Of a DNA stretch of 64,000 bases, positions 1 through 64,000 are shown piece after piece. Location: NCBI RefSeq assembly GCF_025574485.1, contig NZ_JAOBPO010000001.1, positions 751,501 to 815,500 of the forward strand. Reading direction: 5' to 3'. Position 1 is the stretch's first letter. Each line of letters opens with the position of its first letter. The stretch is from Kordiimonas aquimaris (GTDB taxonomy: Bacteria; Pseudomonadota; Alphaproteobacteria; Sphingomonadales; Kordiimonadaceae). The notes beneath the pieces are model-generated. The model did not search any database. It saw only the letters and a list, made by a program, of their open reading frames with translations, and was not told the DNA's origin. Made by a program: the position numbers and the translations under genes.

Positions 1-557
1 TACCAGAGTTTTTTATACGTTATCCAAAAGTTCAAGTACGATTTTCCATGAATACAGATAATCTGGATATTGTGGATAATGCGATGGACTTGGCAATACG
101 ATTCGGTCACTTGGGAGATTCTGGATTAATCGCACGAAAGCTTGCTATGAGTTCTTCAGTGATATGTGCAAGCCCTGACTATCTTGCCACCTATGGTACA
201 CCGTCACACCCAAGCCAACTTGGAAAACATAATTGTCTGTCTTTTCGTACAGCAGCAGGTAAAAATTATTGGAAGTTCAACGATCAAGGAAAAACATTAG
301 ACATTCCGATATCTGGTTCTTTGAATGCCAACAACCTTACTTTTTTGAAGGAAAATGCTCTAACTGGACAAGGTATCATTATGATCCCATCATGGATGGT
401 TCATTCTGCGCTGAAGGAAAAACTTCTCATACCGTTGCTCGAAGATTTTCCTTTACTCCCTTCAGCAACACCTATCCATGCAGTTTTTGCGCACAACCGG
501 CATTTAGCGCCGAAGGTTCGCGCATTTGTTGATTTTCTCGCAGAGAAACTTAAATGA
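1..557 (+). CDS. LysR-family transcriptional regulator, C-terminal part (5' end outside window)
   Basis: The open frame is already running at base 3 and ends at TGA 555-557, so only the effector-binding half of the protein is present. The visible part has the usual LysR substrate-binding pattern: an IVDNAMDLAIRFG strand, then SSSVICASPDYLATYGTP, which matches the family's 'ASPxYLxxxGxPxxPxDL' stretch, and an LGKHNCLSF segment. The N-terminal winged helix-turn-helix must lie upstream of the window, so target genes and ligand cannot be named. The internal ATG at 48 is not a start, because the coding pattern continues upstream of it. The family call is firm; the specificity is unknown. Confidence 0.85.
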   Translation, partial: PEFFIRYPKVQVRFSMNTDNLDIVDNAMDLAIRFGHLGDSGLIARKLAMSSSVICASPDYLATYGTPSHPSQLGKHNCLSFRTAAGKNYWKFNDQGKTLDIPISGSLNANNLTFLKENALTGQGIIMIPSWMVHSALKEKLLIPLLEDFPLLPSATPIHAVFAHNRHLAPKVRAFVDFLAEKLK

Positions 558-700
558 CCCTGTACCCACAGATAAGCGTACTCGCGTCTAAAGTCAGAAC
601 ATTCATTGATTTAATGATTAATGAAATCGACCAGAAATCTGCATGCAAAGAATGCCTGTCATATTGAGCGAACAGATAGTGTTGGTTACAGGAGTTAGAA

Positions 701-1165
701 TTGACCCTTCGAGAAAATATTAACATGGACAAGTTGACCGCTATGTTGCAACTCAAAGGGCTTCATTCAGAGCGAACAACGCCTAATGCACTTGATAATC
801 TCGATCAAACCAAAGGAGCCTATATCCTCTTCGTCACGCTTGAGAGAGCCGTTGCCGTTAAACTGCCGGGGCGAGATGCCTTCACGCTTTCAGTTGGCAC
901 ATACCTTTATGTCGGTAGCGCGAACGGCGGTGGTGGCATGAAGGCCCGGCTTGCGCGTCATTTCAAAAGGCAAAAGGAAATCCACTGGCACGTTGACCAA
1001 TTGACCACGCGGGCCGCACACGTTTCTGCACTTGCCGTAGCGGATGGTGACGAGTGTATGCTGGGCGCGGTGCTGATCAACTCAGGCCGGTTTCAAGTCG
1101 CCGTTCCCGGTTTTGGCAGCAGTGACTGCCGCACATGCGTCAGCCACTTATTGATGCCTGTATAG
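701..1165 (+). CDS. DUF123 / GIY-YIG-like nuclease-family protein
   Basis: A 154-residue protein of the small DUF123 family, which is related to GIY-YIG endonucleases and is sometimes fused to endonuclease III. The core is visible as GAYILFVTLE followed by GTYLYVGSANGGGGMKARLARH, which corresponds to the YIL...YVG strands and the following arginine helix. Near the C-terminus are cysteines in SDCRTCVSHL, typical of this family. The start is TTG at 701 with GGAG at 691-694; an in-frame ATG at 725 is the alternative and would remove 8 residues. It stands alone, converging on the MBL hydrolase 16 bp away. The biochemical role of the stand-alone family is not established, so nuclease activity is only inferred from the fold. 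Confidence 0.75.
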   Translation: MTLRENINMDKLTAMLQLKGLHSERTTPNALDNLDQTKGAYILFVTLERAVAVKLPGRDAFTLSVGTYLYVGSANGGGGMKARLARHFKRQKEIHWHVDQLTTRAAHVSALAVADGDECMLGAVLINSGRFQVAVPGFGSSDCRTCVSHLLMPV

Positions 1166-1181
1166 AGGCTAACAGCTTTAC

Positions 1182-2036
1182 TTACTTGGCAGTCAGCAAG
1201 CGCCACATGCCGTCAATGTTTTCACCAAGCCAGCCGTCGTAGTTTTCAAAGTCGCGGTATTTTTCCAGCTTGATTTGCTCTTTGGCATCGGCGAGCGTGC
1301 CGCCGTCATCAATCACATCTTGCACTGCATCGCGCAGGTCTTCGTGGTATTCGCGGTGCTCCACCACATCTGCTTTGGTGCCAAGGCTGCCGTGGCCGGG
1401 CATGAAGATATCAAAATCAAGTGCTTCAACGCCTTTAATGAAATCAATCGCGCCGGGCATGTCGTGAGCATAAAGGTTGCGGTACGGCAGGCGATCAACC
1501 GAAATGGCATCCACCACAAAAACGGCGCGTTCTGCCGGAAACTCAATCGCAATCACATTGTCCGTATGGCTTGGGCCGAAATAGTGCAGGTTCACTGCGC
1601 CGTCACCCAGCTTGATGGTGGTTGATTTTTCGAACGTGCGCTCAGGCACTGCCGTAAACGGGTTTTTGTGCAGTGCTTCTGCTGTGTTTGCGTGGGCAAC
1701 AATGGTTGCTGTTTCGTCAAACACTTCCCCGCCAGAGACATGGTCATTATGCTCATGGCTATAGATCACATACTTAATTTCCTTACCAAAGCGCGAGCGG
1801 AGTGTGGCTTTCAGCCATGTGGCTGCGGCTTCGTTGATCGGGTCAGTTGCAATCACGCCGTCTGATGTCACCAGAAAGGCGGAAAAATGACCATTGTTCC
1901 GGAACCGGTACAGGTTGCCTTTAATGTTCGTGATCTCGCGCACAGCCTCGTCTTGCGCCAGCGTTGGCGCAGTGGTCGCCATGTTCAGGCCCAGCCCGGT
2001 TGCCACCACGGCGGCCATAAATTTAAAACGGTTCAT
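1182..2036 (-). CDS. Secreted MBL-fold metallohydrolase
   Basis: A 284-residue metallo-beta-lactamase-fold hydrolase with a signal peptide (MNRFKFMAAVVATGLGLN..., ending near TLAQ). The zinc-binding HxHxDH motif is intact as SHEHNDH, and further ligands appear in the FGPSHTDN and MPGHG segments. The start at 2036 is preceded by a strong GGGAAGAGG ribosome binding site. A longer open frame to 2096 adds 20 residues ahead of the signal peptide and is unlikely. The protein should act in the periplasm; the substrate (lactone, thioester, beta-lactam or another ester) cannot be told from sequence. It is divergent from the NSS transporter gene, with about 230 bp of shared promoter region. Confidence 0.85.
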   Translation of the reverse strand: MNRFKFMAAVVATGLGLNMATTAPTLAQDEAVREITNIKGNLYRFRNNGHFSAFLVTSDGVIATDPINEAAATWLKATLRSRFGKEIKYVIYSHEHNDHVSGGEVFDETATIVAHANTAEALHKNPFTAVPERTFEKSTTIKLGDGAVNLHYFGPSHTDNVIAIEFPAERAVFVVDAISVDRLPYRNLYAHDMPGAIDFIKGVEALDFDIFMPGHGSLGTKADVVEHREYHEDLRDAVQDVIDDGGTLADAKEQIKLEKYRDFENYDGWLGENIDGMWRLLTAK

Positions 2037-2264
2037 ACCTCTTCCCCTTACATTGAGTGACATGTTTAGCCGCTGTTTCCCATGCATCATAGGCAACTGT
2101 CACCTCAGTTTTTCGTGATGCCAGCACTGCCCCTGATTGCACCGCGTTAATCCCTTTTGGGTGTCACTGCGTTGACATATGTCCCTTCATGGCTAGTCTG
2201 TCATCATTGCACAGGGGCGTCAGAACCCGGATCGGGTCGGCCTTTAATTTCAGGGGAGGGAATT

Positions 2265-3659
2265 ATGGCAATATCAACATCAGGCGGCGGTCAGGAGAAT
2301 TGGTCTTCGCGCGCTGCTTTCATTTTTGCCGCTGTGGGGAGCGCAGTTGGCCTCGGGAACATTTGGCGGTTTCCGTACATTGCAGGTGAAAACGGCGGCG
2401 GCGCCTTTGTGCTCATCTACATATTTTTTGTGTTTTTAATTGGCTGGCCCGTGCTGGTGTCAGAACTTGCCATTGGCCGCTATGCGGGCAAAAGCCCGAT
2501 CGGCTCCGTTGAGAAAATCGCGGTAGACAGCGGCAAGTCAGCTAACTGGAAGTGGCTTGGTTTCCTTGGCACCTTCGCCGGTGGCCTCGCGCTCTTGTCG
2601 TATTACAGCGTGATCGCAGGCTGGGTGATGGCGTATGTCATCAAGGCCCTAACCGGCACGTTTGTCGGCATCACGGCACCTGAAGCACAAGCGGAGCTCG
2701 CGAACCATTACGCCAACGGCCCCATGATGGCCTTCTGGCATCTGGCGTTCATTTGCCTGACCATTTTCATTGTCGGCAAGGGCATCAAGGGCGGGCTTGA
2801 AAAAGCCGTGCTTTACCTCATGCCCATGCTGTTTGTCATTTTGCTGGTGCTTGTCGGTTACTCCATGGCCGTTGGTAATTTCCAGCAGGGCCTTGCGTAT
2901 CTGTTCGCGCCGGACTTCTCCAAAATCACCGCTGGTGTAGTGATCGCGGCGCTGGGTCAGGCGCTGTTCTCGCTATCGGTTGCGGTGGGCACCATGTTTG
3001 CTTACGGCGCATACCTGTCGAAGGATATTTCCATCACCAAGTCAGCAGGCATTATTGCGGCGGCTGACACAGGCGTTGCTTTGCTTGCGGGCCTCGCGAT
3101 CTTCCCGCTCGTTTTCGCCTTTGGTCTTCAGCCAAACTCTGGCCCTGGCCTGCTGTTTGAAACCCTGCCGGTTGCCTTCGCGCAAATGCCGGGTGGTATC
3201 CTGTTTGGTACGCTGTTCTTTGTGCTGCTGGGTGTGGCGGCGATCACATCGTCCATTTCGCTGCTGGAGCCTGCAGTGTCCTACTTCGGTGAAAAGCTTG
3301 GCATGGGCCGCTGGGTTGCGGCGATCATTGCGGGCGGCATTGCCTTTACCATTGGCTTGCTGTCGGTCTTCTCGTTTAATGACTGGGCAGAGTTTTACCC
3401 GCTGGCGTTCTTGGGCCTTAGTGAGCTTGCTGGCAGCCCGGCAACCTTCTACCAGATCAATGATTTCTTCGTCTCGAACATTGTGCTGCCAATTGGTGGT
3501 TTGTTTGTGGCGCTGTTTGCAGGGTGGGCCGTTTCGTCAGAAACCATCCGCAAAGAGCTTGATCTGCCAGAAGGTGGCTTGTTCGCGTTTTGGCGTGTGC
3601 TGATCCGCTTCATTTGCCCGGCAGCCCTTGTGGTGATCCTGGTTTCAGGCCTCAGTTAA
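2265..3659 (+). CDS. Sodium-dependent transporter, NSS/SNF family
   Basis: A 464-residue inner-membrane transporter of the neurotransmitter:sodium symporter family. The family signature in the first membrane segment is clear (AAVGSAVGLGNIWRFPY), followed by GGGAFVLIY and the usual run of 11-12 hydrophobic segments. These proteins import amino acids or related solutes by sodium co-transport; the substrate is not predictable here. The start ATG at 2265 follows GGGGAGGG at 2253-2260, so the 36 residues upstream in the same frame are not coding. The gene ends before a good intrinsic terminator. A second, diverged member lies at 24418-25785. Confidence 0.9.
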   Translation: MAISTSGGGQENWSSRAAFIFAAVGSAVGLGNIWRFPYIAGENGGGAFVLIYIFFVFLIGWPVLVSELAIGRYAGKSPIGSVEKIAVDSGKSANWKWLGFLGTFAGGLALLSYYSVIAGWVMAYVIKALTGTFVGITAPEAQAELANHYANGPMMAFWHLAFICLTIFIVGKGIKGGLEKAVLYLMPMLFVILLVLVGYSMAVGNFQQGLAYLFAPDFSKITAGVVIAALGQALFSLSVAVGTMFAYGAYLSKDISITKSAGIIAAADTGVALLAGLAIFPLVFAFGLQPNSGPGLLFETLPVAFAQMPGGILFGTLFFVLLGVAAITSSISLLEPAVSYFGEKLGMGRWVAAIIAGGIAFTIGLLSVFSFNDWAEFYPLAFLGLSELAGSPATFYQINDFFVSNIVLPIGGLFVALFAGWAVSSETIRKELDLPEGGLFAFWRVLIRFICPAALVVILVSGLS

Positions 3660-3689
3660 AAACTAAGCCATCTATAAACCCAACTAACG

Positions 3690-3722
3690 ATGCTGCGTCC
3701 CGTGATGGGGCGCAGCATTTTT
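3690..3722 (+). terminator. Intrinsic terminator of the NSS transporter gene
   Basis: Arms 3690-3701 and 3707-3718 pair over 12 bp with one G-T wobble, enclose a 5-nt loop, and are followed by a run of T at 3718-3722. It lies 30 bp downstream of the NSS stop codon. Confidence 0.8.
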
Positions 3723-3756
3723 CATGCGAGGGTTCATAAGGCTAAGCGGCTATCGC

Positions 3757-4890
3757 TTACGCCTTATCGCCTGCTTTGTTCTTGTTAAATAGCGGCCGGA
3801 TCAGGCGGCGGTAACTCAGCGCAAGGCCGGTCCACACAAGGAACATACCGGCGAGTGAGCCGAGGCCGGCCAGCGTTTGGCCAAACCACCCCAGCACTTC
3901 GCCCGTATGCAAGAACCGGATGGTGATGCGCGCTTTGCCGCCCGGTGTGCGTGCGTCAAACGGGCGGTTCTGGTCGGTGATACTGCCGTCCGGTTGCACG
4001 GTTGCCGTGAACCGCTTGTGGTGCTGTGCGCCGTTGCCCATATCCACGCCGAACGCGGTGGGCAGGGCGCGCAGGCTGTCTGCGTCCAGCGAAATGGTTT
4101 GCCAGCCGGGATAGGCGGCGGCCATGGCGTCAAACCGTGCTTGCAGCGTTAGGCCCAGCGCTGCGTCTGCCGCAGGGGCAGGGGCTTCAACAGTGCTGCC
4201 GCCGCGCCCGCGCTGTGGCACGTCTTCGCCGTAAGCGGCGTACACCAGCTCGTTTGCCCAGCGGTAATTAAACACCGTGGCGGTGGTTGCCATCACGATG
4301 ATCGGGATCAGCATCCACACACTGAACACATGGTGCCAGTTGTAATCCCGCGCATGGCCGGTTGCGTAGCTGCGCCGGAACACCAGCCGCACCTTTGTTG
4401 CAGACCAGCGCATCACGGGCGGCAACCACAGGTATGCGCCTGATAGGGCAAGGAAGATAAACAGTAGGTTTGCAGCACCGGTTATTGCCTTGCCGGTGGC
4501 ACGGCTATCACCGGTGAGGGAAAACCAGCGGTGGAAGCGCACCATATCATCCATGAAACGCTCGGTCTTGGTTTCCACATTGCGCAGGATGCGGCCATTT
4601 GAGGGGTTCATCAGGTGCTTGTCCCGCCCCACGTAAAACCGCACAGGCGCGGCGCGGTCATCAGGGATGGAAAGTTCGGCTGATGGGTGTACACCGGCGG
4701 CGATAGTCGCCATCTCATCCACGCTGATGCGGGTGGTGGGATCAATCCGGAAAACGTCTTTTTCGGCGCTGGCAACAAGCTGCCGCTCATAGGTGAGGAG
4801 CACCCCTGTTGCTGACATGGTGAGGATAACCAGCCCTGCCACAACACCAGCCGAAAGATGAGCCCAAAAAAACACGCTTCTAATCGACAT
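3757..4890 (-). CDS. PepSY-associated TM protein (PiuB-like)
   Basis: A 377-residue inner-membrane protein of the PepSY_TM family, often found beside siderophore receptors and proposed to be iron-uptake reductases. An N-terminal membrane segment (FFWAHLSAGVVAGLVILTMS) is followed by the typical TGVLLTYER stretch, a PepSY-like soluble part, central segments with the FHRWF and NWHHVFSVWM histidines expected to bind haem, and a final membrane segment near FLVWTGLALSYRR. The start at 4890 has GGGGA seven bases upstream, whereas the longer frame from 4923 has no better site. There is no TonB receptor beside it in this window, so a link to iron is family knowledge only. Confidence 0.85.
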   Translation of the reverse strand: MSIRSVFFWAHLSAGVVAGLVILTMSATGVLLTYERQLVASAEKDVFRIDPTTRISVDEMATIAAGVHPSAELSIPDDRAAPVRFYVGRDKHLMNPSNGRILRNVETKTERFMDDMVRFHRWFSLTGDSRATGKAITGAANLLFIFLALSGAYLWLPPVMRWSATKVRLVFRRSYATGHARDYNWHHVFSVWMLIPIIVMATTATVFNYRWANELVYAAYGEDVPQRGRGGSTVEAPAPAADAALGLTLQARFDAMAAAYPGWQTISLDADSLRALPTAFGVDMGNGAQHHKRFTATVQPDGSITDQNRPFDARTPGGKARITIRFLHTGEVLGWFGQTLAGLGSLAGMFLVWTGLALSYRRLIRPLFNKNKAGDKA

Positions 4891-5090
4891 ATAAGTCCCC
4901 GTATCCGCTATTAGTGTCTGCAAAATTCATACGCCAAACCGCTTGCCATGGTTGAAGGCCAAGCGCAAGGAGGGAGTTGCGGGCAAACTTTCAAGTGTAT
5001 TTCCTCAACTCTATGATTGCTCAATTACTTGCGCGGATATAGAATCGAGTAGAACTCGGTAACTGATGTGAAGTATGGGAACAGCATCTA

Positions 5091-6125
5091 GTGTCAAAAA
5101 TAGCTGCTATTGATTTGTTTTGTGGGGCTGGTGGGCTAACGCACGGCCTAATCAAATCTAAAGTCAATGTTGTTGCAGGTTTTGATATTGAGGAAGTGTG
5201 TCGATATGCCTACGAAAAAAATAACATAGGTGCACGGTTTTTCAATAAAGACGTTGCGTTATTGACTGGTGAAGAGGTTTTGGCACTCTTTCCCAAGGGG
5301 CATATTAAGCTTTTGGCTGGTTGTGCACCTTGTCAGCCTTTCTCAACTTACTCACAAGGACGAGTTGCTAAAGAAGACAAGAAATGGCCCCTATTATACG
5401 CCTTCTCTCGGTTAATTCGTGAAGTAAACCCTGAACTGGTAACAATGGAAAATGTGCCAGACGTGACGAAACACGAAGTGTACCACGATTTCGTCTTAGA
5501 CTTAGAAAGCTTGGGGTATCATGTCTGGGCGCAACGGGTTTATTGTCCTGATTATGGCATGCCTCAGGTTCGGAAAAGACACGTTTTATTAGCTTCAAAA
5601 CTTGGCCCAATTACACTTATGAAACCTAATCGTAAGCCTGAAGAATATAAAACTGTTCAGCAAACAATCGGCTCATTACCTGCTATTGAGGCTGGTCAGC
5701 GACATAGTGTTGATTCTCTGCATGTTTCAGCAGGATTGTCCGAGAAAAATTTGGAACGTATAAAACAGTCTAAACCGGGTGGAACTTGGATGGACTGGCC
5801 TGAAGGTTTGCGTGCGCCTTGTCATCGTAAAAAAAGTGGTAGAACATACAGTGGTGTTTATGCGCGAATGAAGTGGGACGAACCGAGTCCTACAATGACG
5901 ACACAGTGTTTTGGATATGGCAACGGTAGGTTTGGTCATCCTGAGCAAAACCGAGCCATTTCATTGCGAGAGGCTGCCATGCTACAGACATTCCCGAAAA
6001 GCTACAAGTTTGTGCCACCTTCAGGAAAAATACACATGACATCAGTAGGCAAGATGATTGGTAACGCTGTTCCAGTCACTCTAGGGAAAGTGATAGGCAA
6101 AAGCCTTAATCAACATATTAGGTAA
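5091..6125 (+). CDS. DNA (cytosine-5-)-methyltransferase
   Basis: A 344-residue 5-methylcytosine methyltransferase with the motifs in standard order: motif I DLFCGAGGLTHG (residues 8-19), the catalytic PCQ with Cys81 in GCAPCQPFS, motif VI ENV (120-122), and motifs IX-X ending in IGNAVP near residue 328. It appears complete and active; the target-recognition region is short and its site is unknown. The GTG start follows an in-frame stop at 5064-5066. The gene is visibly more A+T-rich than its neighbours and faces the GHKL-TIR gene with an 8-bp overlap of 3' ends, so the two form one mobile-looking cassette. No restriction endonuclease gene is present; the partner gene probably supplies the effector. 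Confidence 0.93.
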   Translation: MSKIAAIDLFCGAGGLTHGLIKSKVNVVAGFDIEEVCRYAYEKNNIGARFFNKDVALLTGEEVLALFPKGHIKLLAGCAPCQPFSTYSQGRVAKEDKKWPLLYAFSRLIREVNPELVTMENVPDVTKHEVYHDFVLDLESLGYHVWAQRVYCPDYGMPQVRKRHVLLASKLGPITLMKPNRKPEEYKTVQQTIGSLPAIEAGQRHSVDSLHVSAGLSEKNLERIKQSKPGGTWMDWPEGLRAPCHRKKSGRTYSGVYARMKWDEPSPTMTTQCFGYGNGRFGHPEQNRAISLREAAMLQTFPKSYKFVPPSGKIHMTSVGKMIGNAVPVTLGKVIGKSLNQHIR

Positions 6126-8028
6126 TGTCAGCTATTCGTTTTATTTCATCTAAAATCTGATCTTTTGTTTTTGTTGTGTATTCTAAATACTTACATATTT
6201 TAATGATTTTAGCGGCTATGATGTCTGCTTCCAAAGCTTCAATTTGAATCTGCGATTTATCTTGATTCAGGCTCGCCCATACCGCTGAAACATCCAGAGG
6301 TTTCTTGGGTGTGAAGCTGTTAACATTGATGATGTCGTGGTTTTGTTGAGTAATCCATCCTGCGCCAACTTCTGAAACTGCTGCCCAACTTTCTGCCATA
6401 TCCTCGCTCGTAACATAAATGACGTGGATTTTTTGGGTTGAGTAACTCTCAACGAAGAATTTTCTCAGGTACTCGAATATGTCAGTTCCAGGAATAGTTT
6501 CAGGAATACGAGATTCTTCATTATCGCTGCTTGTATATATTATGTGGGATGCAGGAACATTGTTATGAAGAAGCAAATGATAGATAAAGTCGGCCGCCGC
6601 TTTATCTTTGCTAGTATGACTTAGTAAAATCTTACGTTTGGCATCGTCGATTGCGCTTTTGATCCCTAAGTCCGGCATGTTGGTGTTTATGGCTTGCTTA
6701 ATAGCACTTTGCGCAGTTTCAGAATCAAAATGAATGTTGTCAGTAAGGCTTTCAGCTATTTTTTTTACGGCGGAGCTTGAAGCTTTGTCTTTGAATGTGT
6801 CGACCTTCTGTCGAAGTAATGCTTCACGAGCAGCTGCCTTTTGATTCTTGTCTTCGTCCTTCTGCGCTTTGAATAAGCTCGCATATTTTGTTCTAAGTGC
6901 TATAATTTTTGGCAATAAGTCATCACGCACATAGTCCGTAACTTTCTGATAACGTATATCGTCAGTTTTATATCCTTGTCGATTGCTAAGAGCGATGTCG
7001 GGCAATGTGGTTTCTTCAAGTAAATCAATATGCAACTGACCGACTACATAGACTTCGGCCAACGCGTTTTTGCCAACAGTGTCCAGTATGTTGAACTCGC
7101 CAAGTTTTTTGTTAGACATTAGAGAGAGGAAGTTGTCGGGAAAATCTTTCTTATCAGCTTTTCTGCCCCGCGAAGATCTATAGACGCCTATCCAGCCTTC
7201 TATTGTGAGATTATGGGATTGCTTGTTTCCCTCACGGTCATTCATATTGATTGGTATTATGTGTGCTTCATTCTTTTTCAGAAGTTGATCTTCAACCGCG
7301 GATCTATTTTTGAGTTGGCTGTTAAAGTGTTCGATCAAATATTCAAACTGGGTTCCTAAGGTTATTAGGCCACCTAGATCCTTGATAATCTGCTTTTCGA
7401 AAGAGTCGACGATTTTTGGTTTTTGCTTTCCCAAGTGGATATGGATGCGAAAACTTTCGTCTACCAATGGGAATAGCTTCAACAGGTTGTTGGCGATTGT
7501 GTCAGAGCGCTTATGCAAGTCGTATTGGGGTTCTCGCATTACAACGGCAGTACCGTTTTGAGTTATTTGTCTGAATTCAACTCTCTCGTCAGGAATTGGT
7601 TCCAATAGATGATTTTCGTTCACATGACGAGAGAGAATGAATCCGGATTTCTCTCCATTTTTTATAGTATGAATTTCTACGTTTTTAGATACCGATAAAG
7701 CTGCTAATTTACCAACGCCTTTCCGGCCCATTTTTTTCCGACTGTTTTTGCTACCCTTAACGTATGCATCGTCTGGGTCGACGCGAGTTTCTTGGGCCAC
7801 ATTTAAATACTTGTTAACATCGCCTTCCTCGTAGGACATCCCAGATCCATCATCTTCAACTACTATGCTATCGTCATCCTGAATTACATAGACGTTGCTA
7901 GCATTAGCGTCATAAGCGTTGGCAATTAGTTCAGCTAATATGTAGTATATATTCGTATAGAGACTTGGCCCTAATAACTCTAGGATTCTAGGGTCTATGC
8001 TAATCTCGTATTTTTTTTCTTCGCTCAA
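6118..8028 (-). CDS. GHKL (MutL/MORC-like) ATPase fused to a C-terminal TIR domain
   Basis: A 636-residue two-domain protein. Residues about 10-200 form a GHKL ATPase: catalytic E33 and metal-binding N37 in AELIANAYDANA, G1 box DDGSGM (59-64) and glycine-rich lid GRKGVGK (101-107). A linker rich in charged residues follows. Residues about 465-612 form a TIR domain: ILLSHTSKDK (467-476), then SWAAVSEVGA (547-556), aligning with the bacterial S-x-x-C-x-x-E-x-G-A motif so that E553 is the likely NADase glutamate. GHKL ATPases beside cytosine methyltransferases are known from prokaryotic MORC-like (paraMORC) restriction loci. I infer an ATP-driven sensor with an NAD-depleting effector. The start is TTG at 8028 with a weak ribosome binding site, but the N-terminus fits the family. 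Confidence 0.85.
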   Translation of the reverse strand: MSEEKKYEISIDPRILELLGPSLYTNIYYILAELIANAYDANASNVYVIQDDDSIVVEDDGSGMSYEEGDVNKYLNVAQETRVDPDDAYVKGSKNSRKKMGRKGVGKLAALSVSKNVEIHTIKNGEKSGFILSRHVNENHLLEPIPDERVEFRQITQNGTAVVMREPQYDLHKRSDTIANNLLKLFPLVDESFRIHIHLGKQKPKIVDSFEKQIIKDLGGLITLGTQFEYLIEHFNSQLKNRSAVEDQLLKKNEAHIIPINMNDREGNKQSHNLTIEGWIGVYRSSRGRKADKKDFPDNFLSLMSNKKLGEFNILDTVGKNALAEVYVVGQLHIDLLEETTLPDIALSNRQGYKTDDIRYQKVTDYVRDDLLPKIIALRTKYASLFKAQKDEDKNQKAAAREALLRQKVDTFKDKASSSAVKKIAESLTDNIHFDSETAQSAIKQAINTNMPDLGIKSAIDDAKRKILLSHTSKDKAAADFIYHLLLHNNVPASHIIYTSSDNEESRIPETIPGTDIFEYLRKFFVESYSTQKIHVIYVTSEDMAESWAAVSEVGAGWITQQNHDIINVNSFTPKKPLDVSAVWASLNQDKSQIQIEALEADIIAAKIIKICKYLEYTTKTKDQILDEIKRIADIT

Positions 8029-8181
8029 TTGATACTCACAGATGCAAGGATGAAGCTTTTAGTAGAAATTACATTAAGTTTGTGGGCTTTGCCTGTCAAT
8101 ATTTGGTGAAGAATCTTCGATTAATTTTGTGCCTTCACCTTCCTCTTGCTCACCCTTTCATTTGGCTGTACATAGCCGCTC

Positions 8182-9984
8182 ATGGTTGACCAAAAAAATA
8201 TCCGCAATTTTTCAATTGTTGCACACATTGATCACGGCAAGTCTACGCTTGCTGATCGTATGATTCAGCACACCGGTGCGCTGTCTGACCGCGAAATGCA
8301 GGCACAGGTGCTGGACAGCATGGACATTGAGCGCGAGCGCGGCATCACCATTAAGGCGCAGACCGTACGGCTTGAATATAAGGCCAAGGACGGCGAAGAT
8401 TATGTGCTCAACCTGATGGACACGCCCGGCCACGTTGACTTTGCCTACGAAGTGAGCCGCTGCCTGAGCGCATGCGAAGGCTCCCTGCTGGTGGTGGATG
8501 CAAGCCAGGGGGTTGAGGCGCAAACGCTGGCGAACGTGTATCAGGCAATTGAAAACGACCATGATATTGTGCCTGTGCTGAACAAAATTGACCTGCCCGC
8601 CGCCGAGCCAGAGCGTGTGCGTCAGCAAATCGAAGATGTGATTGGGCTAGACGCTTCGGACGCCATTGAATGCTCTGCCAAGTCTGGCATTGGCATTGAT
8701 GATGTGCTTGAGGCTGTGGTGCAGCGCCTGCCTGCGCCCACGGGTAACCCGGACGCGCCCTTAAAAGCCATGCTGGTGGACAGCTGGTATGACAGCTATC
8801 TGGGTGTGATGGTTCTGGTGCGGGTGATTGATGGCACCATAAAGAAGGGCCAGAACATTAAAATGATGGCCGCCGGCAGTGAGCACAACGTGGAACGCGT
8901 GGGTGTGTTTACACCCAAGGGTGTTGTTGTGCCGTCCCTCGGACCCGGTGAGGTTGGCTTCATTACCGCATCGATCAAGGAAGTGGCAGACACCCACGTG
9001 GGTGACACCATTACGGACGTGAAAAAGCCGTGCGCCGAAGCGCTGGAAGGTTTTAAGCCGAGCCGGTCTGTTGTGTTTTGCGGCCTGTTCCCTGCCGACA
9101 CAAGCGAGTTTGAGCAACTGCGCGAGGCGCTCGCGAAACTGCGACTGAATGATGCCAGCTTTGAGTTTGAAACCGAAAGCTCAACCGCGCTTGGGTTCGG
9201 CTACCGCTGCGGGTTCCTTGGCATGCTGCATCTGGAAATTATTCAGGAGCGGATCAACCGCGAGTTTGATATTGAGCTGATTACCACCAGCCCCAGCGTG
9301 ATATACGAAATCAACATGAATAATGGTGATGTGCTGGAAATGCACAACCCCGCTGACCTGCCTGATGTGGTTTATATCGACCATATTAAAGAGCCGTGGA
9401 TTGACGCGACCATTTTGGTGCCTGACGATTATTTGGGTGTGGTGCTGAAACTGTGTGAGGACAAGCGCGGCATTCAGGAAGACCTGACCTATGCTGGCAC
9501 GCGTGCCATGCTGAAATATAAGCTGCCGCTGAATGAGGTGGTGTATGACTTTTACGACCGCTTGAAATCTGTGAGCCGTGGCTATGCCAGCTTTGACTAT
9601 GAGATTAGTGGTTACGAACAGTCTGATTTGGTGAAAATGTCTATTCTGGTGAACGCGGAACCTGTTGATGCGCTGTCGATGCTGGTGCACCGCTCTCAGG
9701 CTGAAAGCCGGGGCCGGGCGCTGTGCGCGCGCCTGAAAGACCTTATCCCGCGGCAATTGTTTAAAATTCCGATCCAGGCAGCGATTGGCGGCAAAATTAT
9801 TGGCCGCGAAACGATTTCTGCGATGCGCAAGGACGTAACCGCGAAATGTTACGGCGGCGATGTGACCCGGAAGAAAAAACTGCTGGAGAAGCAGAAAAAG
9901 GGTAAAGCCAAAATGCGGATGTACGGAAAAGTTGAAATTCCGCACAGTGCGTTTATCGCGGCACTTAAAATGCGCGATACTTAA
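8182..9984 (+). CDS. lepA: Elongation factor 4 (LepA), translational GTPase
   Basis: A 600-residue, full-length EF4. The GTPase begins at residue 7 ([17 protein letters not shown]) with G2 RGITIK, G3 DTPGH and G4 NKID; the LepA-specific C-terminus ends in [15 protein letters not shown]. The enzyme binds ribosomes and is linked to back-translocation or 30S biogenesis under stress. There is no clear Shine-Dalgarno sequence before the ATG at 8182; the position is fixed by the conserved N-terminus. It is read away from the A+T-rich methyltransferase / GHKL-TIR insert, from which it is separated by 153 bp. Confidence 0.97.
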
Positions 9985-10080
9985 AAAGAACGCAGCATTA
10001 AAAATGCGCCAATGATATTACGCATGCTTGCAAATTATGCGCGCCTGAGTTTCGGTTTGGGTGCGTTCGTTTCGTTCTGT

Positions 10081-10104
10081 CTCGCCTCCTCGCCTCCTCG
10101 CCTC
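10081..10104. repeat. 8-bp unit, three perfect tandem copies
   Basis: The unit CTCGCCTC occurs three times without interruption. It is a simple repeat in non-coding DNA about 100 bp downstream of lepA, with no function evident. Confidence 0.85.
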
Positions 10105-10276
10105 TTGCCGCTTCATCCCATTTCGTTAATGTGGTCGGGAGCGCAGCGAGGAAAATTTGCTCAAAGCGGATATTGAAAATCATCCCCCGTTTCTGTCTGC
10201 GCCTGTTTTGCTTTCTGGATGGCATTTCCTGTTTTGGTATCAAAGTCTGATTTGGTGCCCGCGTGAAATTTCCACG

Positions 10277-10319
10277 CCAGTTTTACTTTGCCAGTTTTGC
10301 TTTGTCAGTTTTTGCGTTG
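10277..10319. repeat. 14-bp tandem repeat, two close copies plus a diverged third
   Basis: CCAGTTTTACTTTG (10277-10290) is followed directly by CCAGTTTTGCTTTG (10291-10304, one mismatch) and a diverged third copy to 10319. It looks like slippage-derived repeat DNA. Confidence 0.7.
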
Positions 10320-10590
10320 TTCGTTTTGCTGTTCATGTTCGGTAAAATTCAGATATCGCTGTTGTTCTTTGAAAACATATGCCGCTTTCATAATGACTTC
10401 GCAAAACAGGATGTTTGCCGCTGAAAACGCATTGTTATTTTCTGAAAACAGCACAAAAAGTGCTCAAAATGAGCGAAAAAACGGTAAAAACGCCTATTTT
10501 AGCGCTGATTTTTACCTGTTCTTAATAAATCAGGGTGTATCTTCGAAGGGTAGATGCAGCAAATTAGCTCCCATGATATGACTGTGTCAA

Positions 10591-10634
10591 AGCGGGACCG
10601 CCCCCTCTCCCCCAAATTGCGGTTCCGCTTTTTT
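10591..10634 (+). terminator. Orphan intrinsic terminator, possibly the 3' end of a small RNA
   Basis: Arms 10591-10600 and 10620-10629 pair over 10 bp with one wobble, enclose a C-rich 19-nt loop (CCCCCTCTCCCCC) and end in a T run to 10634. No believable ORF lies upstream and the nearest plus-strand gene, lepA, ends 600 bp away. A terminated hairpin with a C-rich, potentially anti-Shine-Dalgarno loop is the usual 3' end of several alphaproteobacterial trans-acting small RNAs. The terminator is clear; the small RNA is inferred. Confidence 0.7.
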
Positions 10635-10740
10635 ATTGCCTGATTATCGTTAAATTTCATTCGCTAGTTTTATTAGAGACTTGCATATTTACCGCAGATA
10701 AACTTCAATGGCGGCGGGGGTTATTGTTGGTGAACAAGAT

Positions 10741-11559
10741 ATGAAAGCGTTACATTCCTTTGTATTAGCGGTTGTTTTGAGTATTGCGGCGCTGGCGCCG
10801 GTGCATGCTCAAAGTCTTGTGGATACGGATGACCCGCGCCAACTGGCCCTTGATGTATATAGTGGTATCAACCGCGCAGCACCTGAAGCGACCATTGCGG
10901 TTCGTCTGCAAGCTGTGGTGCGGTTGTTCCGGTATCGTTGTACACGCCTAACCGATTACCAGGTGTTTGCGCAGCGCACCAATATTATTGACCTGAAAGT
11001 GAAATGCAGCGGCGATACACTTTACGGTGTAACCGTGGCTTCCAATGGTTATGTCACAGTGTACGGCGGCAATGGTATTCTGTCAGGGCTTAACCGCTCG
11101 GATGGGTTGATCTACAGCTTTGATAATGAAGGCGAGTTGTCAGGCGATAGCTCTTTAACTGTCAATCAGGCTTTCGGTGAAACCGTTGACCGTCTTGACC
11201 TTGAGGACGAAGTGAACGTTGCTTCTATCGTCGGTATCGTCACAATAACATTTGCGTTTATCCTGGTTTTCACCATCGTTTGGTGGCGGGCATGGAAATT
11301 TAAGCAAACGCGCAAACCGCGGGAGCGTATGAAGCCAATGCATAAGCACCGTGTGGGTGCGAGCAGCAGCTTGAAAGACGAATATCTTGAGGAAAGCAAA
11401 GAGGTTGTGAAGAATGTGTTCAAGCATCCTGATGGTTTCTATATTGGTCGGGGTAAAAGCGGCAAACGCCGTTTCTTCAAGAGCGCGATGTGGGCAAAAA
11501 CATATGCTGCCCGCGGGTGGCGCCTGTTTGAGATCAGTGCACCGGAGCGGTCTGCTTAA
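10741..11559 (+). CDS. Exported/membrane protein of unknown function
   Basis: A 272-residue protein not recognised as a named family. It starts with a signal peptide (MKALHSFVLAVVLSIAALAPVHAQ), has an extracytoplasmic part of about 150 residues with two cysteines (YRCTRL and VKCSGD), then one membrane segment (SIVGIVTITFAFILVFTIVWW) and a strongly basic cytoplasmic tail that begins RAWKFKQTRKPRERMK. The start at 10741 has GGTGA about 8 bases upstream; an ATG at 10708 in the same frame would put 11 residues before the signal peptide. It stands alone after the orphan terminator. The layout suggests a periplasmic sensor or anchor with a basic inner tail, but no function is claimed. Confidence 0.75.
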   Translation: MKALHSFVLAVVLSIAALAPVHAQSLVDTDDPRQLALDVYSGINRAAPEATIAVRLQAVVRLFRYRCTRLTDYQVFAQRTNIIDLKVKCSGDTLYGVTVASNGYVTVYGGNGILSGLNRSDGLIYSFDNEGELSGDSSLTVNQAFGETVDRLDLEDEVNVASIVGIVTITFAFILVFTIVWWRAWKFKQTRKPRERMKPMHKHRVGASSSLKDEYLEESKEVVKNVFKHPDGFYIGRGKSGKRRFFKSAMWAKTYAARGWRLFEISAPERSA

Positions 11560-11599
11560 GTGTTAGTCGGTTGCTTTAATCAAGTCAGCGCATTGATAG

Positions 11600-11812
11600 C
11601 TATCTCCTGAACGGTGATGTCCATGTAGCCCCTGTGTAAGCTGCGATAAAGTCCGCCGAAAAAGCCAAAAATATAAGCAACCCTGTAAACTGAATATAGA
11701 AGGGGGGGATTAACGCGACCTTCCCGACTTGGTGCCGCTTTTCTCGCCATCGGCCAAAACCCCAAAGCACTGCACCCAAAACCATACCAATAAGGGCGTT
11801 TGTTGTTTGCAT
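11600..11812 (-). CDS. Small two-segment membrane protein, unknown
   Basis: A 70-residue ORF, 43 bp downstream of the EAL gene on the same strand. It has two hydrophobic stretches, ALIGMVLGAVLWGFG and IQFTGLLIFLAFSADFIAAY, joined by a basic loop (RWREKRHQVGK), a usual positive-inside pattern. The GGA at the ribosome-binding position is weak. A competing overlapping frame (11580-11855) reads as an unstructured Pro/Arg/Tyr-rich peptide and is rejected. I cannot assign a family. Confidence 0.5.
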   Translation of the reverse strand: MQTTNALIGMVLGAVLWGFGRWREKRHQVGKVALIPPFYIQFTGLLIFLAFSADFIAAYTGATWTSPFRR

Positions 11813-11855
11813 CAGGTTGATCCATCTCAGCTGGTCTACAAAGCATGTATATCAA

Positions 11856-13466
11856 TTATGCTTTGGGTGAAAATTCAGGTTTACCGAAGTGATACCCTTG
11901 TCCGAAATGAACGCCTAGTGATTTTAACAAATCGGCTTGAAATTGATTTTCGACATGCTCGCCAATAGTTTTTATATTGAGGTCATTACACAAACGTACG
12001 ATGGATAGAAGAAAGGTTGGATTATAGTTTGGCTGCCCCATACTACGGATATAAGTGCCGTCAATTTTGACAAAATCTACATTGAATGCACGCAAGTATT
12101 GATACCCTGAAGCGCCTGCGCCGAAATCATCAAGAGCAATTCTATAGTGCATTGCCTTTAAGTCATTTAGGGCAGCTTCAGCTTTCTCCATGTTTTGAAT
12201 GGTGCTTGTTTCGGTCAGCTCTATAAGAAGAGATCGCGCAATATCTTTTGCGCCGCTTAAGACTGCCAAAAACGTATCTCTGAAACGATCACTATCAAGC
12301 GTTCGACCAGATACATTGATGGCAAGTGACACCGGATCACCAAGGCGCTTCATTTTACGGATGTAATCAATCGCTTTTTTGCAAAGCGTAATATCAAACT
12401 CCTCGATCATGCCAACATTCTCGGCAAATTTAATGACTTCGAGAGGTTTGTTTTCAGCCATTTTATCGTTGAAGCGGCTGAGAACTTCATGATGATGGAT
12501 GGTACCATCCATTAGACTAATGACAGGTTGAAATGCGATGTTGAACGAGGCACTTTCAATCATAGACCTGATACTGGTTACGCGCTGTTGTGCTTCGCTA
12601 GCCATTGTTTCATAAGCCGATGAAAGGTTGTCAAACGACACATCGCTTGTGTTTTCACAGAATTGGTTCAGAACATAAGAGAGTGTGCGTAAAGTTTCCT
12701 CTTCGGAGAGGTCGGTGGTGTCAGATGATAGTGTGGCGACGGATGCTTTTATTGCTGCATCTTGATCCAGTTCTTCGAGGCTTTGTTTAATGCGCTGACC
12801 ATCGGTTTGTGCACGGTGGAGAAACGCAAAGTGTTTTCCATCAATTTGACCGGCCATCTCACCATCGATTGAGATTGTCTTCAGATGCGCTGCCAAACGA
12901 CGAATAAAGCGCTCAGCAAATTTGGGGCCGTGCTTTTTCTTGGCATCATCCAGCCCATCAACTTCAACCGCCGTAATATAAAGGCTGTTGTTTGTGGGAT
13001 TTTCAGTCATTGTTGAACTTGCCAGTTTCAGGAAAGTGTCTTTTGGTATTAAGCCTGTCTCACTGCTTTCACGGTGTTCGTTGCCTCGTGCACCAAGGGG
13101 CGCAGAGCGAAGTGCAATGAATGTACGGCTATGCGCTCCCGGCATGTGGAGTGCAAACAGGCGTAGTGTTATATTGCCGCCTGTTTCACTTTTGAACCGA
13201 AGTGGTATTGGCCCTAAACGACCTTTGTGCACGAGGTGGCTTTTCAGTGCGAGAAATACTTCAACATCATCCGCGTTTATGATGTCTGTTATCGGGGTGC
13301 CGATCAGGGTACCTTTTGCCGTATCATTGCAAAGTCGCTCTGCAGCGCCACCCTCGAAAACAATCTGGTCCTGACCATCAATCTCCAGAAAAATTTCAGC
13401 GGCAGCAAAAGCAAACGCAACGAACCGTTCGCGTTCTTTTTTTATCTCATCCATCAATGATGCCAT
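11856..13466 (-). CDS. EAL-domain cyclic-di-GMP phosphodiesterase with degenerate GGDEF
   Basis: A 536-residue cytoplasmic protein. Residues about 15-120 resemble a PAS sensor, about 150-275 a GGDEF fold, and 300-530 an EAL domain. The GGDEF signature position reads QIDGKHFAF (207-215), so cyclase activity is very unlikely. The EAL domain keeps the catalytic set: EVLSR (E327), N384, E416, DD446-447 in DDFGAG, K467 in VKIDG, E503 and Q523. It should therefore hydrolyse c-di-GMP, perhaps with the dead GGDEF as a GTP-binding regulator. A GGGGGTGG ribosome binding site precedes the start. It is divergent from the S9 peptidase gene. Confidence 0.88.
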   Translation of the reverse strand: MASLMDEIKKERERFVAFAFAAAEIFLEIDGQDQIVFEGGAAERLCNDTAKGTLIGTPITDIINADDVEVFLALKSHLVHKGRLGPIPLRFKSETGGNITLRLFALHMPGAHSRTFIALRSAPLGARGNEHRESSETGLIPKDTFLKLASSTMTENPTNNSLYITAVEVDGLDDAKKKHGPKFAERFIRRLAAHLKTISIDGEMAGQIDGKHFAFLHRAQTDGQRIKQSLEELDQDAAIKASVATLSSDTTDLSEEETLRTLSYVLNQFCENTSDVSFDNLSSAYETMASEAQQRVTSIRSMIESASFNIAFQPVISLMDGTIHHHEVLSRFNDKMAENKPLEVIKFAENVGMIEEFDITLCKKAIDYIRKMKRLGDPVSLAINVSGRTLDSDRFRDTFLAVLSGAKDIARSLLIELTETSTIQNMEKAEAALNDLKAMHYRIALDDFGAGASGYQYLRAFNVDFVKIDGTYIRSMGQPNYNPTFLLSIVRLCNDLNIKTIGEHVENQFQADLLKSLGVHFGQGYHFGKPEFSPKA

Positions 13467-13697
13467 GCCACCCCCAATAGCCTTTATTTTAGCCCTTTGC
13501 TGCTTGCTTGAGGCTTAAATCAAACAATAACGATAAAGGTTAATCGTAAACAAACCCTATAGGGATTTATTTTCGGGTGGCTTTCCAATTGAGTTATGTG
13601 CTGTTAGGTTTGAGTATTATTAAAACACTTACCGAGATGACGGTGTTTCGTTTTGGGCTGGAATATAAGTGTAACTATTGATTTGGGGAGTGGATTG

Positions 13698-15782
13698 ATG
13701 AAGTTGATGGGAAATAAGATGAGCGGCAAGTCATTGTTTTTGGCCTGTGGCCTCGTATGCAGTGCTGTAATGCCTGAGGTTTCTGCTGCAACGCCTACAC
13801 CTGTGCAGGGTGGGCTTCAGTATAGTGATGTTTTTGATCTTGAATATGCGACCGGGCCACAGATTTCACCTGATGGACTTTCAGTATATTACGAACGGCG
13901 CTCAATGGATGTCATGACAGATAGTGTGCGTTCAAATATTTGGGCTGTTGATTTGGCGGGCGGTCATCACCGACCAATTCTATCCGGGAAATCACAATAC
14001 CGCATGCCGCGCTTTTCGGCTGACGGTAAACGCCTTGCTTATCTATCCACTGCTGAAGGCAATACGCAAATCTATGTTAGGTGGTTGGAAGGCGGCGACA
14101 CCGCACGTGTAACAGATATCTCGCGCACACCGGGTAATATTAGCTGGTCGCCAGATGGTGCCTCCATTGCGTTCACAATGTTTGTACCATCCGAAGGATT
14201 ATCTTTGTTTAGTTTGCCTGCTAAGCCGAAAGGCGCCAAATGGGCAGGTAATGTCAAATCAACTGATCAGATGGTTTATCGCCGCGATGGAGCTGGTTAT
14301 GTGGCACCAGGATATACCCATGTATTTGTAGTGCCGGCAGATGGTGGCACACCGCGTCAGGTAACCAGCGGTGATTTTAATCATGGTGGTGCGATTGCGT
14401 GGACGCCAGACTCGTCTTCCATTTTAATATCAGCAAACCGAAGTGATAACTGGGAGCGTAATCCGCGTGAAAGCGAAATATACACGGTTGCTATTGAAAG
14501 CGGTACCTACACGCAGTTAACTAACCGTGTTGGCCCTGACCGCTCTCCAGTTGTGTCGCCAAATGGTGATCTGATTGCTTATACCGGTAATGACGAAAAT
14601 GGCCTGTCCCAGCAGAACGGCGATGTGTATGTGATGAACATGGACGGTACCGGCGTGCGCAATTTGACTCAAGGCTTAGACCGTAATGTCAGTAATATTC
14701 AATGGAATGCTGAAGGCACCGGCCTTTATTATTCTTACGACCGTTCAGGCAAAAAGGTTGCGGCATTTACCAACTTGGCAGGCAATGGCCGGATTATTAC
14801 AGATGCTCTTGGGGGTACAGTAATGGGGCGGCCATATACCAGCGGTACATACCGGGCGGTTCCGGATGGTCGTATTGTATTTACACAAAATCGTTCTGAC
14901 CGACCAGCGGACCTTGCCATTATTGATCGAATTGGCAGTGTTAAAACACTGACAGATCTTAACAGTGATGTTTTGGGACAGCGCAAGATGTCGATAGCGG
15001 AGCGCATCGTCACGAGCTCAAGTGTTGATGGTATTGAGGTTGAAGGTTGGATTGTAAAGCCTGCGGACTTTGATCCGTCGAAGCAGTATCCGCTGATACT
15101 TGAAATTCACGGCGGTCCGCACTCGGCCTATGGTCCAGGCTATAGTACAGAAGTTCAGCTGATGGCGGCACAGGGGTATATGGTGTTATATACAAATCCG
15201 CGTGGCAGCACATCTTACGGTGCAGACTTTTCTAACCTCATTCATCAAAATTATCCGTCACAGGATTATGATGACATGATGGATTTGGTGGATGCAACTA
15301 TTGCACAAGGCTCCGTTGATGCAGATCAGCTGTATGTAACGGGTGGTTCTGGCGGCGGTGTGTTAACGGCATGGATTGTTGGTAAAACCAACAGATTCCG
15401 TGCGGCTGTGGTGGCAAAGCCGGTTATTAACTGGTCAAGTTTTGTTCTAACTGCAGACATTAGTGCAATGACGACAAAATACTGGTTTGCCGATATGCCA
15501 TGGAACATGCCTGAGCATTACTGGCAGCGTTCACCATTATCACTGGTTGGAAATGTAACGACACCAACAATGGTGATATCTGGTCTTGAGGATTTCCGGA
15601 CGCCAACTTCGGAAGCTGAACAATATTACAAGGCTTTGAAGCTTGAAGGCGTGCCAACGGCACTTGTGACTGTGCCCGGGGCAAGTCATTTGATTGCAGG
15701 TAAGCCGAGTAACCTTATCCAGAAAATTGGAAACATCTTGGGATGGTTTAATAAGTTTGAAGGTAATGCGAACGCAGATTAA
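13698..15782 (+). CDS. Secreted S9-family prolyl-oligopeptidase-type peptidase
   Basis: A 694-residue exported serine peptidase. After a signal peptide (MSGKSLFLACGLVCSAVMPEVSA) come beta-propeller TolB/PD40-like repeats (for example PQISPDGLSVYYE, PRFSADGKRLAY, ISWSPDGASIAF), then the alpha/beta-hydrolase catalytic domain. The triad is visible: Ser551 in GGSGGG, Asp632 in GLEDFRTP and His664 in GASHLI. The family removes dipeptides or short peptides, or opens acylated peptides. The start at 13698 follows GGGGA at 13685-13689; the longer frame from 13653 is less likely. An intrinsic terminator follows at once. Confidence 0.92.
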   Translation: MKLMGNKMSGKSLFLACGLVCSAVMPEVSAATPTPVQGGLQYSDVFDLEYATGPQISPDGLSVYYERRSMDVMTDSVRSNIWAVDLAGGHHRPILSGKSQYRMPRFSADGKRLAYLSTAEGNTQIYVRWLEGGDTARVTDISRTPGNISWSPDGASIAFTMFVPSEGLSLFSLPAKPKGAKWAGNVKSTDQMVYRRDGAGYVAPGYTHVFVVPADGGTPRQVTSGDFNHGGAIAWTPDSSSILISANRSDNWERNPRESEIYTVAIESGTYTQLTNRVGPDRSPVVSPNGDLIAYTGNDENGLSQQNGDVYVMNMDGTGVRNLTQGLDRNVSNIQWNAEGTGLYYSYDRSGKKVAAFTNLAGNGRIITDALGGTVMGRPYTSGTYRAVPDGRIVFTQNRSDRPADLAIIDRIGSVKTLTDLNSDVLGQRKMSIAERIVTSSSVDGIEVEGWIVKPADFDPSKQYPLILEIHGGPHSAYGPGYSTEVQLMAAQGYMVLYTNPRGSTSYGADFSNLIHQNYPSQDYDDMMDLVDATIAQGSVDADQLYVTGGSGGGVLTAWIVGKTNRFRAAVVAKPVINWSSFVLTADISAMTTKYWFADMPWNMPEHYWQRSPLSLVGNVTTPTMVISGLEDFRTPTSEAEQYYKALKLEGVPTALVTVPGASHLIAGKPSNLIQKIGNILGWFNKFEGNANAD

Positions 15783-15809
15783 GTATCTGCCATCTTAAAA
15801 GATATACGG

Positions 15810-15838
15810 AAAGGCCTCTGCAATGCAGAGGCCTTTTT
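15810..15838 (+). terminator. Intrinsic terminator of the S9 peptidase gene
   Basis: Arms 15810-15821 and 15825-15836 form an almost perfect 12-bp stem with a 3-nt loop, followed by T residues. It lies between the convergent peptidase and amidohydrolase genes. On the minus strand the T tract is short, so it serves mainly the plus-strand gene. Confidence 0.85.
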
Positions 15839-15848
15839 GGACGCTAAA

Positions 15849-17555
15849 CTACAAACTGTTATGCAAAACCCTGCCGTCTACAATTGTTAGTACAGCTTTT
15901 CCTTTCGGAATGTCTGTCTCAATAGCGGTCATCAGATTGATGGTAAATGCGGTAAAGTCTGCTTTTTTGCCAACAGCAATCGAACCAATTTCATCTTCTG
16001 CAAAAGATGCAATCGCTGGCCACAGTGTGAACATTTTTAAGGCTTCTGCGCGCGTTAAAGCTTCACGTGCACGCCAATTTTCACCTTGAAAACCGTTCAA
16101 ATCGCGTCGGGCCGTGGCTGCGTAAAATTCAATTAATGGATCGCCGCGTTCAACAGGTGCATCTGAACCACCAGCAATGATAACACCCGTTTCTAAGAGA
16201 GTTGTCCAAGCGTAGGCGCCGTCTAATCGAGTGTCACCTAAACGGTCAGGCGCGAAGTGCAAATCACCAATCGCGTGCGAAGGTTGCATTGATGGGATAA
16301 CGCCCAGCGTTTGATAACGCGGTATATCGTCAAGGTGAAGAATTTGTGTGTGTTCATCGCGCCAGCGCGGTACTGACACAGCCCGCTCCGTAGGTGGGAC
16401 GGCATTAAATGCCTTTTCAAACCAGTTCAATAGTTCACGGTTGCCGCGATCACCAATAGCGTGAACATTCATCTGAATACCGCGCCTGAGTGCGTCTTCC
16501 AGTATGGGAGCTACTTCCTCTTCTTTCGAGAGCATAAGTCCTAGCGTGTTTGCGTCTGAGTATGGTTCTATTAGAGCAGCACCTCTGGATCCTAGAGCGC
16601 CGTCCATATATAGTTTTATGGCACGGGTTACAGCGCGACCGTTGGTGTTTGTACGTGCACCTGTCGTGAGCAGTGTATCGGCGTCAGCCCTGTTAATTGA
16701 ATTGTATACGCGAATGCCGACAGTGTTTTCGTCAGATAAAGCTTCCAGCATCTCAACTTCTGTCCAGCTGACAGACATGTTATGCAAACCTGTCCAGCCA
16801 TATTGCGCATATATATCTGCCCCAACCGTGAGTTGTTGGCGAATGTCTTCAGGTGTAGGGGCTGGAATGAGGTTGCTCACCAAGCCTTGTGCTAGGTCGA
16901 TTAGTAAGCCTGTCGGCTCACCCAGTGCATTTTTTATAATGTCACCACCAAAAGGTATCGGCGTTTCACCGTCAATATTTGCGGCTGTCAATGCTGCAGT
17001 ATTAACAACAGCAGCGTGACCATCAGCACGGGTTAAGATGACGGGGCGGTCAGCAACAATTTCATCGAGATCCCAGCGTGAAGGGAAGCGACCCTCTGGC
17101 CAGTGCGTTTCAATCCATCCACGCCCGACAATAACAGCCAGATCATTTTCCGTGCTATAGGCACGCAGAGCATCTTTTACTGCTGTAAGTGAGTTTAAGC
17201 CTTCAAGATTAAGGGTAAGTTCACGTGCGCCTATGCCTGACAAGTGTGCATGCGCATCAACAAACCCTGGATATAATGTGGCGCCGTTTAAATCAATAAT
17301 TTCTGTTGTGTTGGATGCCAAGGCTCCCGCATCTGCGCGATTTCCAACATAAATAATGCGGTCATTCGCGATGGCGATGGCCTCGGCCGTTGGGGTCGAA
17401 TCTTCTGCGGTATATATTGTGCCGCCCCAGATAATCATGTCTGCCGTTTGTAGGTTGAGGTCTGAGGCAGAGTTTCCTGTTTGTATGGCATTTGCTGTAA
17501 ACGCATATGACAACGCGAATATTGTTAGTGATAGAATGTTGCGAATAAAGCGCAT
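15849..17555 (-). CDS. Exported amidohydrolase, YtcJ-like family
   Basis: A 568-residue amidohydrolase of the YtcJ type with a signal peptide (MRFIRNILSLTIFALSYAFTANA). Metal-binding motifs are present: GFVDAHAHLSG near the N-terminus, then AIGDRGNRELL, and SDAPVERGDP near the end. Family members hydrolyse amide or imide bonds of small molecules in the periplasm or cytoplasm; the substrate is unknown. The start at 17555 has AAGGAG eight bases upstream; a frame reaching 17642 would place 29 residues before the signal peptide. It is divergent from the O-glycosylation ligase gene. Confidence 0.9.
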   Translation of the reverse strand: MRFIRNILSLTIFALSYAFTANAIQTGNSASDLNLQTADMIIWGGTIYTAEDSTPTAEAIAIANDRIIYVGNRADAGALASNTTEIIDLNGATLYPGFVDAHAHLSGIGARELTLNLEGLNSLTAVKDALRAYSTENDLAVIVGRGWIETHWPEGRFPSRWDLDEIVADRPVILTRADGHAAVVNTAALTAANIDGETPIPFGGDIIKNALGEPTGLLIDLAQGLVSNLIPAPTPEDIRQQLTVGADIYAQYGWTGLHNMSVSWTEVEMLEALSDENTVGIRVYNSINRADADTLLTTGARTNTNGRAVTRAIKLYMDGALGSRGAALIEPYSDANTLGLMLSKEEEVAPILEDALRRGIQMNVHAIGDRGNRELLNWFEKAFNAVPPTERAVSVPRWRDEHTQILHLDDIPRYQTLGVIPSMQPSHAIGDLHFAPDRLGDTRLDGAYAWTTLLETGVIIAGGSDAPVERGDPLIEFYAATARRDLNGFQGENWRAREALTRAEALKMFTLWPAIASFAEDEIGSIAVGKKADFTAFTINLMTAIETDIPKGKAVLTIVDGRVLHNSL

Positions 17556-17671
17556 GACATGATCTCCTTTGCGCGCCATGCTATGATGGATAACTGTTAT
17601 GTCAAGCGGCAGGCTTGCAGAATGCCCTTTAAATTGGCACAATGATGGAAGTGAGACTGTAGGATTAAAGC

Positions 17672-19030
17672 ATGAAAAGCGCTCTCGTCGCCTTGTTGAT
17701 CTTTATTTGGATGCCAATAATGGTTTTCAAACCGCAAATTGGTGTGTTGGTTTGGAACTGGGTGTCTTTTATGTCTCCGCAATCCTATACATACGGGTTT
17801 GCTGCAACGTTTCCGTTTCTTGTCAGTGTTGGCGGGCTAACAGCTCTTGGTGTCGTCATTTCGAAAGATGAAAAAAGCCTGCCGGCGCATCCCATCATTT
17901 TTGCTATTCTGATATATTTTACGTGGACCTTGGTGACATCAGGGGCTGCATTTGAATTTGAGGTGGGTAAGCCAAAGCTCATAGAGTTTTCAAAAACGAT
18001 CGCTTTTACAATTCTGACTGCCATGATCATGAAAACACCTAATCGCTTGAAGGCATATTATTATGTGATGATGGCGTCTTTACTATTTATTGGCATTAAA
18101 GGGGGAGTTTTTACTGCCGTCACAGGAGGAGGTGCACGCGTGCAGGGTGCAGGCGGTATGATGGGGGATAACAACCAGCTTGCTATGGCGATGGCAATGA
18201 CATTCCCGTTGACTGTTTATTTGGCAATGCATCCGCCGCATAAGTGGCTTAAATGGCCCATGTTTGCGACAGTATTTTTGGTAATTTTAGCGGTTCTTGG
18301 TACGCAGTCGCGCGGTGGCTTTGCGGCTATTGCTGCTGTTTTGTTTATGTTTCTCCTCAAGTCAAAACATAAGTTCACTATTTTGATTATCGCTGTACCT
18401 TTGGCATTTGGCGCGTTTAATTTCATGCCGGATAGCTGGAAAAACCGAATGGAATCAACAGAGGAGGCCACCGACGATAACAGTTTCATGGGGCGTGTTT
18501 CCATGTGGAAGTATGCGACTAATGTGGCTAGTGATCACCCCATTGAGGGCGGTGGTTTTGATGTGTTTTATATTCGTTACCTTGGGCCTAAATATATGCC
18601 GCCTGGCTATATACAACGTGCACCGCATTCAAGCTATTTTGAAGTGCTGGGTGAGCATGGGTATGTAGGGTTACTTTTGTTTCTTACTATTTTGTTTACG
18701 GGTTGGTACTCTGGCGCCACGAATGCAAAAAGATTTCGGCGGTATGAAGAAACAATATGGCTCGCGGATATGAGTACTATGATTCAATTGGCGTTACTGG
18801 GTTATGCCATGGGGTCGTTGACTGTGAACATCGCACTATTTGATGTGTTCTATAACCTGTTAATCGTTCTCGTACTGTGTCGCTCTGTTGGTGATAAGAT
18901 CATTGAGAAGGGTGTCACAGAAATAAAACCAAAGGGTATTTTGGCGGCTGCACTATCAGGTGGTGGTAAAGATACTGAAGCAGGCTGGAAGCCTGGCGCA
19001 CGGAAAGGCAAGCCACAGCCGGCTGAGTAA
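17672..19030 (+). CDS. Putative O-glycosylation ligase, exosortase-A-associated type (Wzy/O-antigen-ligase fold)
   Basis: A 452-residue polytopic membrane protein with about ten hydrophobic segments. The N-terminus (LIFIWMPIMVFKPQIGVLVW followed by SFMSPQ) matches the DUF5935-type start of exosortase-A-system O-glycosylation ligases, and the large loop with GRVSMW, NPI-like HPIEGGGFDVF and PHSSYFEVLGEHGYVGLLLF matches the Wzy_C ligase domain. Such enzymes are thought to transfer glycan to exported or PEP-CTERM proteins, or to act in exopolysaccharide assembly. Neither exosortase (xrtA) nor a PEP-CTERM substrate occurs in the window. The call rests on the N-terminal and loop patterns; a general O-antigen ligase is the alternative. 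Confidence 0.72.
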   Translation: MKSALVALLIFIWMPIMVFKPQIGVLVWNWVSFMSPQSYTYGFAATFPFLVSVGGLTALGVVISKDEKSLPAHPIIFAILIYFTWTLVTSGAAFEFEVGKPKLIEFSKTIAFTILTAMIMKTPNRLKAYYYVMMASLLFIGIKGGVFTAVTGGGARVQGAGGMMGDNNQLAMAMAMTFPLTVYLAMHPPHKWLKWPMFATVFLVILAVLGTQSRGGFAAIAAVLFMFLLKSKHKFTILIIAVPLAFGAFNFMPDSWKNRMESTEEATDDNSFMGRVSMWKYATNVASDHPIEGGGFDVFYIRYLGPKYMPPGYIQRAPHSSYFEVLGEHGYVGLLLFLTILFTGWYSGATNAKRFRRYEETIWLADMSTMIQLALLGYAMGSLTVNIALFDVFYNLLIVLVLCRSVGDKIIEKGVTEIKPKGILAAALSGGGKDTEAGWKPGARKGKPQPAE

Positions 19031-19059
19031 TAATTAAGCTAACTTATATTGTTTGGTAT

Positions 19060-19383
19060 TTATTCGCTTTCGTCCATCAGCGACGAAAATGACCGGGTGT
19101 TTTTACTACGCTGCCAGCGTATAAAACCAAATATTGCACCAATGCAGCTTGCTAGTGCGATGATGCTGGCAAAGACAATGAAAAAGCCGAAAACCCAAGC
19201 TGTGAGACTGTGTTGACTTTCACAGCCTCCTTCGCACAAGCCAGTTGTTGGGTCGCCTACAAAATATAAAAAGCCACCAAGTGTTAATAAGCTTGCGACA
19301 ATAAGCCGGATCGCGTTCTTGGTGTTCAGCAGGTTACCTGACCTGCGGTGTTGCCGTTTTTTCACAAATATATGTTCAACCAT
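19060..19383 (-). CDS. Small two-segment membrane protein downstream of pspF
   Basis: A 107-residue protein with two membrane segments, AIRLIVASLLTLGGFLYFVG and TAWVFGFFIVFASIIALAS, separated by an extracytoplasmic loop with two cysteines (GLCEGGCES). The tail is basic then Ser/Asp-rich. It starts 36 bp after pspF on the same strand and may be co-transcribed. ATG 19383 is preferred over GTG 19389; neither has a strong ribosome binding site. I do not recognise a family. Confidence 0.6.
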   Translation of the reverse strand: MVEHIFVKKRQHRRSGNLLNTKNAIRLIVASLLTLGGFLYFVGDPTTGLCEGGCESQHSLTAWVFGFFIVFASIIALASCIGAIFGFIRWQRSKNTRSFSSLMDESE

Positions 19384-19419
19384 TCCCACACTATGAACAG
19401 CTGACTGTCTATAGGCAAG

Positions 19420-20454
19420 TCACGAACCCAAGAGGTTATGTTTTTTCAAAGCATGTCGCAATTGATCATAAGTTATGTGAAGCCATTTTGCGGCTGCGCG
19501 CTGGTTATATCGGTTTTGTTCCAGCGCGTGCTTTAGCAATCGTTTTTCGTGTTCCGCCAAAGCAACTTTGAAATTAATCGGTGTATCTGGCAGGCTATCT
19601 TCTTCATAATCAGCATCTTTGCCTGTACCGGTTTGCTCTTCTGTATAGTACTGACGTAAGGCAGCCGGTTTCGGCCGGAAAGGGCTTTCAAATGGATCAA
19701 ACACAAGCCCGCAAACGGCTTGTTCGCCGTCCCATGCGCAGTATATGGCGCGTTCGATGACATTCTTGAGTTCACGGATATTGCCGGGCCAAGCGTGATC
19801 CAGTAATTGCTCTGTTGCCAAATCGGAGAAGCCCGGGAATTGTAGCCATTCTAATTCACGCGCCATTGCCAGACCAAAATGGTTGGCAAGCAGCATAATA
19901 TCTTCAGGCCTGTGGCGCAGTGGCGGCACGGTAATGACATCAAAAGCCAAGCGATCAAGTAAATCATGCCTGAATTGTCCTGCATCAGCAGCAGATGGCA
20001 GATCAATGTTTGTGGCGCCTATTACTCTCGTATCAACATAGATGGTTTCCGTGCCGCCCACGCGTTCAAACTCACCGTATTCTATAACCCGCAACAATTT
20101 TTCCTGCGCGGCCATACTCATTGTGCCAATCTCGTCCAGAAACAAGCTACCTTTGTCGGCGGCTTCAAAGCGCCCTGCACGGCGCCCTTTGGCGCCGGTA
20201 AAGGCACCTTGCTCATAACCAAACAACTCGCTTTCCAGCAGTGTTGGGGTAAGCGCAGCGCAGTTCATTTTTTGAAAGTTATTATCCCAGCGCCGCGATA
20301 GATAGTGGAGGCGGGCAGCGATTAGCTCTTTGCCGGTACCACGTTCGCCGATCACGAGGATAGGGCGATCAAGCGGTGCTGCGCGGCTAACCTTGTCCAT
20401 CAAATCCAGAAACGCTGGTGAAGTGCCGACGATTTGTTCTGATTGATAATTCAT
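19420..20454 (-). CDS. pspF: PspF, sigma54-dependent activator of the phage-shock operon
   Basis: A 344-residue AAA+ enhancer-binding protein without a receiver domain, as usual for PspF. Visible are Walker A GERGTGKE, the sigma54-contacting GAFTGA loop, Walker B SLFLDEIG and a Fis-type C-terminal helix-turn-helix (AAAKWLHITYDQLRHALK). It activates the divergent psp operon from the sigma54 promoter at 20574-20589 and is normally inhibited by PspA binding. ATG 20454 is preferred; TTG 20460 in the same frame is the alternative, and no clear Shine-Dalgarno sequence precedes either. Its start abuts a palindrome, so autoregulation by its own upstream activating sequence is plausible. Confidence 0.93.
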   Translation of the reverse strand: MNYQSEQIVGTSPAFLDLMDKVSRAAPLDRPILVIGERGTGKELIAARLHYLSRRWDNNFQKMNCAALTPTLLESELFGYEQGAFTGAKGRRAGRFEAADKGSLFLDEIGTMSMAAQEKLLRVIEYGEFERVGGTETIYVDTRVIGATNIDLPSAADAGQFRHDLLDRLAFDVITVPPLRHRPEDIMLLANHFGLAMARELEWLQFPGFSDLATEQLLDHAWPGNIRELKNVIERAIYCAWDGEQAVCGLVFDPFESPFRPKPAALRQYYTEEQTGTGKDADYEEDSLPDTPINFKVALAEHEKRLLKHALEQNRYNQRAAAKWLHITYDQLRHALKKHNLLGS

Positions 20455-20464
20455 TGCCAATATA

Positions 20465-20479
20465 TAGTAAAAATTACTA
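20465..20479. promoter_or_regulatory. Palindrome next to pspF, candidate PspF-binding upstream activating sequence
   Basis: TAGTAA (20465-20470) and TTACTA (20474-20479) form a perfect 6-bp inverted repeat with a 3-bp spacer, about 100 bp upstream of the sigma54 promoter and just upstream of the pspF start. Position and symmetry suit an enhancer site, but the surrounding DNA is extremely A+T-rich, so chance palindromes are likely too. Confidence 0.4.
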
Positions 20480-20544
20480 ACTATTGGTAGTTTAAATTTA
20501 GATAAAGAAAGAAAAAGAATATATTAAAAATAATTATCTTTATA

Positions 20545-20557
20545 TTTCAATTAGTTA
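20545..20557 (+). promoter_or_regulatory. IHF-like site in the psp promoter region
   Basis: The 13-mer TTTCAATTAGTTA matches the IHF consensus WATCAANNNNTTR with one mismatch. It lies between the candidate enhancer and the sigma54 promoter, where IHF bends psp promoters in enterobacteria. The call is from consensus only. Confidence 0.4.
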
Positions 20558-20573
20558 AATAATTTTAAAAAAC

Positions 20574-20589
20574 TGGCACACCTTCTGCA
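20574..20589 (+). promoter_or_regulatory. Sigma54 (-24/-12) promoter of the psp operon
   Basis: TGGCAC (20574-20579), five bases, then CTGCA (20585-20589) matches the RpoN consensus with the GG and GC dinucleotides correctly spaced. Transcription would start near 20601 and run into the 54-aa ORF, pspA, pspB and pspC. The divergent pspF gene fits exactly. Confidence 0.88.
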
Positions 20590-20656
20590 ATGTTATGGAT
20601 ATCCACCCGCTAAGAGGTGGTTAATACGACAGCAAAACAGGACTAGAGGACACGAC

Positions 20657-20821
20657 ATGAACCAGTTATCACAAATTGCGAGCTTACATGTTTTATCAAG
20701 CGATACGCTGATGAATGTACCAGGTATTTTTTCAGGCCTTGGTGTAACACGCTGTGCTGATGGGCGTATGCCTAGCACGATGCGACGGGAGCGTCGTCGT
20801 AGCCGTAATAACCGGCACTAG
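20657..20821 (+). CDS. Novel 54-aa ORF, first gene of the psp operon
   Basis: ATG at 20657 follows GAGGA at 20646-20650 with a 6-base gap, the best ribosome binding site in the region, and the frame ends at TAG 20819-20821. The peptide starts MNQLSQIASLHVLSSDTLMN, has a hydrophobic, glycine-containing middle (VPGIFSGLGV) with one cysteine, and ends in a very basic tail (MRRERRRSRNNRH). It is the first ORF after the sigma54 promoter, ahead of pspA. I know no family for it. Its placement suggests a stress-induced small protein, perhaps nucleic-acid- or membrane-binding through its tail; a regulatory leader peptide is the other possibility. Confidence 0.55.
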   Translation: MNQLSQIASLHVLSSDTLMNVPGIFSGLGVTRCADGRMPSTMRRERRRSRNNRH

Positions 20822-20981
20822 TCCAACCGGCCCAGGATCGACAGCAAATAAACGACAACACTAATAATAAGCGATCACAAAAGAAGTTAACAAAACTCAA
20901 GAAGGTCGCCCACGGAACTGCCAAAAAATGGCTCATAGAAGCCCGAGGCACGAGCGAGGATTATAAGAAAGGAACATAATA

Positions 20982-21698
20982 ATGGGTATTTTCTCCCGCC
21001 TATCAGACATCGTAAATTCGAATATCAATTCCATTTTGGACAAAGCCGAGGATCCTGAAAAAATTATCCGTATGGTTATTCAGGAAATGGAAGATACCCT
21101 TGTTGAAGTGCGCTCAAGCGCTGCAAAAACAATCGCAGATCAAAAAGATATAACTCGCCGGATTGGCAAACTTGAAAAAGCACAGTCTGATTGGGAAAAG
21201 AAAGCCGAACTGGCGATATCTAAAGGTCGTGATGACTTGGCCAAAGGCGCGTTGGTTGAAAAAGCCAAGGTTGCCGACATGGCAGCACATATGATTGAGG
21301 AAGCCGCTCACCTTGATGAAGCGCTTAAGCGCAATGAAGATGACGTCGTAAAGCTTGAAGCGAAGTTGCGTGAAGCACGTGCGAAAAAGGCCTCATTGCA
21401 GGCAAGACATAATACGGTTTCCAATACTGTGCGCCTGCGTAAAAACCTGAATGATAATCGTATTCAGGATGCTTTTGACCGATTTGATAAAGTGGATGCG
21501 CGCCTTGATCGCCTTGAAGGTGAAGCTGAAGCCATGAACCTTGGCAAGACAGAAACACTTGCCGAAGAAATCACTAACCTTGAAGTGGACGACTCCATCG
21601 AAAAAGAGCTGGAGCAGTTGAAAGCGAAAGCGACTGGCACGGCCAACGATAATAAAAAAGCAGCAGCCAAAGCTAAAGCTAAGACCGCTTCTAAATAG
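20982..21698 (+). CDS. pspA: PspA, phage-shock / IM30-family membrane-stress protein
   Basis: A 238-residue PspA. The N-terminus (MGIFSRLSDIVNSNINSILD followed by KAEDPEKIIRMV) is the typical amphipathic helix that binds stressed membrane, followed by a long coiled-coil core and a Lys/Ala-rich tail. PspA both inhibits PspF and forms ESCRT-III-like scaffolds on damaged inner membrane. AAAGGA at 20969-20973 gives the ribosome binding site. It is followed by pspB and pspC. Confidence 0.96.
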   Translation: MGIFSRLSDIVNSNINSILDKAEDPEKIIRMVIQEMEDTLVEVRSSAAKTIADQKDITRRIGKLEKAQSDWEKKAELAISKGRDDLAKGALVEKAKVADMAAHMIEEAAHLDEALKRNEDDVVKLEAKLREARAKKASLQARHNTVSNTVRLRKNLNDNRIQDAFDRFDKVDARLDRLEGEAEAMNLGKTETLAEEITNLEVDDSIEKELEQLKAKATGTANDNKKAAAKAKAKTASK

Positions 21699-21767
21699 TG
21701 ATAATGCGCGCCCATGTGACCCTGGGCGCGCCAACAAGAAGAACCCAAAGAATTAAGGGCTAAGAAG

Positions 21768-21995
21768 ATGGATGTTATACCAATATTACTAACGGTTGTT
21801 GTCGCCCCGTTGTGGATCATTTTTCACTATGTGACCAAATGGAAACAAATGAAGGGTATCACCCCTGAAGATGAAGCGTCACTGGGTGACCTAAGGTCAA
21901 CAGCGGACCGCCTTGAAGACCGTATACGTACAATGGAACGTATTATGGATGACGAAGTTCCAGACTGGAGGAGCAGGCACAATGACAAGTTTTAA
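21768..21995 (+). CDS. pspB: PspB, envelope-stress membrane protein
   Basis: A 75-residue PspB with one N-terminal membrane segment (PILLTVVVAPLWIIFHYVT) and a soluble C-terminal helix (DLRSTADRLEDRIRTMERIM) of leucine-zipper type. PspB and PspC sense membrane stress and draw PspA away from PspF. It lies 69 bp after pspA and its end overlaps pspC by 14 bp, so translation is probably coupled. Confidence 0.9.
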   Translation: MDVIPILLTVVVAPLWIIFHYVTKWKQMKGITPEDEASLGDLRSTADRLEDRIRTMERIMDDEVPDWRSRHNDKF

Positions 21996-22374
21996 GAAAA
22001 GCCCAACCCGCCTTTATAAAAATCCTGTTGATGGAAAATTTATGGGTGTGTGTGCCGGTATCGCCGATTACCTCGGCATCTCTACAACTCCCGTGCGTGT
22101 GCTGACTGTAATTGGTTTCTTTACGCCGCTCAGCTTCTTCATATTTGTTGGTTACTTCATTTTGGGGTTCATGCTCGATCCTGCACCAGTTGACCTTTAT
22201 GAAGACGAACAAGAAGAAGAGTTCTGGAAACAAACCCGCAAGTCACCTGATTATACAGCAGCTGAGCTTCGCCGTCGGTTTCGTGATATCGAACGTCGCA
22301 CTAGTGAAATGGAAGCATACATGACAAGCAAACGCTTTCGCTTAGAGCGCGAGCTCAGAGCACTAGAAGACTAA
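21982..22374 (+). CDS. pspC: PspC-domain membrane protein
   Basis: A 130-residue protein with the PspC domain: RLYKNPVDGKFMGVCAGIADYLG, then hydrophobic VLTVIGFFTPLSFFIFVGYFI. A C-terminal helical region (ELRRRFRDIERRTSEMEAYM) follows. ATG 21982 has GAGGAG shortly upstream; the longer frame from 21913 lies inside pspB and is not used. It is the last gene of the psp operon, before a strong terminator. Confidence 0.93.
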   Translation: MTSFKKSPTRLYKNPVDGKFMGVCAGIADYLGISTTPVRVLTVIGFFTPLSFFIFVGYFILGFMLDPAPVDLYEDEQEEEFWKQTRKSPDYTAAELRRRFRDIERRTSEMEAYMTSKRFRLERELRALED

Positions 22375-22424
22375 AATTTACAGAGACTATCTTTCCCTTC
22401 CTCCCGGATATGAGAAAGAGCTAT

Positions 22425-22453
22425 GGCGGGCGCCTTCTGGCCCGCCTTTTTTT
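22425..22453 (+). terminator. Intrinsic terminator of the psp operon
   Basis: Arms GGCGGGC (22425-22431) and GCCCGCC (22440-22446) are perfectly complementary and are followed by seven T residues (22447-22453). The T run touches the last bases of the convergent MFS gene. Confidence 0.9.
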
Positions 22454-23792
22454 ATGCGTTCTGAGCTTCTAATTCTCGTGCGTTTTCTTGATCGACAGCA
22501 CGCATATATGCTTTGCGTCCCCATAAGAATGTCAGAATACCAAGTGGTATGGTGATAAGAGCCACCGTTAGATAAGAATAACGAAGGGCACTTTCGCCGC
22601 TAAACACATAATCTGACATAAAGCCTATAGCAAACGGACCACCGCCGTATCCGATAAGGCTTGTAGACATGATATAGATCGAGATGATTTGCCCGCGCAT
22701 TTGGTTAGGCGTAATGATTTGAAGACTGGCGTAGGCAACGCCGGATGGGCTGTTGACAAAAAAGTTGCTGATCCCGAGTAAAACCCAAGCCAGTGTCGTG
22801 TCGGAAACAAACACAATTGCAATTGAAGGAATGGCGAAACCAATAGGGGCCATCATCAGCGCGCGAATATGGGCGTCTTTTTTCCCGGCTTTAAACCATT
22901 TGTCAGCGATATAACCACCAAACAAAAGACCCAAAGGCCCGGTGATGATGGAAATGGATCCGAATATCAGACCAACCTCAGAGCCACTGAGGCCGTGATA
23001 ACGGCTGAAGAAAAACGCGAGAAAAACGACACTGCCAAAACCAAAGGCCGCATTCATCGAAACACCAAAGCAAATTGCTGTGTAGGCTTTATATTTGCTT
23101 TTGAAAAAAGCAAAAACTTCTTTTATCGGTATCGCAGCTTGACCTGCCACTTGACCTTGTCGGGCGGGTTCTTTCAGTGTTAAAACAAATAGCGTTAGGA
23201 GCAACCCTGGTGCTCCGACCAGCAATAATGCCTTCTGCCAGCCGCTTGCGATATTGAAACTCCAGAAAGCAATATCAGGCATTTGGTTGGCAATTGGAAT
23301 AATTGACCCGCCAATGATGAAAGCCAGCGCTGAACCAACAGGAATACCCATGGCGTAAACGGATAGGGCAGTTGATAATTTTTGTTTGGGAAAGCTGTCG
23401 GCAATGATGGAATTTGCAGAAGGCCCAAGTGTGGCTTCACCGATGCCCACACCCATGCGCAGTACGAAAAGCTGGACGAAGTTTTTTGCAAGTGAAGATG
23501 CAGCGGTTGCGAGGCTCCAGAGAAAAAGCCCTATGGCAATTAGACCTATGCGACTGCGGCTATCAGCAATGCGCGCGCAAAATAACCCAATGAATGTATA
23601 AAAGACAGCAAAGGCAAACCCGACAAGTAATCCGAACTCAGTATCTGAAATGCCAAAATCAGCTTTAATCGCAGGTCCTAGAAGGCTGAGAATTTGTCTG
23701 TCGATAAATGAAAACGTATATATTAATAGTAGCAAGGCAACAGTATACCAGGCATAGCTTGGCTTTGGATATACGTTGTTATCTTCCGACAT
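22452..23792 (-). CDS. MFS transporter, spinster-like family
   Basis: A 446-residue major-facilitator protein with about 12 membrane segments. The first-segment motif (YTFSFIDRQILSLLGPAIKA) followed by FGISDTEFGLLVGFAFA is typical of the spinster-like bacterial MFS group, and the A-motif region reads ARIADSRSRIG. The substrate is unknown. The start at 23792 has AAGGAAG upstream; the frame reaching 23891 is longer by 33 unlikely residues. Its 3' end touches the psp terminator. Confidence 0.9.
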   Translation of the reverse strand: MSEDNNVYPKPSYAWYTVALLLLIYTFSFIDRQILSLLGPAIKADFGISDTEFGLLVGFAFAVFYTFIGLFCARIADSRSRIGLIAIGLFLWSLATAASSLAKNFVQLFVLRMGVGIGEATLGPSANSIIADSFPKQKLSTALSVYAMGIPVGSALAFIIGGSIIPIANQMPDIAFWSFNIASGWQKALLLVGAPGLLLTLFVLTLKEPARQGQVAGQAAIPIKEVFAFFKSKYKAYTAICFGVSMNAAFGFGSVVFLAFFFSRYHGLSGSEVGLIFGSISIITGPLGLLFGGYIADKWFKAGKKDAHIRALMMAPIGFAIPSIAIVFVSDTTLAWVLLGISNFFVNSPSGVAYASLQIITPNQMRGQIISIYIMSTSLIGYGGGPFAIGFMSDYVFSGESALRYSYLTVALITIPLGILTFLWGRKAYMRAVDQENARELEAQNA

Positions 23793-23928
23793 AAGTGCTT
23801 CCTTGTTGCGATGCTCTTGTATCCTCATCAAATGATGATTGCATTTTGAGCCTGATACTTTAGACAGTCGAGCAAATGCTGAATTTGTCAAGGCTTTGCT
23901 CTTTTCATCTCTCGTTATGGAGTAATCG

Positions 23929-24345
23929 ATGTCGCTTGAAAATACAACAATCGTTGAAATTATCGAGACTTTTGAATTTCTGGATGATTGGGAAGATCGT
24001 TATCGGACCATCATAGACTTAGGCAAACAGTTGCTGCCGCTGGCTGCAGAAGAAATGACAGATGCTTTTAAAGTCCGGGGCTGTCAAAGTCAGGTTTGGC
24101 TTATACCCACCGTTGATGCAGATGGTATCATTCACTTTAGAGGTGATAGTGATGCACACATTGTTAAAGGCCTTGTTGCATTAATGATCGTTTTATTTTC
24201 TGGCAAAACGGCTAAGGAAATTTTGGCAATTGATGCACGCGGCGTTCTTGACCAGCTTGGTCTTTCTGCCCATTTGTCACCTATGCGGGCAAATGGTGTG
24301 TTTTCCATGGTTGAGCGCATTAAGGAAATAGCAAGCGCTGGGTGA
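23929..24345 (+). CDS. sufE: SufE-family sulfur acceptor protein
   Basis: A 138-residue SufE. The acceptor cysteine is Cys52 in VRGCQSQVWL, the family signature, and the N-terminus has the FEFLDDWEDRYRTIIDLG motif. SufE takes the persulfide from SufS cysteine desulfurase for iron-sulfur cluster assembly. No other suf gene is in the window, so it is an unlinked copy here. It ends before a bidirectional terminator. Confidence 0.95.
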   Translation: MSLENTTIVEIIETFEFLDDWEDRYRTIIDLGKQLLPLAAEEMTDAFKVRGCQSQVWLIPTVDADGIIHFRGDSDAHIVKGLVALMIVLFSGKTAKEILAIDARGVLDQLGLSAHLSPMRANGVFSMVERIKEIASAG

Positions 24346-24372
24346 ACATAGATTAGATAAACGGTTCAATAG

Positions 24373-24407
24373 AAAAAGGGGCATGCAACAGCACGCCCCT
24401 TTTTTTT
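24373..24407. terminator. Bidirectional intrinsic terminator between sufE and the second NSS gene
   Basis: GGGGC-x-TGC and GCA-x-GCCCC arms (about 24378-24386 and 24391-24399) pair with one internal mismatch; A5 lies on the left and T8 on the right. It can terminate both the plus-strand sufE and the minus-strand transporter. Confidence 0.85.
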
Positions 24408-24417
24408 CGCGCTGATT

Positions 24418-25785
24418 TTAGCCAGTAACCGTATTGTAGATAATAGACACGAACACGGCACCAATTGCGACCGGGCAAATAAAGCGTACAAGGAAGTACC
24501 AGATACGGAATGTACCATCTTCCATAGCCAGCTCTTCCATCATGTTTTTGCGGCTAACAAACCAGCCAACAAATATAGCAGAGAACATGCCGCCAATTGG
24601 CATCATGATATTGTTGGTCAGGAAGTCTTTCGCATCCAGAATGCTACGACCAAAAATACTGATATCTGCAACAGGATTATCACCCTGGCTCAGGCCTGAT
24701 AGAATGCCCATAGTAAAGATAAAACCGCCAATCATTAAAGCGACTTTGCGTCTGTTAGCGCCTGTTTTTTCAGTAATATAGGATACTGAAGGCTCAAGTA
24801 GTGAGATTGAGCTTGTGATGGCAGCAACAACCAACAGGAAGAAGAAGGCACCGCCAATAAACGCGCCGCCGCTCATTTGTCCGAATGCGATAGGTAGTGT
24901 TGCAAAGATAAGCCCTGGGCCTTGGCCAGGAACAAGGCCGTATGCAAATACGATAGGAAAGATCATCATACCAGCCATGATAGCTACACCTGTATCTGCA
25001 CTTGCGATAATTACTGCAGATTTTCCGATGTTTACATCACGTGTCATGTATGCGCCGTATGTCATAATAGAGCCAAGTGCCAACGACAATGAGAAGAATG
25101 ATTGACCGAGCGCTTGTAGCATCACATCAAAAGTCAGTTTTGAGAAATCAGGCTTGAATAGAAAATCTACTGTCGCAGCCAGGTCGCCAGCGATACTTGA
25201 ATAAATAGCAAGCCCAATCAGAAGCGCGAAAAGTGCTGGCATCAGATAGGTTACGGCTTTCTCAAGGCCACCTTCAACACCGCGTGCAACAATGAACATT
25301 GTTAGACCCATAAAGGCTGCATGCCAGCCAATAACAGCATACTCGTTGGTAAGCAGTCCGCCAAAATGAGCACCAGCTGCGGCTGCATCCATACCTGAGA
25401 ATGTGCCTGCGAAGGCATCAAACATATAAGACAGGGTCCATCCACCAATGACAGAGTAGAAGCTAAGAACGATCACGGCGCCCAGGACACCGGACCAACC
25501 GATTAAACTCCATAACGGACTACGGCCTTCTTCTTTTGCAATCTTGGCCATAGAGCCGATTGGTGATTTTTGCCCGCGCCGTCCAAGCGACAACTCGGCG
25601 ACAAGAACAGGCGTACCAATGACGAAGACAAAGAAAAGATATATAAGCACAAATGCGCCGCCACCGCCTTGACCGGCTTCATACGGGAACTTCCATATGT
25701 TCCCAAGACCAACGGCGCTGCCGACGGCTGCCATAATAAATGTCCAGCGCGAAGACCAATGCGCAGTTTGTGAAGTTCCAGCCAT
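24418..25785 (-). CDS. Sodium-dependent transporter, NSS/SNF family (second copy)
   Basis: A 455-residue NSS transporter with the signature AAVGSAVGLGNIWKFPYEAG in segment 1 and GGGGAFVLIYLFF following. It shares the general layout of the protein at 2265-3659 but differs enough to be a separate paralogue. Sodium-driven amino-acid uptake is the family role; the substrate is unknown. GGGGA and GGGA lie just upstream of the ATG. The gene is single, ending at the bidirectional terminator. Confidence 0.92.
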   Translation of the reverse strand: MAGTSQTAHWSSRWTFIMAAVGSAVGLGNIWKFPYEAGQGGGGAFVLIYLFFVFVIGTPVLVAELSLGRRGQKSPIGSMAKIAKEEGRSPLWSLIGWSGVLGAVIVLSFYSVIGGWTLSYMFDAFAGTFSGMDAAAAGAHFGGLLTNEYAVIGWHAAFMGLTMFIVARGVEGGLEKAVTYLMPALFALLIGLAIYSSIAGDLAATVDFLFKPDFSKLTFDVMLQALGQSFFSLSLALGSIMTYGAYMTRDVNIGKSAVIIASADTGVAIMAGMMIFPIVFAYGLVPGQGPGLIFATLPIAFGQMSGGAFIGGAFFFLLVVAAITSSISLLEPSVSYITEKTGANRRKVALMIGGFIFTMGILSGLSQGDNPVADISIFGRSILDAKDFLTNNIMMPIGGMFSAIFVGWFVSRKNMMEELAMEDGTFRIWYFLVRFICPVAIGAVFVSIIYNTVTG

Positions 25786-25888
25786 TATCCCAATCTCCCC
25801 AGATTTGGTTACTTAGAGCCCGATTTTGATTGCAGATCAGGCTTAATATTTGTGTGTGATAAAAAGTATATGCCAGCTTTAGCGTTCG

Positions 25889-26701
25889 TCAGCGCGATGT
25901 GTCAATGACGGCGCAGTATTCACCTTGGCTTTTTACCGTATTGCATAGGCGGTCCGCATCACTTTTTTCACTAACCCGTACACCTAGGCGGATGGCTGTG
26001 TTGCCATTGACCACAAGCTCCCATTGATCGATCAAGCCTGTTAACGCAGGGAATTTCTTCTCTAAAGTTGCACGGTTACTGGTTGCGCTTTCAATGGAAC
26101 CATAGCTTGTCAGGTGCGCAAACCATTGCCCAAGAGGTGACTGGCTAGCAGGTCGAACAATTGATTGTGATGCGCCGCCTGAGTAACTGAGCGTTGATGC
26201 AATGCTGCCCGTGTTTAATGCAGAGGTTCGCGCGAGCCCATTATGCAAAGGTCGTTCAGGAGCAAGGTTAACATCAAGGGCGGCTAATTGCTGTGAAAGA
26301 GCCGCGAGCCTGCGTGCAGCTTCGTCTGTGGCAAGACCATCCGCCAGAACACGATCAGCACAGCTTGCACGTACAATATCAGTTGATCCTGTTTGCATAA
26401 CAGCAGCATATAGAGAACGTGCACGCATGGCGGCACCTGTCTCTTCCAGGGCCAATGCTGTGTAAAATCTGTCTGACGCAGAAAATAATGGTTCAGCCGT
26501 TAGTGCATCAAGAGCGTCTTGGCCGCGTCCTTCACAAATAGCAGTTTGTAAAGCCGCCGGTAACGGGCGAACAGTGCCCCTCTCAGACGGATCAGAAGAA
26601 CCCATAATGCCTGACATGGTGCCGCATGCGCTGAGAAGCAACAGTGGTAACAGTTTAAAGGCTGACCATTTAATTTTTGTATATTTTGTTGCTGTACCCA
26701 T
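25889..26701 (-). CDS. Lipoprotein with C-terminal SPOR-like domain
   Basis: A 270-residue protein with a lipoprotein signal (LLPLLLLSACG, lipobox LSAC), a central Ala/Arg-rich helical part and a C-terminal region from about residue 190 (SPLGQWFAHLTSYGSIESA... ending EYCAVIDTS) that reads like a SPOR peptidoglycan-binding domain. It begins two bases after the stop of the carbonic-anhydrase-like gene, so the two are almost certainly translationally coupled and may act together in the periplasm. The SPOR assignment is by pattern and should be treated as probable. Confidence 0.75.
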   Translation of the reverse strand: MGTATKYTKIKWSAFKLLPLLLLSACGTMSGIMGSSDPSERGTVRPLPAALQTAICEGRGQDALDALTAEPLFSASDRFYTALALEETGAAMRARSLYAAVMQTGSTDIVRASCADRVLADGLATDEAARRLAALSQQLAALDVNLAPERPLHNGLARTSALNTGSIASTLSYSGGASQSIVRPASQSPLGQWFAHLTSYGSIESATSNRATLEKKFPALTGLIDQWELVVNGNTAIRLGVRVSEKSDADRLCNTVKSQGEYCAVIDTSR

Positions 26702-26703
26702 GA

Positions 26704-27465
26704 TTACTGTCCGCGTGCATCAAGGATAATACGGTTGCCACGTTGCTGCATTGGCCGCGCATTGTCTCCGCCAATAACACCTTTAATTAATAAAATCTGC
26801 TCGGCAGAAAACTGCACTGGTTTTTTCAGAATATACCAGCTCACACCTTCAGTGCACGGCGGTGTGGTTAAAGACCCGGTGTAGCGGTAATAGTCTTTAT
26901 TTGAAGGCATGAGGTCTCTGGCATTAACAAAAACGTCCGCACGCCTGTTACGCTGATCTGGCTCAAGTGGCAAATGCGGCATAAATTCAGTGATGGCTTT
27001 GTTTTCTGCGCCTTCCTCAATAAGACTAACAACAACAGCGCGTTTGCCGTCCGTTGCTGTATGCATAAACTGGATAGACATCGGGAACGTTTTGTTTGCT
27101 ACCGTGTGCTCTGCGGGTGTGTGAAAAACAGCGCCTTCTAAAGCGTAAGATTTTGCACCAACTTGCAAACTGCTGCCGGCATCATATCGCATATGAATGG
27201 ATAATCTGTTGTTGGTCAGATCAATCGGAGTAACGGTGTAATTGGTCTCAAGGCGGCGCATAACCGCAGGTTCAGTGCCTTCAATATTGATAGGCGACTG
27301 GAACTGGCCAGTACGACAAATGGCATTTGCACTGCCGAGCGTGTGCCAAGCGGACGGGCCGTTGTTACCATTATAGCTCCAGTTGGCTTCCTGTGCTTGA
27401 GCGCCAGTATGCAAGGCAAAGCCTATGGTCGTTGCAGAAATAAGACCAATGAATAATTTTCTCAC
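26704..27465 (-). CDS. Alpha-carbonic-anhydrase-like protein, two zinc ligands missing
   Basis: A 253-residue exported protein (signal peptide ending near GAQAQ) with an alpha-carbonic-anhydrase fold: WSYNGNNGPSAWHTL, QSPINIEG and the C-terminal LTTPPCTEGVSWYI are all conserved. However, the zinc site is broken. Where family members read FHFHTPSEH this protein reads AVFHTPAEH, so the first histidine is Val113 and only His115 remains; where others have E-x-H-x-V-H it reads SIQFMH, so the third ligand is Gln132. Catalysis of CO2 hydration is therefore very unlikely. A GTG start at 27465 follows GAGGAGGGG; the ATG at 27504 is rejected. Confidence 0.88.
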   Translation of the reverse strand: MRKLFIGLISATTIGFALHTGAQAQEANWSYNGNNGPSAWHTLGSANAICRTGQFQSPINIEGTEPAVMRRLETNYTVTPIDLTNNRLSIHMRYDAGSSLQVGAKSYALEGAVFHTPAEHTVANKTFPMSIQFMHTATDGKRAVVVSLIEEGAENKAITEFMPHLPLEPDQRNRRADVFVNARDLMPSNKDYYRYTGSLTTPPCTEGVSWYILKKPVQFSAEQILLIKGVIGGDNARPMQQRGNRIILDARGQ

Positions 27466-27535
27466 GCTGCCGCCCCTCCTCAGGCCGGATAGATGGTTAA
27501 CCAATTAACAAGAGGCTACTATGCGCATGCAATTA

Positions 27536-28966
27536 TTAATAGCCCGTTTCTCGCTGCATGTTTTTTCTAAATGTTTCTATAGCGGGCTCAATCAGTTCAT
27601 CCACCATATTTGCAAACCCCATTAAAACCCCGTGCTCAGGTTTTGTCTTGTTAAATGTGTGAGACAGCGAAACAGCGCCTATACCCGCAGTGTATGCAGC
27701 TTCAACCCATATGTCTTCTGTAATACCGGACTTGATCAAGGCAGTGGTTGGTCGCAGCAATAAGTGCAGGCCAGCGTCCGAGGGTTGCAGGTTGAAATAG
27801 GGTGATAGTTTCTGCCTGATACATGCAGCGCACACATTTTGGCGGCGTGCATGCACTTTACGCAGGCGTCTTATATGTTTGCTGAATTCTCCGCTTTCCA
27901 TAAAGGCATTCAGGGCCAATTGTCCTGTGATTGCAGGAAAGCTGTCAGTAGCAGAACGAAAGGCCATGACGCGGTTAACTAAATGTTCTGGTAATACTAA
28001 ATAACCCATGCGTACGGCTGGAAATAGAGATTTCGAGAAAGTGCCGCCGTATATAACACGCTTGCCACCATCGACGCCTTGCAGGCTGTTAAGAGGCCTG
28101 CCCGCATAACGGAATTCACTGTCGTAATCGTCTTCCAGTATGAGGCTATCTGTTTCCCGCGCCCAGTTTAAAAGCGCCAGCCTGCGGTTATGCGGCATAG
28201 TATAGCCAAGCGGATATTGCTGAGAAGGGCTGGTAACCAGCAAGCCAGCGCTTTTTTGCGGAACGCATGCCCCGTCAGCGTCAACGGCAGTATATGATAT
28301 GGGTATACCTGTCGCCCTTGCTGCCGCGAGCATGCCAATAAACCCGGGCTCTTCCAAAATAATGTTGGCATTTTCTTGTAATACTGAAGATGCGAGCAGG
28401 AAAAGCCCTTGCTGCAAGCCAGAGACAATCATCACTTGCTTGTACGAGCATACAACGGTGCGCGAGGCTTTCAGGTAATCAGCAATATTTTGCCTGAGCG
28501 GCGCATAACCAAGCGGGTCGCGGTGGTACATCAAGTCTGCATTCAAACCTCGCACGGCTTTGCTGGCGGCACGGGCCCAAATCTGGTTTGGGAATTGATC
28601 CAGCGCAGGCATGCCGGACAGTTGCATTGGCTCAGTTTTGGCGGTAACCACCCTTGGTGGTTTTGTATTTTCGCCTTGGCTTGATGTCATGAAGTCGTCG
28701 GGCCGCATGGCGCTAACAAAGGTGCCTGCGCCGCGTTTGGTCTCAAGGTAACCTTCCGCAATCAACTGATCGTAAGCCTCGATAACTGTATTGCGTGCAA
28801 TACCCAGGCGTTTCGCAAGTGCACGGGTTGCTGGAAGACGTGCTCCTGTTTTCAGTATGCCGTCTAAAATACCGCCGCGAATGTCTGCATGTAATTTTTT
28901 CTGTAATGAAATGCCTTTTGAATTCTCTAGGGCATGACTCCAAAGCGTGGCTATATCTTGTTCCAA
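27536..28966 (-). CDS. MocR/PdxR-type GntR regulator with aminotransferase domain
   Basis: A 476-residue regulator: an N-terminal GntR winged helix (LPATRALAKRLGIARNTVIEAY, residues about 44-66) and a large aminotransferase-like domain with the PLP lysine in GGTFSKSLFPAVRMGY. MocR proteins sense PLP or amino compounds and often control a divergent gene. Here that is the 48-aa ORF and the flavin-type oxidase, and a 23-bp tandem repeat lies at the start of the gene. The start is a TTG at 28966, abutting the repeat, so autoregulation is likely. Pyridoxal-related control fits the PNPOx-like neighbour but is inferred. Confidence 0.9.
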   Translation of the reverse strand: MEQDIATLWSHALENSKGISLQKKLHADIRGGILDGILKTGARLPATRALAKRLGIARNTVIEAYDQLIAEGYLETKRGAGTFVSAMRPDDFMTSSQGENTKPPRVVTAKTEPMQLSGMPALDQFPNQIWARAASKAVRGLNADLMYHRDPLGYAPLRQNIADYLKASRTVVCSYKQVMIVSGLQQGLFLLASSVLQENANIILEEPGFIGMLAAARATGIPISYTAVDADGACVPQKSAGLLVTSPSQQYPLGYTMPHNRRLALLNWARETDSLILEDDYDSEFRYAGRPLNSLQGVDGGKRVIYGGTFSKSLFPAVRMGYLVLPEHLVNRVMAFRSATDSFPAITGQLALNAFMESGEFSKHIRRLRKVHARRQNVCAACIRQKLSPYFNLQPSDAGLHLLLRPTTALIKSGITEDIWVEAAYTAGIGAVSLSHTFNKTKPEHGVLMGFANMVDELIEPAIETFRKNMQRETGY

Positions 28967-29022
28967 AATTGGACCTATAAAAAATATTAAATTGGACCTA
29001 TAAAAAATATTAAATTGGACCT
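28966..29022. repeat. 23-bp tandem repeat, 2.5 copies, candidate MocR operator
   Basis: Copy 1 is 28966-28988, copy 2 is 28989-29011 (identical), and 29012-29022 begins a third. Each copy starts AAATTGGACCTATA. It sits between the divergent MocR gene and the 48-aa ORF / oxidase pair. Direct repeats are the usual MocR operator form, and the TTGGACCTA core recalls sites described for PdxR-type regulators. Confidence 0.85.
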
Positions 29023-29085
29023 TATTATAGGATCAATAAGCGCGCATTTTGTTTGAAAATCAATATGAAAAGCATGGTGATATCA

Positions 29086-29232
29086 ATGAATACCAAAATC
29101 ATAACCTATTGGGGCGCGTTACACTCTTGTAGCGATAATCGAAGCAGAGCTGTTCGAAAGCACATTAGGTTTTCAAAGGCATTCTGGAAAAAATTGGCAC
29201 AATTGTACCGTGAGGTCTGGAGTAAGAAATGA
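29086..29232 (+). CDS. Novel 48-aa ORF coupled to the flavin-type oxidase gene
   Basis: ATG at 29086 follows GGTGA at 29076-29080 with a 5-base gap. The frame ends at TGA 29230-29232 and overlaps the next start as ATGA, the classic coupled arrangement. The peptide begins MNTKIITYWGALHSCSDNRS and its second half is a basic, aromatic helix (RKHIRFSKAFWKKLAQLYRE). No family is recognised; size and charge recall small DUF1127-like proteins but the key pattern is absent. It is downstream of the MocR repeat and so is probably regulated with the oxidase. Alternatively it is a leader that controls translation of the oxidase. Confidence 0.5.
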   Translation: MNTKIITYWGALHSCSDNRSRAVRKHIRFSKAFWKKLAQLYREVWSKK

Positions 29233-29891
29233 CAAATGATGTATTCGGCGTAACACTGCGTAACAAGGTTAAGCGCGGTAACAAGCGTGCCGCTTACGAC
29301 AAGGAAACGGTTTATGGTATTCTGGACAGCCATTTCCTGTGTCATGTGGCATTTGAAGTAGATGGTGCACCGCATATCATCCCTACCAGTCACTGGCGGG
29401 ACGGCAATAAGTTATATTGGCATGGTTCTTCCAAAAGTTTCATGATCAAACACCTATCCGCGGGTAATGCTGCAGCTGTTTCTGTAACATTACTGGATGG
29501 TCTTGTTCTTGCGCGCTCAGCTTTCAACACAAGCGTAAATTATCGTTCTGTCATATGTTATGGCACACCTGAACTGGTAACTGACGATGCTGTTTTTGAT
29601 CAGCAAATGGAGCGCTTCTTCGAAATGCTGGCGCCGGGGCGGTGGCCACAACTGCGCACCATGACAGCAACCGAACGCAAAGCTACAGGCTTGCTTGAAA
29701 TGGAAATCGATACAGCCGCTGCGAAAGTGCGGGCAGCCCCTCCAGGAGACGGTGATGAAGCTGACCATCCTGTTTGGGCAGGTGTTGTACCTCTTGAGAC
29801 GGTCAGTAGAGCAAAGGTGGATGCGCCTGAGGGCGCGCAGGCGCCTTTAAATCATGACGTTTTCACAGCCTATAATTGGAAAACTATTTAA
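29229..29891 (+). CDS. Pyridoxamine 5'-phosphate oxidase-related FMN-binding protein
   Basis: A 220-residue protein of the split-barrel flavin family. The N-terminal part carries the family pattern (GILDSHFLCHVAFEVDGAPHIIPTS, then LYWHGSSKSFMIKHL), close to the NimA / PNPOx-like group. Members reduce or bind FMN, haem or F420; the actual substrate is not known. It overlaps the 48-aa ORF by 4 bp and faces the MocR regulator across the tandem repeat, so PLP-related or detoxifying chemistry under MocR control is a reasonable inference. Confidence 0.87.
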   Translation: MTNDVFGVTLRNKVKRGNKRAAYDKETVYGILDSHFLCHVAFEVDGAPHIIPTSHWRDGNKLYWHGSSKSFMIKHLSAGNAAAVSVTLLDGLVLARSAFNTSVNYRSVICYGTPELVTDDAVFDQQMERFFEMLAPGRWPQLRTMTATERKATGLLEMEIDTAAAKVRAAPPGDGDEADHPVWAGVVPLETVSRAKVDAPEGAQAPLNHDVFTAYNWKTI

Positions 29892-29922
29892 CGTGCATGT
29901 TCAGTGCATATACCGCCGCGAC

Positions 29923-31239
29923 TTAGTTGTTGAGCGCGCCATCATCGATAGCGAGGATGGTGTGTACCAACACATCTGTTCCTTTTGCCATGGCTTCCGG
30001 TGTGGTGAACTCGTTGGGCGAGTGACTAACGCCGCCAACCGATGGCACAAAGATCATGCCGGTTGGTGCCAAGTGCACCATGTCCTGCGCGTCGTGTCCG
30101 GCTCCCGAGGGCATATGCTTGTATGTATATCCCATTTTCTGCGTGGCATTTTCGATGATTTTGCGCATGCGTGGGTCTGTCGGGGCTGGCTCGGACGCAA
30201 CATCCAGATACTCAAAACCAATCGGTGTCGTGTTTTTAGCTGCGATGGCTTTCGCCGCTTGTTCAACGGCAGCATATACCTGATCAATTTTTTCTTGTTC
30301 AAGATCGCGGATCTCAAGGCTCATGACAACCCGCCCCGGAATAACGTTGGGGGCGCCGGGAAACGCCTGAATACGCCCTACAGTCGCCACTTGCCGGCCT
30401 GGCAGATCGTTGGCGATTTTGTTGATAGCAAGTGTCAGTTCTGCAGCAGACACCATGGCATCACGCCTATTGTTCATCTGAGTTGTGCCGCCGTGGTTGG
30501 CGTATCCTTCAATGGTTACATCCCACCAGCCAATGCCAACAATGCCTTCAACCACACCAATATCGAGGCTTTCCTGATCAAGGAATCCACCTTGCTCAAT
30601 ATGCAGTTCGATAAAAGCTTCATGTGTGCCTGGGGCGACTTGTGCACTAGCGAGGTTATCAGTGTTTCCACCAATAAAGTTGGTGCCATCACCGATGGAG
30701 CGACCACTAGCGTTCACCACATTCAAAGCATCAGGTTTAAGTTTGCCTGTCATTGCAAGCGAGCCAACAAGTCCGCCTTCTTCATTGGAGAAAATAACAA
30801 GCTCAAGCGGGTGCTGCGTTGTGTGACCCGCTTCGTTCAAAAGCTGTATAGCCTCAATTGCTGCCATGACACCTGTCGGGCCATCATAATTGCCACCCCC
30901 AGGTACAGAATCGATATGAGAGCCAAAAAGAATAGGCTTAAGCGTGTTATTGCTGCCGTTACGCCGCGCGATTATATTGGCGGCAGCATCAATGCGCACA
31001 TCCAAATTCAATGCTTCCAATTCAGCTATAATATGAGTACGGCCAGCTTTATCGGCATCCGAATAAGCGACGCGGTCAACGCCGCCATCATCATTTTTAC
31101 CAAATTCACCAAGGGCTTTAATGCGTGCTTCAAGGCGCTCTGCTTTGGCTTTGCCGATGTTCTGGGCAAAGCTGCCAGTGCTTATTGTCAAAATACTAAC
31201 CGCCACAAAAGCAGTGGCGAAAAAACGATTCCAAGACAT
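29923..31239 (-). CDS. Exported M20-family hydrolase (hydantoinase/carbamoylase-type amidase)
   Basis: A 438-residue M20 peptidase-fold enzyme with a signal peptide (MSWNRFFATAFVAVSILTIS...SFAQ). Zinc ligands are visible: H and D in GSHIDSVPGGGNYDGPTG, E-E in FSNEEGG, the later HIEQG and the C-terminal SGAGHDAQ. The GGNYDGPTGV motif is typical of the N-carbamoyl-amino-acid hydrolase / allantoate amidohydrolase branch, so it should cleave a C-N bond of a carbamoyl or related compound in the periplasm. A long open frame on the opposite strand (29854-31389) is a shadow. Confidence 0.9.
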   Translation of the reverse strand: MSWNRFFATAFVAVSILTISTGSFAQNIGKAKAERLEARIKALGEFGKNDDGGVDRVAYSDADKAGRTHIIAELEALNLDVRIDAAANIIARRNGSNNTLKPILFGSHIDSVPGGGNYDGPTGVMAAIEAIQLLNEAGHTTQHPLELVIFSNEEGGLVGSLAMTGKLKPDALNVVNASGRSIGDGTNFIGGNTDNLASAQVAPGTHEAFIELHIEQGGFLDQESLDIGVVEGIVGIGWWDVTIEGYANHGGTTQMNNRRDAMVSAAELTLAINKIANDLPGRQVATVGRIQAFPGAPNVIPGRVVMSLEIRDLEQEKIDQVYAAVEQAAKAIAAKNTTPIGFEYLDVASEPAPTDPRMRKIIENATQKMGYTYKHMPSGAGHDAQDMVHLAPTGMIFVPSVGGVSHSPNEFTTPEAMAKGTDVLVHTILAIDDGALNN

Positions 31240-31354
31240 ACATCCCCCCTTTTATTTTTCGGCCTAAACCTGGTTGGCTTCAACTATAAGCGCAGGCACC
31301 ATGCTGCGCAAACAATGATACCAATCCGATGGCCACCACATCAGGAGATTTCAG

Positions 31355-31663
31355 ATGTTAAAGATAAAATCAAGCTGCGAGCATTGTAATGTGCCTTTGC
31401 CAAACGGCGATGCAAACGCAATGATATGTAGCTATGAATGTACCTTCTGCAAAGATTGTGTGGAAGATGTGCTTCACAAGGTTTGCCCTAATTGCGGCGG
31501 AGGGTTTGTGCCGCGACCGGCGCGTGTAAACCGAGAATGGCGCTCGGGTGTGTCGGCTGCCCATCAATGTCCATCCAGTGAACATGTTCATAAACCTGTC
31601 GATGTGGATGCGCACCGCTTGTTCGCAGCTAAAGTTAATGAAATCAAATTATCCGAGAGATAA
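31355..31663 (+). CDS. DUF1272 cysteine-rich zinc-ribbon-like protein
   Basis: A 102-residue protein of the DUF1272 family. The N-terminal 55 residues hold paired cysteines, CEHC, ICSYECTFCKDC and CPNCGGG, an arrangement expected to bind zinc. The family has no firm function. A GAG ribosome binding site precedes ATG 31355. The stop is 5 bp before the GNAT gene, so the two form an operon. Confidence 0.87.
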   Translation: MLKIKSSCEHCNVPLPNGDANAMICSYECTFCKDCVEDVLHKVCPNCGGGFVPRPARVNREWRSGVSAAHQCPSSEHVHKPVDVDAHRLFAAKVNEIKLSER

Positions 31664-31668
31664 TAACG

Positions 31669-32358
31669 ATGACAAAAGACACTAGATTTTCTAATTGGCA
31701 GCCATGCAAAACACCGGGGGAAACTAATCTTGTCGGCGTGTCCAGTTGCCTTGAACCATATAGTGATGCCGATCATCTAACCGGTTTGTTTGAGGCTGTG
31801 GCGGGGCCCGGCAATGATGACATCTGGCAGTATATGCCGTTGGGCCCATTTGAAAACAGCGAAGCTTTTGCGCAGGCCCTTGCCTATACGCGCCAGCATA
31901 TAGGCTGGAAGACGATGGTGATCAAATGTACAGCCACGCAAACAATAAGAGGTATGGCAAGTTATATGCGGTTGCGCCCAGAGCACGGCAGTGTGGAGGT
32001 TGGGTGTATTGCGTTTGGTAAAAAACTGAAGCGAACATTTGCGGCGACAGAAGCTATGTTTTTGATGATGTGCCACGTTTTTGATGACCTTGGATACCGC
32101 CGTTATGAATGGAAATGCAATAATGCTAACGATGCGTCTAAAAACGCAGCAGTGCGTTTTGGCTTCGTGTTTGAAGGTGTGTTCCGTAATGATATGATTG
32201 TACATGGCGCCAGCCGCGATACGGCGTGGTATTCAATCACGGACGATGAATGGCCAGCTGTAAAAGCCATGTTTCAGGCATGGTTGAAACCTGAAAACTT
32301 TGATCAACATGGCAATCAATTGCAAAAATTATCGACGTTTAAGGTGAGCGAGTATTAG
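31669..32358 (+). CDS. GNAT-family N-acetyltransferase (RimJ/RimL-like)
   Basis: A 229-residue GNAT enzyme of the RimJ/RimL-like group: IRGMASYMRLRPEHGSVEVGCI carries the central strands, EAMFLMMCHVFDDLGYRRYEW the acceptor helix, and KNAAVRFGFVFEGVFRNDM the family's C-terminal GFxxEG motif. It should acetylate an amine on a protein, peptide or small molecule with acetyl-CoA. It follows the DUF1272 gene by 5 bp and its stop overlaps the convergent J-domain gene by 4 bp. Confidence 0.9.
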   Translation: MTKDTRFSNWQPCKTPGETNLVGVSSCLEPYSDADHLTGLFEAVAGPGNDDIWQYMPLGPFENSEAFAQALAYTRQHIGWKTMVIKCTATQTIRGMASYMRLRPEHGSVEVGCIAFGKKLKRTFAATEAMFLMMCHVFDDLGYRRYEWKCNNANDASKNAAVRFGFVFEGVFRNDMIVHGASRDTAWYSITDDEWPAVKAMFQAWLKPENFDQHGNQLQKLSTFKVSEY

Positions 32359-32876
32359 ATGCTGGGTTTGTCTTCTTTTAGAAGGTCATAAGCGCTTTGG
32401 ATCTGGTGAAAACGCTCAGCAGCTTGAGGGTCTCCGGGGTTTGCATCCGGATGATAAAGCTTTGCAAGCTTACGGTACTGGCGTTTGACCGCATCCTGAT
32501 CCGCTGAGCTGTCCAGTTCCAGTGTGTCAAAAGCGGCCTGCTCGGTTGTCGAGTAGCCATTTTCGTCAACCGCACCGCCCCATTCGAACGTGCGGGCACC
32601 AGCAAAAGCATCAGATGATTGACTTGTGTCTTTCATATGCTTGCGCGCTTCTTCTTCGGTCATGCCTTCAAAGAAGTTCCAGTTACGGTTATATTCTGCG
32701 GCATGCGGACGGCAAAAGTGCCAACGCTCATTTGATCCGGGTGACTTTGGTGCAGGGTGGTCACCGGTTTCGTTGCAGCCCGTGTAGTCGCACATCTTTA
32801 GTGGCTTGGCGTCTTTGTCCTTGCCGTACTCTCCCCATCTGGGGAATCCGAAATTTCTGATGTGGTCACTGGGCAT
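32355..32876 (-). CDS. J-domain (DnaJ-like) protein with N-terminal Cys/His motif
   Basis: A 173-residue protein with the J domain at the C-terminus, residues about 114-170: FDTLELDSSADQDAVKRQYR, HPD at 142-144 in YHPDANPGDP, and FHQIQSAYDLL. The HPD shows that it can stimulate a DnaK ATPase. The N-terminal half carries C29, C34, H40, H53, C55 and H58, a possible zinc site. A C-terminal J domain of this type is conserved in alphaproteobacteria, but the client and partner are unknown. It is convergent with the GNAT gene. Confidence 0.9.
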   Translation of the reverse strand: MPSDHIRNFGFPRWGEYGKDKDAKPLKMCDYTGCNETGDHPAPKSPGSNERWHFCRPHAAEYNRNWNFFEGMTEEEARKHMKDTSQSSDAFAGARTFEWGGAVDENGYSTTEQAAFDTLELDSSADQDAVKRQYRKLAKLYHPDANPGDPQAAERFHQIQSAYDLLKEDKPSI

Positions 32877-33116
32877 GTTGTTATTCTAATAGTTATTCAT
32901 GTTTATGTCATTACCACCTATAGCTGGGCGGGAGGGTCGGCACTCTCGGTGAAACGACACGAAAATGCAAGCGCTGTCTGTTGCATTATACGATTATATT
33001 TGTGACCGAATTTTGCTTCGCAATCATGCAACTATAAACCACTATGTTGGTATCTGCTGCTGGACGTGGGTGGTGTGCTTTCTTATCATTGAGACCCAAT
33101 ACACGAGGAGATCTAT

Positions 33117-33794
33117 GTGCGTACATTTGATGATTTGATGGATATGGCTTGCGTATACCGCGGTAGTGTTCAAGCGATAGAGCGTGAATTGCCAGCCATG
33201 AAGCCTGCTGTAGAGCTTAAAAAGCTGTCGGATGATCGCATTTTAGCCGGCATGACAAAGGCTGTTTTTCAAGCTGGCTTTAACTGGAAAGTTATCGAGA
33301 ACAAATGGGATGGATTTGAAGAGGCCTTTGAAGGGTTCGTGCCTGTTCGCTGGAAGTTCATGTCAGATGATGATCTGGACAACTTGGTTAAAGACACCCG
33401 GATTGTGCGCAATGGTACTAAAATTCTGAGTGTCCGCGATAACGCAATCATGCTGTGTGACCTTGAAGACGAGTTCGGTTCTGCCGCAGCCTGTATCGCT
33501 GATTGGCCACAAGATGATTTTAGGGGATTGCTTGCAATGCTGCATAAGCGCGGTAGCAGGCTTGGCGGTGCGACCGCACAATACTTTCTACGTTTTCTTG
33601 GCAAAGATGGCTGGGTTACTTCCCGTGATGTTGTCGCCGCACTTGTACGTGAAGGTGTAATTGAAAAATCGCACACATCCAAAAGTGCTCAAAAAGCCAT
33701 ACAGGAAGCTTTTAACATCTGGGCCGCTGAAAGCGGACGACCGTTTGCTCATATATCAAGACTGCTTGCTTTTAGTGTAGGCCCATCCCTGTAA
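33117..33794 (+). CDS. DNA-3-methyladenine glycosylase I-like protein (Tag family)
   Basis: A 225-residue protein related to Tag glycosylase. AVFQAGFNWKVIENKWDGFEEAF matches the family's FQAGLSW helix, and DTRIVRNGTKILSVRDNA matches its conserved IVRN-x-KI-x-x-x-x-NA stretch. It should remove 3-methyladenine or a related damaged base. The N-terminal Cys/His and C-terminal His/Cys that bind zinc in E. coli Tag are not evident, so this belongs to a divergent branch. The start is GTG 33117 with AGGAG at 33106-33110; an overlapping ATG at 33115 is in another frame. Confidence 0.8.
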   Translation: MRTFDDLMDMACVYRGSVQAIERELPAMKPAVELKKLSDDRILAGMTKAVFQAGFNWKVIENKWDGFEEAFEGFVPVRWKFMSDDDLDNLVKDTRIVRNGTKILSVRDNAIMLCDLEDEFGSAAACIADWPQDDFRGLLAMLHKRGSRLGGATAQYFLRFLGKDGWVTSRDVVAALVREGVIEKSHTSKSAQKAIQEAFNIWAAESGRPFAHISRLLAFSVGPSL

Positions 33795-33887
33795 ACTGCG
33801 AAGCATAAACTATATGTAGCAAGCTCTTGCATCAGCGCGCGAGCAACCCTATGTGCTTATAATAACAATAAAATTAGTGAGGATTAA

Positions 33888-34754
33888 ATGGATAGTTTAC
33901 GGATGGCAGCGGCAGTTTGCATTTGTGTATGGATGAGTTTTGGTGCGTCGGGCGCAGACTTTAAGCCGGTATCGGATGATCGATTTGTAGCCGATTATAC
34001 CGCTGCTGACGGGCCTGTTAAATACGGCGTGCTTGTTTTGGGCGGATCAGGCGGTGGTAAACCAGAGCCTTTGGCGGACAAAATTGCTGACATGGGGTAC
34101 TCTGTTCTCTCGCTTGCATACTTTAAAGCCGAAGGGCTGCCCGCAGAACTGAATGAAATTCCCTTGGAGTATTTCGATGCACCAAAGAAATGGCTTTTAG
34201 ACCAGAAGGAAACGCGCAGTGATGGCCTGATTGTTGTTGGCTGGTCCAAAGGGGCCGAGCTTGCACTTTTGTTAGCGTCTCACGATTCGTCATACAAAGG
34301 TGTGGTTGGTATTGCCCCCAGCCATGTGGTCTGGGCTGGCATATTGTCAGATTGGACTAAAACGCCATCGTCCAGCTGGACGAAAGATGGGGAACCTCTA
34401 CCTCATGTGCCTTTTGCAAAGAATGTTCAAATCAACAGTTTGGTTGACCTTTATGCTGCATCACTAGAGCAGGTGGATTTAGTTGCTGACGCTACAATAA
34501 AGACCGAAAACATTGAGGCGTCTGTTATGTTGTTTTCCGGTGGTAAAGACGAAATTTGGCCTGCGAGCGAGATGGCAGATACGGTTTGTCAGCGTATGGG
34601 CGCCGTGCAAAAGAGTTGTGTGCATCATGCATACCCTGAAGCTGGCCATCTGCTGGATGAAGACATTATTATCGGTGGTACAGAAGAAAGCAATGCCGCG
34701 GCTAATGCAGACTCCAAGGTGAAAATCAAAGCCTTTCTGAGCCAGTTGCCATAA
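33888..34754 (+). CDS. Exported alpha/beta hydrolase, acyl-CoA thioesterase / BAAT C-terminal family
   Basis: A 288-residue protein with a signal peptide (MDSLRMAAAVCICVWMSFGASGA). The hydrolase core shows VLVLGGSGGGKPE (oxyanion region), the nucleophile Ser120 in VVGWSKGAELALLL, Asp in FSGGKDEIWPA and His in YPEAGHLL. The GWSKGAE pattern is that of the BAAT C-terminal family, whose members cleave acyl-CoA or other esters. The export signal makes an acyl-CoA substrate unlikely, so an extracytoplasmic ester is more plausible. Confidence 0.86.
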   Translation: MDSLRMAAAVCICVWMSFGASGADFKPVSDDRFVADYTAADGPVKYGVLVLGGSGGGKPEPLADKIADMGYSVLSLAYFKAEGLPAELNEIPLEYFDAPKKWLLDQKETRSDGLIVVGWSKGAELALLLASHDSSYKGVVGIAPSHVVWAGILSDWTKTPSSSWTKDGEPLPHVPFAKNVQINSLVDLYAASLEQVDLVADATIKTENIEASVMLFSGGKDEIWPASEMADTVCQRMGAVQKSCVHHAYPEAGHLLDEDIIIGGTEESNAAANADSKVKIKAFLSQLP

Positions 34755-34860
34755 CCATGCTGATTTGAGCGGTTTGCCGTTGCTGGAAATCAAATCGTCG
34801 CATCAGGCTTTTAATTGCAGGTGTGCTAGCTAATGTGGATGAAAATCAAAGAGGAAGACC

Positions 34861-35310
34861 ATGTTTGATAAAGTCTCTGCGCTTTTGGGCCTGAAAGAAC
34901 CGGAGAGTGTTGATCCACAGTATAATCTGCAACTGTCTACAGCGGCTTTGCTTGTTTATGTTTCGTGTGCTGACGGTGAGTTTAGCGCGGAAGAGCGGTC
35001 GCAGTTGATTGTTTGCCTGACAGATCAGTTTGAGTTGGATACGGAAACAGCGGAACATATTTTGAGTGAGGCCGAATTACAGCAGGGTGGCGCAACTTGC
35101 CTGTATCAATTTACACGAGCGATCACCGATCAGCTGGATCAGGATGGGCGACAAGATATTGTGCGGCTTTTGTGGCGTGTAGCGTTAGCGGATAATCATA
35201 TTGATAATTTTGAAGCCAATATGCTCGCTAAGGTCGCCGGGTTGCTCGGCGTTTCCACTCGTGACCGTGTTTTGCTAAAGCATGAAGTGGAAGCAGCCGC
35301 TGGCATTTAA
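34861..35310 (+). CDS. TerB-family protein
   Basis: A 149-residue all-helical protein with the TerB pattern: LSTAALLVYVSCADGEFSAEE followed later by RLLWRVALADNHIDNFEANM, two acidic loops that may bind metal. TerB-like proteins are linked to tellurite resistance and membrane stress, but single-domain versions have no defined role. GAGGAAG precedes ATG 34861. Its 3' end overlaps the LytTR gene by 29 bp, so the two are translationally coupled. Confidence 0.85.
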   Translation: MFDKVSALLGLKEPESVDPQYNLQLSTAALLVYVSCADGEFSAEERSQLIVCLTDQFELDTETAEHILSEAELQQGGATCLYQFTRAITDQLDQDGRQDIVRLLWRVALADNHIDNFEANMLAKVAGLLGVSTRDRVLLKHEVEAAAGI

Positions 35311-36181
35311 CGTCAACAGCAAAGTACTTGCGGCTATAAACCAGGCTCCCGTTAGTGGTTTGAATAAAACGGAGAGCTTGTGGAGCGCACTACATTGGGC
35401 CGGGGCATTGGCATTTGCACTCTTGCTGTTTCTTTTTGATGCGCTGGAAACTATTTTCTATACGCATGCGCGTGCGCCCAATGTAGGGTTAGTTGCACAA
35501 CTGTTGTTGCTACTGTTCTTCTATTCTTTGTGGGCGCTTGTTGTTCGCTATATCTGGCTAGTAACGGCAAACTTTATGACCACTGTTGATGCTGCCAAAC
35601 CAATTAGGCCGCTGATTGCACGTCTTGCTGTGGGGGCTGTGGCTCTCAACCTGCTGCACATGATAGTGCTTGCGACTATATTACGTATTATGTATTCGCC
35701 GCCCGGGTGGGGTGTTTATGATTTTGTGACGTCGGTTACCGAATTGTGGCTCCGCTATGCTGGCTTGTGGGGTGCCGTCTATGCTGCGTTTGCCATCCTT
35801 GCGTATTACAGATTGCGCGGTTTAAGCGCAGACAATGGGGCCGCTGGATCACTCGTTTATGAAGTGCGGCATGGTAACCGTATTTTTCCGCTTGATGTAT
35901 CCGACATCTGCTGGGTAGAAGCAGCGGAAAATTACGTCCAACTACATACCAATGACGGTAATTTCCTTCACCGTAAATCACTGGCCTCCATTGCAAAAGA
36001 AGCGTCGGCCTTTGGTCTCATACAGACGCATCGCAGTGCTCTCGTAAATACGGCATTTGTGCGCGCCATTGTGCGCGGTGCAGAAAGCGGTGCTTACCAT
36101 GTGGAACTAACGACAGGCGCTAAAGTGCCTTTAAGTCGTCGCCGGATGACAACGGTGAGGGAGCAAACGCGGCTAGCCTGA
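35282..36181 (+). CDS. Membrane-anchored LytTR-family transcriptional regulator
   Basis: A 299-residue protein with four hydrophobic segments in residues about 36-190 and a C-terminal LytTR DNA-binding domain (from about 205: VRHGNRIFPLDVSDICWVEAAENYVQLH ... IQTHRSALVNTAFV ... VPLSRRR). It is not a response regulator; the membrane part probably senses an envelope signal directly. The ATG at 35282 lies inside the TerB gene, and a slightly later start cannot be excluded. A cluster of ACCG(T/C) half-sites immediately follows the gene and precedes the exported protein at 36306, a likely target. Confidence 0.87.
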   Translation: MKWKQPLAFNVNSKVLAAINQAPVSGLNKTESLWSALHWAGALAFALLLFLFDALETIFYTHARAPNVGLVAQLLLLLFFYSLWALVVRYIWLVTANFMTTVDAAKPIRPLIARLAVGAVALNLLHMIVLATILRIMYSPPGWGVYDFVTSVTELWLRYAGLWGAVYAAFAILAYYRLRGLSADNGAAGSLVYEVRHGNRIFPLDVSDICWVEAAENYVQLHTNDGNFLHRKSLASIAKEASAFGLIQTHRSALVNTAFVRAIVRGAESGAYHVELTTGAKVPLSRRRMTTVREQTRLA

Positions 36182-36231
36182 CGGTCAGTATAATAACGGT
36201 ATGACCGTTCATTGTAATAATGTGACCGCTC
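36181..36231 (+). promoter_or_regulatory. Cluster of ACGGT/ACCGT half-sites, candidate LytTR operator
   Basis: TGACCGTTC (36202-36210) and TGACCGCTC (36223-36231) form a direct repeat at 21-bp spacing, two helical turns, as in LytTR sites. ACGGT at 36181-36185 and 36196-36200 adds reverse half-sites; AACGGT and ACCGTT around 36195-36209 form a perfect inverted repeat. A TATAAT lies at 36189-36194. It is between the LytTR gene and the exported protein gene. Confidence 0.5.
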
Positions 36232-36271
36232 GCCCCACGATGTTTGGATGATGCATGATACCGGCTCAATG

Positions 36272-36296
36272 CTCCAACTTTAATTTAAAGTTGGAG
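36272..36296. promoter_or_regulatory. 10-bp perfect inverted repeat covering the Shine-Dalgarno of the next gene
   Basis: CTCCAACTTT (36272-36281) pairs perfectly with AAAGTTGGAG (36287-36296) around a 5-nt A/T loop. The right arm ends in GGAG, which is the ribosome binding site of the gene starting at 36306. In RNA the hairpin would hide that site; in DNA it could be an operator. Confidence 0.7.
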
Positions 36297-36305
36297 ACGC
36301 GAGTT

Positions 36306-37082
36306 ATGATAAGTCAAAAAATGCATGCGATATTTAAACCTTTTACCGCCCTGGCGTTAGGTGTGTTTGCGAGCATGGCTGTTGCAGCGCAGGAAATAGA
36401 GACAGTAACACCGGGCAATGCTGCTTTTTCTATCGAGAATATCCCTGATTATGAAGCACGCTATACCAGTTCATCATCCAAAACAGGTGAGTTTACCTTA
36501 CATGTGCGCACAACAGGTAACGGCGAAAAGCTGAGCATGATTGATATCATTCCCATGGAAAACATGGTGATCGTTGCACAGCGTTTCATTGATATCCAGA
36601 CGCAGCTTCTGGAATTTTATGCGGGGCCGTATTTCGCGTGGGGCCCTGAGTATATTGTCGGTAAAACAGACGGCAAAACATACGATTGGTCACGCACTCC
36701 CATTGCAGGTGGTGCGCCCAAGCGAGCGAGCGGTGACATTGCCCACAATGGTTATGTAAGCGAGATGTTTTCGCCGCTTTTAGCATCGTTGATGCCGCGT
36801 GATGTTGGTTCAGTTTTTCAGATGCCCGGTTTTTATGCGCGAAAGGGGGAGTATGTTTCGTCCGAAATGGATGTGTTTATGGTAACGGGGCGCGAAACGC
36901 TTACCACACCATCAGGGCTATCATGTGAATGCTGGGTGATAGACAAAAAAACATGGAATGGCAGCCTTGAGCGTATATGGGTTGCGCGCACGGCGCCTTA
37001 TGTTTTCAAGCGTCACCGTGATGTAGGTGGTAGCCGCAGTTTTGTGTCAGACCTGCTATCATACAGGCCACTTGATAAATAA
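36306..37082 (+). CDS. Exported protein of unknown function, possibly DUF3108-like
   Basis: A 258-residue protein with a signal peptide (MHAIFKPFTALALGVFASMA ending near VAAQ). The mature part reads as beta-strands (PDYEARYTSSSSKTGEFTLHV, MVIVAQRFIDIQTQLLEF, SGLSCECWVIDKKTW) and recalls DUF3108-type periplasmic proteins, but the match is loose and I do not assign a family. ATG 36306 is used because GGAG lies at 36293-36296 and the signal peptide starts there; the longer frame from 36255 crosses the inverted repeat. It is probably controlled by the upstream LytTR regulator and/or the hairpin. Confidence 0.72.
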   Translation: MISQKMHAIFKPFTALALGVFASMAVAAQEIETVTPGNAAFSIENIPDYEARYTSSSSKTGEFTLHVRTTGNGEKLSMIDIIPMENMVIVAQRFIDIQTQLLEFYAGPYFAWGPEYIVGKTDGKTYDWSRTPIAGGAPKRASGDIAHNGYVSEMFSPLLASLMPRDVGSVFQMPGFYARKGEYVSSEMDVFMVTGRETLTTPSGLSCECWVIDKKTWNGSLERIWVARTAPYVFKRHRDVGGSRSFVSDLLSYRPLDK

Positions 37083-37090
37083 ACTGCCAA

Positions 37091-37125
37091 ACAAAAGAGC
37101 AGTATTTCAGAAAAAATACTGCTCT
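37091..37125 (-). terminator. Intrinsic terminator of speD-speE
   Basis: A perfect 12-bp stem (37096-37107 with 37114-37125) and a 6-nt loop, followed on the minus strand by TTTTGTTT. It lies 19 bp past the speE stop. On the plus strand no T run follows, so it is only a hairpin for the convergent gene. Confidence 0.8.
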
Positions 37126-37143
37126 AACAATAATGATTAGAGC

Positions 37144-38055
37144 TTATGTGTTGATCCAGCGTTTTTGCCATTCAGGTAAAGCGAATGCAGCGGAGTGAAG
37201 GGCGCTGTTATAATGGTTGCCTGTGAAGCTTTTGACGGGTGTTTGGTAGCTTTCACCGTGATGGCTATAAAGGAAAAAGCCAAAATCCGCACCGGGATAT
37301 AATGGCACCTTTGTATGATACACTTCAATATGCGGCAAAAGCCCGGTGCGTTTCATCACGCTTACAAGATTTTCACCGTCACTGGACACCTCCTGCAGGA
37401 ACGAACCTTGTGGTGTGCCATCCGGCGCGCGAGACAGATAGAGACTGTCAGAGTCAACAATAACACCGTCTTTCTTAATCAGCTTCACCAGCTTTTCGCA
37501 AAAAGCTTGCGTGAATAGTGCGGCACTTGGGCCTACAGGCTCTGTAAGGTCAAGCAGGATCAAGTCATAGGTTTCATTGTTGCTTAAAGCCTCGTCAGCA
37601 AATGTTGCTGCATCACCGATAATTAAATTAACGCGTGGATCATCATAATCGCCGTTCACGCCTAGATATGCGCTTGAAAGCTCTACTACCCGCTTGTCAA
37701 TTTCAACCATTGTAATGTTTGACACAAAGTCATGCTTGAGCGCTTCGCGTAATGCGCCACCTTCGCCGCCGCCAATGATGAGAATATTGGCATCTTCGTG
37801 TTCGCGGCCAAGCAGTGGCACATGAATGGCCATTTCGTGATAGATGAATTCATCTGCCTGGCTTGCTTGCACATAACCGTCCAATACCAGCACACGGCCA
37901 AAAGGGGCGGTATCATATATTTCAATCAGTTGGTACGGGCTTTGTTCACTGTGAAGAAGCTGTGCATTAAGTGATAATGCTGCACCAAATTCATCATCGC
38001 GCTCGCGCCACCACTTGAAACTTGCATTAGAAGGCTGGCTATTCTGCCCCATCAA
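37144..38055 (-). CDS. speE: Spermidine synthase (polyamine aminopropyltransferase)
   Basis: A 303-residue SpeE with the SAM-like binding core ILIIGGGEGGALREALKH, the acidic MVEIDKRVVELS strand and the LILLDLTEPVGPS active-site loop; the N-terminal gate shows VLVLDGYVQASQADEFIYHEM. It transfers the aminopropyl group from decarboxylated SAM to putrescine. It overlaps the 3' end of speD by 17 bp, so the enzyme that makes the donor and the one that uses it are translationally coupled. Nearby ahcY and metK serve the same SAM pool. Confidence 0.95.
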   Translation of the reverse strand: MMGQNSQPSNASFKWWRERDDEFGAALSLNAQLLHSEQSPYQLIEIYDTAPFGRVLVLDGYVQASQADEFIYHEMAIHVPLLGREHEDANILIIGGGEGGALREALKHDFVSNITMVEIDKRVVELSSAYLGVNGDYDDPRVNLIIGDAATFADEALSNNETYDLILLDLTEPVGPSAALFTQAFCEKLVKLIKKDGVIVDSDSLYLSRAPDGTPQGSFLQEVSSDGENLVSVMKRTGLLPHIEVYHTKVPLYPGADFGFFLYSHHGESYQTPVKSFTGNHYNSALHSAAFALPEWQKRWINT

Positions 38056-38464
38056 CTTTTCCTCGTAAATGTTCCGTTACAACCAAGTTGTCTGGTTTGA
38101 AGGCGCCGCGCATAATTTCAATGCAAGCCTCGGGTTTTGTATTGCCACACATGAAAACATCAAAAGCTGCATAGCCACTTTCAGGCCATGTGTGTACCGA
38201 GATATGACTTTCTGCGAGTACAGCAACACCGCTTACACCGTCAGGCTCAAATGGGTGCAAGTGGATATGCAGGAGTGTTGCACCCGCCGCTTTGATACAT
38301 TTTCTTAGTGTTTCTTCAATGAAGGCAGCATCATTAAGGCGTTGTGCACCATAGAGATCAAGAATGAGGTGAATGCCGGCATACTGCACGCCGCCGCGTG
38401 TTATGAAGTAGTCTTTCTTTTCATCAAGGACGGTTGGAACGTGCATATGCAGATGTGTAGACAT
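38039..38464 (-). CDS. speD: S-adenosylmethionine decarboxylase proenzyme
   Basis: A 141-residue SpeD of the bacterial short class. The self-cleavage site is E85-Ser86 in AESHISVHTWPE; Ser86 becomes the pyruvoyl group. HIHLHPFEPDG and FDVFMCG are further family motifs. It makes decarboxylated SAM for spermidine synthesis and is followed by an overlapping speE. The unit has its own region upstream, after the pckA terminator. Confidence 0.95.
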   Translation of the reverse strand: MSTHLHMHVPTVLDEKKDYFITRGGVQYAGIHLILDLYGAQRLNDAAFIEETLRKCIKAAGATLLHIHLHPFEPDGVSGVAVLAESHISVHTWPESGYAAFDVFMCGNTKPEACIEIMRGAFKPDNLVVTEHLRGKVDGAE

Positions 38465-38606
38465 AGCCAGTATTTATGCTCTCATTGTCAAAACTTGTGT
38501 ATCGGGCATGCGTATAGCGTATTTTGTGGGAAAAGCACGTGATAAAATACGACTGTTAATACGTACATTATGACACAGTTTAGTTTTAAGGAGTTTTGAT
38601 CCTTAT

Positions 38607-38637
38607 AAAAAAGGCGCAGGGGTATCCCGCGCCTTTA
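38607..38637 (-). terminator. Intrinsic terminator of pckA
   Basis: AAAGGCGC (38610-38617) and GCGCCTTT (38629-38636) pair perfectly, with GGG/CCC extending the stem; on the minus strand the stem is followed by a run of T. It lies about 25 bp downstream of the pckA stop. Confidence 0.85.
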
Positions 38638-38662
38638 TCCGTATATTTATAACGCCTAAAGC

Positions 38663-40315
38663 CTACGCAACGTTGGGCGCTGCAGCATTTACACTGTCAT
38701 CGACATGTGCCGAGAATGTTTCAAAGTTTTTGATGAACAACTCAACAAGATGCTTTGCTTTCGCATCGTATGCGTCTTTGTCGTCCCATGTGTCGCGTGG
38801 GTTCAAGATTTTGCTATCAACGCCAACTACTTCGGTTGGTACTTCAAATCCGAAATTGGTGTCAGTACGCATTGGCGCGCCGTTCAAGCTGCCATCAAGT
38901 GCTGCGTGCAGAAGTGCGCGCGTTGCCTTGATCGGCATACGATTGCCAATACCGTAAGCACCGCCAGTCCAGCCAGTATTAACGAGCCAACAGTTCACTG
39001 AGCCTTCGGCAATTTTCTTGCGCAGCAAGTTGCCATAAACGCTAGGGTGGCGCGGCATGAACGGTGCACCAAAGCAGGTTGAAAATGTTGCCTGTGGTTC
39101 TTTGATGCCAATTTCTGTGCCTGCAACCTTGGCCGTGTAGCCTGACAGGAAGTGATACATGGCTTGCTCGGGTGTTAGACGCGATATTGGCGGTAAAATA
39201 CCGAATGCGTCTGCCGTCAACATGATGATGTTTGAAGGTTTGCCGCCGCGATTATGCTCGGACGTGTTCGGTATGAAATCGATCGGGTAAGCCGCACGCG
39301 TATTTTCAGCCAGTGAATTGTCAAACAGATCAAGTTCACGTGTGTCCGCATCCATGACCACATTTTCAACGATCGTGCCGTAGCGTTTTGTCGTCGCATA
39401 AATCTCTGGCTCGGCTTCTGCAGAAAGATTAATTAACTTTGCATAGCAACCGCCTTCAAAGTTAAATACAGAATTGTCTGACCAGCCATGCTCATCGTCG
39501 CCGATAAGAGTACGCGTACTGTCCGCAGACAATGTAGTTTTCCCAGTGCCTGAAAGACCGAAGAAAATCGCTACATCCTCATCCGGACCAATGTTGGCTG
39601 AACAATGCATTGGCATGATGCCTTTTTCCGGCAGCAGGTAATTCAGAATAGAGAAGACAGACTTTTTATTCTCACCTGCGTATGCCGTACCACCGATCAA
39701 AACCAAACCTTTGGTGAAGTTTACAGCAATAATAGTTTCCGAGTTACAGCCCATTGTCGCTGGATCCGCCTTGAAACTAGGTAGATTGATGATGGTGAAC
39801 TGAGGCTTCATGCCTTCAAGCTCTTCAGCTTCGGGGCGAACCAGCATAGTGCGGCAGAAAAGGCTGTGCCATGCAAGTTCGCCTATAGTGCGAACAGAAA
39901 TGCGGTGATCAGGGTCGGAGCCGCCCCAAAGGTCTTGCACGAACAGGTCTTTTTCTTTGAGATGGTCTAGGAAAGCAGCATGTACTGTGTCAAACGCTTC
40001 TGGTGTCATGGGGCGGTTAACATCACCCCACCATATTGTATCTTCCGTATTTTCATCGCGTACGGTGAATTTGTCGTTGGCCGACCGGCCGGTGTGTTTG
40101 CCTGTTTCGACAACTAATGGGCCGTCCTTTGCGATGCGCCCCTCACCGCGACGAATAGCCTCTTCATAAAGATGTGATGTGCCCAAATTCCAGTATTGAT
40201 TGCCTGTGCCTGTAATATTTTGATCTGCGAGAGTGTATTTGCTGGGGCTGGTGCCGATTAAATTCACCGGTGTATCCTCCAAATAATTTAATAACTGTGA
40301 CTTCTCTATAGTCAA
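38663..40315 (-). CDS. pckA: Phosphoenolpyruvate carboxykinase (ATP)
   Basis: A 550-residue ATP-type PEPCK converting oxaloacetate to PEP, the first step of gluconeogenesis. Motifs: [12 protein letters not shown], the kinase-1 loop [13 protein letters not shown], the EGGCYAK metal-binding stretch and the C-terminal [10 protein letters not shown]. The open frame begins with TTG 40315 with GAGAG upstream; a start slightly further in is possible because the first 20 residues are poorly conserved. It is divergent from chvI, the usual alphaproteobacterial arrangement, and ChvGI is known to control carbon metabolism genes in rhizobia. Confidence 0.95.
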
Positions 40316-40637
40316 TTTGCTCTCGCCGTCCCTCAGCGATCACGTTTGGACAGAGACTGTCCGACAAGGTCCCTATGTCACCGAACAGGTCCATTTGTAA
40401 ACTAACGAAAACGCGAGTCAGTTACATATGAACAGGGCGGTAAACTTGCGGAAAAGACACGTGAAATCAACTGGATTCTGAATCTTTGAATAACAATAAA
40501 GCATTACGCCTTATTCCGTTCGCATGTTGGTCATGATTATGACGCAAATGCTTTTTACTTCGTGCGATTAACAAAGGCGTTTTACGCTCTGTACGATGAA
40601 GTGTAAGAAGCGTATAAAAGAGAAAAAGGGGACCAAC
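40316..40637. other. pckA-chvI divergent intergenic region
   Basis: This 322-bp region carries the promoters of pckA (minus) and chvI (plus). It contains an inverted repeat GGACA-N5-TGTCC at 40348-40362 and a second GGTCC-rich stretch to about 40395, possible operator elements near pckA. No small gene is apparent. Confidence 0.5.
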
Positions 40638-41348
40638 ATGACAGCATCAATTGCCTTGGTGGATGATGACCGTAATATTCTGACTTCTGTGACAATCGCA
40701 CTTGAGGCCGAAGGCTTCCGTGTGCGGACATATCCTGATGGTCAAAAAGCGTGGGACGCTCTCTCTAAAAATCCTGCAGACCTCGCTGTGCTCGATATCA
40801 AAATGCCGCGCATGGACGGCATGGAACTACTGCGAAAATTACGCGAAGTTTCTGACATGCCGGTTATTTTTCTTACATCCAAGGATGAAGAAATTGACCA
40901 GCTTCTGGGGTTGAGAATGGGTGCGGATGATTATATAGGCAAACCCTTTTCCCAGCGTTTGTTAATTGAACGTATTCGCGCATTGTTGCGCCGCGTGGAA
41001 ATGAGCAAGCAAGAACCGGACGCCGAGCCTGAAGAAGAGAGCGATGCAGTGATGGTGCGTGGTAATCTTGTGCTTGACCCGATGCGTCATAGCGTAACCT
41101 GGTGCGATAAAGATGTAACCTTGACGGTGACAGAGTTTCTTATTTTGCAAACTTTGGCGCAGCATCTTGGCCATGTGAAAAGCCGTGATCAATTGATGGA
41201 TGCCGCCTATACAGATGACGTTTACGTTGATGACCGCACGATTGATAGTCATATCAAGCGTTTACGGAAAAAGTTCCGAATGGTAGATGATAGCTTCACT
41301 GCAATCGAAACGCTGTATGGTGTTGGGTATCGATATAAGGATGGATAA
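40638..41348 (+). CDS. chvI: ChvI-type response regulator
   Basis: A 236-residue OmpR-family regulator: the receiver has acidic DDD near the N-terminus, phospho-acceptor Asp in [13 protein letters not shown] and the Lys in GKPF; the C-terminal winged helix ends [11 protein letters not shown]. It pairs with ChvG downstream and lies between pckA and hprK, the conserved ChvGI context that governs envelope, acid and carbon responses. ATG 40638 has AAGGGG just upstream; the 14 residues before it in the open frame are basic and not conserved. Confidence 0.94.
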
Positions 41349-41360
41349 GGCGAATTTTTA

Positions 41361-43046
41361 GTGTCAGGCAAAACCGGGAGCATAGACGACGGCAGTATTT
41401 CGCAATCTACAGCGGTGAAAAAATTATCTAGTACTGCCAAACCTAAAGTGCGTCCACGGCATTATACGCGCGGCTTGTCACCGTTGATGTTACGCATCAT
41501 GGCGGTAAACGCCATCGCATTGATCATACTTGTCGGCAGTGTTCTTTACCTGAATGAATTTAGACAAAATCTTATTGATGCCCGCACAGAAGAGCTTTCT
41601 ATTCAAGCAACTATTATTGCAGGTGCTCTGGGTGAATCAGCTGTAGAAGGCCCCGAGGCAATCGCCATTGACCTTGCACCTTCCCGGCAAATTATCACCA
41701 GGCTAGTTGGGCCAACAGATAACCGTGCGCGGCTTTTCTCGACATCGGGCGGGATGATAGCTGACAGCCTGTTTCTGGCTGGTGAAAAAGAGCTAGTTGA
41801 GGAACCGCTTCGCCGTTTGGACTATCAGCCAAGCCTTAAGGAGCAGGTCGTTGAACGTTTGCATGTGTTCCTTGATACCTTCACACAGCAATTGGATGCA
41901 CCGCCAAATATTGACCACCCGACGGTACGTGCAGATGAGCTTGTCGAGGTTATCTATGCTCTGGATGGTACTTTAACCACACAAGTGCGTCGCCGACAGG
42001 ATGAGCAGCTTGTTATCAATGTTGCTGTGCCAGTTCAGCGTTTTCGCCGCGTGTTGGGTGCGCTGTTGTTAACTGGGCAAACTGACGATATCGATGCTAT
42101 TGTGAGAGCAGAGCAAATGCTCACCGTTAAGGTTTTTGCAGGCGTCCTTGGATTAACCATCCTGCTTTCATTCTTTCTGGGGCGAACGCTTGTACGGCCT
42201 ATTCGTGTTTTGGCGCGTGCGGCTGAGCGTGTCCGCGGCGGCATTGGCCGCGAGGAAAATATTCCGGAATTTGCGCATAGACGTGACGAAATCGGCGACT
42301 TGTCGCGTTCACTATCAGACATGACAGGGGCACTATACAATCAGATTGATGCTGTAGAACAGTTTGCAGCAGACGTGGCTCACGAAATCAAAAACCCGCT
42401 TTCAAGCATGCGTAGCGCACTTGAAACCATTCGCATGACGAAGAAGGTTGAGGTGCGTGAAAAGTTGCTCAGTATTCTGGAAGATGATGTCAGGCGTATT
42501 GATCGTTTAATCACTGATATTTCCGATGCGTCACGATTGGATGCTGAATTGACGCGTGGCCAAATGGATGAAATTGATCTGGGTGTGATGCTGGCAACGT
42601 TAATTGATGCCTACAACACAACAGGCAAGCCTGGGCAGGTATTGATTAATTTTTCTGATGACGAGTTAGGTGTATACTTGGTCAAAGGGATTGATGCGCG
42701 GTTAGGTCAGGTTTGGCGTAATCTAATTGATAACGGCATCAGCTTTAGCCCAACTGATGGCACGTTGAATGTTGCTTTGGAAGTGCGCAAGTCTACAATA
42801 CGGTTTATTGTGGAGGATGCCGGGCCTGGGTTGCCCGAAGGCGCAGAAGACAAAGTATTTAGCCGGTTTTATTCTGAACGACCGCAGGAAGAACAGTTTG
42901 GCAGCCATTCCGGACTTGGTCTTGCAATCTCCAAGCAGGTTATTGAAGCGCACGGAGGCAATATTTGGGCTGAAAACCGCAAGGATGATGCAGGTAATGT
43001 TGTCGGTGCGCGCTTTATTGTCGATTTACCGAAAGCAACTGCCTAG
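41361..43046 (+). CDS. chvG: ChvG-type sensor histidine kinase
   Basis: A 561-residue membrane kinase. A first membrane segment near 45-65 (IMAVNAIALIILVGSVLYL), a periplasmic domain of the stimulus-sensing type, a second segment near 255-275 (GVLGLTILLSFFLGRTL), a HAMP domain, then the H-box DVAHEIKNPLSSMRSALE and ATPase motifs (NLIDNGISFS, EDAGPGLP, SGLGLAIS). It phosphorylates ChvI under acid, envelope or host-type signals. The start is GTG 41361, 12 bp after chvI, so the pair is one operon that probably continues to hprK. Confidence 0.94.
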   Translation: MSGKTGSIDDGSISQSTAVKKLSSTAKPKVRPRHYTRGLSPLMLRIMAVNAIALIILVGSVLYLNEFRQNLIDARTEELSIQATIIAGALGESAVEGPEAIAIDLAPSRQIITRLVGPTDNRARLFSTSGGMIADSLFLAGEKELVEEPLRRLDYQPSLKEQVVERLHVFLDTFTQQLDAPPNIDHPTVRADELVEVIYALDGTLTTQVRRRQDEQLVINVAVPVQRFRRVLGALLLTGQTDDIDAIVRAEQMLTVKVFAGVLGLTILLSFFLGRTLVRPIRVLARAAERVRGGIGREENIPEFAHRRDEIGDLSRSLSDMTGALYNQIDAVEQFAADVAHEIKNPLSSMRSALETIRMTKKVEVREKLLSILEDDVRRIDRLITDISDASRLDAELTRGQMDEIDLGVMLATLIDAYNTTGKPGQVLINFSDDELGVYLVKGIDARLGQVWRNLIDNGISFSPTDGTLNVALEVRKSTIRFIVEDAGPGLPEGAEDKVFSRFYSERPQEEQFGSHSGLGLAISKQVIEAHGGNIWAENRKDDAGNVVGARFIVDLPKATA

Positions 43047-43091
43047 TATCTGCATAATGATAAATTTTATGTTCGTTCGAGGATACTTCAG

Positions 43092-43535
43092 GTGCAAACC
43101 CATCATGGCAGTGTAATTGATGTTGGCGGCGTTGGGGTGATGCTCCGCGGCCCTTCTGCCAGCGGCAAATCTGACCTTGCATTACGCTTGATGGACCGCG
43201 GGGCCGTTTTGGTTGCAGACGACAGGGTTATTTTATCGAAGCATCGCTCGGGATTACGGGCATCAGCCCCTGACAAGCTTTATGGGTCATTGGAAGTGCG
43301 CGGGATAGGCATAATGTCTATGCCTGCTATAAAAAATACAACGCTGAAATTAATCGTTGATCTGGTTGAGCCGGAAGTAATGCCGCGTTTGCCGGAGCGA
43401 ACGAAAATTATCGTTGAAGATGTGGAAATTGACTGTTTGAGTATCTATGCATTTGAAATTTCTGCAGCCATTAAGGTAGAGTTAGCCGCGCAGAATCTGG
43501 ACCAAATTGGCAAAGTGGAATTGCAGCATGGCTGA
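43092..43535 (+). CDS. hprK: HPr kinase/phosphorylase, short alphaproteobacterial form
   Basis: A 147-residue HprK lacking the N-terminal domain of Firmicutes enzymes. Walker A is GPSASGKSDLAL (residues 20-31), followed by VADDRV and the family's ASAPDKLYGSLEVRGIGI segment. It phosphorylates the regulatory Ser of HPr, encoded 1.3 kb downstream. The start is GTG 43092 with GAGGA at 43078-43082. Its end overlaps rapZ by 8 bp. Confidence 0.93.
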   Translation: MQTHHGSVIDVGGVGVMLRGPSASGKSDLALRLMDRGAVLVADDRVILSKHRSGLRASAPDKLYGSLEVRGIGIMSMPAIKNTTLKLIVDLVEPEVMPRLPERTKIIVEDVEIDCLSIYAFEISAAIKVELAAQNLDQIGKVELQHG

Positions 43536-44415
43536 AACGAAAAAGCTGGAAAATCGCAGGCAATTTATCATTGTGACAGGCCTGTCCGGGGCTGGAAAGT
43601 CTTCTGTACTGCATGCATTTGGTGATTTGGGTTTTCAGGCTATTGATAACTTGCCATTAAACATGGTTGAAACGCTTGTTGATGATCAGGCGGACAAGCC
43701 TGACGCTGCGCCTATTGCGGTGGGGATCGACTCGCGCACACTCTATTTTTCGCCTGATTTGTTTGTTGAAACACAGGAAAGACTACGCAAAAGGGCAGAT
43801 ATCCAGCTCCATGTATTGTTCATAGATGCTTCCGATGATGCGTTGATGAAACGTTTTTCGGAAACACGGCGTCCACACCCGCTCGGGGCAGACCGTTTGT
43901 TGCGTTCTGCGATTAAACAAGAGCGCGAGATGATGGCGTCTGTGCGCGAGAATATTGATGGTATCCTTGATACAAGTTCACGTACTGGCTCTGAAACGCG
44001 CCGCATTATTCGCAGGCGTTTCGCCACCGAAAATGCCAAGCTGATTGTAACATGCATGTCCTTTGGTTTTGCACATGGTGCGCCGCGTGACGCTGATATC
44101 GTGCTTGATGTGCGGTTTCTGCGTAACCCGCATTATGTTGCCGAGTTGCGCCCTCTGACGGGTAGAGAAAAAGTTGTGGCTAATTATGTCAGGGCTGACA
44201 TCGCATTTGAGCCTTTTCTGCAAAAAGTCACTGATTTATTGTCGTTTCTGCTGCCCAAGTATCATGCGGAAGGCAAATCATATTTGACGGTTGCGTTTGG
44301 GTGTACAGGCGGGCAGCATCGATCTGTTGCAACCGCGGAAGCGGTTGTCCGTGAAATTGCTATCGACGGACTGGCAGTTAACCTTTACCATCGTGAATTA
44401 AGCGAACATGATTAA
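43528..44415 (+). CDS. rapZ: RapZ, RNase adapter / nucleotide-binding protein
   Basis: A 295-residue RapZ (YvcJ) with Walker A GLSGAGKSSVLHAF, Walker-B-like GIDSRT and the C-terminal sensing domain (CMSFGFAHGAPRDAD, GCTGGQHRSVATAE). In E. coli RapZ senses glucosamine-6-phosphate and directs sRNA decay by RNase E; in alphaproteobacteria its role within the PTS cluster is less clear. ATG 43528 overlaps hprK; the frame from 43507 lies deeper inside hprK and is not chosen. Confidence 0.95.
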   Translation: MAETKKLENRRQFIIVTGLSGAGKSSVLHAFGDLGFQAIDNLPLNMVETLVDDQADKPDAAPIAVGIDSRTLYFSPDLFVETQERLRKRADIQLHVLFIDASDDALMKRFSETRRPHPLGADRLLRSAIKQEREMMASVRENIDGILDTSSRTGSETRRIIRRRFATENAKLIVTCMSFGFAHGAPRDADIVLDVRFLRNPHYVAELRPLTGREKVVANYVRADIAFEPFLQKVTDLLSFLLPKYHAEGKSYLTVAFGCTGGQHRSVATAEAVVREIAIDGLAVNLYHRELSEHD

Positions 44416-44465
44416 GGGACGGAATATACCTTCATGGGCATACTAGTGATAAAAAGAGGCAGTTT

Positions 44466-44864
44466 ATGATAGGAATGGTTTTAGTAACGCACGGGCGCCT
44501 GGCAGAAGAATTTATTGCCGCAACGGAGCATGTCGTTGGTGCGCAGCAAAACATTCATGCCATCTGTATTGGCCCAGATGATGATATGGAACAGCGCCGT
44601 ATCGACATTCAGGAAGCAGTAAAAACAGTTGATGCTGGTGACGGTGTTGTTCTGTTAACCGATATGTTTGGTGGTACACCGTCCAATCTGGCAATATCGA
44701 TTATGGAAAAAGGGCGTGTTGAGGTTTTGGCGGGAATAAATCTGCCAATGCTAATCAAGCTTGCCAGCGTACGTCAGAACAGTACGCTTGAAGATGCTGT
44801 GAATGCGGCGAAAGAGGCTGGATTGAAATACATCAATGTTGCTAGTCAGATACTGGGTAGTTAG
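44466..44864 (+). CDS. PTS EIIA component, mannose family
   Basis: A 132-residue EIIA(Man)-type protein: phospho-acceptor His in LVTHGRLAEEFI, and LLTDMFGGTPSNLA in the second half. There is no sugar permease gene here, as usual in alphaproteobacteria, so this is a regulatory phosphotransfer protein. It is 2 bp before ptsH, and its output may include ChvGI or other sensors through its phosphorylation state. Confidence 0.94.
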   Translation: MIGMVLVTHGRLAEEFIAATEHVVGAQQNIHAICIGPDDDMEQRRIDIQEAVKTVDAGDGVVLLTDMFGGTPSNLAISIMEKGRVEVLAGINLPMLIKLASVRQNSTLEDAVNAAKEAGLKYINVASQILGS

Positions 44865-44866
44865 AT

Positions 44867-45157
44867 TTGACTGAATCTTCTGAAGCAGCGCTGGAACAAT
44901 CTGTAGAGATAGTTAACCAGCGTGGCCTGCATGCGCGGGCATCAGCCAGGCTGGCGGCACAAGCGGGCGGTTTTGACGCTCATATCACTATTTGCAAAGA
45001 TAATGCTTGTGTCACAGCAACGTCTATCATGGGTCTCATGATGCTGGGTGCAGCTAAAGGCGATACCGTCAGGGTTTGCACTACAGGTTCTGATGCCGAG
45101 AATGCTTTACAAAATGTTGTGGCCCTTATTTCTGATCGGTTTGGCGAAGATCAGTAA
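44867..45157 (+). CDS. ptsH: HPr phosphocarrier protein
   Basis: A 96-residue HPr with His22 (phosphate acceptor from EI) in QRGLHARASARL and Ser53 (HprK site) in TATSIMGLMML. The start is TTG 44867, two bases after the EIIA stop. The presence of Ser53 and of hprK in the same cluster shows that the HPr switch is intact. Enzyme I is not in this window. Confidence 0.94.
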   Translation: MTESSEAALEQSVEIVNQRGLHARASARLAAQAGGFDAHITICKDNACVTATSIMGLMMLGAAKGDTVRVCTTGSDAENALQNVVALISDRFGEDQ

Positions 45158-45186
45158 ACATTCTTATTTTGTTATATAAAGAAATC

Positions 45187-45203
45187 TTTATCTTTAATTA
45201 ACC
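45187..45203 (+). promoter_or_regulatory. CtrA-like box upstream of ahcY
   Basis: TTTA-N7-TTAACC matches the CtrA consensus TTAA-N7-TTAAC with one mismatch, in the 98-bp gap before ahcY. The surrounding DNA is A+T-rich, so the match may be chance. Confidence 0.25.
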
Positions 45204-45255
45204 ACCTGCTATATACTTTGCCAATTCATATTTGCAGAGTGAGCAGGACACCCCC

Positions 45256-46542
45256 ATGACAGATTATAAAATTGCCGATATTTCACTTGCCGACTGGGGT
45301 CGCAAGGAAATCAGAATTGCTGAAACAGAGATGCCTGGCCTAATGGCATTGCGTGATGAATTTGGTAGTAAAAAACCACTTTCAGGCGCTCGAATTGCGG
45401 GTTGTTTGCATATGACAATCCAAACGGCAGTACTGATTGAAACGTTAACGGCACTTGGTGCCGAAGTTCGTTGGTCCAGTTGTAATATCTTCTCGACCCA
45501 GGATCAGGCCGCCGCTGCAATGGCTGCTTCTGGCATTCCTGTCTTTGCCTGGAAGGGCGAAACAGAAGAAGAAGCAGAATGGTGCATCCACCAGACAATC
45601 AAAGGCCCAAATGGTTGGGTGCCTAATATGATTCTTGATGACGGCGGTGACCTGACCGTGATGATGCATAATGATTACCCTGAACTTATGGCAGGTGTGC
45701 GCGGCATTTCAGAAGAAACCACTACTGGTGTTATGCGTTTATATGAAATGGCGAAAGAAGACCGCCTGCTGGTGCCTGCCATTAACGTTAATGACAGTGT
45801 GACCAAATCAAAGTTTGATAATCTATATGGCTGTCGCGAATCACTGGTTGATGGTGTTAAGCGTGCCACCGATGTAATGATTGCCGGTAAAGTTGCTGTT
45901 GTGTGCGGATACGGTGATGTGGGCAAGGGCAGCGCTGAATCGCTGCGCAGCCAAGGCGCGCGGGTTATGGTAACCGAAATTGATCCCATCTGTGCTCTGC
46001 AGGCAGCAATGGAAGGCTATGAAGTTGTTACAATGGACGATGCTGCCAAGCAGGGCGATATCTTTGTGACAGCGACAGGCAACAAGGACGTTATTACGGT
46101 TGACCATATGCGCGATATGAAAGATCGGGCTATCGTTTGTAACATTGGTCACTTTGACAGCGAAATTCAAATTGGTGCCTTGGAAAATTACAAATGGGAA
46201 GAAGTTAAGCCGCAGGTTGACGAAGTTATCTTCCCTGATGGTAAGCGCCTTATCGTTCTCGCTAAGGGCCGTTTGGTAAACTTGGGCTGCGCCACTGGCC
46301 ATCCAAGTTTTGTAATGTCAGCTAGTTTCACCAATCAGGTGCTTGCTCAAATTGAGCTTTGGGAAAACCACAAGAATTATAACCGCGATGTTTATGTGCT
46401 TCCTAAGCATTTGGATGAAAAAGTGGCAACGTTGCACCTAGGCAAACTGGGCGCGAAGCTAACCACTTTGACTGACGAGCAATCCGAGTATCTGGGTATT
46501 GAAACTCAAGGACCGTTCAAGCCTGAACACTACCGTTACTAG
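45256..46542 (+). CDS. ahcY: Adenosylhomocysteinase
   Basis: A 428-residue SAH hydrolase: it splits S-adenosylhomocysteine to adenosine and homocysteine, relieving product inhibition of methyltransferases. The NAD-binding core reads [18 protein letters not shown], with the substrate-site [19 protein letters not shown] before it and the C-terminal KPEHYRY tail. ATG 45256 follows AGGA at 45245-45248; the open frame from 45232 adds 8 non-conserved residues. It is followed 38 bp later by metK, making a methyl-cycle operon. Confidence 0.97.
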
Positions 46543-46554
46543 AAATGGATGAAA

Positions 46555-46574
46555 TGCGGATTTTCCGCAAGGAG
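46555..46574 (+). promoter_or_regulatory. Hairpin abutting the metK ribosome binding site
   Basis: TGCGGA (46555-46560) and TCCGCA (46564-46569) form a perfect 6-bp stem with a 3-nt loop, directly followed by AAGGAG (46569-46574), the metK Shine-Dalgarno. It is too small for a known SAM or SAH riboswitch. Confidence 0.4.
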
Positions 46575-46580
46575 TAGCAT

Positions 46581-47750
46581 ATGAGCGAATATCAATTTAC
46601 AAGCGAATCTGTTTCCGAAGGTCATCCAGATAAAGTTTCGGACCGCATCTCTGATGAGATTGTTGACCTGTATCTGGGCGCACAGCCTGATGCCCGTGTG
46701 GCTGCTGAAACACTCGTTACAACGAATAGAATTGTTGTTGCGGGCGAGGTACGCGGTCCTAAAAGTATCACCAGCGACGATATTGAGGCTGTTGCACGCA
46801 AAGCCGTTAAGGCAATTGGATACGAGCAGGAGGGATTTCACTGGGAAAATGCAATCTTTGAAAACCATCTTCATGAGCAATCAGTAGACATTGCCGCTGG
46901 TGTTGATGCCGCAGGCAGCAAAGATGAAGGTGCTGGTGACCAAGGTATCATGTTTGGCTATGCCTGCGATGAAACCGAAAGTTTGATGCCTGCGCCAATT
47001 GACTTTTCGCACAGGATATTGAAATCACTTGCGGAAGCGCGCCACAGTGGTGCAAATCTGGAATTGGAACCGGATAGTAAAAGCCAGGTGACATTGCGTT
47101 ATGTCGATGGTCGTCCTGTGGGGGCTACAAGCGTTGTTGTTTCAACTCAGCATAAGGCAAATGTATCTCAAGAAGCATTGCGTGAGATTGTGCGCGGTCA
47201 TGTTACGGCTGTGCTTCCCGAAGGCTGGATGTGCCCTGAAGACGAGTTTTACGTTAATCCAACGGGGAACTTTGTAATTGGCGGACCAGATGGTGACGCA
47301 GGCCTGACAGGTCGTAAGATTATTGTAGATACATACGGCGGTGCTGCGCCGCATGGTGGTGGTGCTTTTTCAGGCAAAGATCCAACGAAGGTTGACCGGT
47401 CTGCTGCATACGCGTCGCGTTATTTGGCTAAAAATGTTGTCGCAGCAGGTTTGGCTGACAACTGTACTATCCAGCTTGCATATGCAATTGGCGTATCTAA
47501 GCCACTCGCTGTTTATGTTGACCTTTGGGGTGACAAGCCGCGCGTAGACCCTGCCAGACTTTCGGCAGTATTACAGGAGCTTGTTAATCTTAGCCCGCGT
47601 GGTATTCGCGAACACTTGAACCTTAACAGGCCAATTTATGCGCGATCTGCAGCTTATGGCCATTTTGGTCGCACGCCTGATGCAGATGGTGGTTTCTCTT
47701 GGGAGAAAACGGACCTTATTGATGAGTTGAAGCGAGAGTTTGGCGCTTAA
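46581..47750 (+). CDS. metK: S-adenosylmethionine synthetase
   Basis: A 389-residue MetK making SAM from methionine and ATP. Motifs: [14 protein letters not shown] at the N-terminus, [33 protein letters not shown] and the phosphate-loop [17 protein letters not shown]. It supplies SAM for speD and methyltransferases. It lies downstream of ahcY with only 38 bp between, and is followed by a stem-loop without a T run. Confidence 0.98.
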
Positions 47751-47784
47751 TAGCGCTTCATGTGGCGATTTTGAGTGATTTAAT

Positions 47785-47814
47785 ACAGGCGTACATCGTA
47801 ATTTGTGCGCCTGT
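47785..47814 (+). terminator. Stem-loop downstream of metK, weak terminator
   Basis: ACAGGCGTAC (47785-47794) pairs with GTGCGCCTGT (47805-47814) over 10 bp with one wobble; no T run follows. It may act as a processing or attenuation hairpin between metK and the DivL-like gene. Confidence 0.45.
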
Positions 47815-47888
47815 TATCATGAGTGGCTTGTATATGTTGTCGTTACGGCGTTAATCTGTATCTTGTGCATATAGCAGGAGATATACAG

Positions 47889-50246
47889 TTGGAAGACGGC
47901 AACATAACGCCTTTTTTGTGGACGGTTGTTTTTCTCATTTTCCTTGTTTGGATTTGTGCCAGCCTATATGCATTTTGGCGGGCAGGGCGCATGTCAGACA
48001 GGGCTTCTGCTCTTAAAGACCTCGCAAACTTTCTTGATACGATGATTAAGACAGATCATCGTATTCCTGTCTGGTTGTGGCCAGATGGTCGCCTGCAAGC
48101 CGACCCATCCGCATTGGCATTGGCTGGTTTCCCTGAAAATGTTGCCAAACTTGATGATTTGATTGATGAGACAGGCAAAGGACTGCCTGAGCAAACGGTT
48201 GCCTTGATAAAAGGCGGTGTAGAGCAAGGTTTGGATGTGCCTTCGCCGCTGGTGGTGGATAATGGACCTGGTCGTGCACGTACGATTATTGATCTACAAT
48301 GGCTTCCCTCGCGCGATGCGCGCTGGCCCAGTGGTATTATGTGGCTGGAACAATCAATGGATCGCCCTGTGCGCACTAATCGGAGCGGTGTCCGCGCCCT
48401 TGAATTGCGTTTACGTGACCTAACCGCAGCATTTAATCATCTACCATTCCCTGTATGGATACGCAGTCCGGACTTTAACCTGCTTGAAGTTAATGATGCA
48501 TATGTCAATGCTATGGAAGGTGGCACTGCTGCGGCCACTATTGAGCAAGGCCTTGAGTTTTTTGGTGCAGCAGGCCCTGCTTCTGCAAGCCGTGCTATTG
48601 AGCAAGGTTCTACACTCAGGGAGCGTCGCTTTGGTGTAGTTGATGGGCAACGCCATGCTTTCAATGTAACGAACACACCGCTTGATACTGAAGGCAATAC
48701 GTTGGGTATTGCCATTGATGTAACAGGTGAGGAAGAAGCGCTCGCGGAATTATCCCGCGTACTTGATTCGCAATCAGAAACGCTTAACCGGTTGCGCAGC
48801 CCTGTTGCGATATTTGGGCCAGGTCAAACGTTGCGGTTTTATAATAATGCTTTTACGCGGCTTACGCGTGTCGCTGAAGATCAGCTTGCTGCTGGTATCC
48901 GGCATAGTGAATTGTTGGATGCAATGCACGAACGTCGCCGGTTGCCTGAACAGGCGGATTTCAGGCGATGGAAAGAGAGTATCCTAAAACAATATACGAC
49001 ATTGCTGGAACCATTTGAGGAAATGTGGCATCTGCCAGATGGTACCACACACCGCGTTGTAACACAGCCGCACCCATTGGGTGGCTTGCTGATATTATTT
49101 GAGGATGTAACGGACCGTTTGGCTCTAGAGCGTTCATACAATACATTGATTGCTGTGCAGCAGGAAACGCTTGATAACATGCGTGACAGTATTGCTGTTT
49201 TTGGCACTGATGGCCGGTTGCAGCTTTCAAATCCTGCTTTTGCAAGTATCTGGCAATTACAAGAGAGCCAGCTTGCAGGCTCTCCTCACTTGACAGAACT
49301 GATCGAAGCGGCGGTCCCTCTATCCTCTCAAAAAGGGGATGAAGCAAATTTTGCCAATGATCTGGTTGCTTGGGTCGCATCGCGAGAATACAAAACCGGA
49401 AAATGGTATCGTATCGATGACTTCGTTATTGATTACACGATTGTTCCACTTCCTGACGGTGGCGTCATGTTAACGCAGACCGACGTGACAGATACACATA
49501 AGGTTGAGCAAGCCTTGCGCGAACGATCGCTGGCACTTGAAGCGGCTGACAAATTGAAAAGCGAGTTTATTACTAATATGTCGTATGAATTACGTACGCC
49601 GCTTAATTCAATCATTGGTTTTGGTGAACTGTTAGACCAAGAACTTTTTGGACCGCTTAACGCGCATCAATCATCTTATATTAAAGATATATTGCAAGCA
49701 TCAGAAGAACTGCGAAATCTAATTTCGGATGTACTTGATCTTGCGGTCATTCAGTCCGGTGATGTGTCTCTGGACTATGCACCAACTATGGTGGCTGCAA
49801 CACTACGTGAAGCGGCAACGTTGGCGCAAGACCTGGTGCATAAAACTGCGACAACCTTGACACTCAATAGCGATGAAAATTTTGGTACTATAGTGGCTGA
49901 CGAGCAGCGTATTAAGCAGGCATTCTATAATATGGTGTCTTCTATGCTTGGGTATACGCGTCAAGGCGGAGAGCTTATTGTCGATTTGCTGGATGCCGAC
50001 AATGATATTCAGGTGCGCATCATTAGTAATGAAACCAGCTTGACGGGCGCAGAAAGAACAAGATTGCTAAATACTATTTCCATGGGGGCGTCGCCTGGTG
50101 CGCGCCGAACAACAGGCCTTGATTTGGCACTTGTACGAAGTATTGCTCAATTGCATGGAGGGCACGTTATCTTAGACCCTATTTCAGTGTCCGGGCTTTC
50201 ACTTTCATGTTTCTTGCCGCGCCAACCTGTCGGGTTGACAGGGTAG
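47889..50246 (+). CDS. divL: DivL-like sensor histidine pseudokinase (Tyr in place of H-box His)
   Basis: A 785-residue protein: one N-terminal membrane segment (PFLWTVVFLIFLVWICASLY), three PAS-like domains (about 180-280, 300-410, 425-540) and a kinase-like core. The H-box reads NMSYELRTPLNSI, so the phospho-accepting His is Tyr566, the hallmark of DivL, the essential cell-fate regulator of the CtrA pathway in Caulobacter. The ATP site is degenerate: the N-box is YNMVSSM, the G1 box is absent (ISNETSLTG) and the G2 box is GLDLAL. The start is TTG 47889 with AGGAG at 47876-47880. The gene is 4 bp before tsaE. Confidence 0.85.
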   Translation: MEDGNITPFLWTVVFLIFLVWICASLYAFWRAGRMSDRASALKDLANFLDTMIKTDHRIPVWLWPDGRLQADPSALALAGFPENVAKLDDLIDETGKGLPEQTVALIKGGVEQGLDVPSPLVVDNGPGRARTIIDLQWLPSRDARWPSGIMWLEQSMDRPVRTNRSGVRALELRLRDLTAAFNHLPFPVWIRSPDFNLLEVNDAYVNAMEGGTAAATIEQGLEFFGAAGPASASRAIEQGSTLRERRFGVVDGQRHAFNVTNTPLDTEGNTLGIAIDVTGEEEALAELSRVLDSQSETLNRLRSPVAIFGPGQTLRFYNNAFTRLTRVAEDQLAAGIRHSELLDAMHERRRLPEQADFRRWKESILKQYTTLLEPFEEMWHLPDGTTHRVVTQPHPLGGLLILFEDVTDRLALERSYNTLIAVQQETLDNMRDSIAVFGTDGRLQLSNPAFASIWQLQESQLAGSPHLTELIEAAVPLSSQKGDEANFANDLVAWVASREYKTGKWYRIDDFVIDYTIVPLPDGGVMLTQTDVTDTHKVEQALRERSLALEAADKLKSEFITNMSYELRTPLNSIIGFGELLDQELFGPLNAHQSSYIKDILQASEELRNLISDVLDLAVIQSGDVSLDYAPTMVAATLREAATLAQDLVHKTATTLTLNSDENFGTIVADEQRIKQAFYNMVSSMLGYTRQGGELIVDLLDADNDIQVRIISNETSLTGAERTRLLNTISMGASPGARRTTGLDLALVRSIAQLHGGHVILDPISVSGLSLSCFLPRQPVGLTG

Positions 50247-50250
50247 GAAA

Positions 50251-50739
50251 GTGCCAGTGACAGAGTTTTATAATTCATTACTGAACGGTGAACATGAAAC
50301 AGCATTGCTTGCGACGCAAGTTGCCAAGGTTGCTGTAGAGGGGGATATCATCGCGCTGTCTGGTGATTTGGGTGCCGGTAAAAGTACGTTTGCAAGAGCC
50401 TTTATACGTGCGCGCATGAAGGACGAAACCCAGGAGGTTCCAAGCCCGACATTTACACTTGTACAAAGCTATGATCCCGATGAAGGGCCCTCTTTGCTGC
50501 ATGCTGATTTGTACCGCTTGTCTAATCCAGACGATATAGAAGACTTGGGTTTGTATGATGAATTAGATCATTCAATCATGTTAATTGAATGGCCTGATAG
50601 AATGCCGGATGACTGGTGGCGTTTTGCTCTGCAGGTTTCCTTGTCACTTGCCGAAGCGTGTGAAACTGAAAGCAGGTCTGTCAGTGTGTCCAGCGTGGAA
50701 GAAAGTTGGCGCGCGCGCCTTGCTAAAGTATTGAAATGA
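50251..50739 (+). CDS. tsaE: TsaE, tRNA N6-threonylcarbamoyladenosine biosynthesis ATPase
   Basis: A 162-residue TsaE with Walker A GDLGAGKSTFARAFI, the switch-like SPTFTLVQSY and the HADLYRL and LIEWPDR motifs. It works with TsaB and TsaD in making t6A37 in tRNA and is essential in most bacteria. The start is GTG 50251 with AGGAAA immediately upstream, 4 bp after the DivL stop. In many alphaproteobacteria an amgK-like kinase gene follows; here it is absent. Confidence 0.94.
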   Translation: MPVTEFYNSLLNGEHETALLATQVAKVAVEGDIIALSGDLGAGKSTFARAFIRARMKDETQEVPSPTFTLVQSYDPDEGPSLLHADLYRLSNPDDIEDLGLYDELDHSIMLIEWPDRMPDDWWRFALQVSLSLAEACETESRSVSVSSVEESWRARLAKVLK

Positions 50740-50785
50740 ATATGCCCGCGAATATAACAAGCACTTTTATAGGTAGTATGTAGCT

Positions 50786-51535
50786 ATGAACGCTGACCAT
50801 CAGGCAAAAGCGATGATTTTGGCTGCGGGAAAAGGTCTGCGTATGCGCCCTGTATCGGATCATACACCCAAGCCATTGGTACAGGTGCGTGGTCGCTCAA
50901 TTTTGCGCCGCGCTATCGATAAGCTGCGTGCACATTCAGTTTCATCATTCGTTATCAATGTGCATCATCTTGCAGATAAAATATGTGATGACCTTACTGA
51001 TGAAGTAGAAAGCGGATCAGCCATTATATCTGATGAAAGAGATGCCCTTTTGGAAACAGGCGGCAGTGTAATGAAGGCGCTGCCCTGGCTTGCTGAAGAT
51101 AAGTTCTTTGTATTGAACTGCGATGTTGTCTGGAATGAAAATGAACATTCTGTTTTAGGCCGGCTTGAACACTACTGGGATCCGGACCGTATGGATGTTC
51201 TGTTGTTAATGGTGCCTCTTGATCAAGCGCATGGTTATGATGGGGTTGGTGATTTTTTCATGGACCAGTCCGGTGTTTCTGACTGCGGGCCTCTAGCCTT
51301 TAGGGATGATGCAGCGTCTGCACCGTTCGTTTTTGGTGCTGTGCAAATTGTTAAAGCAAGCATGTATAACGATATGCCGGATGGCCCGTGGTCAAATAGA
51401 GAAGTGTTTCGCAAAGCTGCTGCTTTGGGTCGACTTTTTGGTTTGTTGCACACAGATGGTTGGTTTCATGTCGGTACACAGGATGCAATAAGCGAAGCGG
51501 AACAGCATATGCAAACTGAAGGCTGGTTGCCGTGA
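50786..51535 (+). CDS. MurU-like nucleotidyltransferase
   Basis: A 249-residue sugar-phosphate nucleotidyltransferase. The N-terminal MILAAGKGLRMRPVSDHTPKPLVQV is the NTP-binding signature, and FFVLNCDVVW the metal site. In the AmgK/MurU peptidoglycan recycling route MurU makes UDP-MurNAc from MurNAc-1-phosphate; the position between tsaE and addB supports MurU, but the usual amgK gene that makes its substrate is missing here. Its stop overlaps the addB GTG by 4 bp. Confidence 0.82.
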   Translation: MNADHQAKAMILAAGKGLRMRPVSDHTPKPLVQVRGRSILRRAIDKLRAHSVSSFVINVHHLADKICDDLTDEVESGSAIISDERDALLETGGSVMKALPWLAEDKFFVLNCDVVWNENEHSVLGRLEHYWDPDRMDVLLLMVPLDQAHGYDGVGDFFMDQSGVSDCGPLAFRDDAASAPFVFGAVQIVKASMYNDMPDGPWSNREVFRKAAALGRLFGLLHTDGWFHVGTQDAISEAEQHMQTEGWLP

Positions 51536-54500
51536 ACCAAGATGTTACGCGTAAACATCTACCCAATGTATACACGATAGGCGCGGGCAATTCGTTTGTG
51601 GACGCGCTGGTCGCAGGTATTGATGAACGTTTTGGCGGTGATCCGCTAGCGTTATCATCAGCTACTGTTTTGTTGCCTAACCGCCGTGCGGTTCGTTCCC
51701 TTAAAGAGGCCTTTCTAAGGTTCCATGATAAAAAACCTATATTATTACCTGTAATACGGGCCATCGGTGATGTTGATGAAGGTGAAATTGCATTTTTGGG
51801 TGCGGGTTTTGGGGTCGATTTTTCTGAAATTGTTCCTGCCATTACGCCGGTGCGGCGACAGGTTCTGCTGACAAAACTGGTTTCTAGCTGGTATGTGCAA
51901 AGGGAAAAAACAGGCACCTCAAGTCAGGCTATTGCACCAGCGCAAGCATGGCGACTGGCGGGTGATTTGGCGCATTTAATAGATCAGGTGGAAACTGAAG
52001 GGTTATCGTTTACCCGCCTCAATGAACTTGCTCCTGATAAGCTTGCTATGCACTGGAACGATACACTTGAGTTTTTGAAAATTGTAACCGAACATTGGCC
52101 GCAAATACTGGCCGAAGAAAAAGTTCAAAACCCGGCGTCTTATCGTAATCAGCTCATTAATCAGGCAACACAGGTCTACGCGAATAAGGGACGATCAGGT
52201 GTCGTTATTGCTGCGGGCTCAACAGGCTCAATTCCTGCAACGGCACATTTGCTGCGTACAATTGCGCGCTTACCAAATGGTCACGTTGTTCTCCCCGGCC
52301 TTGAGACAACAATGTCTGATGAAATTTGGGACATGATCGATGATACCCATCCTCAATCAGGGCTGAAGCGCTTTCTGGATAACATTGGTGCAAGCCGTTA
52401 TGAGGTTGCGCCGTGGCTTGAGGAAGGCACAGCCGAAAAAGATACCCGGATAAATTTACTGGAGCAAAGCTTGTTGCCGGCTGCAGCAACGGCACAGTGG
52501 CAATCATTGGTGGCGACGGATTATTCTGCCGAAGGCGTGCAGTCTCATTTTGATGGTATGTCTGCGATTGTTGCACCGACGCGCCGCGAAGAGGCTGAAG
52601 CAATTGCAGTTCTGATGCGCGAAGCTCTTGAAACACCCGGCAAGACGGCAGCCCTTGTTACCCCAGACCGACAACTTGCGTTATATGTCCGCGCAGCGCT
52701 CAAGCGGTGGGGTGTGGCCATTGACGATTCTGGCGGCGATAAAGCGATCAACAGCCTGCCCGGAAGGTTGTTAACATTGCTTGCTCAGGCAGTAAGTGAA
52801 CATTTTAGCCCCATCGCTCTATTATCCTTGTTGCAGCACCCCTTGGTGTCCTGTGGCCTGCCACGTGAGGCCTTTTTGCCGTTTGTCCGGCGATTGGATG
52901 AGAACCTCTTGCGCGGTGTTCGTCCTGCAAGCGGTCTTGATGGTCTTATCGCGCGTGCCCAAAGCATCAATGCTGATAACACGCAAAAACTATCTAGCGA
53001 AGATCTGAAAACCCTTACACAAATTATTGGTTTATTGCGGCCTCTTGAACGTATCCTTGGAAGCGCTGCGGTCTTACCAGCCGTTTTAGAGCAACATGTG
53101 GCTGTTGCAGAAAAGTTGGCAGCGAGCAGCAACACTTCAGGAGCAGATGTTCTATGGCGAGGCGATGCCGGTGCCGGTCTTGCTGATCAGATAACAAATT
53201 TAATTGAAAATACTGCCGTTTTCGACGGGATTAGCGCATACGGCTATAGCACATTATTTGCCGAATTGATGAATGATATAACTGTTCGGCCATCTTGGAA
53301 CCAGCATCCACGTCTTGCCATTTGGGGCCCGCTTGAAGCCCGCCTTCAACAGGCAGATATCATGGTGTTGGGAGGGTTGAATGAAGGTGTATGGCCTGCT
53401 GAGCCAGACATTGACCCGTGGATGAGCCAATCGATGCGCAGTGAATTTGGCCTGCCGTCATTGGCGCGGCGTATAGGTCAGTCAGCTCACGATTTTATGC
53501 TTGCTGCCAGTGCGCCGCGTGTTTTGTTAACGCGTTCATTGAAGGTGGACGGCACACCGTCAGTACCTAGCCGCTGGTGGTTCCGCCTTGAAGCTTTAGC
53601 GGGTCAGAATGTACCAAGGGCTGATCAGTATTTAGGCTGGGCGGCTCAACTGAGTAAGCCGGATGTGTTTGCTCCTTGTAGCCCACCTGCGCCGAAGCCG
53701 CCGCTCGATGTGCGCCCAACCAAATTGTCCGTAACGCAGGTCCAGGAATGGATGCGGGATCCTTATGCCCTTTATGCCAAGAAAATACTTGGCTTGCGGA
53801 CGATCGACCCCATCGATGACAGACCGAATGCGGCAACAAAAGGCAATCTGCTACATGAGGCGCTGGAGGTTTTTCTTAAGGAAGACGGGCCGTTATACGG
53901 TCCAGATGGCCATAAGCGGTTAATTGAAACAGGGGTGCGTGTATTTGAGCCGGTTCTCAGTCAACCAACGGTGTATGCATTCTGGTGGCCGCGATTTGAG
54001 CGCATAGCCGCATGGTTTGTAAAACATGAAGATGATCGCAGAAGAACGCACCGGATTGTGCTGATTGAAGACTGGGCGGAGCACTCTTTTAATAAGGATG
54101 CTTTGTCATTCACATTGGTTGCAAAGGCGGACCGTATTGATCAGCATCTTGAAACAGAAGCACTCTCGATCATTGATTACAAAACCGGGGGTATTCCAAC
54201 CGCAAAACAGGTTGAGGCCGGTTATGCTCCGCAATTACCGCTTGAAGGGCTGCTCGCACAAAGTGGTGCATTTAATGGACTACCATCAGGGACAGTTAAT
54301 GATCTTAGCTTTTGGAAATTAAGCGGTGGTGACCCCGTTTGCGAAATCAAGCAGCCGATTAAAGATGTCGAGATGTCGATTGCTGACGCCGAAGAAGGGT
54401 TGATGCATCTGGTGCAAGCGTTTGCTGATCAGAATACACCTTATCTTTCCAATCCGCGTCCGAGCATTGCAGGCTACGGTGAATATGATCATTTGGCGCG

Positions 54501-54561
54501 CGTTAAAGAATGGCGCAGCGGTGTTGATCCATTTGCTGACGCTGAGGGGGATGTGCCTTGA
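51532..54561 (+). CDS. addB: AddB, subunit of the AddAB double-strand-break repair helicase-nuclease
   Basis: A 1009-residue AddB of the alphaproteobacterial type: the N-terminal LPNRRAVRSLKEAF region, inactive helicase-like centre, and a C-terminal nuclease domain with SIIDYKTGGIPT and a following Lys. AddAB resects broken ends to allow RecA loading. The GTG start at 51532 overlaps the upstream gene (GTGA), and its end overlaps addA by 4 bp (TTGA), so the subunits are made in coupled fashion. Confidence 0.93.
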   Translation: MNQDVTRKHLPNVYTIGAGNSFVDALVAGIDERFGGDPLALSSATVLLPNRRAVRSLKEAFLRFHDKKPILLPVIRAIGDVDEGEIAFLGAGFGVDFSEIVPAITPVRRQVLLTKLVSSWYVQREKTGTSSQAIAPAQAWRLAGDLAHLIDQVETEGLSFTRLNELAPDKLAMHWNDTLEFLKIVTEHWPQILAEEKVQNPASYRNQLINQATQVYANKGRSGVVIAAGSTGSIPATAHLLRTIARLPNGHVVLPGLETTMSDEIWDMIDDTHPQSGLKRFLDNIGASRYEVAPWLEEGTAEKDTRINLLEQSLLPAAATAQWQSLVATDYSAEGVQSHFDGMSAIVAPTRREEAEAIAVLMREALETPGKTAALVTPDRQLALYVRAALKRWGVAIDDSGGDKAINSLPGRLLTLLAQAVSEHFSPIALLSLLQHPLVSCGLPREAFLPFVRRLDENLLRGVRPASGLDGLIARAQSINADNTQKLSSEDLKTLTQIIGLLRPLERILGSAAVLPAVLEQHVAVAEKLAASSNTSGADVLWRGDAGAGLADQITNLIENTAVFDGISAYGYSTLFAELMNDITVRPSWNQHPRLAIWGPLEARLQQADIMVLGGLNEGVWPAEPDIDPWMSQSMRSEFGLPSLARRIGQSAHDFMLAASAPRVLLTRSLKVDGTPSVPSRWWFRLEALAGQNVPRADQYLGWAAQLSKPDVFAPCSPPAPKPPLDVRPTKLSVTQVQEWMRDPYALYAKKILGLRTIDPIDDRPNAATKGNLLHEALEVFLKEDGPLYGPDGHKRLIETGVRVFEPVLSQPTVYAFWWPRFERIAAWFVKHEDDRRRTHRIVLIEDWAEHSFNKDALSFTLVAKADRIDQHLETEALSIIDYKTGGIPTAKQVEAGYAPQLPLEGLLAQSGAFNGLPSGTVNDLSFWKLSGGDPVCEIKQPIKDVEMSIADAEEGLMHLVQAFADQNTPYLSNPRPSIAGYGEYDHLARVKEWRSGVDPFADAEGDVP

Positions 54562-57500
54562 CCATATCCAAACCAGGCATGACAGCTGATCAGGCACATG
54601 CCACGCTTCCAACATTAACGGCGTGGGTGGGTGCTTCTGCAGGAACGGGCAAGACCCACGTCCTTACTGCACGTGTACTGCGTTTGATGCTCACGGGCAC
54701 TGAGCCCGAAAATATTGTGTGTCTCACTTTTACAAAAGCTGCTGCGGCTGAGATGAAAAACCGTATTTTTGCAGAGTTGGGGCGTTGGACCACTTTGCCT
54801 GATTCTGAGCTTTTGGTGGTTATACGCAATCGCACCGATGAAATCGCTGATGCCGAAATGCTCATTCGTGCACGACAATTGTTTGCGCGTGTACTTGACC
54901 TTTCGGGCGGGCTGCAAATTCAGACGTTCCATAGTTTTTGTCAGGCTTTGCTGGGCCGGTTTCCGCTTGAGGCCAATATGATTCCCGGATTTGAAGGTCT
55001 TGACGAAGCTGAGGCAAGCGAGCTGATGGTGATCGCCCGCGATCAAATGTTGGAGCAAACACGTGATGTCAGCGCTGTTGGTTTGCGCCGTGCGCTTGAT
55101 GTTGTTGCAGGTTTAGCAACAGAGCGAACTTTTGATGAAGTGATCGGGCGTTTGTCTTTTGAGGCGTCGTTGCTTGCACGAGCAAGTCTTGCTTATGGTG
55201 GTATAGAAGGGCTGGTAAAGGCGCTGTATGTACGGCTCGGCGTTATGTTTGGGCAGTCTTCACAGGATGTTATCTCGGATGCCTTAGCAGCTGACAACAT
55301 GGACCGGACCGGACTGACTGTGCTGGCTGGAGAGCTTGCTAAGGGTAGTGTTGGCGATCAGAAGCGAGCCGCCGCAATTGCCCAAGCCCTAGCAAATGAT
55401 AAGCAAGGAATGGCCCATGTCTGGGTTGCTTATCGTTCAGCATTTTTAACACAAAAAAATACGCCGCTTGTGACCGTTGCGACCAAAAAGGTTTTGACAG
55501 CTAATCCACAATTGATTGACATCATTGAAGCTGAGCAAACGCGATTAGCAGCTGTTGCCGATAAGCTGGTGCGCATACAAGCGGCGCATGCAACGGCGGC
55601 ATTGCTAAGGCTGGGTTTAACCCAACTCGGCCTTTACCGACAGATGAAAGCCGAGCGTGGGTATGTGGACTTTGACGACATGATCGAGCGTACCGTTGAT
55701 CTGTTTTCTGTCGCTCAAATTGCACCCTGGATTCTCTATAAACTTGATAATCGCATTGACCATATTCTGGTTGACGAAGCGCAGGATACAAACCGCGAGC
55801 AATGGCGCATTGTCGAGACACTGGCTACTGAGTTTTTTGCCGGAGAAAGCGCACGCGAAGAACCGCGAACAGTCTTTGCTGTTGGTGATGCCAAACAATC
55901 GATCTTTTCGTTTCAGCGAGCAGACCCGAAAGAGTTTATCGCAGCACGCAACCGTATTTTCGAGAAGGCACATAATAGTGCCAGCCATGCAGAAACGGTA
56001 CCTTTGTCATTGTCGTTCAGGTCAAGTGAAGCGGTTCTGTCACTTGTTGATGCAGTTTTTGCTTCGGATAGTCGGGCGGTTGTTGGCCTGTCCGCTGATG
56101 ATGAATTTGTTAAGCATGATTTCTCCCGCAGTGGGCAAGCCGGATTGGTTGAGCTTTGGCCGCTGGAAAGTCCCAAGCCGGTACCGGAAGATGCAAATAC
56201 CGGTTGGCAACCACCGGTAAAGCAAGAAACAGCGGATGATGCTGAGCAACGCGCTGCATGGCGTATTGCGCGCCATATCAAAGCAGCGGTAGGTCAACGG
56301 TTGCTTGAGCCGCGCGCTCGCAAGGTCATGGCTGGCGATATACTTGTGCTTGTACGTCGTCGTACTGCGTTTGTTGATCATTTGGTGCGCGCACTGAAGA
56401 TTATGGATGTTCCTGTTGCTGGCCGCGACCGTATGACGCTTCTTGATGAGTTGCCAGTTATGGATTTGCTGGCGGTACTAAGATTTGTGCTGCTGCCGAC
56501 AGATGACCTGACTTTGGCAACTGTATTGAAATCGCCCATTATCGGTTGTGATGAAGACACACTTTTTGAACTTGCGCACAAGCGTAGAGGATCGCTGTGG
56601 GACGCACTATATAGTCAGCGACGAGATATACGTTTTGCACACCTATATACGGTGTTGATTGATATTTTGAATCGTGCTGATCTCGATGGTCCATTTGCAT
56701 TCCTGAACTATCTACTTATTGATCTGGATGGCAGGAAGAAGCTGGCTAGCCGTATGGGCGCCGAGATACATGACCCTGTTGACGAATTGCTGGAGGAAGC
56801 ATTGCGGTTTGAGCTTACCCGCCCGGCTTCCTTACTTGGTTTTGTTGAGCATGTAACCCGCAACAACACACAGATAAAACGGGATATGGAAGAAGCGGGT
56901 GACAAAGTGCGTATCATGACCGCACATAGTGCTAAAGGCCTGCAAGCTCCGATCGTTTATGTTTCCGATGTTGTTAGCACTCCTGACTTAACTAAAGACG
57001 CCCGATTATTGCCTCTGAAAAGTGATGAGCCAGGTCAGCCAGCTATCCCATTATGGGCAAGTAAAGCAAAAGGTTTGACAGAAGTTGACGCGGCAAGAGA
57101 AGAGATTAAAGCCAAACAACTGGCAGAATATCGTCGATTACTCTATGTGGCATTAACCCGTGCCGAAGATGAACTGTATGTTGCTGGCTGGCGTGGTCCA
57201 CGTGATCTGGATATGGACTGCTGGTACAATCTGATTGACGAAGGGTTTGAACGTCTTGGCGCAAAAACCAATGTCTTGTCAGATGGTCTTGAAGTAAAGC
57301 GCTATGAAATTAGCCAGATTGCTGCTCCTGAAGTAGATGACAGGAAAACGGCACATACAGCAGAAATGCAGCAGGTGCCGAGTTGGTTGTTTGCTCCTAT
57401 GCCAGAGGAACCGACACCTACGCGACCACTTGCTCCGTCTAAGCCAGACGAGGAGCCCGCTGTTACAGGACCATTAAGTCGCGGCGACACGGGCCATGAT

Positions 57501-58019
57501 AAATATATGCGCGGAAACCTTTTGCATGCATTGTTGCAATGGTTGCCAGACATGCCTGTGGATACCCGAAAGGCTGCGGCATTGCGCTATCTAGGGCATA
57601 ATGGACGACTTGATGTTCAACAACAGGAAGCTTTCTGGCAAGAAGTGCAATTTGTTCTTGAGCACGATGAATTTGGTGACATATTTGGCCCAGCCAGCCG
57701 TGCTGAAGTGCCTATAGCCGGGCTTGTTATCACACCAATGCAGCCAAAAGGCAGACCTGTATCCGGCCAAGTAGATAGGCTGGTCGTAACGGATAATTCG
57801 GTATTGATTGTTGATTATAAAACTAACAGGCCGCCCCCTGATAATGCTGATGCTGTACCATCTGTTTATTTGAAACAAATGGCATTGTACCGGCGCGCTT
57901 TGATGGATATCTATACTGACAAGCAAGTAAAAGCAGCGCTTTTATGGACATATGGTGCACGGTTGATGCCCTTGTCTGATCAACAGTTGGAGCATGCCTT
58001 GCTGCAGTCGAAGTTATAG
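54558..58019 (+). CDS. addA: AddA, helicase-nuclease subunit
   Basis: A 1153-residue UvrD/RecB-type helicase with a nuclease domain. Walker A is GASAGTGKTHVLTARV, motif II LVDEAQDTNREQW, motif III AVGDAKQSIFSFQRADP, motif VI LYVALTRAEDELY, and the C-terminal nuclease has LIVDYKTNRPPP. It unwinds and degrades both strands from a break, together with AddB. The TTG start overlaps addB; no terminator follows before trxA, which has its own leader of 135 bp. Confidence 0.96.
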   Translation: MTISKPGMTADQAHATLPTLTAWVGASAGTGKTHVLTARVLRLMLTGTEPENIVCLTFTKAAAAEMKNRIFAELGRWTTLPDSELLVVIRNRTDEIADAEMLIRARQLFARVLDLSGGLQIQTFHSFCQALLGRFPLEANMIPGFEGLDEAEASELMVIARDQMLEQTRDVSAVGLRRALDVVAGLATERTFDEVIGRLSFEASLLARASLAYGGIEGLVKALYVRLGVMFGQSSQDVISDALAADNMDRTGLTVLAGELAKGSVGDQKRAAAIAQALANDKQGMAHVWVAYRSAFLTQKNTPLVTVATKKVLTANPQLIDIIEAEQTRLAAVADKLVRIQAAHATAALLRLGLTQLGLYRQMKAERGYVDFDDMIERTVDLFSVAQIAPWILYKLDNRIDHILVDEAQDTNREQWRIVETLATEFFAGESAREEPRTVFAVGDAKQSIFSFQRADPKEFIAARNRIFEKAHNSASHAETVPLSLSFRSSEAVLSLVDAVFASDSRAVVGLSADDEFVKHDFSRSGQAGLVELWPLESPKPVPEDANTGWQPPVKQETADDAEQRAAWRIARHIKAAVGQRLLEPRARKVMAGDILVLVRRRTAFVDHLVRALKIMDVPVAGRDRMTLLDELPVMDLLAVLRFVLLPTDDLTLATVLKSPIIGCDEDTLFELAHKRRGSLWDALYSQRRDIRFAHLYTVLIDILNRADLDGPFAFLNYLLIDLDGRKKLASRMGAEIHDPVDELLEEALRFELTRPASLLGFVEHVTRNNTQIKRDMEEAGDKVRIMTAHSAKGLQAPIVYVSDVVSTPDLTKDARLLPLKSDEPGQPAIPLWASKAKGLTEVDAAREEIKAKQLAEYRRLLYVALTRAEDELYVAGWRGPRDLDMDCWYNLIDEGFERLGAKTNVLSDGLEVKRYEISQIAAPEVDDRKTAHTAEMQQVPSWLFAPMPEEPTPTRPLAPSKPDEEPAVTGPLSRGDTGHDKYMRGNLLHALLQWLPDMPVDTRKAAALRYLGHNGRLDVQQQEAFWQEVQFVLEHDEFGDIFGPASRAEVPIAGLVITPMQPKGRPVSGQVDRLVVTDNSVLIVDYKTNRPPPDNADAVPSVYLKQMALYRRALMDIYTDKQVKAALLWTYGARLMPLSDQQLEHALLQSKL

Positions 58020-58154
58020 TTCTCAAAATAATTCTATCACGCGTGCGTTACTAAACCTTGACCCCAGCGAGGGGCGTTCCTACTTTATGCTTTGATTATT
58101 AAAACCAACGCCGCAGTGCGCGGGCATGATGCCTGAAAAAAGAAAGAAAGTGCC

Positions 58155-58487
58155 ATGGCTACAATTGCTGTAACGGATGCAACCTTTGAACAAGATGTTT
58201 TAAATGCGGGAAAACCTGTTTTACTCGATTTTTGGGCACAATGGTGTGGCCCGTGTAAGATGATTGGCCCTGTTCTTGAAGAGATTTCAGGTGAACGTGA
58301 TGATATTATCATCGCGAAGATGGATATTGATGAAAACCCTGAAACACCAATGAAGTTTGGTGTGCGTTCTATTCCAACTATCCTGATCTTCAAAGACGGC
58401 GAAGCTGTTGCAACCACTATGGGTGCAAAACCTAAAGCACAGCTTTCTTCATGGATTGATGAAGCAGTTGGTGCAGCCGCTGCTTAA
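58155..58487 (+). CDS. trxA: Thioredoxin
   Basis: A 110-residue thioredoxin with the redox pair Cys31 and Cys34 in FWAQWCGPCKMIGPVL, the cis-Pro in RSIPTILIF and the normal length. It reduces cytoplasmic disulfides. It lies after addA, the common alphaproteobacterial order, and is followed by a strong terminator. Confidence 0.97.
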   Translation: MATIAVTDATFEQDVLNAGKPVLLDFWAQWCGPCKMIGPVLEEISGERDDIIIAKMDIDENPETPMKFGVRSIPTILIFKDGEAVATTMGAKPKAQLSSWIDEAVGAAAA

Positions 58488-58510
58488 CGTCCTGCACATA
58501 GTTTGATTAA

Positions 58511-58538
58511 AAAGGCGCCTTATCTGGCGCCTTTTTTT
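58511..58538 (+). terminator. Intrinsic terminator of trxA
   Basis: AAAGGCGCC (58511-58519) and GGCGCCTTT (58526-58534) pair perfectly over a 6-nt loop, with T residues to 58538. Confidence 0.92.
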
Positions 58539-58600
58539 ATGACAGGATATGTTACTTTTTATCAATCTGTTGATCTAACAGTTTAATCGGGAATAACGAT

Positions 58601-59011
58601 ATGTCTGGTTCTAAAAACCTATCTCACCTTCTTGGCTCTATGCAGCCTGAATTACATGACGAAGTTTTCGTATTTGCAACAATGTCAGAGAGAAATATAC
58701 CGGATTCAGTGACTCCGATTATGCAATTCAGTGAAGCAGAAGGCACAACAATAATAGCGCCGCTAAGACAGCTAGAGGAAGCCGGGCTTGACTATGAGTT
58801 TCCTTGCCGGATGGTTACGTTAAATATCCATTCCGCGCTTGATGCGGTTGGCTTTCTTGCGCTTGTTTCCACACGGCTGGCGACACTTAACATAGGTGTT
58901 AACCCTGTTTCCGGGTTTTACCATGATCACCTTTTTATACCTGCAGATGCTGCGGAAGATGTTTTGGCTGAATTGGTTGCACTTTCGGCGGAACATCGCA
59001 GTATGATATAA
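58601..59011 (+). CDS. ACT-domain protein (DUF2241-like)
   Basis: A 136-residue protein made up of two ACT-like halves: VFVFATMSERNIPDSVTPIM and the C-terminal AVGFLALVSTRLATLNIGVN with FYHDHLFIPAD. This matches the COG3602 / DUF2241 group, which may bind amino acids as regulators of metabolism. The function is unassigned. The next plus-strand gene starts 31 bp later. Confidence 0.83.
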   Translation: MSGSKNLSHLLGSMQPELHDEVFVFATMSERNIPDSVTPIMQFSEAEGTTIIAPLRQLEEAGLDYEFPCRMVTLNIHSALDAVGFLALVSTRLATLNIGVNPVSGFYHDHLFIPADAAEDVLAELVALSAEHRSMI

Positions 59012-59042
59012 GACTGGGTACGCTCGCAAATAGGGGAATATG

Positions 59043-59456
59043 ATGGCGACTTTTAAAACGCAGCAAAACGATGCCGAAATATCTGATTTTTTGGCGAGCG
59101 TTGAAAATGTAAAACGCCGTGAAGATGCGATAGTCGTATGTGAAATGATAGAAGAAATGACCGGTTGGAAACCAATGATGTGGGGTCCAAGTATCATTGG
59201 GTTTGGTGCATACGAAGGTAAAACAGGGCGATGGATGATTACAGGTTTATCGCCGCGCAAAGCATCTCTATCAGTATATATAATGCCAGGGTTCTCGATG
59301 TATGAGGAGCAGTTGCAAAGGCTCGGAAAGCACAAAACCGGTAAATGCTGTCTATATATTAATAAGCTTGAAGATATAGATATCGGCGTACTTAAAGAAC
59401 TAATTCAGTTATCTATTGAGGAAATGCAGCGTCGCTATACATGGGCACCTGAATAA
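59043..59456 (+). CDS. DUF1801-family protein
   Basis: A 137-residue protein of the DUF1801 family (YdhG-like): N-terminal ISDFLASVENVKRREDAIVV, MWGPSIIGFGAYE, and LSVYIMPGFS. The role is unknown; the fold may bind a small ligand. ATG 59043 is preferred because GGGG at 59033-59036 is then 6 bases upstream; ATG 59040 is the alternative. Confidence 0.86.
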   Translation: MATFKTQQNDAEISDFLASVENVKRREDAIVVCEMIEEMTGWKPMMWGPSIIGFGAYEGKTGRWMITGLSPRKASLSVYIMPGFSMYEEQLQRLGKHKTGKCCLYINKLEDIDIGVLKELIQLSIEEMQRRYTWAPE

Positions 59457-59485
59457 CTGGTTGTTAGCATGTTGGTAGTGATCTG

Positions 59486-60805
59486 CTAAACGGGAAACAA
59501 CTCCAATTCGCGCAGTACCGATCCCGCAAGATAAAGGGATCCGGCTATCAGCACAAAGGGGGGTCTGCTCTTATCAGCTGAAGTTGAGATTGTCTTAATC
59601 GCACTTTCTACGTCTTTTGCAATAATGCCGTTGATGCCGAGGTCCGTAGCTGCTGCGGCAAGCGTTGCCGCTGGTGCGCCGCCGTCTTCACCAGGAATGG
59701 GCACTGCAATAACTTGGTTTGCCAGGCCTACAAGTGGTGCCAGAAAGCCTGCTGCATCCTTTGGGCCCATCATGCCAAGCACGATGGTGACTGACCGCTC
59801 TACGGGATCAACATGCTGTAAAAAAGTCCGGATAGTTTCAGCTGCAGCAGGATTGTGGCCGCCATCAAGCCATAAATCTGAACCATCGGGCAGTATTTTG
59901 TTGAAGCGAGTAGAAGTGACTTCCTGAAGGCGCGCAGGCCAGCGCACCCAACCAAGGCCGGCTTTGATTGCTGCGTCAGGAATAGAAACAGCCTTCTGAG
60001 CACGGGCAATTGCAACGGCCATTGCCGCATTTCCGGTTTGATGAACGCCTGCCAAAGGCGGCGTAGGCAAGTTTAGGGTGCCGTGCCAGTCTTCATAAAG
60101 AATGCCTGTGCCATTCTTCATTGTTTCATAGTGCCACGCGTCGTTGGCAAGCAACGGCGTAACACCGTTCAGGCTTGCAATGTCTTTTATAACGTCCAGG
60201 CCTACTTTCTTTTGTTGCCCAACAACAAGCGGCGCGCCTTTTTTAATGATACCGGCTTTTTCTGCAGCAATTTCAGGTAAGGTTTCACCTAAAAACTGCT
60301 GATGGTCCAGACTGACAGGCGTGATGCCAACGGCAGCAGGTGCTTCAATAACATTTGTTGCGTCAAGACGCCCTCCCAAGCCTACTTCCAGCAAACATAA
60401 ATCTGCAGGGGTTTCTGCAAAAGCAAGCAGTGCCGCAGCGGTTGTAACCTCGAAAAACGTTATGGGGTCATCGCCTGCCGCTTGTTCAATACGTTCAAGC
60501 AAGCTGGTAAGCTCTTCTTCGCCGATCAGTTGGTTTGCAACCCGAATACGCTCGTGAAAACGCACAAGATGCGGCGATGTATATACATGAACACGGTGTC
60601 CAGCTGCTTCTGCAATAGCACGCAAGTTAGCAATGGTTGAGCCTTTGCCATTCGTTCCTGCGATATGGATAACGGGGGGTAGTTTTTTCTCCGGGTTGCC
60701 AAGCTTTGCCAGAATGCGGTGCATGCGACCGAGAGAAAGGTCAATCTTTTTAGGGTGCAAGGCGCTCAAGCGAGCTAGCACGCGGTCGCTTGCTTTTGTA
60801 TCCAT
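59486..60805 (-). CDS. folC: Bifunctional folylpolyglutamate / dihydrofolate synthase
   Basis: A 439-residue FolC: ATP-binding IAGTNGKGSTIANL, the YTSPHLVRFHERI stretch, and LLEVGLGGRLDATN, all Mur-ligase-like signatures, with the C-terminal domain marked by DGGHNPAA. It adds L-glutamate to dihydropteroate and to folates. It is the last gene of the trpF-trpB-trpA-accD-folC run; it starts 40 bp after accD. Confidence 0.95.
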   Translation of the reverse strand: MDTKASDRVLARLSALHPKKIDLSLGRMHRILAKLGNPEKKLPPVIHIAGTNGKGSTIANLRAIAEAAGHRVHVYTSPHLVRFHERIRVANQLIGEEELTSLLERIEQAAGDDPITFFEVTTAAALLAFAETPADLCLLEVGLGGRLDATNVIEAPAAVGITPVSLDHQQFLGETLPEIAAEKAGIIKKGAPLVVGQQKKVGLDVIKDIASLNGVTPLLANDAWHYETMKNGTGILYEDWHGTLNLPTPPLAGVHQTGNAAMAVAIARAQKAVSIPDAAIKAGLGWVRWPARLQEVTSTRFNKILPDGSDLWLDGGHNPAAAETIRTFLQHVDPVERSVTIVLGMMGPKDAAGFLAPLVGLANQVIAVPIPGEDGGAPAATLAAAATDLGINGIIAKDVESAIKTISTSADKSRPPFVLIAGSLYLAGSVLRELELFPV

Positions 60806-60844
60806 GAACGCCTCGTATTTGAGAATAGCAGTGTGTGACAGGCC

Positions 60845-61717
60845 TTATTCGGCAGCGCGCTTACGGTTGCGCCCGCCCATCAGCAGAGCCAGTGTTGTAC
60901 CCAGTTTTTCTCTTAGTTCGTGTCTGTGAACAACCATATCCACCATGCCATGCTCCAGCAGATATTCAGAGCGCTGGAACCCTTCAGGTAATTTTTCCCT
61001 GATGGTTTGTTCAATCACACGCGGTCCTGAAAAGGCAATCATTGCACCGGGTTCAGCGATTTGTACATCACCAAGCATTGCATAAGATGCCGATACGCCG
61101 CCTGAGGTTGGGTCTGTTAAAACAACCAGATAAGGTATACCTGCATCTCTGAGCATTTGAACCGCAACTGTTGTGCGCGGCATTTGCATGAGTGACAAAA
61201 TACCTTCTTGCATGCGGGCACCGCCAGAGGCCGTGAACATAACAAACGGAGCGCCAATATTAAGTGCTTCACGCGCGCCAGTGATGATACCTTCACCGAC
61301 GGCCATGCCCATAGAGCCTCCCATGAAGAAGAAGTTCTGAATAGCAATAACAGTTTGCTGGCCGTTAATCTTGCCTACAGCTACCTTGATGGCGTCTGTG
61401 TCGCCGGTTGCTGCGCGTGCAATTTTCAGGCGTTCAGTATATTTTTTGGTGTCTTTGAACTTCAAAGGGTCTTGCTTTACTTCAGGTAAAGCGATCAATT
61501 CGAACTTTCCGTTATCGAACAGTTTATTGAACCGGTCGAGTGGTGGCACGCGGTCATGATGATCACAGTGAGCACATACCCGCTGGTTTGCCTCAAACTC
61601 TTTCTGGAAGATCATCTGTCCGCAGCTTTTGCATTTGTGCCAAAGATTGTCGGGGGTGTCCCGGGCATTCAATACTTTTTGCAGCTTTGGTTTGACATAA
61701 TTTGTAAGCCAACTCAT
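60845..61717 (-). CDS. accD: Acetyl-CoA carboxylase carboxyltransferase subunit beta
   Basis: A 290-residue AccD with the N-terminal zinc ribbon (C29, C32, C48, C51 in [12 protein letters not shown] and [11 protein letters not shown]) and the crotonase-like core with [12 protein letters not shown] and [18 protein letters not shown]. With AccA it transfers CO2 from biotin to acetyl-CoA, starting fatty-acid synthesis. It follows trpA by about 60 bp, the usual order in alphaproteobacteria. Confidence 0.96.
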
Positions 61718-61777
61718 GTCACGTACCCCCTTTTGTTTAGTATATTTGATCTACCAATAATGTGGCAAACCTACATT

Positions 61778-62599
61778 TTATCGTCCTGATCTTACACCAT
61801 TTGCTAACGTTTGGGTGAAATTCAAGACATTTTCTACTAAGTCACCTTTTGGTGTGCCGTCGGCGTCAATTCCGTTTTCAATCAGCGATACGATTGCTGA
61901 ACCCACTACAGCGGCATCAGCATGTTTTGCAATGGCACCTGCTTGTTCAGCCGTGCGGATACCAAAACCAACAGCAACTGGCAAGTCTGTGTATTTGCGA
62001 ATGCGGTTTACAGCTTCACCAATGTCATCGGCACTTGCTGATTTGCCGCCAGTTACACCGGCGACGGCCACATAATACACAAAGCCACTCGCACCGTTAA
62101 CGATTGCTGGCAGGCGTGCGTCATCTGATGTTGGGGTTGCAAGGCGTACAATATCAATATTGTTGGCATTGGCGGGCTCAAGCAGTTCTGCGTCTTCTTC
62201 TGGCGGCAGATCAACAACGATCAGGCCATCAACACCTGCAGTTGCGGCATCAGTGCAGAATTTTTCAATGCCGTAAGCATAAATTGGATTGAAATAACCC
62301 ATCAAAACAATAGGCGTTTCATGGCCTGCTGCCCTGAATGCAGTGACCATCGACAGGGTTTTTTTCATGTTAGCACCAGCTTTAATGGCGCGCTGTGCTG
62401 CTTTATCAATTGCAGGGCCATCAGCCGATGGGTCGGTGAACGGCATGCCCAGTTCAATAATATCGGCGCCAGCACCAGGTAGACCCATCAATATCTCAAA
62501 TGATGTTTCATGGTTTGGGTCACCTGCCGTAACAAAGGTTACGAAAGCAGCGTGGTTTTCAGCACGTAAGGCAGCGAGGCAAGGTGTTAAACGACTCAT
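61778..62599 (-). CDS. trpA: Tryptophan synthase alpha subunit
   Basis: A 273-residue TrpA with FVTAGDPNHETS, the catalytic Glu in IIELGMPFTDPSADGP (Glu equivalent to E49) and Asp in the following DPSADGP, and VGFGIRTAEQ near the phosphate site. It cleaves indole-3-glycerol phosphate to indole, which passes to TrpB. It lies 9 bp after trpB. Confidence 0.97.
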   Translation of the reverse strand: MSRLTPCLAALRAENHAAFVTFVTAGDPNHETSFEILMGLPGAGADIIELGMPFTDPSADGPAIDKAAQRAIKAGANMKKTLSMVTAFRAAGHETPIVLMGYFNPIYAYGIEKFCTDAATAGVDGLIVVDLPPEEDAELLEPANANNIDIVRLATPTSDDARLPAIVNGASGFVYYVAVAGVTGGKSASADDIGEAVNRIRKYTDLPVAVGFGIRTAEQAGAIAKHADAAVVGSAIVSLIENGIDADGTPKGDLVENVLNFTQTLANGVRSGR

Positions 62600-62608
62600 G
62601 GTATATTC

Positions 62609-63817
62609 CTAAATCTCTTGGCCTAGTTCTTTTGCGACAGTGAAAATATCCTTGTCACCACGCCCGGAAAGATTGAGCACACATATATGGTCTTTGGGCA
62701 GATCGCCTGCGGTGCGGATGATATGCGCAAGTCCGTGGCTGCTCTCTAATGCCGGAATAATTCCCTCTGTACGGCAGCACAGTTGGAATGCTTCCATTGC
62801 TTCATCGTCCGTAGCGGACACATAGTTAACGCGCCCTGCTTCATGTAGCCATACGTGCTCAGGGCCTATGCCGGGGTAGTCAAGACCTGCCGATATAGAA
62901 TGCGCTTCTTCAATTTGACCATCTTCGGTTTGCAGCAGATATGTGCGATTGCCGTGCAAGACACCGGGTTTGCCGCCTGCAATTGATGCTGCATTTTTGT
63001 CCGTATCAACACCGTGGCCAGAAGCTTCCACGGCAAACATTTGAACATCCGGATCATCCAAAAAATCATGGAACAGACCGAGCGCATTGGATCCGCCACC
63101 AATACAGGCTACCAGACTGTCAGGTAGGCGACCTTCCTGTGCTAAAATTTGTTCCTTGGTTTCGCGTCCAATGATCGATTGGAAATCACGTACCATCATG
63201 GGGTAGGGGTGTGGTCCCGCAACTGTGCCAATAATGTAGAAGGTATCATGTACATTGGTTACCCAGTCACGCAGTGCATCGTTCATTGCATCTTTGAGTG
63301 TGGCTGAACCTGATGTCACAGGTTTAACTTCTGCACCTAAAAGCTTCATGCGAAATACATTGGGTTTCTGGCGTTCGATATCGACCTCACCCATAAACAC
63401 AGTACATTTCAGACCAAAGCGCGCGGCAACCGTTGCGGTGGCAACGCCGTGTTGACCTGCGCCTGTTTCTGCAATGACGCGCGTTTTCCCCATGCGCTTT
63501 GCCAGCAATACCTGACCAATAGCATGGTTGATCTTGTGCGCGCCTGTATGGTTTAGCTCTTCACGCTTAAAGTAAATTTTGGCGCCGCCCAAATGTTCAG
63601 TCAGTCGTTCTGCATAATATAGTGGACTGGGTCGGCCGATATATTGGCGGTTTAACTCGTCAAGTTCGGCAAGGAACTTTTCATCTTGCATCGCAGCTTT
63701 GAATTCCTGCTCAACTTGCATAACAAGCGGCATCAGTGTTTCAGACACATAGCGGCCACCATAGTTGCCAAAATGCCCTTTTTCATCGGGTCCAGTGCGA
63801 TAGCTATTGAGCGCCAT
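62609..63817 (-). CDS. trpB: Tryptophan synthase beta subunit
   Basis: A 402-residue TrpB: PLP lysine in [26 protein letters not shown], and the phosphate-binding [12 protein letters not shown]. It makes tryptophan from indole and serine. The N-terminal [16 protein letters not shown] is standard. It starts 48 bp after the end of trpF. Confidence 0.98.
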
Positions 63818-63865
63818 GAGGCGGTTCCTCTTCTCTTGGCAGGTTATTCTCTAAAAACCGGACAC

Positions 63866-64000
63866 CTAACTAACGGCTTTTGCCGCGCGAAGAAAGGCCT
63901 CAATTGCAGGAATTGATTTAATTCCAGGTTCACTTTCTACGCCTGAAGAAACGTCAAGGATTGAAGCCTGTGACAATTTGACAGCCTCGGCAATATTGTC
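63866..64000 (-). CDS. trpF: Phosphoribosylanthranilate isomerase, C-terminal part (5' end outside window)
   Basis: The last 44 codons of a minus-strand gene ending at TAG 63866-63868. The visible part reads DNIAEAV, then LDVSSGVESEPGIKS and AIEAFLRAAK, the family's C-terminal phosphate-binding SSGVE motif. With trpB and trpA next to it this is trpF. The N-terminus lies outside the window. Confidence 0.9.
   Translation of the reverse strand, partial: DNIAEAVKLSQASILDVSSGVESEPGIKSIPAIEAFLRAAKAVS

Follow-up and report, generated by a model that had tools for sequence, protein, structure and literature searches.

An arginine-rich small-protein gene opening the psp operon of Kordiimonas, in a leader complementary to a predicted sRNA

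Between the sigma-54 promoter of the psp operon and pspA, the genome of Kordiimonas aquimaris carries a 54-aa open reading frame (ORF), which raises the question of whether this ORF is a gene and, if so, what its product and the leader around it might contribute to the psp response. We studied it in a window of 64,000 nucleotides, by which we mean the whole stretch of DNA analysed, and in related genomes. The operon is of the PspF/sigma-54 type: pspF and pspABC diverge, a sigma-54 promoter lies between them, and all four gene products score above the cut-off of their NCBIfam equivalog models (Table 1). A TGGCA-N6-TGC element precedes the psp leader in nearly all relatives, and GAAAGGA at the pspA ribosome-binding site is conserved among them. 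By inspection, relatives have a hairpin of other sequence at the position of the 5'-end hairpin, for example GTCAG...CTGAC. The nearest named relatives of the PspA are those of uncultured Kordiimonas, K. laminariae, K. marina, K. gwangyangensis and K. sediminis. The ORF product is MNQLSQIASLHVLSSDTLMNVPGIFSGLGVTRCADGRMPSTMRRERRRSRNNRH. A first-pass annotation had described the ORF as the first gene of the operon, with a GAGGA ribosome-binding site at 6-base spacing and an Arg-rich tail. These points hold: the ORF lies between promoter and pspA, exactly six bases separate GAGGA from the ATG, and the tail is found here and in most homologues. The same annotation placed the ORF directly after the promoter; the promoter is indeed upstream, but a gap of about 68 nt intervenes.

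Table 1. Features of the psp locus (window coordinates) and two loci elsewhere in the same genome
Feature	Position	Strand	Basis or remark
pspF	19420..20460	-	divergent sigma-54 activator; TIGR02974, E 2.3e-145, exceeds cut-off
sigma-54 (-24/-12) promoter element CTGGCACACCTTCTGCA of psp operon	20573..20589	+	sequence and relatives
leader 5'-end hairpin CCACC...GGTGG	20603..20620	+	sequence inspection
short sRNA-complementary site ACGACAGCAAA, 5' of small-ORF ribosome-binding site	20626..20636	+	predicted
small-ORF ribosome-binding site GAGGA, 6-nt spacing	20646..20650	+	sequence
small ORF, 54 aa, cistron 1 of psp operon, Arg-rich C-terminal tail	20657..20821	+	sequence and comparison
second sRNA-complementary site GGCCCAGGATCGACAGCA	20829..20846	+	predicted duplex -22.0 kcal/mol
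main sRNA-complementary site AGCCCGAGGCACGAGCGAGGATT	20940..20962	+	predicted duplex -35.4 kcal/mol
pspA ribosome-binding site AAAGGA	20968..20973	+	sequence
pspA	20982..21698	+	TIGR02977, E 1.9e-82, exceeds cut-off
pspB	21768..21995	+	TIGR02976, exceeds cut-off
pspC	21982..22374	+	TIGR02978, exceeds cut-off
predicted sRNA gene	~G000:C11:153284-153440 (L230:1476-1632)	-	own genome, upstream of oxyR
Arg-rich ORF, 44 aa	L319:1351-1485 (G000:C21)		own genome, 15 nt ahead of YtrA-like GntR gene; Shine-Dalgarno sequence AGCGAGGAG

Comparison with relatives argues that the ORF is a gene. When the proteins of 147 genomes of the order were searched, most of the top relatives of the 54-aa product proved to adjoin pspA on its upstream side. 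In a scan of 70 relatives between pspF and pspA, homologous ORFs turned up in most of family f1 (Kordiimonadaceae) and also in families f2, f6 and f7, mostly 48-63 aa long and most with an Arg-rich tail such as RRQRRRNR. A profile of the small ORF gives one strong match in each genome of these families, located in the psp leader; among 385 genomes of the class its sole strong match is the window's own genome, and the other matches are weak (best E 5.5e-5). Codon comparison of 12 close pairs gave omega values of 0.07-0.34, and across seven independent pairs the differences at codon positions 1, 2 and 3 number 49, 50 and 132, respectively (chi-square p = 1.6e-13). The first-pass annotation had named a lack of conservation upstream of pspA in sister species, together with the lack of a ribosome footprint, as what would refute it. 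In the sequence half of this test, homologues in the same slot were found; the synonymous bias that it suggested checking is likewise present in the omega values and the third-position excess. With these two lines of evidence its main claim, that the ORF encodes a real small protein on the same transcript as pspA, stands at the level of sequence. The annotation proposed the membrane, PspF or RNA as possible targets; it does not cover the sRNA-complementary sites of the leader, the loss of the Arg tail in three genera or the leaders that retain such sites without the ORF, all described below.

That the ORF is instead a chance reading frame of the leader, yielding no translated product, might be argued from its shortness and its absence from a few close relatives. 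Since homologues stand at this position in four families, with omega well below 1 and the third-position excess just described, we reject this reading, barring an artefact of alignment, and regard it as having hardly any chance of being correct. The small ORF is nevertheless missing from four relatives (L034, L035, L037 and L067), only a short and divergent version exists in K. laminariae (L039, L040), and in genera g3, g5 and g6 the Arg tail has been lost and the N-terminal part kept, so neither the tail nor the ORF as a whole is essential. Together, the comparisons support a genuine, fast-evolving small-protein gene that heads the psp operon in Kordiimonas and in allied families.

Elsewhere, the leading position in the operon is filled differently. 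In family f5 (L094-L100, L304, L310) it often holds another small protein, whose transmembrane segment is N-terminal (MYNRSFFRSQLGQAAIASIAAM...), and sometimes (L086, L098) a longer protein of about 165 aa. In other Alphaproteobacteria (L285, L286, L287, L300, L301, L302, L313) it is occupied by a different small protein again, whose membrane segment is C-terminal (...ESWLFFLAGIVVGAILG).

The leader that carries the ORF is T-poor on the coding strand, hence U-poor as RNA, and contains recurring motifs. Directly 5' of pspA, variants of GCC[C/T]GAG-nn-ACGACAGCGAGGA are common to families f1, f2, f6 and f7. The pattern occurs in these families at about one to two copies per genome (60 genomes searched), against two matches in total for the reversed control. 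The shorter GACAGCGAA showed no genome-wide enrichment (45 matches versus 47 for its reversed control), for which reason attention moved to the longer motif. With a strict 19-mer pattern that tolerated at most three mismatches, the psp site escaped detection, since it has a 2-base deletion. No Rfam leader element matched the window or seven relatives, and a known element of this kind was rejected as the identity of the leader; folding single pspA-proximal segments revealed no common structure by eye. The extra copy of the motif, about one per genome in these families, is the exact reverse complement of part of a short sRNA-like gene, 5' of a Rho-independent terminator. Pairing with an sRNA is our main reading of the motif; alternatively, a protein may bind it.

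In the predicted sRNA gene, a sigma-70-like promoter is followed by a hairpin, the invariant stretch UCCUCGCUGUCGUGACUC and a perfect terminator; the gene is present in all 42 genomes analysed. An 18-mer from it was found by exact pattern in 15 of 15 further Kordiimonadaceae, 14 of which are among the 42. Among 367 genomes of the class, an exact 17-mer matched the window's own genome only, with five further matches at one mismatch. In the upstream hairpin, nine base pairs are maintained by changes to both partners. In 26 of the 42 genomes the analysed stretch includes an OxyR gene, which lies downstream of the candidate and on its strand, the assignment being to NF008361 at E 5e-69, below the model's cut-off. 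The candidate aligns at full length to the Rfam models of SorY (E 7e-6) and SorX (E 1e-5), at scores below gathering (36.4 bits versus 111 and 30.6 versus 46.6, respectively), and end to end it reproduces their layout of a hairpin, a CCUC-rich single-stranded stretch and a terminator. One genome holds a second sRNA-like gene copy (L261, G028). From the promoter-like and terminator-like sites, the conservation and the complementarity described below, we predict that the gene encodes a trans-acting sRNA.

We compared the seed region of each genome's predicted sRNA with that genome's own psp leader, using 100 dinucleotide-shuffled versions of each leader as control. Over the 42 genomes the predicted duplexes average -36.0 kcal/mol versus -24.1 kcal/mol in shuffled leaders; 32 are stronger than all 100 shuffles and 10 are not. 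The 3' end of the best site lies about 18-27 nt ahead of the pspA ATG in many genomes (about 19 nt for the main site of the window) and farther upstream in others. The counterpart of the short site ACGACAGCAAA is, in most relatives, GACAGCGA/GACAGCAA. Within the window, the main site ranks third among 6394 overlapping 60-nt segments covering both strands of the 64 kb. The two segments with stronger predicted seed pairing than the pspA site are 29933-29964 and 31975-32008. In family f2, CCTGAG in the psp sites matches CUCAGG in the f2 sRNA, a concerted difference of one base found in 7 of 7 members and in 2 of 35 genomes elsewhere (Fisher p = 1.3e-6, a value that ignores shared ancestry); this co-variation of site and seed may represent a single evolutionary event. 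The comparison shows conserved complementarity between the predicted seed and the psp leader, and since conserved leader sites face an invariant seed, an sRNA probably controls the psp operon alongside PspF.

Other matches to the motif fall in the leaders of different operons, several of which start with short Arg-rich ORFs. One of these is a ytr-type operon, whose YtrA-like GntR regulator was present in all 33 genomes searched. Among 30 such loci, most leaders combine sRNA-complementary sites with a short Arg-rich ORF ahead of the regulator gene. This ORF, which reads MTTRxYQxxKRxxRRSRR... in Kordiimonas, is unrelated in sequence to the psp small ORF, and its Shine-Dalgarno sequence, usually AGCGAGGAG, is itself complementary to the sRNA seed. 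By inspection, the next genes of the operon in the window's own genome encode an ABC ATPase and a permease. These features are suggestive of sRNA pairing in the ytr-type leaders as well.

Further leaders with the motif were noted in single genomes. At L247 (G016) a second sigma-54-type promoter is followed by a short ORF that ends in SRRRARFRTRNS and contains the motif, and the motif and short Arg-rich ORFs also occur together in the leaders at L260 (G026) and L268 (G013). A further leader, that of an ABC ATPase gene (L235:1501-1600), contains an array of GGGACACGACAGC-like repeats resembling an sRNA sponge, and at L269 a single site precedes a similar gene.

A sponge function has to be considered for the psp leader too: this long RNA might chiefly titrate the sRNA, with the ORF as a secondary passenger. 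There are several sites per leader, leaders without the small ORF retain theirs, and the GGGACACGACAGC array shows what such an element might look like in another leader. This reading would not account for the purifying selection on the small ORF itself, nor for the position of the best site near the pspA ribosome-binding site in many genomes, as direct regulation predicts, and we consider it quite improbable.

As to the small protein, profile searches returned no Pfam, NCBIfam or PDB family match. Most members have 6-10 Arg among their last 20 residues and thereby share the short, Arg-rich character of DUF1127 proteins, but the DUF1127 profile (PF06568) matched none of 34 members of the family at E <= 10, and membership is rejected. 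AlphaFold models the 54-aa protein with helices at residues 4-19 and 40-53, at a low overall pLDDT of 61 and about 80 in the second helix. The N-terminal helix is weakly amphipathic (family mean z 0.49; p = 0.28 for the window's copy), and inspection revealed no transmembrane segment. Mimicry of the amphipathic N-terminal helix of PspA was also considered and is a weak candidate, as amphipathicity is limited to part of the family and does not extend to the window's copy.

The protein, helical and rich in Arg, might act solely by partnering PspA or the inner membrane, the sRNA sites then being an unrelated layer of control. In keeping with this, the N-terminal part persists in lineages without the Arg tail (omega 0.07 for the tail-less g3 pair), small membrane proteins sit in the same slot in other Alphaproteobacteria, and YjiS of Salmonella, a DUF1127 protein that is likewise 54 aa long and contains an Arg-rich domain, carries a non-polar helix at its N terminus, is associated with the inner membrane and purifies together with PspA (PMC11707872). 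A function at the protein level only would leave unexplained why the ytr-type operon follows the same plan of sRNA sites plus Arg-rich ORF, and the amphipathicity is weak; on balance we find this reading doubtful, if worth keeping in view. Alternatively, the ORF could be a cis-acting leader peptide, slow synthesis of its charged tail controlling leader structure or access of the sRNA to the pspA ribosome-binding site, with no role after release. It does lie ahead of the main gene of the operon, diverges fast, is lost in some species and has an unrelated Arg-rich counterpart in a second operon with sRNA sites. Synonymous positions change freely, however, the tail is dispensable in three genera, and the Arg codons are the common CGT and CGC, for which reason an attenuator based on rare Arg codons is rejected. 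A cis-acting peptide in general appears unlikely.

The explanation that we favour, at a probability of about 0.55, is that the ORF encodes a genuine stress protein of small size, expressed along with PspA under the control of an sRNA, and that this protein serves as a bipartite adaptor. The small ORF would be transcribed as first cistron from the psp promoter driven by PspF and sigma-54, and a trans-encoded SorX/SorY-like sRNA would pair with sites in the long U-poor 5' leader, the main one just 5' of the ribosome-binding site for pspA, a shorter one ahead of that for the small ORF. The most likely effect would be repression of translation, which might be relieved or titrated once sigma-54 floods the cell with leader. 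The hydrophobic N-terminal helix could dock on the membrane or on PspA and the Arg-rich C-terminal helix could bind RNA or an acidic surface, so that the protein might work both like YjiS and like CcaF1, a DUF1127 protein of Rhodobacter sphaeroides that binds RNA and affects sRNA maturation according to the passage of PMC11707872 that cites it. The Arg-rich helix and the recurrence of Arg-rich ORFs with sRNA sites speak for RNA binding; that the N-terminal helix persists without the tail and that YjiS is recovered with PspA speak for a role at the membrane or PspA. We are confident of the gene and of the sRNA as parts of this explanation; the bipartite RNA and membrane function is tentative, at somewhat less than even odds. 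That the sRNA is transcribed and acts on pspA and on the small ORF is inferred from sequence, as are the direction of its effect and what the protein does. A broader proposal, which we put forward as speculation with the odds against it, is that several envelope-stress operons (psp, the ytr-type GntR/ABC operon and others) share a leader motif through which a single conserved sRNA regulates them jointly. Each leader would also encode an unrelated Arg-rich small protein working with the sRNA, for example as RNA chaperone or antagonist, and the RNA-plus-peptide module would have been assembled independently in several operons.

With the small ORF the psp response gains an apparently undescribed family of small proteins, and the predicted direct sRNA control of the operon would tie membrane stress to an sRNA whose gene often neighbours oxyR. 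The recurrence of sRNA sites and Arg-rich small ORFs in unrelated operons also makes the function of orphan Arg-rich peptides directly testable. Neither of two surveys of psp neighbourhoods (PMC11237479, PMC9239133) refers in its main text to a small protein encoded before pspA, and the open-access literature, subscription journals lying outside our scope, held nothing relevant by title or abstract on Kordiimonas sRNAs or on sRNA control of psp.

Several known systems resemble parts of this locus. Like PspD, PspG, PspE, PspM/PspN and LiaI, the product is a small or accessory protein encoded with PspA; unlike them, it is encoded ahead of pspA, shows no transmembrane segment by inspection and matches no family. 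With the DUF1127 proteins YjiS and CcaF1 it shares a length of about 50-70 aa, richness in Arg and a link to stress, whereas its Arg stretch is C-terminal and the DIGL motif was not seen. A short peptide encoded in an operon leader also recalls peTrpL of Sinorhizobium meliloti, which is reported (PMC7298713) to act in trans in ribonucleoprotein complexes; this comparison is by description, and peTrpL, unlike the psp small ORF, is encoded by a transcription attenuator. The predicted sRNA resembles SorX, SorY and mmgR (suhB) of Alphaproteobacteria in its hairpin, CCUC-rich single strand and GC-rich terminator. It differs from SorX and SorY, whose targets in Rhodobacter are transporter mRNAs (PMC8307010), in its seed (UCCUCGCUGUCGUGACUC), its frequent position beside oxyR and its predicted targets. 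Small Arg-rich stress proteins and SorX/SorY-like sRNAs are known kinds, while the psp small-protein family, psp as a target and the combination of the two appear to be new.

Follow-up and report, generated by a model that had tools for sequence, protein, structure and literature searches.

Catalytic alpha-carbonic anhydrases (alpha-CAs, EC 4.2.1.1) are recognised by their three zinc histidines. The carbonic-anhydrase-related proteins (CARPs) VIII, X and XI are described as having the alpha-CA fold without one or more of these histidines and as being acatalytic (PMC2873310). According to another report, lactate transport by MCT1 is stimulated by CARPs in a non-catalytic way, and His64 is conserved in all three of them (PMC6609565). 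SPOR domains, according to a third source, recognise and bind peptide-stripped (denuded) glycan strands, which are enriched at the septum (PMC6895207). The question of how an enzyme turns into a binding protein has so far been studied mainly with a few eukaryotic CARPs. Here we describe a bacterial alpha-CA-like gene with an altered zinc site and its lipoprotein neighbour. Both lie in the window, the whole stretch of 64,000 nucleotides that was analysed (Table 1).

Table 1. Features of the locus, with positions in the window
Feature	Position	Strand	Basis
Exported alpha-carbonic-anhydrase-like (CA-like) protein, 253 aa, GTG start	26704..27465	-	PF00194, PDB match, fold match
Shine-Dalgarno sequence AGGAGG, 9 nt 5' of the GTG of the CA-like gene	27475..27480	-	read from sequence
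V113 codon GTT, first zinc His position (H94)	27127..27129	-	alignment and codon
H115 codon CAC, second zinc His (H96), retained	27121..27123	-	alignment and codon
Q132 codon CAG, third zinc His position (H119)	27070..27072	-	alignment and codon
Lipoprotein partner of 270 aa, its start lying 2 nt 3' of the CA-like stop; lipobox LSAC, Gly at +2	25889..26701	-	
SPOR-like domain at the C-terminus of the lipoprotein, residues 191-267 (approximate)	25901..26131	-	Foldseek, and Pfam in orthologues
Sodium:neurotransmitter symporter family (SNF) transporter, third gene of the block, link uncertain	24418..25785	-	PF00209

Zinc site of the carbonic-anhydrase-like protein

The reading frame of the CA-like gene has no internal stop in the window sequence, and the encoded protein begins with a signal peptide that ends near AQA. 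The protein matches the Pfam family PF00194 (Carb_anhydrase) over its length with 108.1 bits at a cut-off of 27; no NCBIfam family was matched. Among the PDB sequences, bacterial alpha-CAs come closest to it (6eki, E 1e-47). The AlphaFold2 model, made with 6 sequences, is of middling confidence (mean pLDDT 64.2, pTM 0.68). It retrieves alpha-CAs from the PDB, with 6im0 as the best match (E 3.1e-20, prob 1.00). No other PF00194 gene was found in the host genome.

The original prediction had placed Val113, His115 and Gln132 at the zinc positions. The alignment with intact alpha-CAs and the codons confirmed this assignment, and the three zinc histidines of a catalytic alpha-CA are therefore not all present in the window protein. 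In the numbering of hCA II, which we take from our own motif-based mapping, the ligands are H94, H96 and H119. The same alignment shows that the Thr199–Glu106 gate (T200 and E119 in the window protein) and W209 (W210) are kept, and that H64, Q92, E117 and V121 are replaced too. Judged from its sequence, the product is an alpha-CA fold with a degenerate zinc site.

Orthologues, repeated loss of zinc ligands and selection

A homologue was found in 28 of the 29 genomes of the host's taxonomic family, and 27 of the 29 carry a syntenic CA-like gene at one fixed locus. The homologue of G026 is a different, intact alpha-CA, which lacks the local gene order and groups in the tree with a gene of another family. 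The ligands of the 27 orthologues are HHH in five, VRQ in five, TRQ in three, and DHQ, KHQ, HHQ and NHE in two each; VHQ (the window protein), THQ, SHQ, ERQ, TKQ and NHH were seen once each. Zinc histidines are missing from 22 of the 27: ten have none left, nine have one and three have two. Orthologues with the three normal histidines, which the original prediction had regarded as the sign of a local error, do exist (5/27), but the degenerate site in the other 22 speaks against such an error. The histidines are replaced by different residues in different lineages, so a local error is not indicated. A sequencing or annotation error in the host genome would have nothing in its favour beyond the unusual residues; it is refuted by the same or other ligand losses in the orthologues, and we put its probability at next to nil.

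E106 and W209 are retained in 27/27 orthologues and T199 in 24/27, and His64 in 7/27. In the CO2 pocket, V121 is kept in 5/27 and V143 in 8/27, and Q92 is kept in 2/27. Most HHH orthologues carry changes at other sites (Asp at position 121 in two of them, Ala at position 117 in one), and all 13 catalytic and pocket residues checked are kept in a single orthologue, that of G022. Since five orthologues are HHH and G022 has the whole checked set, catalysis could still be of importance to some species of the family. It could also be supposed that the degenerate pocket binds zinc or another metal through its remaining His together with Gln, Asp, Glu or Asn, with a weak or changed activity. The constancy of E106, W209 and, nearly, T199 would suit this, as would the orthologues that are still HHH. 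In the 21 losses of the third ligand counted from the orthologue table, the replacement is only Gln (19) or Glu (2), both able in principle to touch a metal. However, ten orthologues have no His ligand at all, a normal site cannot be built with Val, Lys, Arg or Thr, and the CO2 pocket and Q92 have decayed too. Residual or altered metal chemistry thus appears quite improbable.

To count the losses, we used a gene tree of 75 alpha-CAs built with the ligand columns omitted and with no eukaryotic rows; the truncated G243 was excluded from both the ligand count and the tree. The 27 syntenic genes form one clade with a support of 100/99. With losses treated as irreversible, the best tree gives 7 zinc-site losses within the host's family and 14 across all rows, and over 1000 bootstraps, again with no regain allowed, the number in the family varies from 4 to 10. 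Parsimony with regain allowed gives 12 changes over the whole tree. The rpoB tree is valid for 26 of its 28 rows (in the other two, G019 and G033, a wrong ORF was taken and the branch length is 10), and ten of the 27 genomes are absent from it. In this tree the HHH genomes (G011 with G012, and G008 with three degenerate lineages) stand apart from a clade of seven that is degenerate throughout; therefore, by our own reading, there were at least three zinc-site losses. In the rpoB tree, unlike in the gene tree, G013 and G017 group with G008.

No internal stop was found in any of the 28 matches of the host's family. The dN/dS set comprised 18 pairs, of which 6 were saturated and gave no ratio. 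Eight pairs of degenerate CA-like genes have a dN/dS of 0.050–0.157, two of them at a dS near 2.9, which is close to saturation; four HHH pairs have 0.141–0.279, and the degenerate pairs are thus not higher. A pseudogene was rejected on these two grounds, the lack of stops and purifying selection by dN/dS. We also compared the conservation of the 27 syntenic orthologues with that of 39 HHH alpha-CAs from elsewhere. Twelve positions conserved in the 39 are relaxed in the 27, namely 87, 91, 111, 113, 115, 118, 132, 134, 144, 201, 212 and 235, presumably equal to G63, N67, Q92, H94, H96, S105, H119, V121, V143, T200, V211 and N244 of hCA II. By this mapping, they would belong mostly to the active-site cavity or its zinc and second shell. 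Conversely, the 27 show new conservation at twenty positions (64, 72, 78, 103, 105, 157, 160, 168, 171, 181–184, 194, 211, 214, 224 and 247–249). The two sets together indicate that the fold was kept, the cavity was released and another constraint has arisen.

Beta-type carbonic anhydrases (PF00484) are present in 26 of the 29 family genomes, with two in the host genome. They are absent in G008 (HHH), G003 (VRQ) and G025 (NHH), two of which carry a degenerate alpha gene. The alpha gene might then be under relaxed selection after a takeover by the beta-type enzymes and heading for loss. The repeated loss of the active site and the wide occurrence of beta-type enzymes would agree with such a decay. 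But the gene persists at one locus in 27/29 genomes without stops, the degenerate pairs do not exceed the HHH pairs in dN/dS, and twenty positions are newly constrained, which makes a decaying gene highly improbable.

Few genomes of the class carry an alpha-CA (32 of 385). Among 35 other alphaproteobacterial alpha-CAs assessed, nine have degenerate ligands: THQ, QRQ, EHQ, DRQ (twice), DHH, HHQ, HRQ and EHH, the last (G206) being a long, doubtful branch. In L101, L102, L103, L104 and L105 (THQ, QRQ, EHQ, DRQ and DRQ), which come from other alphaproteobacterial families, H119 is changed to Gln in 5/5. Within one genus, the alpha-CA copies of the same genome are unlike in their ligands, with HHQ and HHH in G219 and DHH and HRQ in G322 (L106, L113, L115 and L118). 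This may be another zinc-site loss in progress; the G322 genome has 10% contamination. The SPOR model described below found no SPOR neighbour beside the nine degenerate alphaproteobacterial alpha-CAs outside the host's family, and a SPOR partner is therefore not required for the loss of a zinc site. Outside Alphaproteobacteria, in a sample of the phylum (Pseudomonadota), 3 of 54 complete genes are degenerate (NHH, QHQ and RHQ). The 54-gene set leaves aside the fragments L249 and L252, the duplicate G767, rows that had been counted already, and those five of the 61 matches that are alphaproteobacterial. Because degenerate alpha-CAs occur sporadically elsewhere, zinc-site loss is recurrent, but it is fixed at one locus nowhere else examined.

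The SPOR lipoprotein and the neighbouring genes

The lipoprotein gene stands directly 3' of the CA-like gene in 27/27 syntenic loci, and the distance from the CA-like stop to the lipoprotein start varies with the start chosen, between about -17 and +15 nt. The full-length lipoprotein profile matched 27 of the 147 genomes of the order with E 1.5e-78 or better, and these coincide exactly with the genomes that carry the syntenic CA-like gene. In the order, the match that follows them (E 1.7e-9) covers the C-terminal half only. In the 385 class genomes, a sample without other members of the family, the full-length lipoprotein was found in the host genome only. G024 and G026, which have no syntenic CA gene, lack it too. 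The pairing with a lipoprotein claimed from the window sequence thus turned out to be stronger than had been stated. By a simple pattern, 25/27 lipoprotein orthologues have a lipobox and 2/27 do not; none has Asp at +2. In G015 the lipoprotein gene (L010; G015:C19:36022-36815) has a frameshift close to its end, from where it continues in a different frame; this is either a sequencing error or real. It was excluded from the SPOR model and from the lipoprotein alignment.

The middle of the lipoprotein is helical and belongs to no named family, and a profile search of the lipoprotein against the PDB sequences gave no match. Apart from the SPOR segment, whose pLDDT blocks are about 59–75, its structure is poorly predicted (mean pLDDT 46.4). 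In this C-terminal segment, the predicted order of strands and helices is that of a SPOR domain. When the segment was searched with Foldseek, the top four PDB matches were the SPOR domains of RlpA, CwlC, RlpA and DamX, at prob 0.94–1.00 and E 0.022–0.038, which convince by their consistency and not by E-value. The window lipoprotein itself stays below the Pfam gathering score for SPOR (14.4 bits vs 21), and 19 of 26 lipoprotein orthologues match Pfam SPOR at E<=0.1, the best at 6e-5. The SPOR-like end proposed in the original prediction is therefore backed by the PDB fold matches. His196 is invariant in the SPOR domain of the lipoprotein and is also common in other alphaproteobacterial SPOR matches.

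The evolutionary distances of the CA-like and lipoprotein genes are correlated with r 0.83–0.89, and the partial r is 0.58–0.88 after removing each of seven neighbour genes. This supports, without proving, a contact between the two proteins; shared ancestry can also explain both the neighbourhood and the rates.

The SNF symporter adjoins the lipoprotein in 25/25 loci with a long enough contig (the contigs of G009 and G010 end too early), even where other neighbours have moved (L045, L047 and L070). The CA-like protein, by itself or jointly with the lipoprotein, might assist this sodium symporter in the manner of CARPs with MCT1. The constant third place of the symporter in the block would be expected in such a case. 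However, the distances of the symporter and CA genes are weakly correlated (r 0.56, partial 0.16). The history of the symporter also looks mixed: its dN between G018 and G006 is 0.019 vs 0.177 for the CA gene, and two SNF-family symporter genes stand in tandem beside the lipoprotein in L071 (G006). Symporter distances that do not track the neighbouring genes hint at exchange or gene conversion. In addition, His64, reported to be constant in the three CARPs, is kept in only a minority of the orthologues, as counted above. We therefore consider a transporter accessory unlikely.

On the other side of the CA-like gene, a MocR regulator (27536-28966) was considered as a part of the system and rejected. 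It is present in only 21 of the 27 loci and faces a divergent pyridoxamine-oxidase-like gene (29229-29891). Between this MocR/PdxR-like regulator and the divergent gene we observed a perfect 23 bp tandem array of 2.5 copies, AAATTGGACCTATAAAAAATATT, at 28966-29022, which looks like an operator of the regulator.

In the distant alphaproteobacterial family f44, an intact alpha-CA is followed by a lipoprotein in 4/4 sampled genomes with an alpha-CA (L107, L108, L109 and L112). This lipoprotein has a SPOR-like end and an N-terminal part unrelated to the window partner. An SRRxLL motif resembling a Tat signal occurs close to the start of three of the f44 CAs. The arrangement may be an independent partnership; it is one clade among some 30 CA lineages, and chance is also possible.

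A putative acatalytic envelope domain and its relation to known systems

The pseudo-enzyme status of the CA-like protein is well supported by its residues and those of its orthologues. Beyond that, we hold it somewhat likelier than an even chance that this protein is a periplasmic alpha-CA turned into a non-catalytic binding or scaffold domain, which works with the SPOR lipoprotein at the peptidoglycan and outer membrane. The signal peptide would export the CA-like protein, which would adopt the carbonic anhydrase fold, with the customary Cys pair (C50–C204) probably closing it. It would no longer bind zinc or hydrate CO2 and would be retained as a binding or scaffold domain. The lipid anchor would hold the lipoprotein in the outer membrane, and its SPOR domain would touch the peptidoglycan, probably denuded or septal glycan. 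Because SPOR domains recognise denuded septal glycan, the pair would probably be found at the interface of the peptidoglycan and the outer membrane. There the CA-like domain, as the partner of the lipoprotein in a putative complex, would present a surface that binds a protein or a ligand. Beta-type carbonic anhydrases would cover the need for CO2 and bicarbonate in most family genomes. We propose that the cavity decayed repeatedly while the rest was conserved because the shared job needs no zinc and the beta-type enzymes cover CO2 and bicarbonate.

A more specific history, that of a bacterial counterpart of CARPs, has in our estimate a little less than an even chance. The fold would have joined a SPOR-lipoprotein complex at the outer membrane and peptidoglycan before the loss of zinc, and the binding role would have let the cavity decay independently in at least four, probably at least seven, lineages. 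The f44 pair would then be a second origin that is still catalytic.

One locus at which the zinc site ranges from intact through partial to complete loss provides a natural series for the transition from an enzyme to a binding protein. The CA–SPOR lipoprotein pair would also tie the alpha-CA fold to the cell wall; in the literature searched, whose coverage left out most subscription journals, we found neither this link nor any description of a CARP in bacteria. Automatic pipelines are expected to label these genes as carbonic anhydrases, although most of the products probably cannot be.

The lipoprotein partner can be compared with SPOR lipoproteins of the RlpA type. RlpA is a lipoprotein, and the lipid anchor and the terminal SPOR fold are common to both. 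Unlike RlpA, the window partner has a helical N-terminal part of no named family in which no lytic domain was seen, and in our own alignment the glycan-binding Gln of RlpA, Q270, corresponds to His196. Another relative by fold is the plant protein dioscorin 5 (PDB 4twl, with ascorbate). It appears among both the sequence and the fold matches as an alpha-CA fold solved with a bound small ligand. Dioscorin 5 has changes in its zinc ligands. In contrast to the CA-like protein, it has no envelope partner.

With bacterial alpha-CAs (PF00194; 6im0, 6eki and 1kop of Neisseria) the window protein shares homology over the whole chain, the fold, export, the Cys pair and E106/T199/W209. It differs from them in the lack of two zinc ligands, of the proton shuttle, of Q92 and E117 and of the CO2 pocket, and its group has a clade-specific constraint and a fixed lipoprotein partner. 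The original prediction had drawn a parallel to eukaryotic CARPs, and this parallel holds: in 22 of the 27 syntenic orthologues the zinc site is gone, while the genes still encode the fold in an open frame and remain under purifying selection. Like CARPs VIII, X and XI, the window protein keeps the alpha-CA fold without at least one zinc His and is conserved nonetheless (27/29 genomes, low dN/dS). Unlike them, it is bacterial, exported and, among solved sequences, closest to bacterial alpha-CAs, its zinc site was lost several times inside one orthologous group, and it has a SPOR lipoprotein as a neighbour. Thus, as far as its sequence tells, the protein is CARP-like by functional class and a bacterial alpha-CA by descent.
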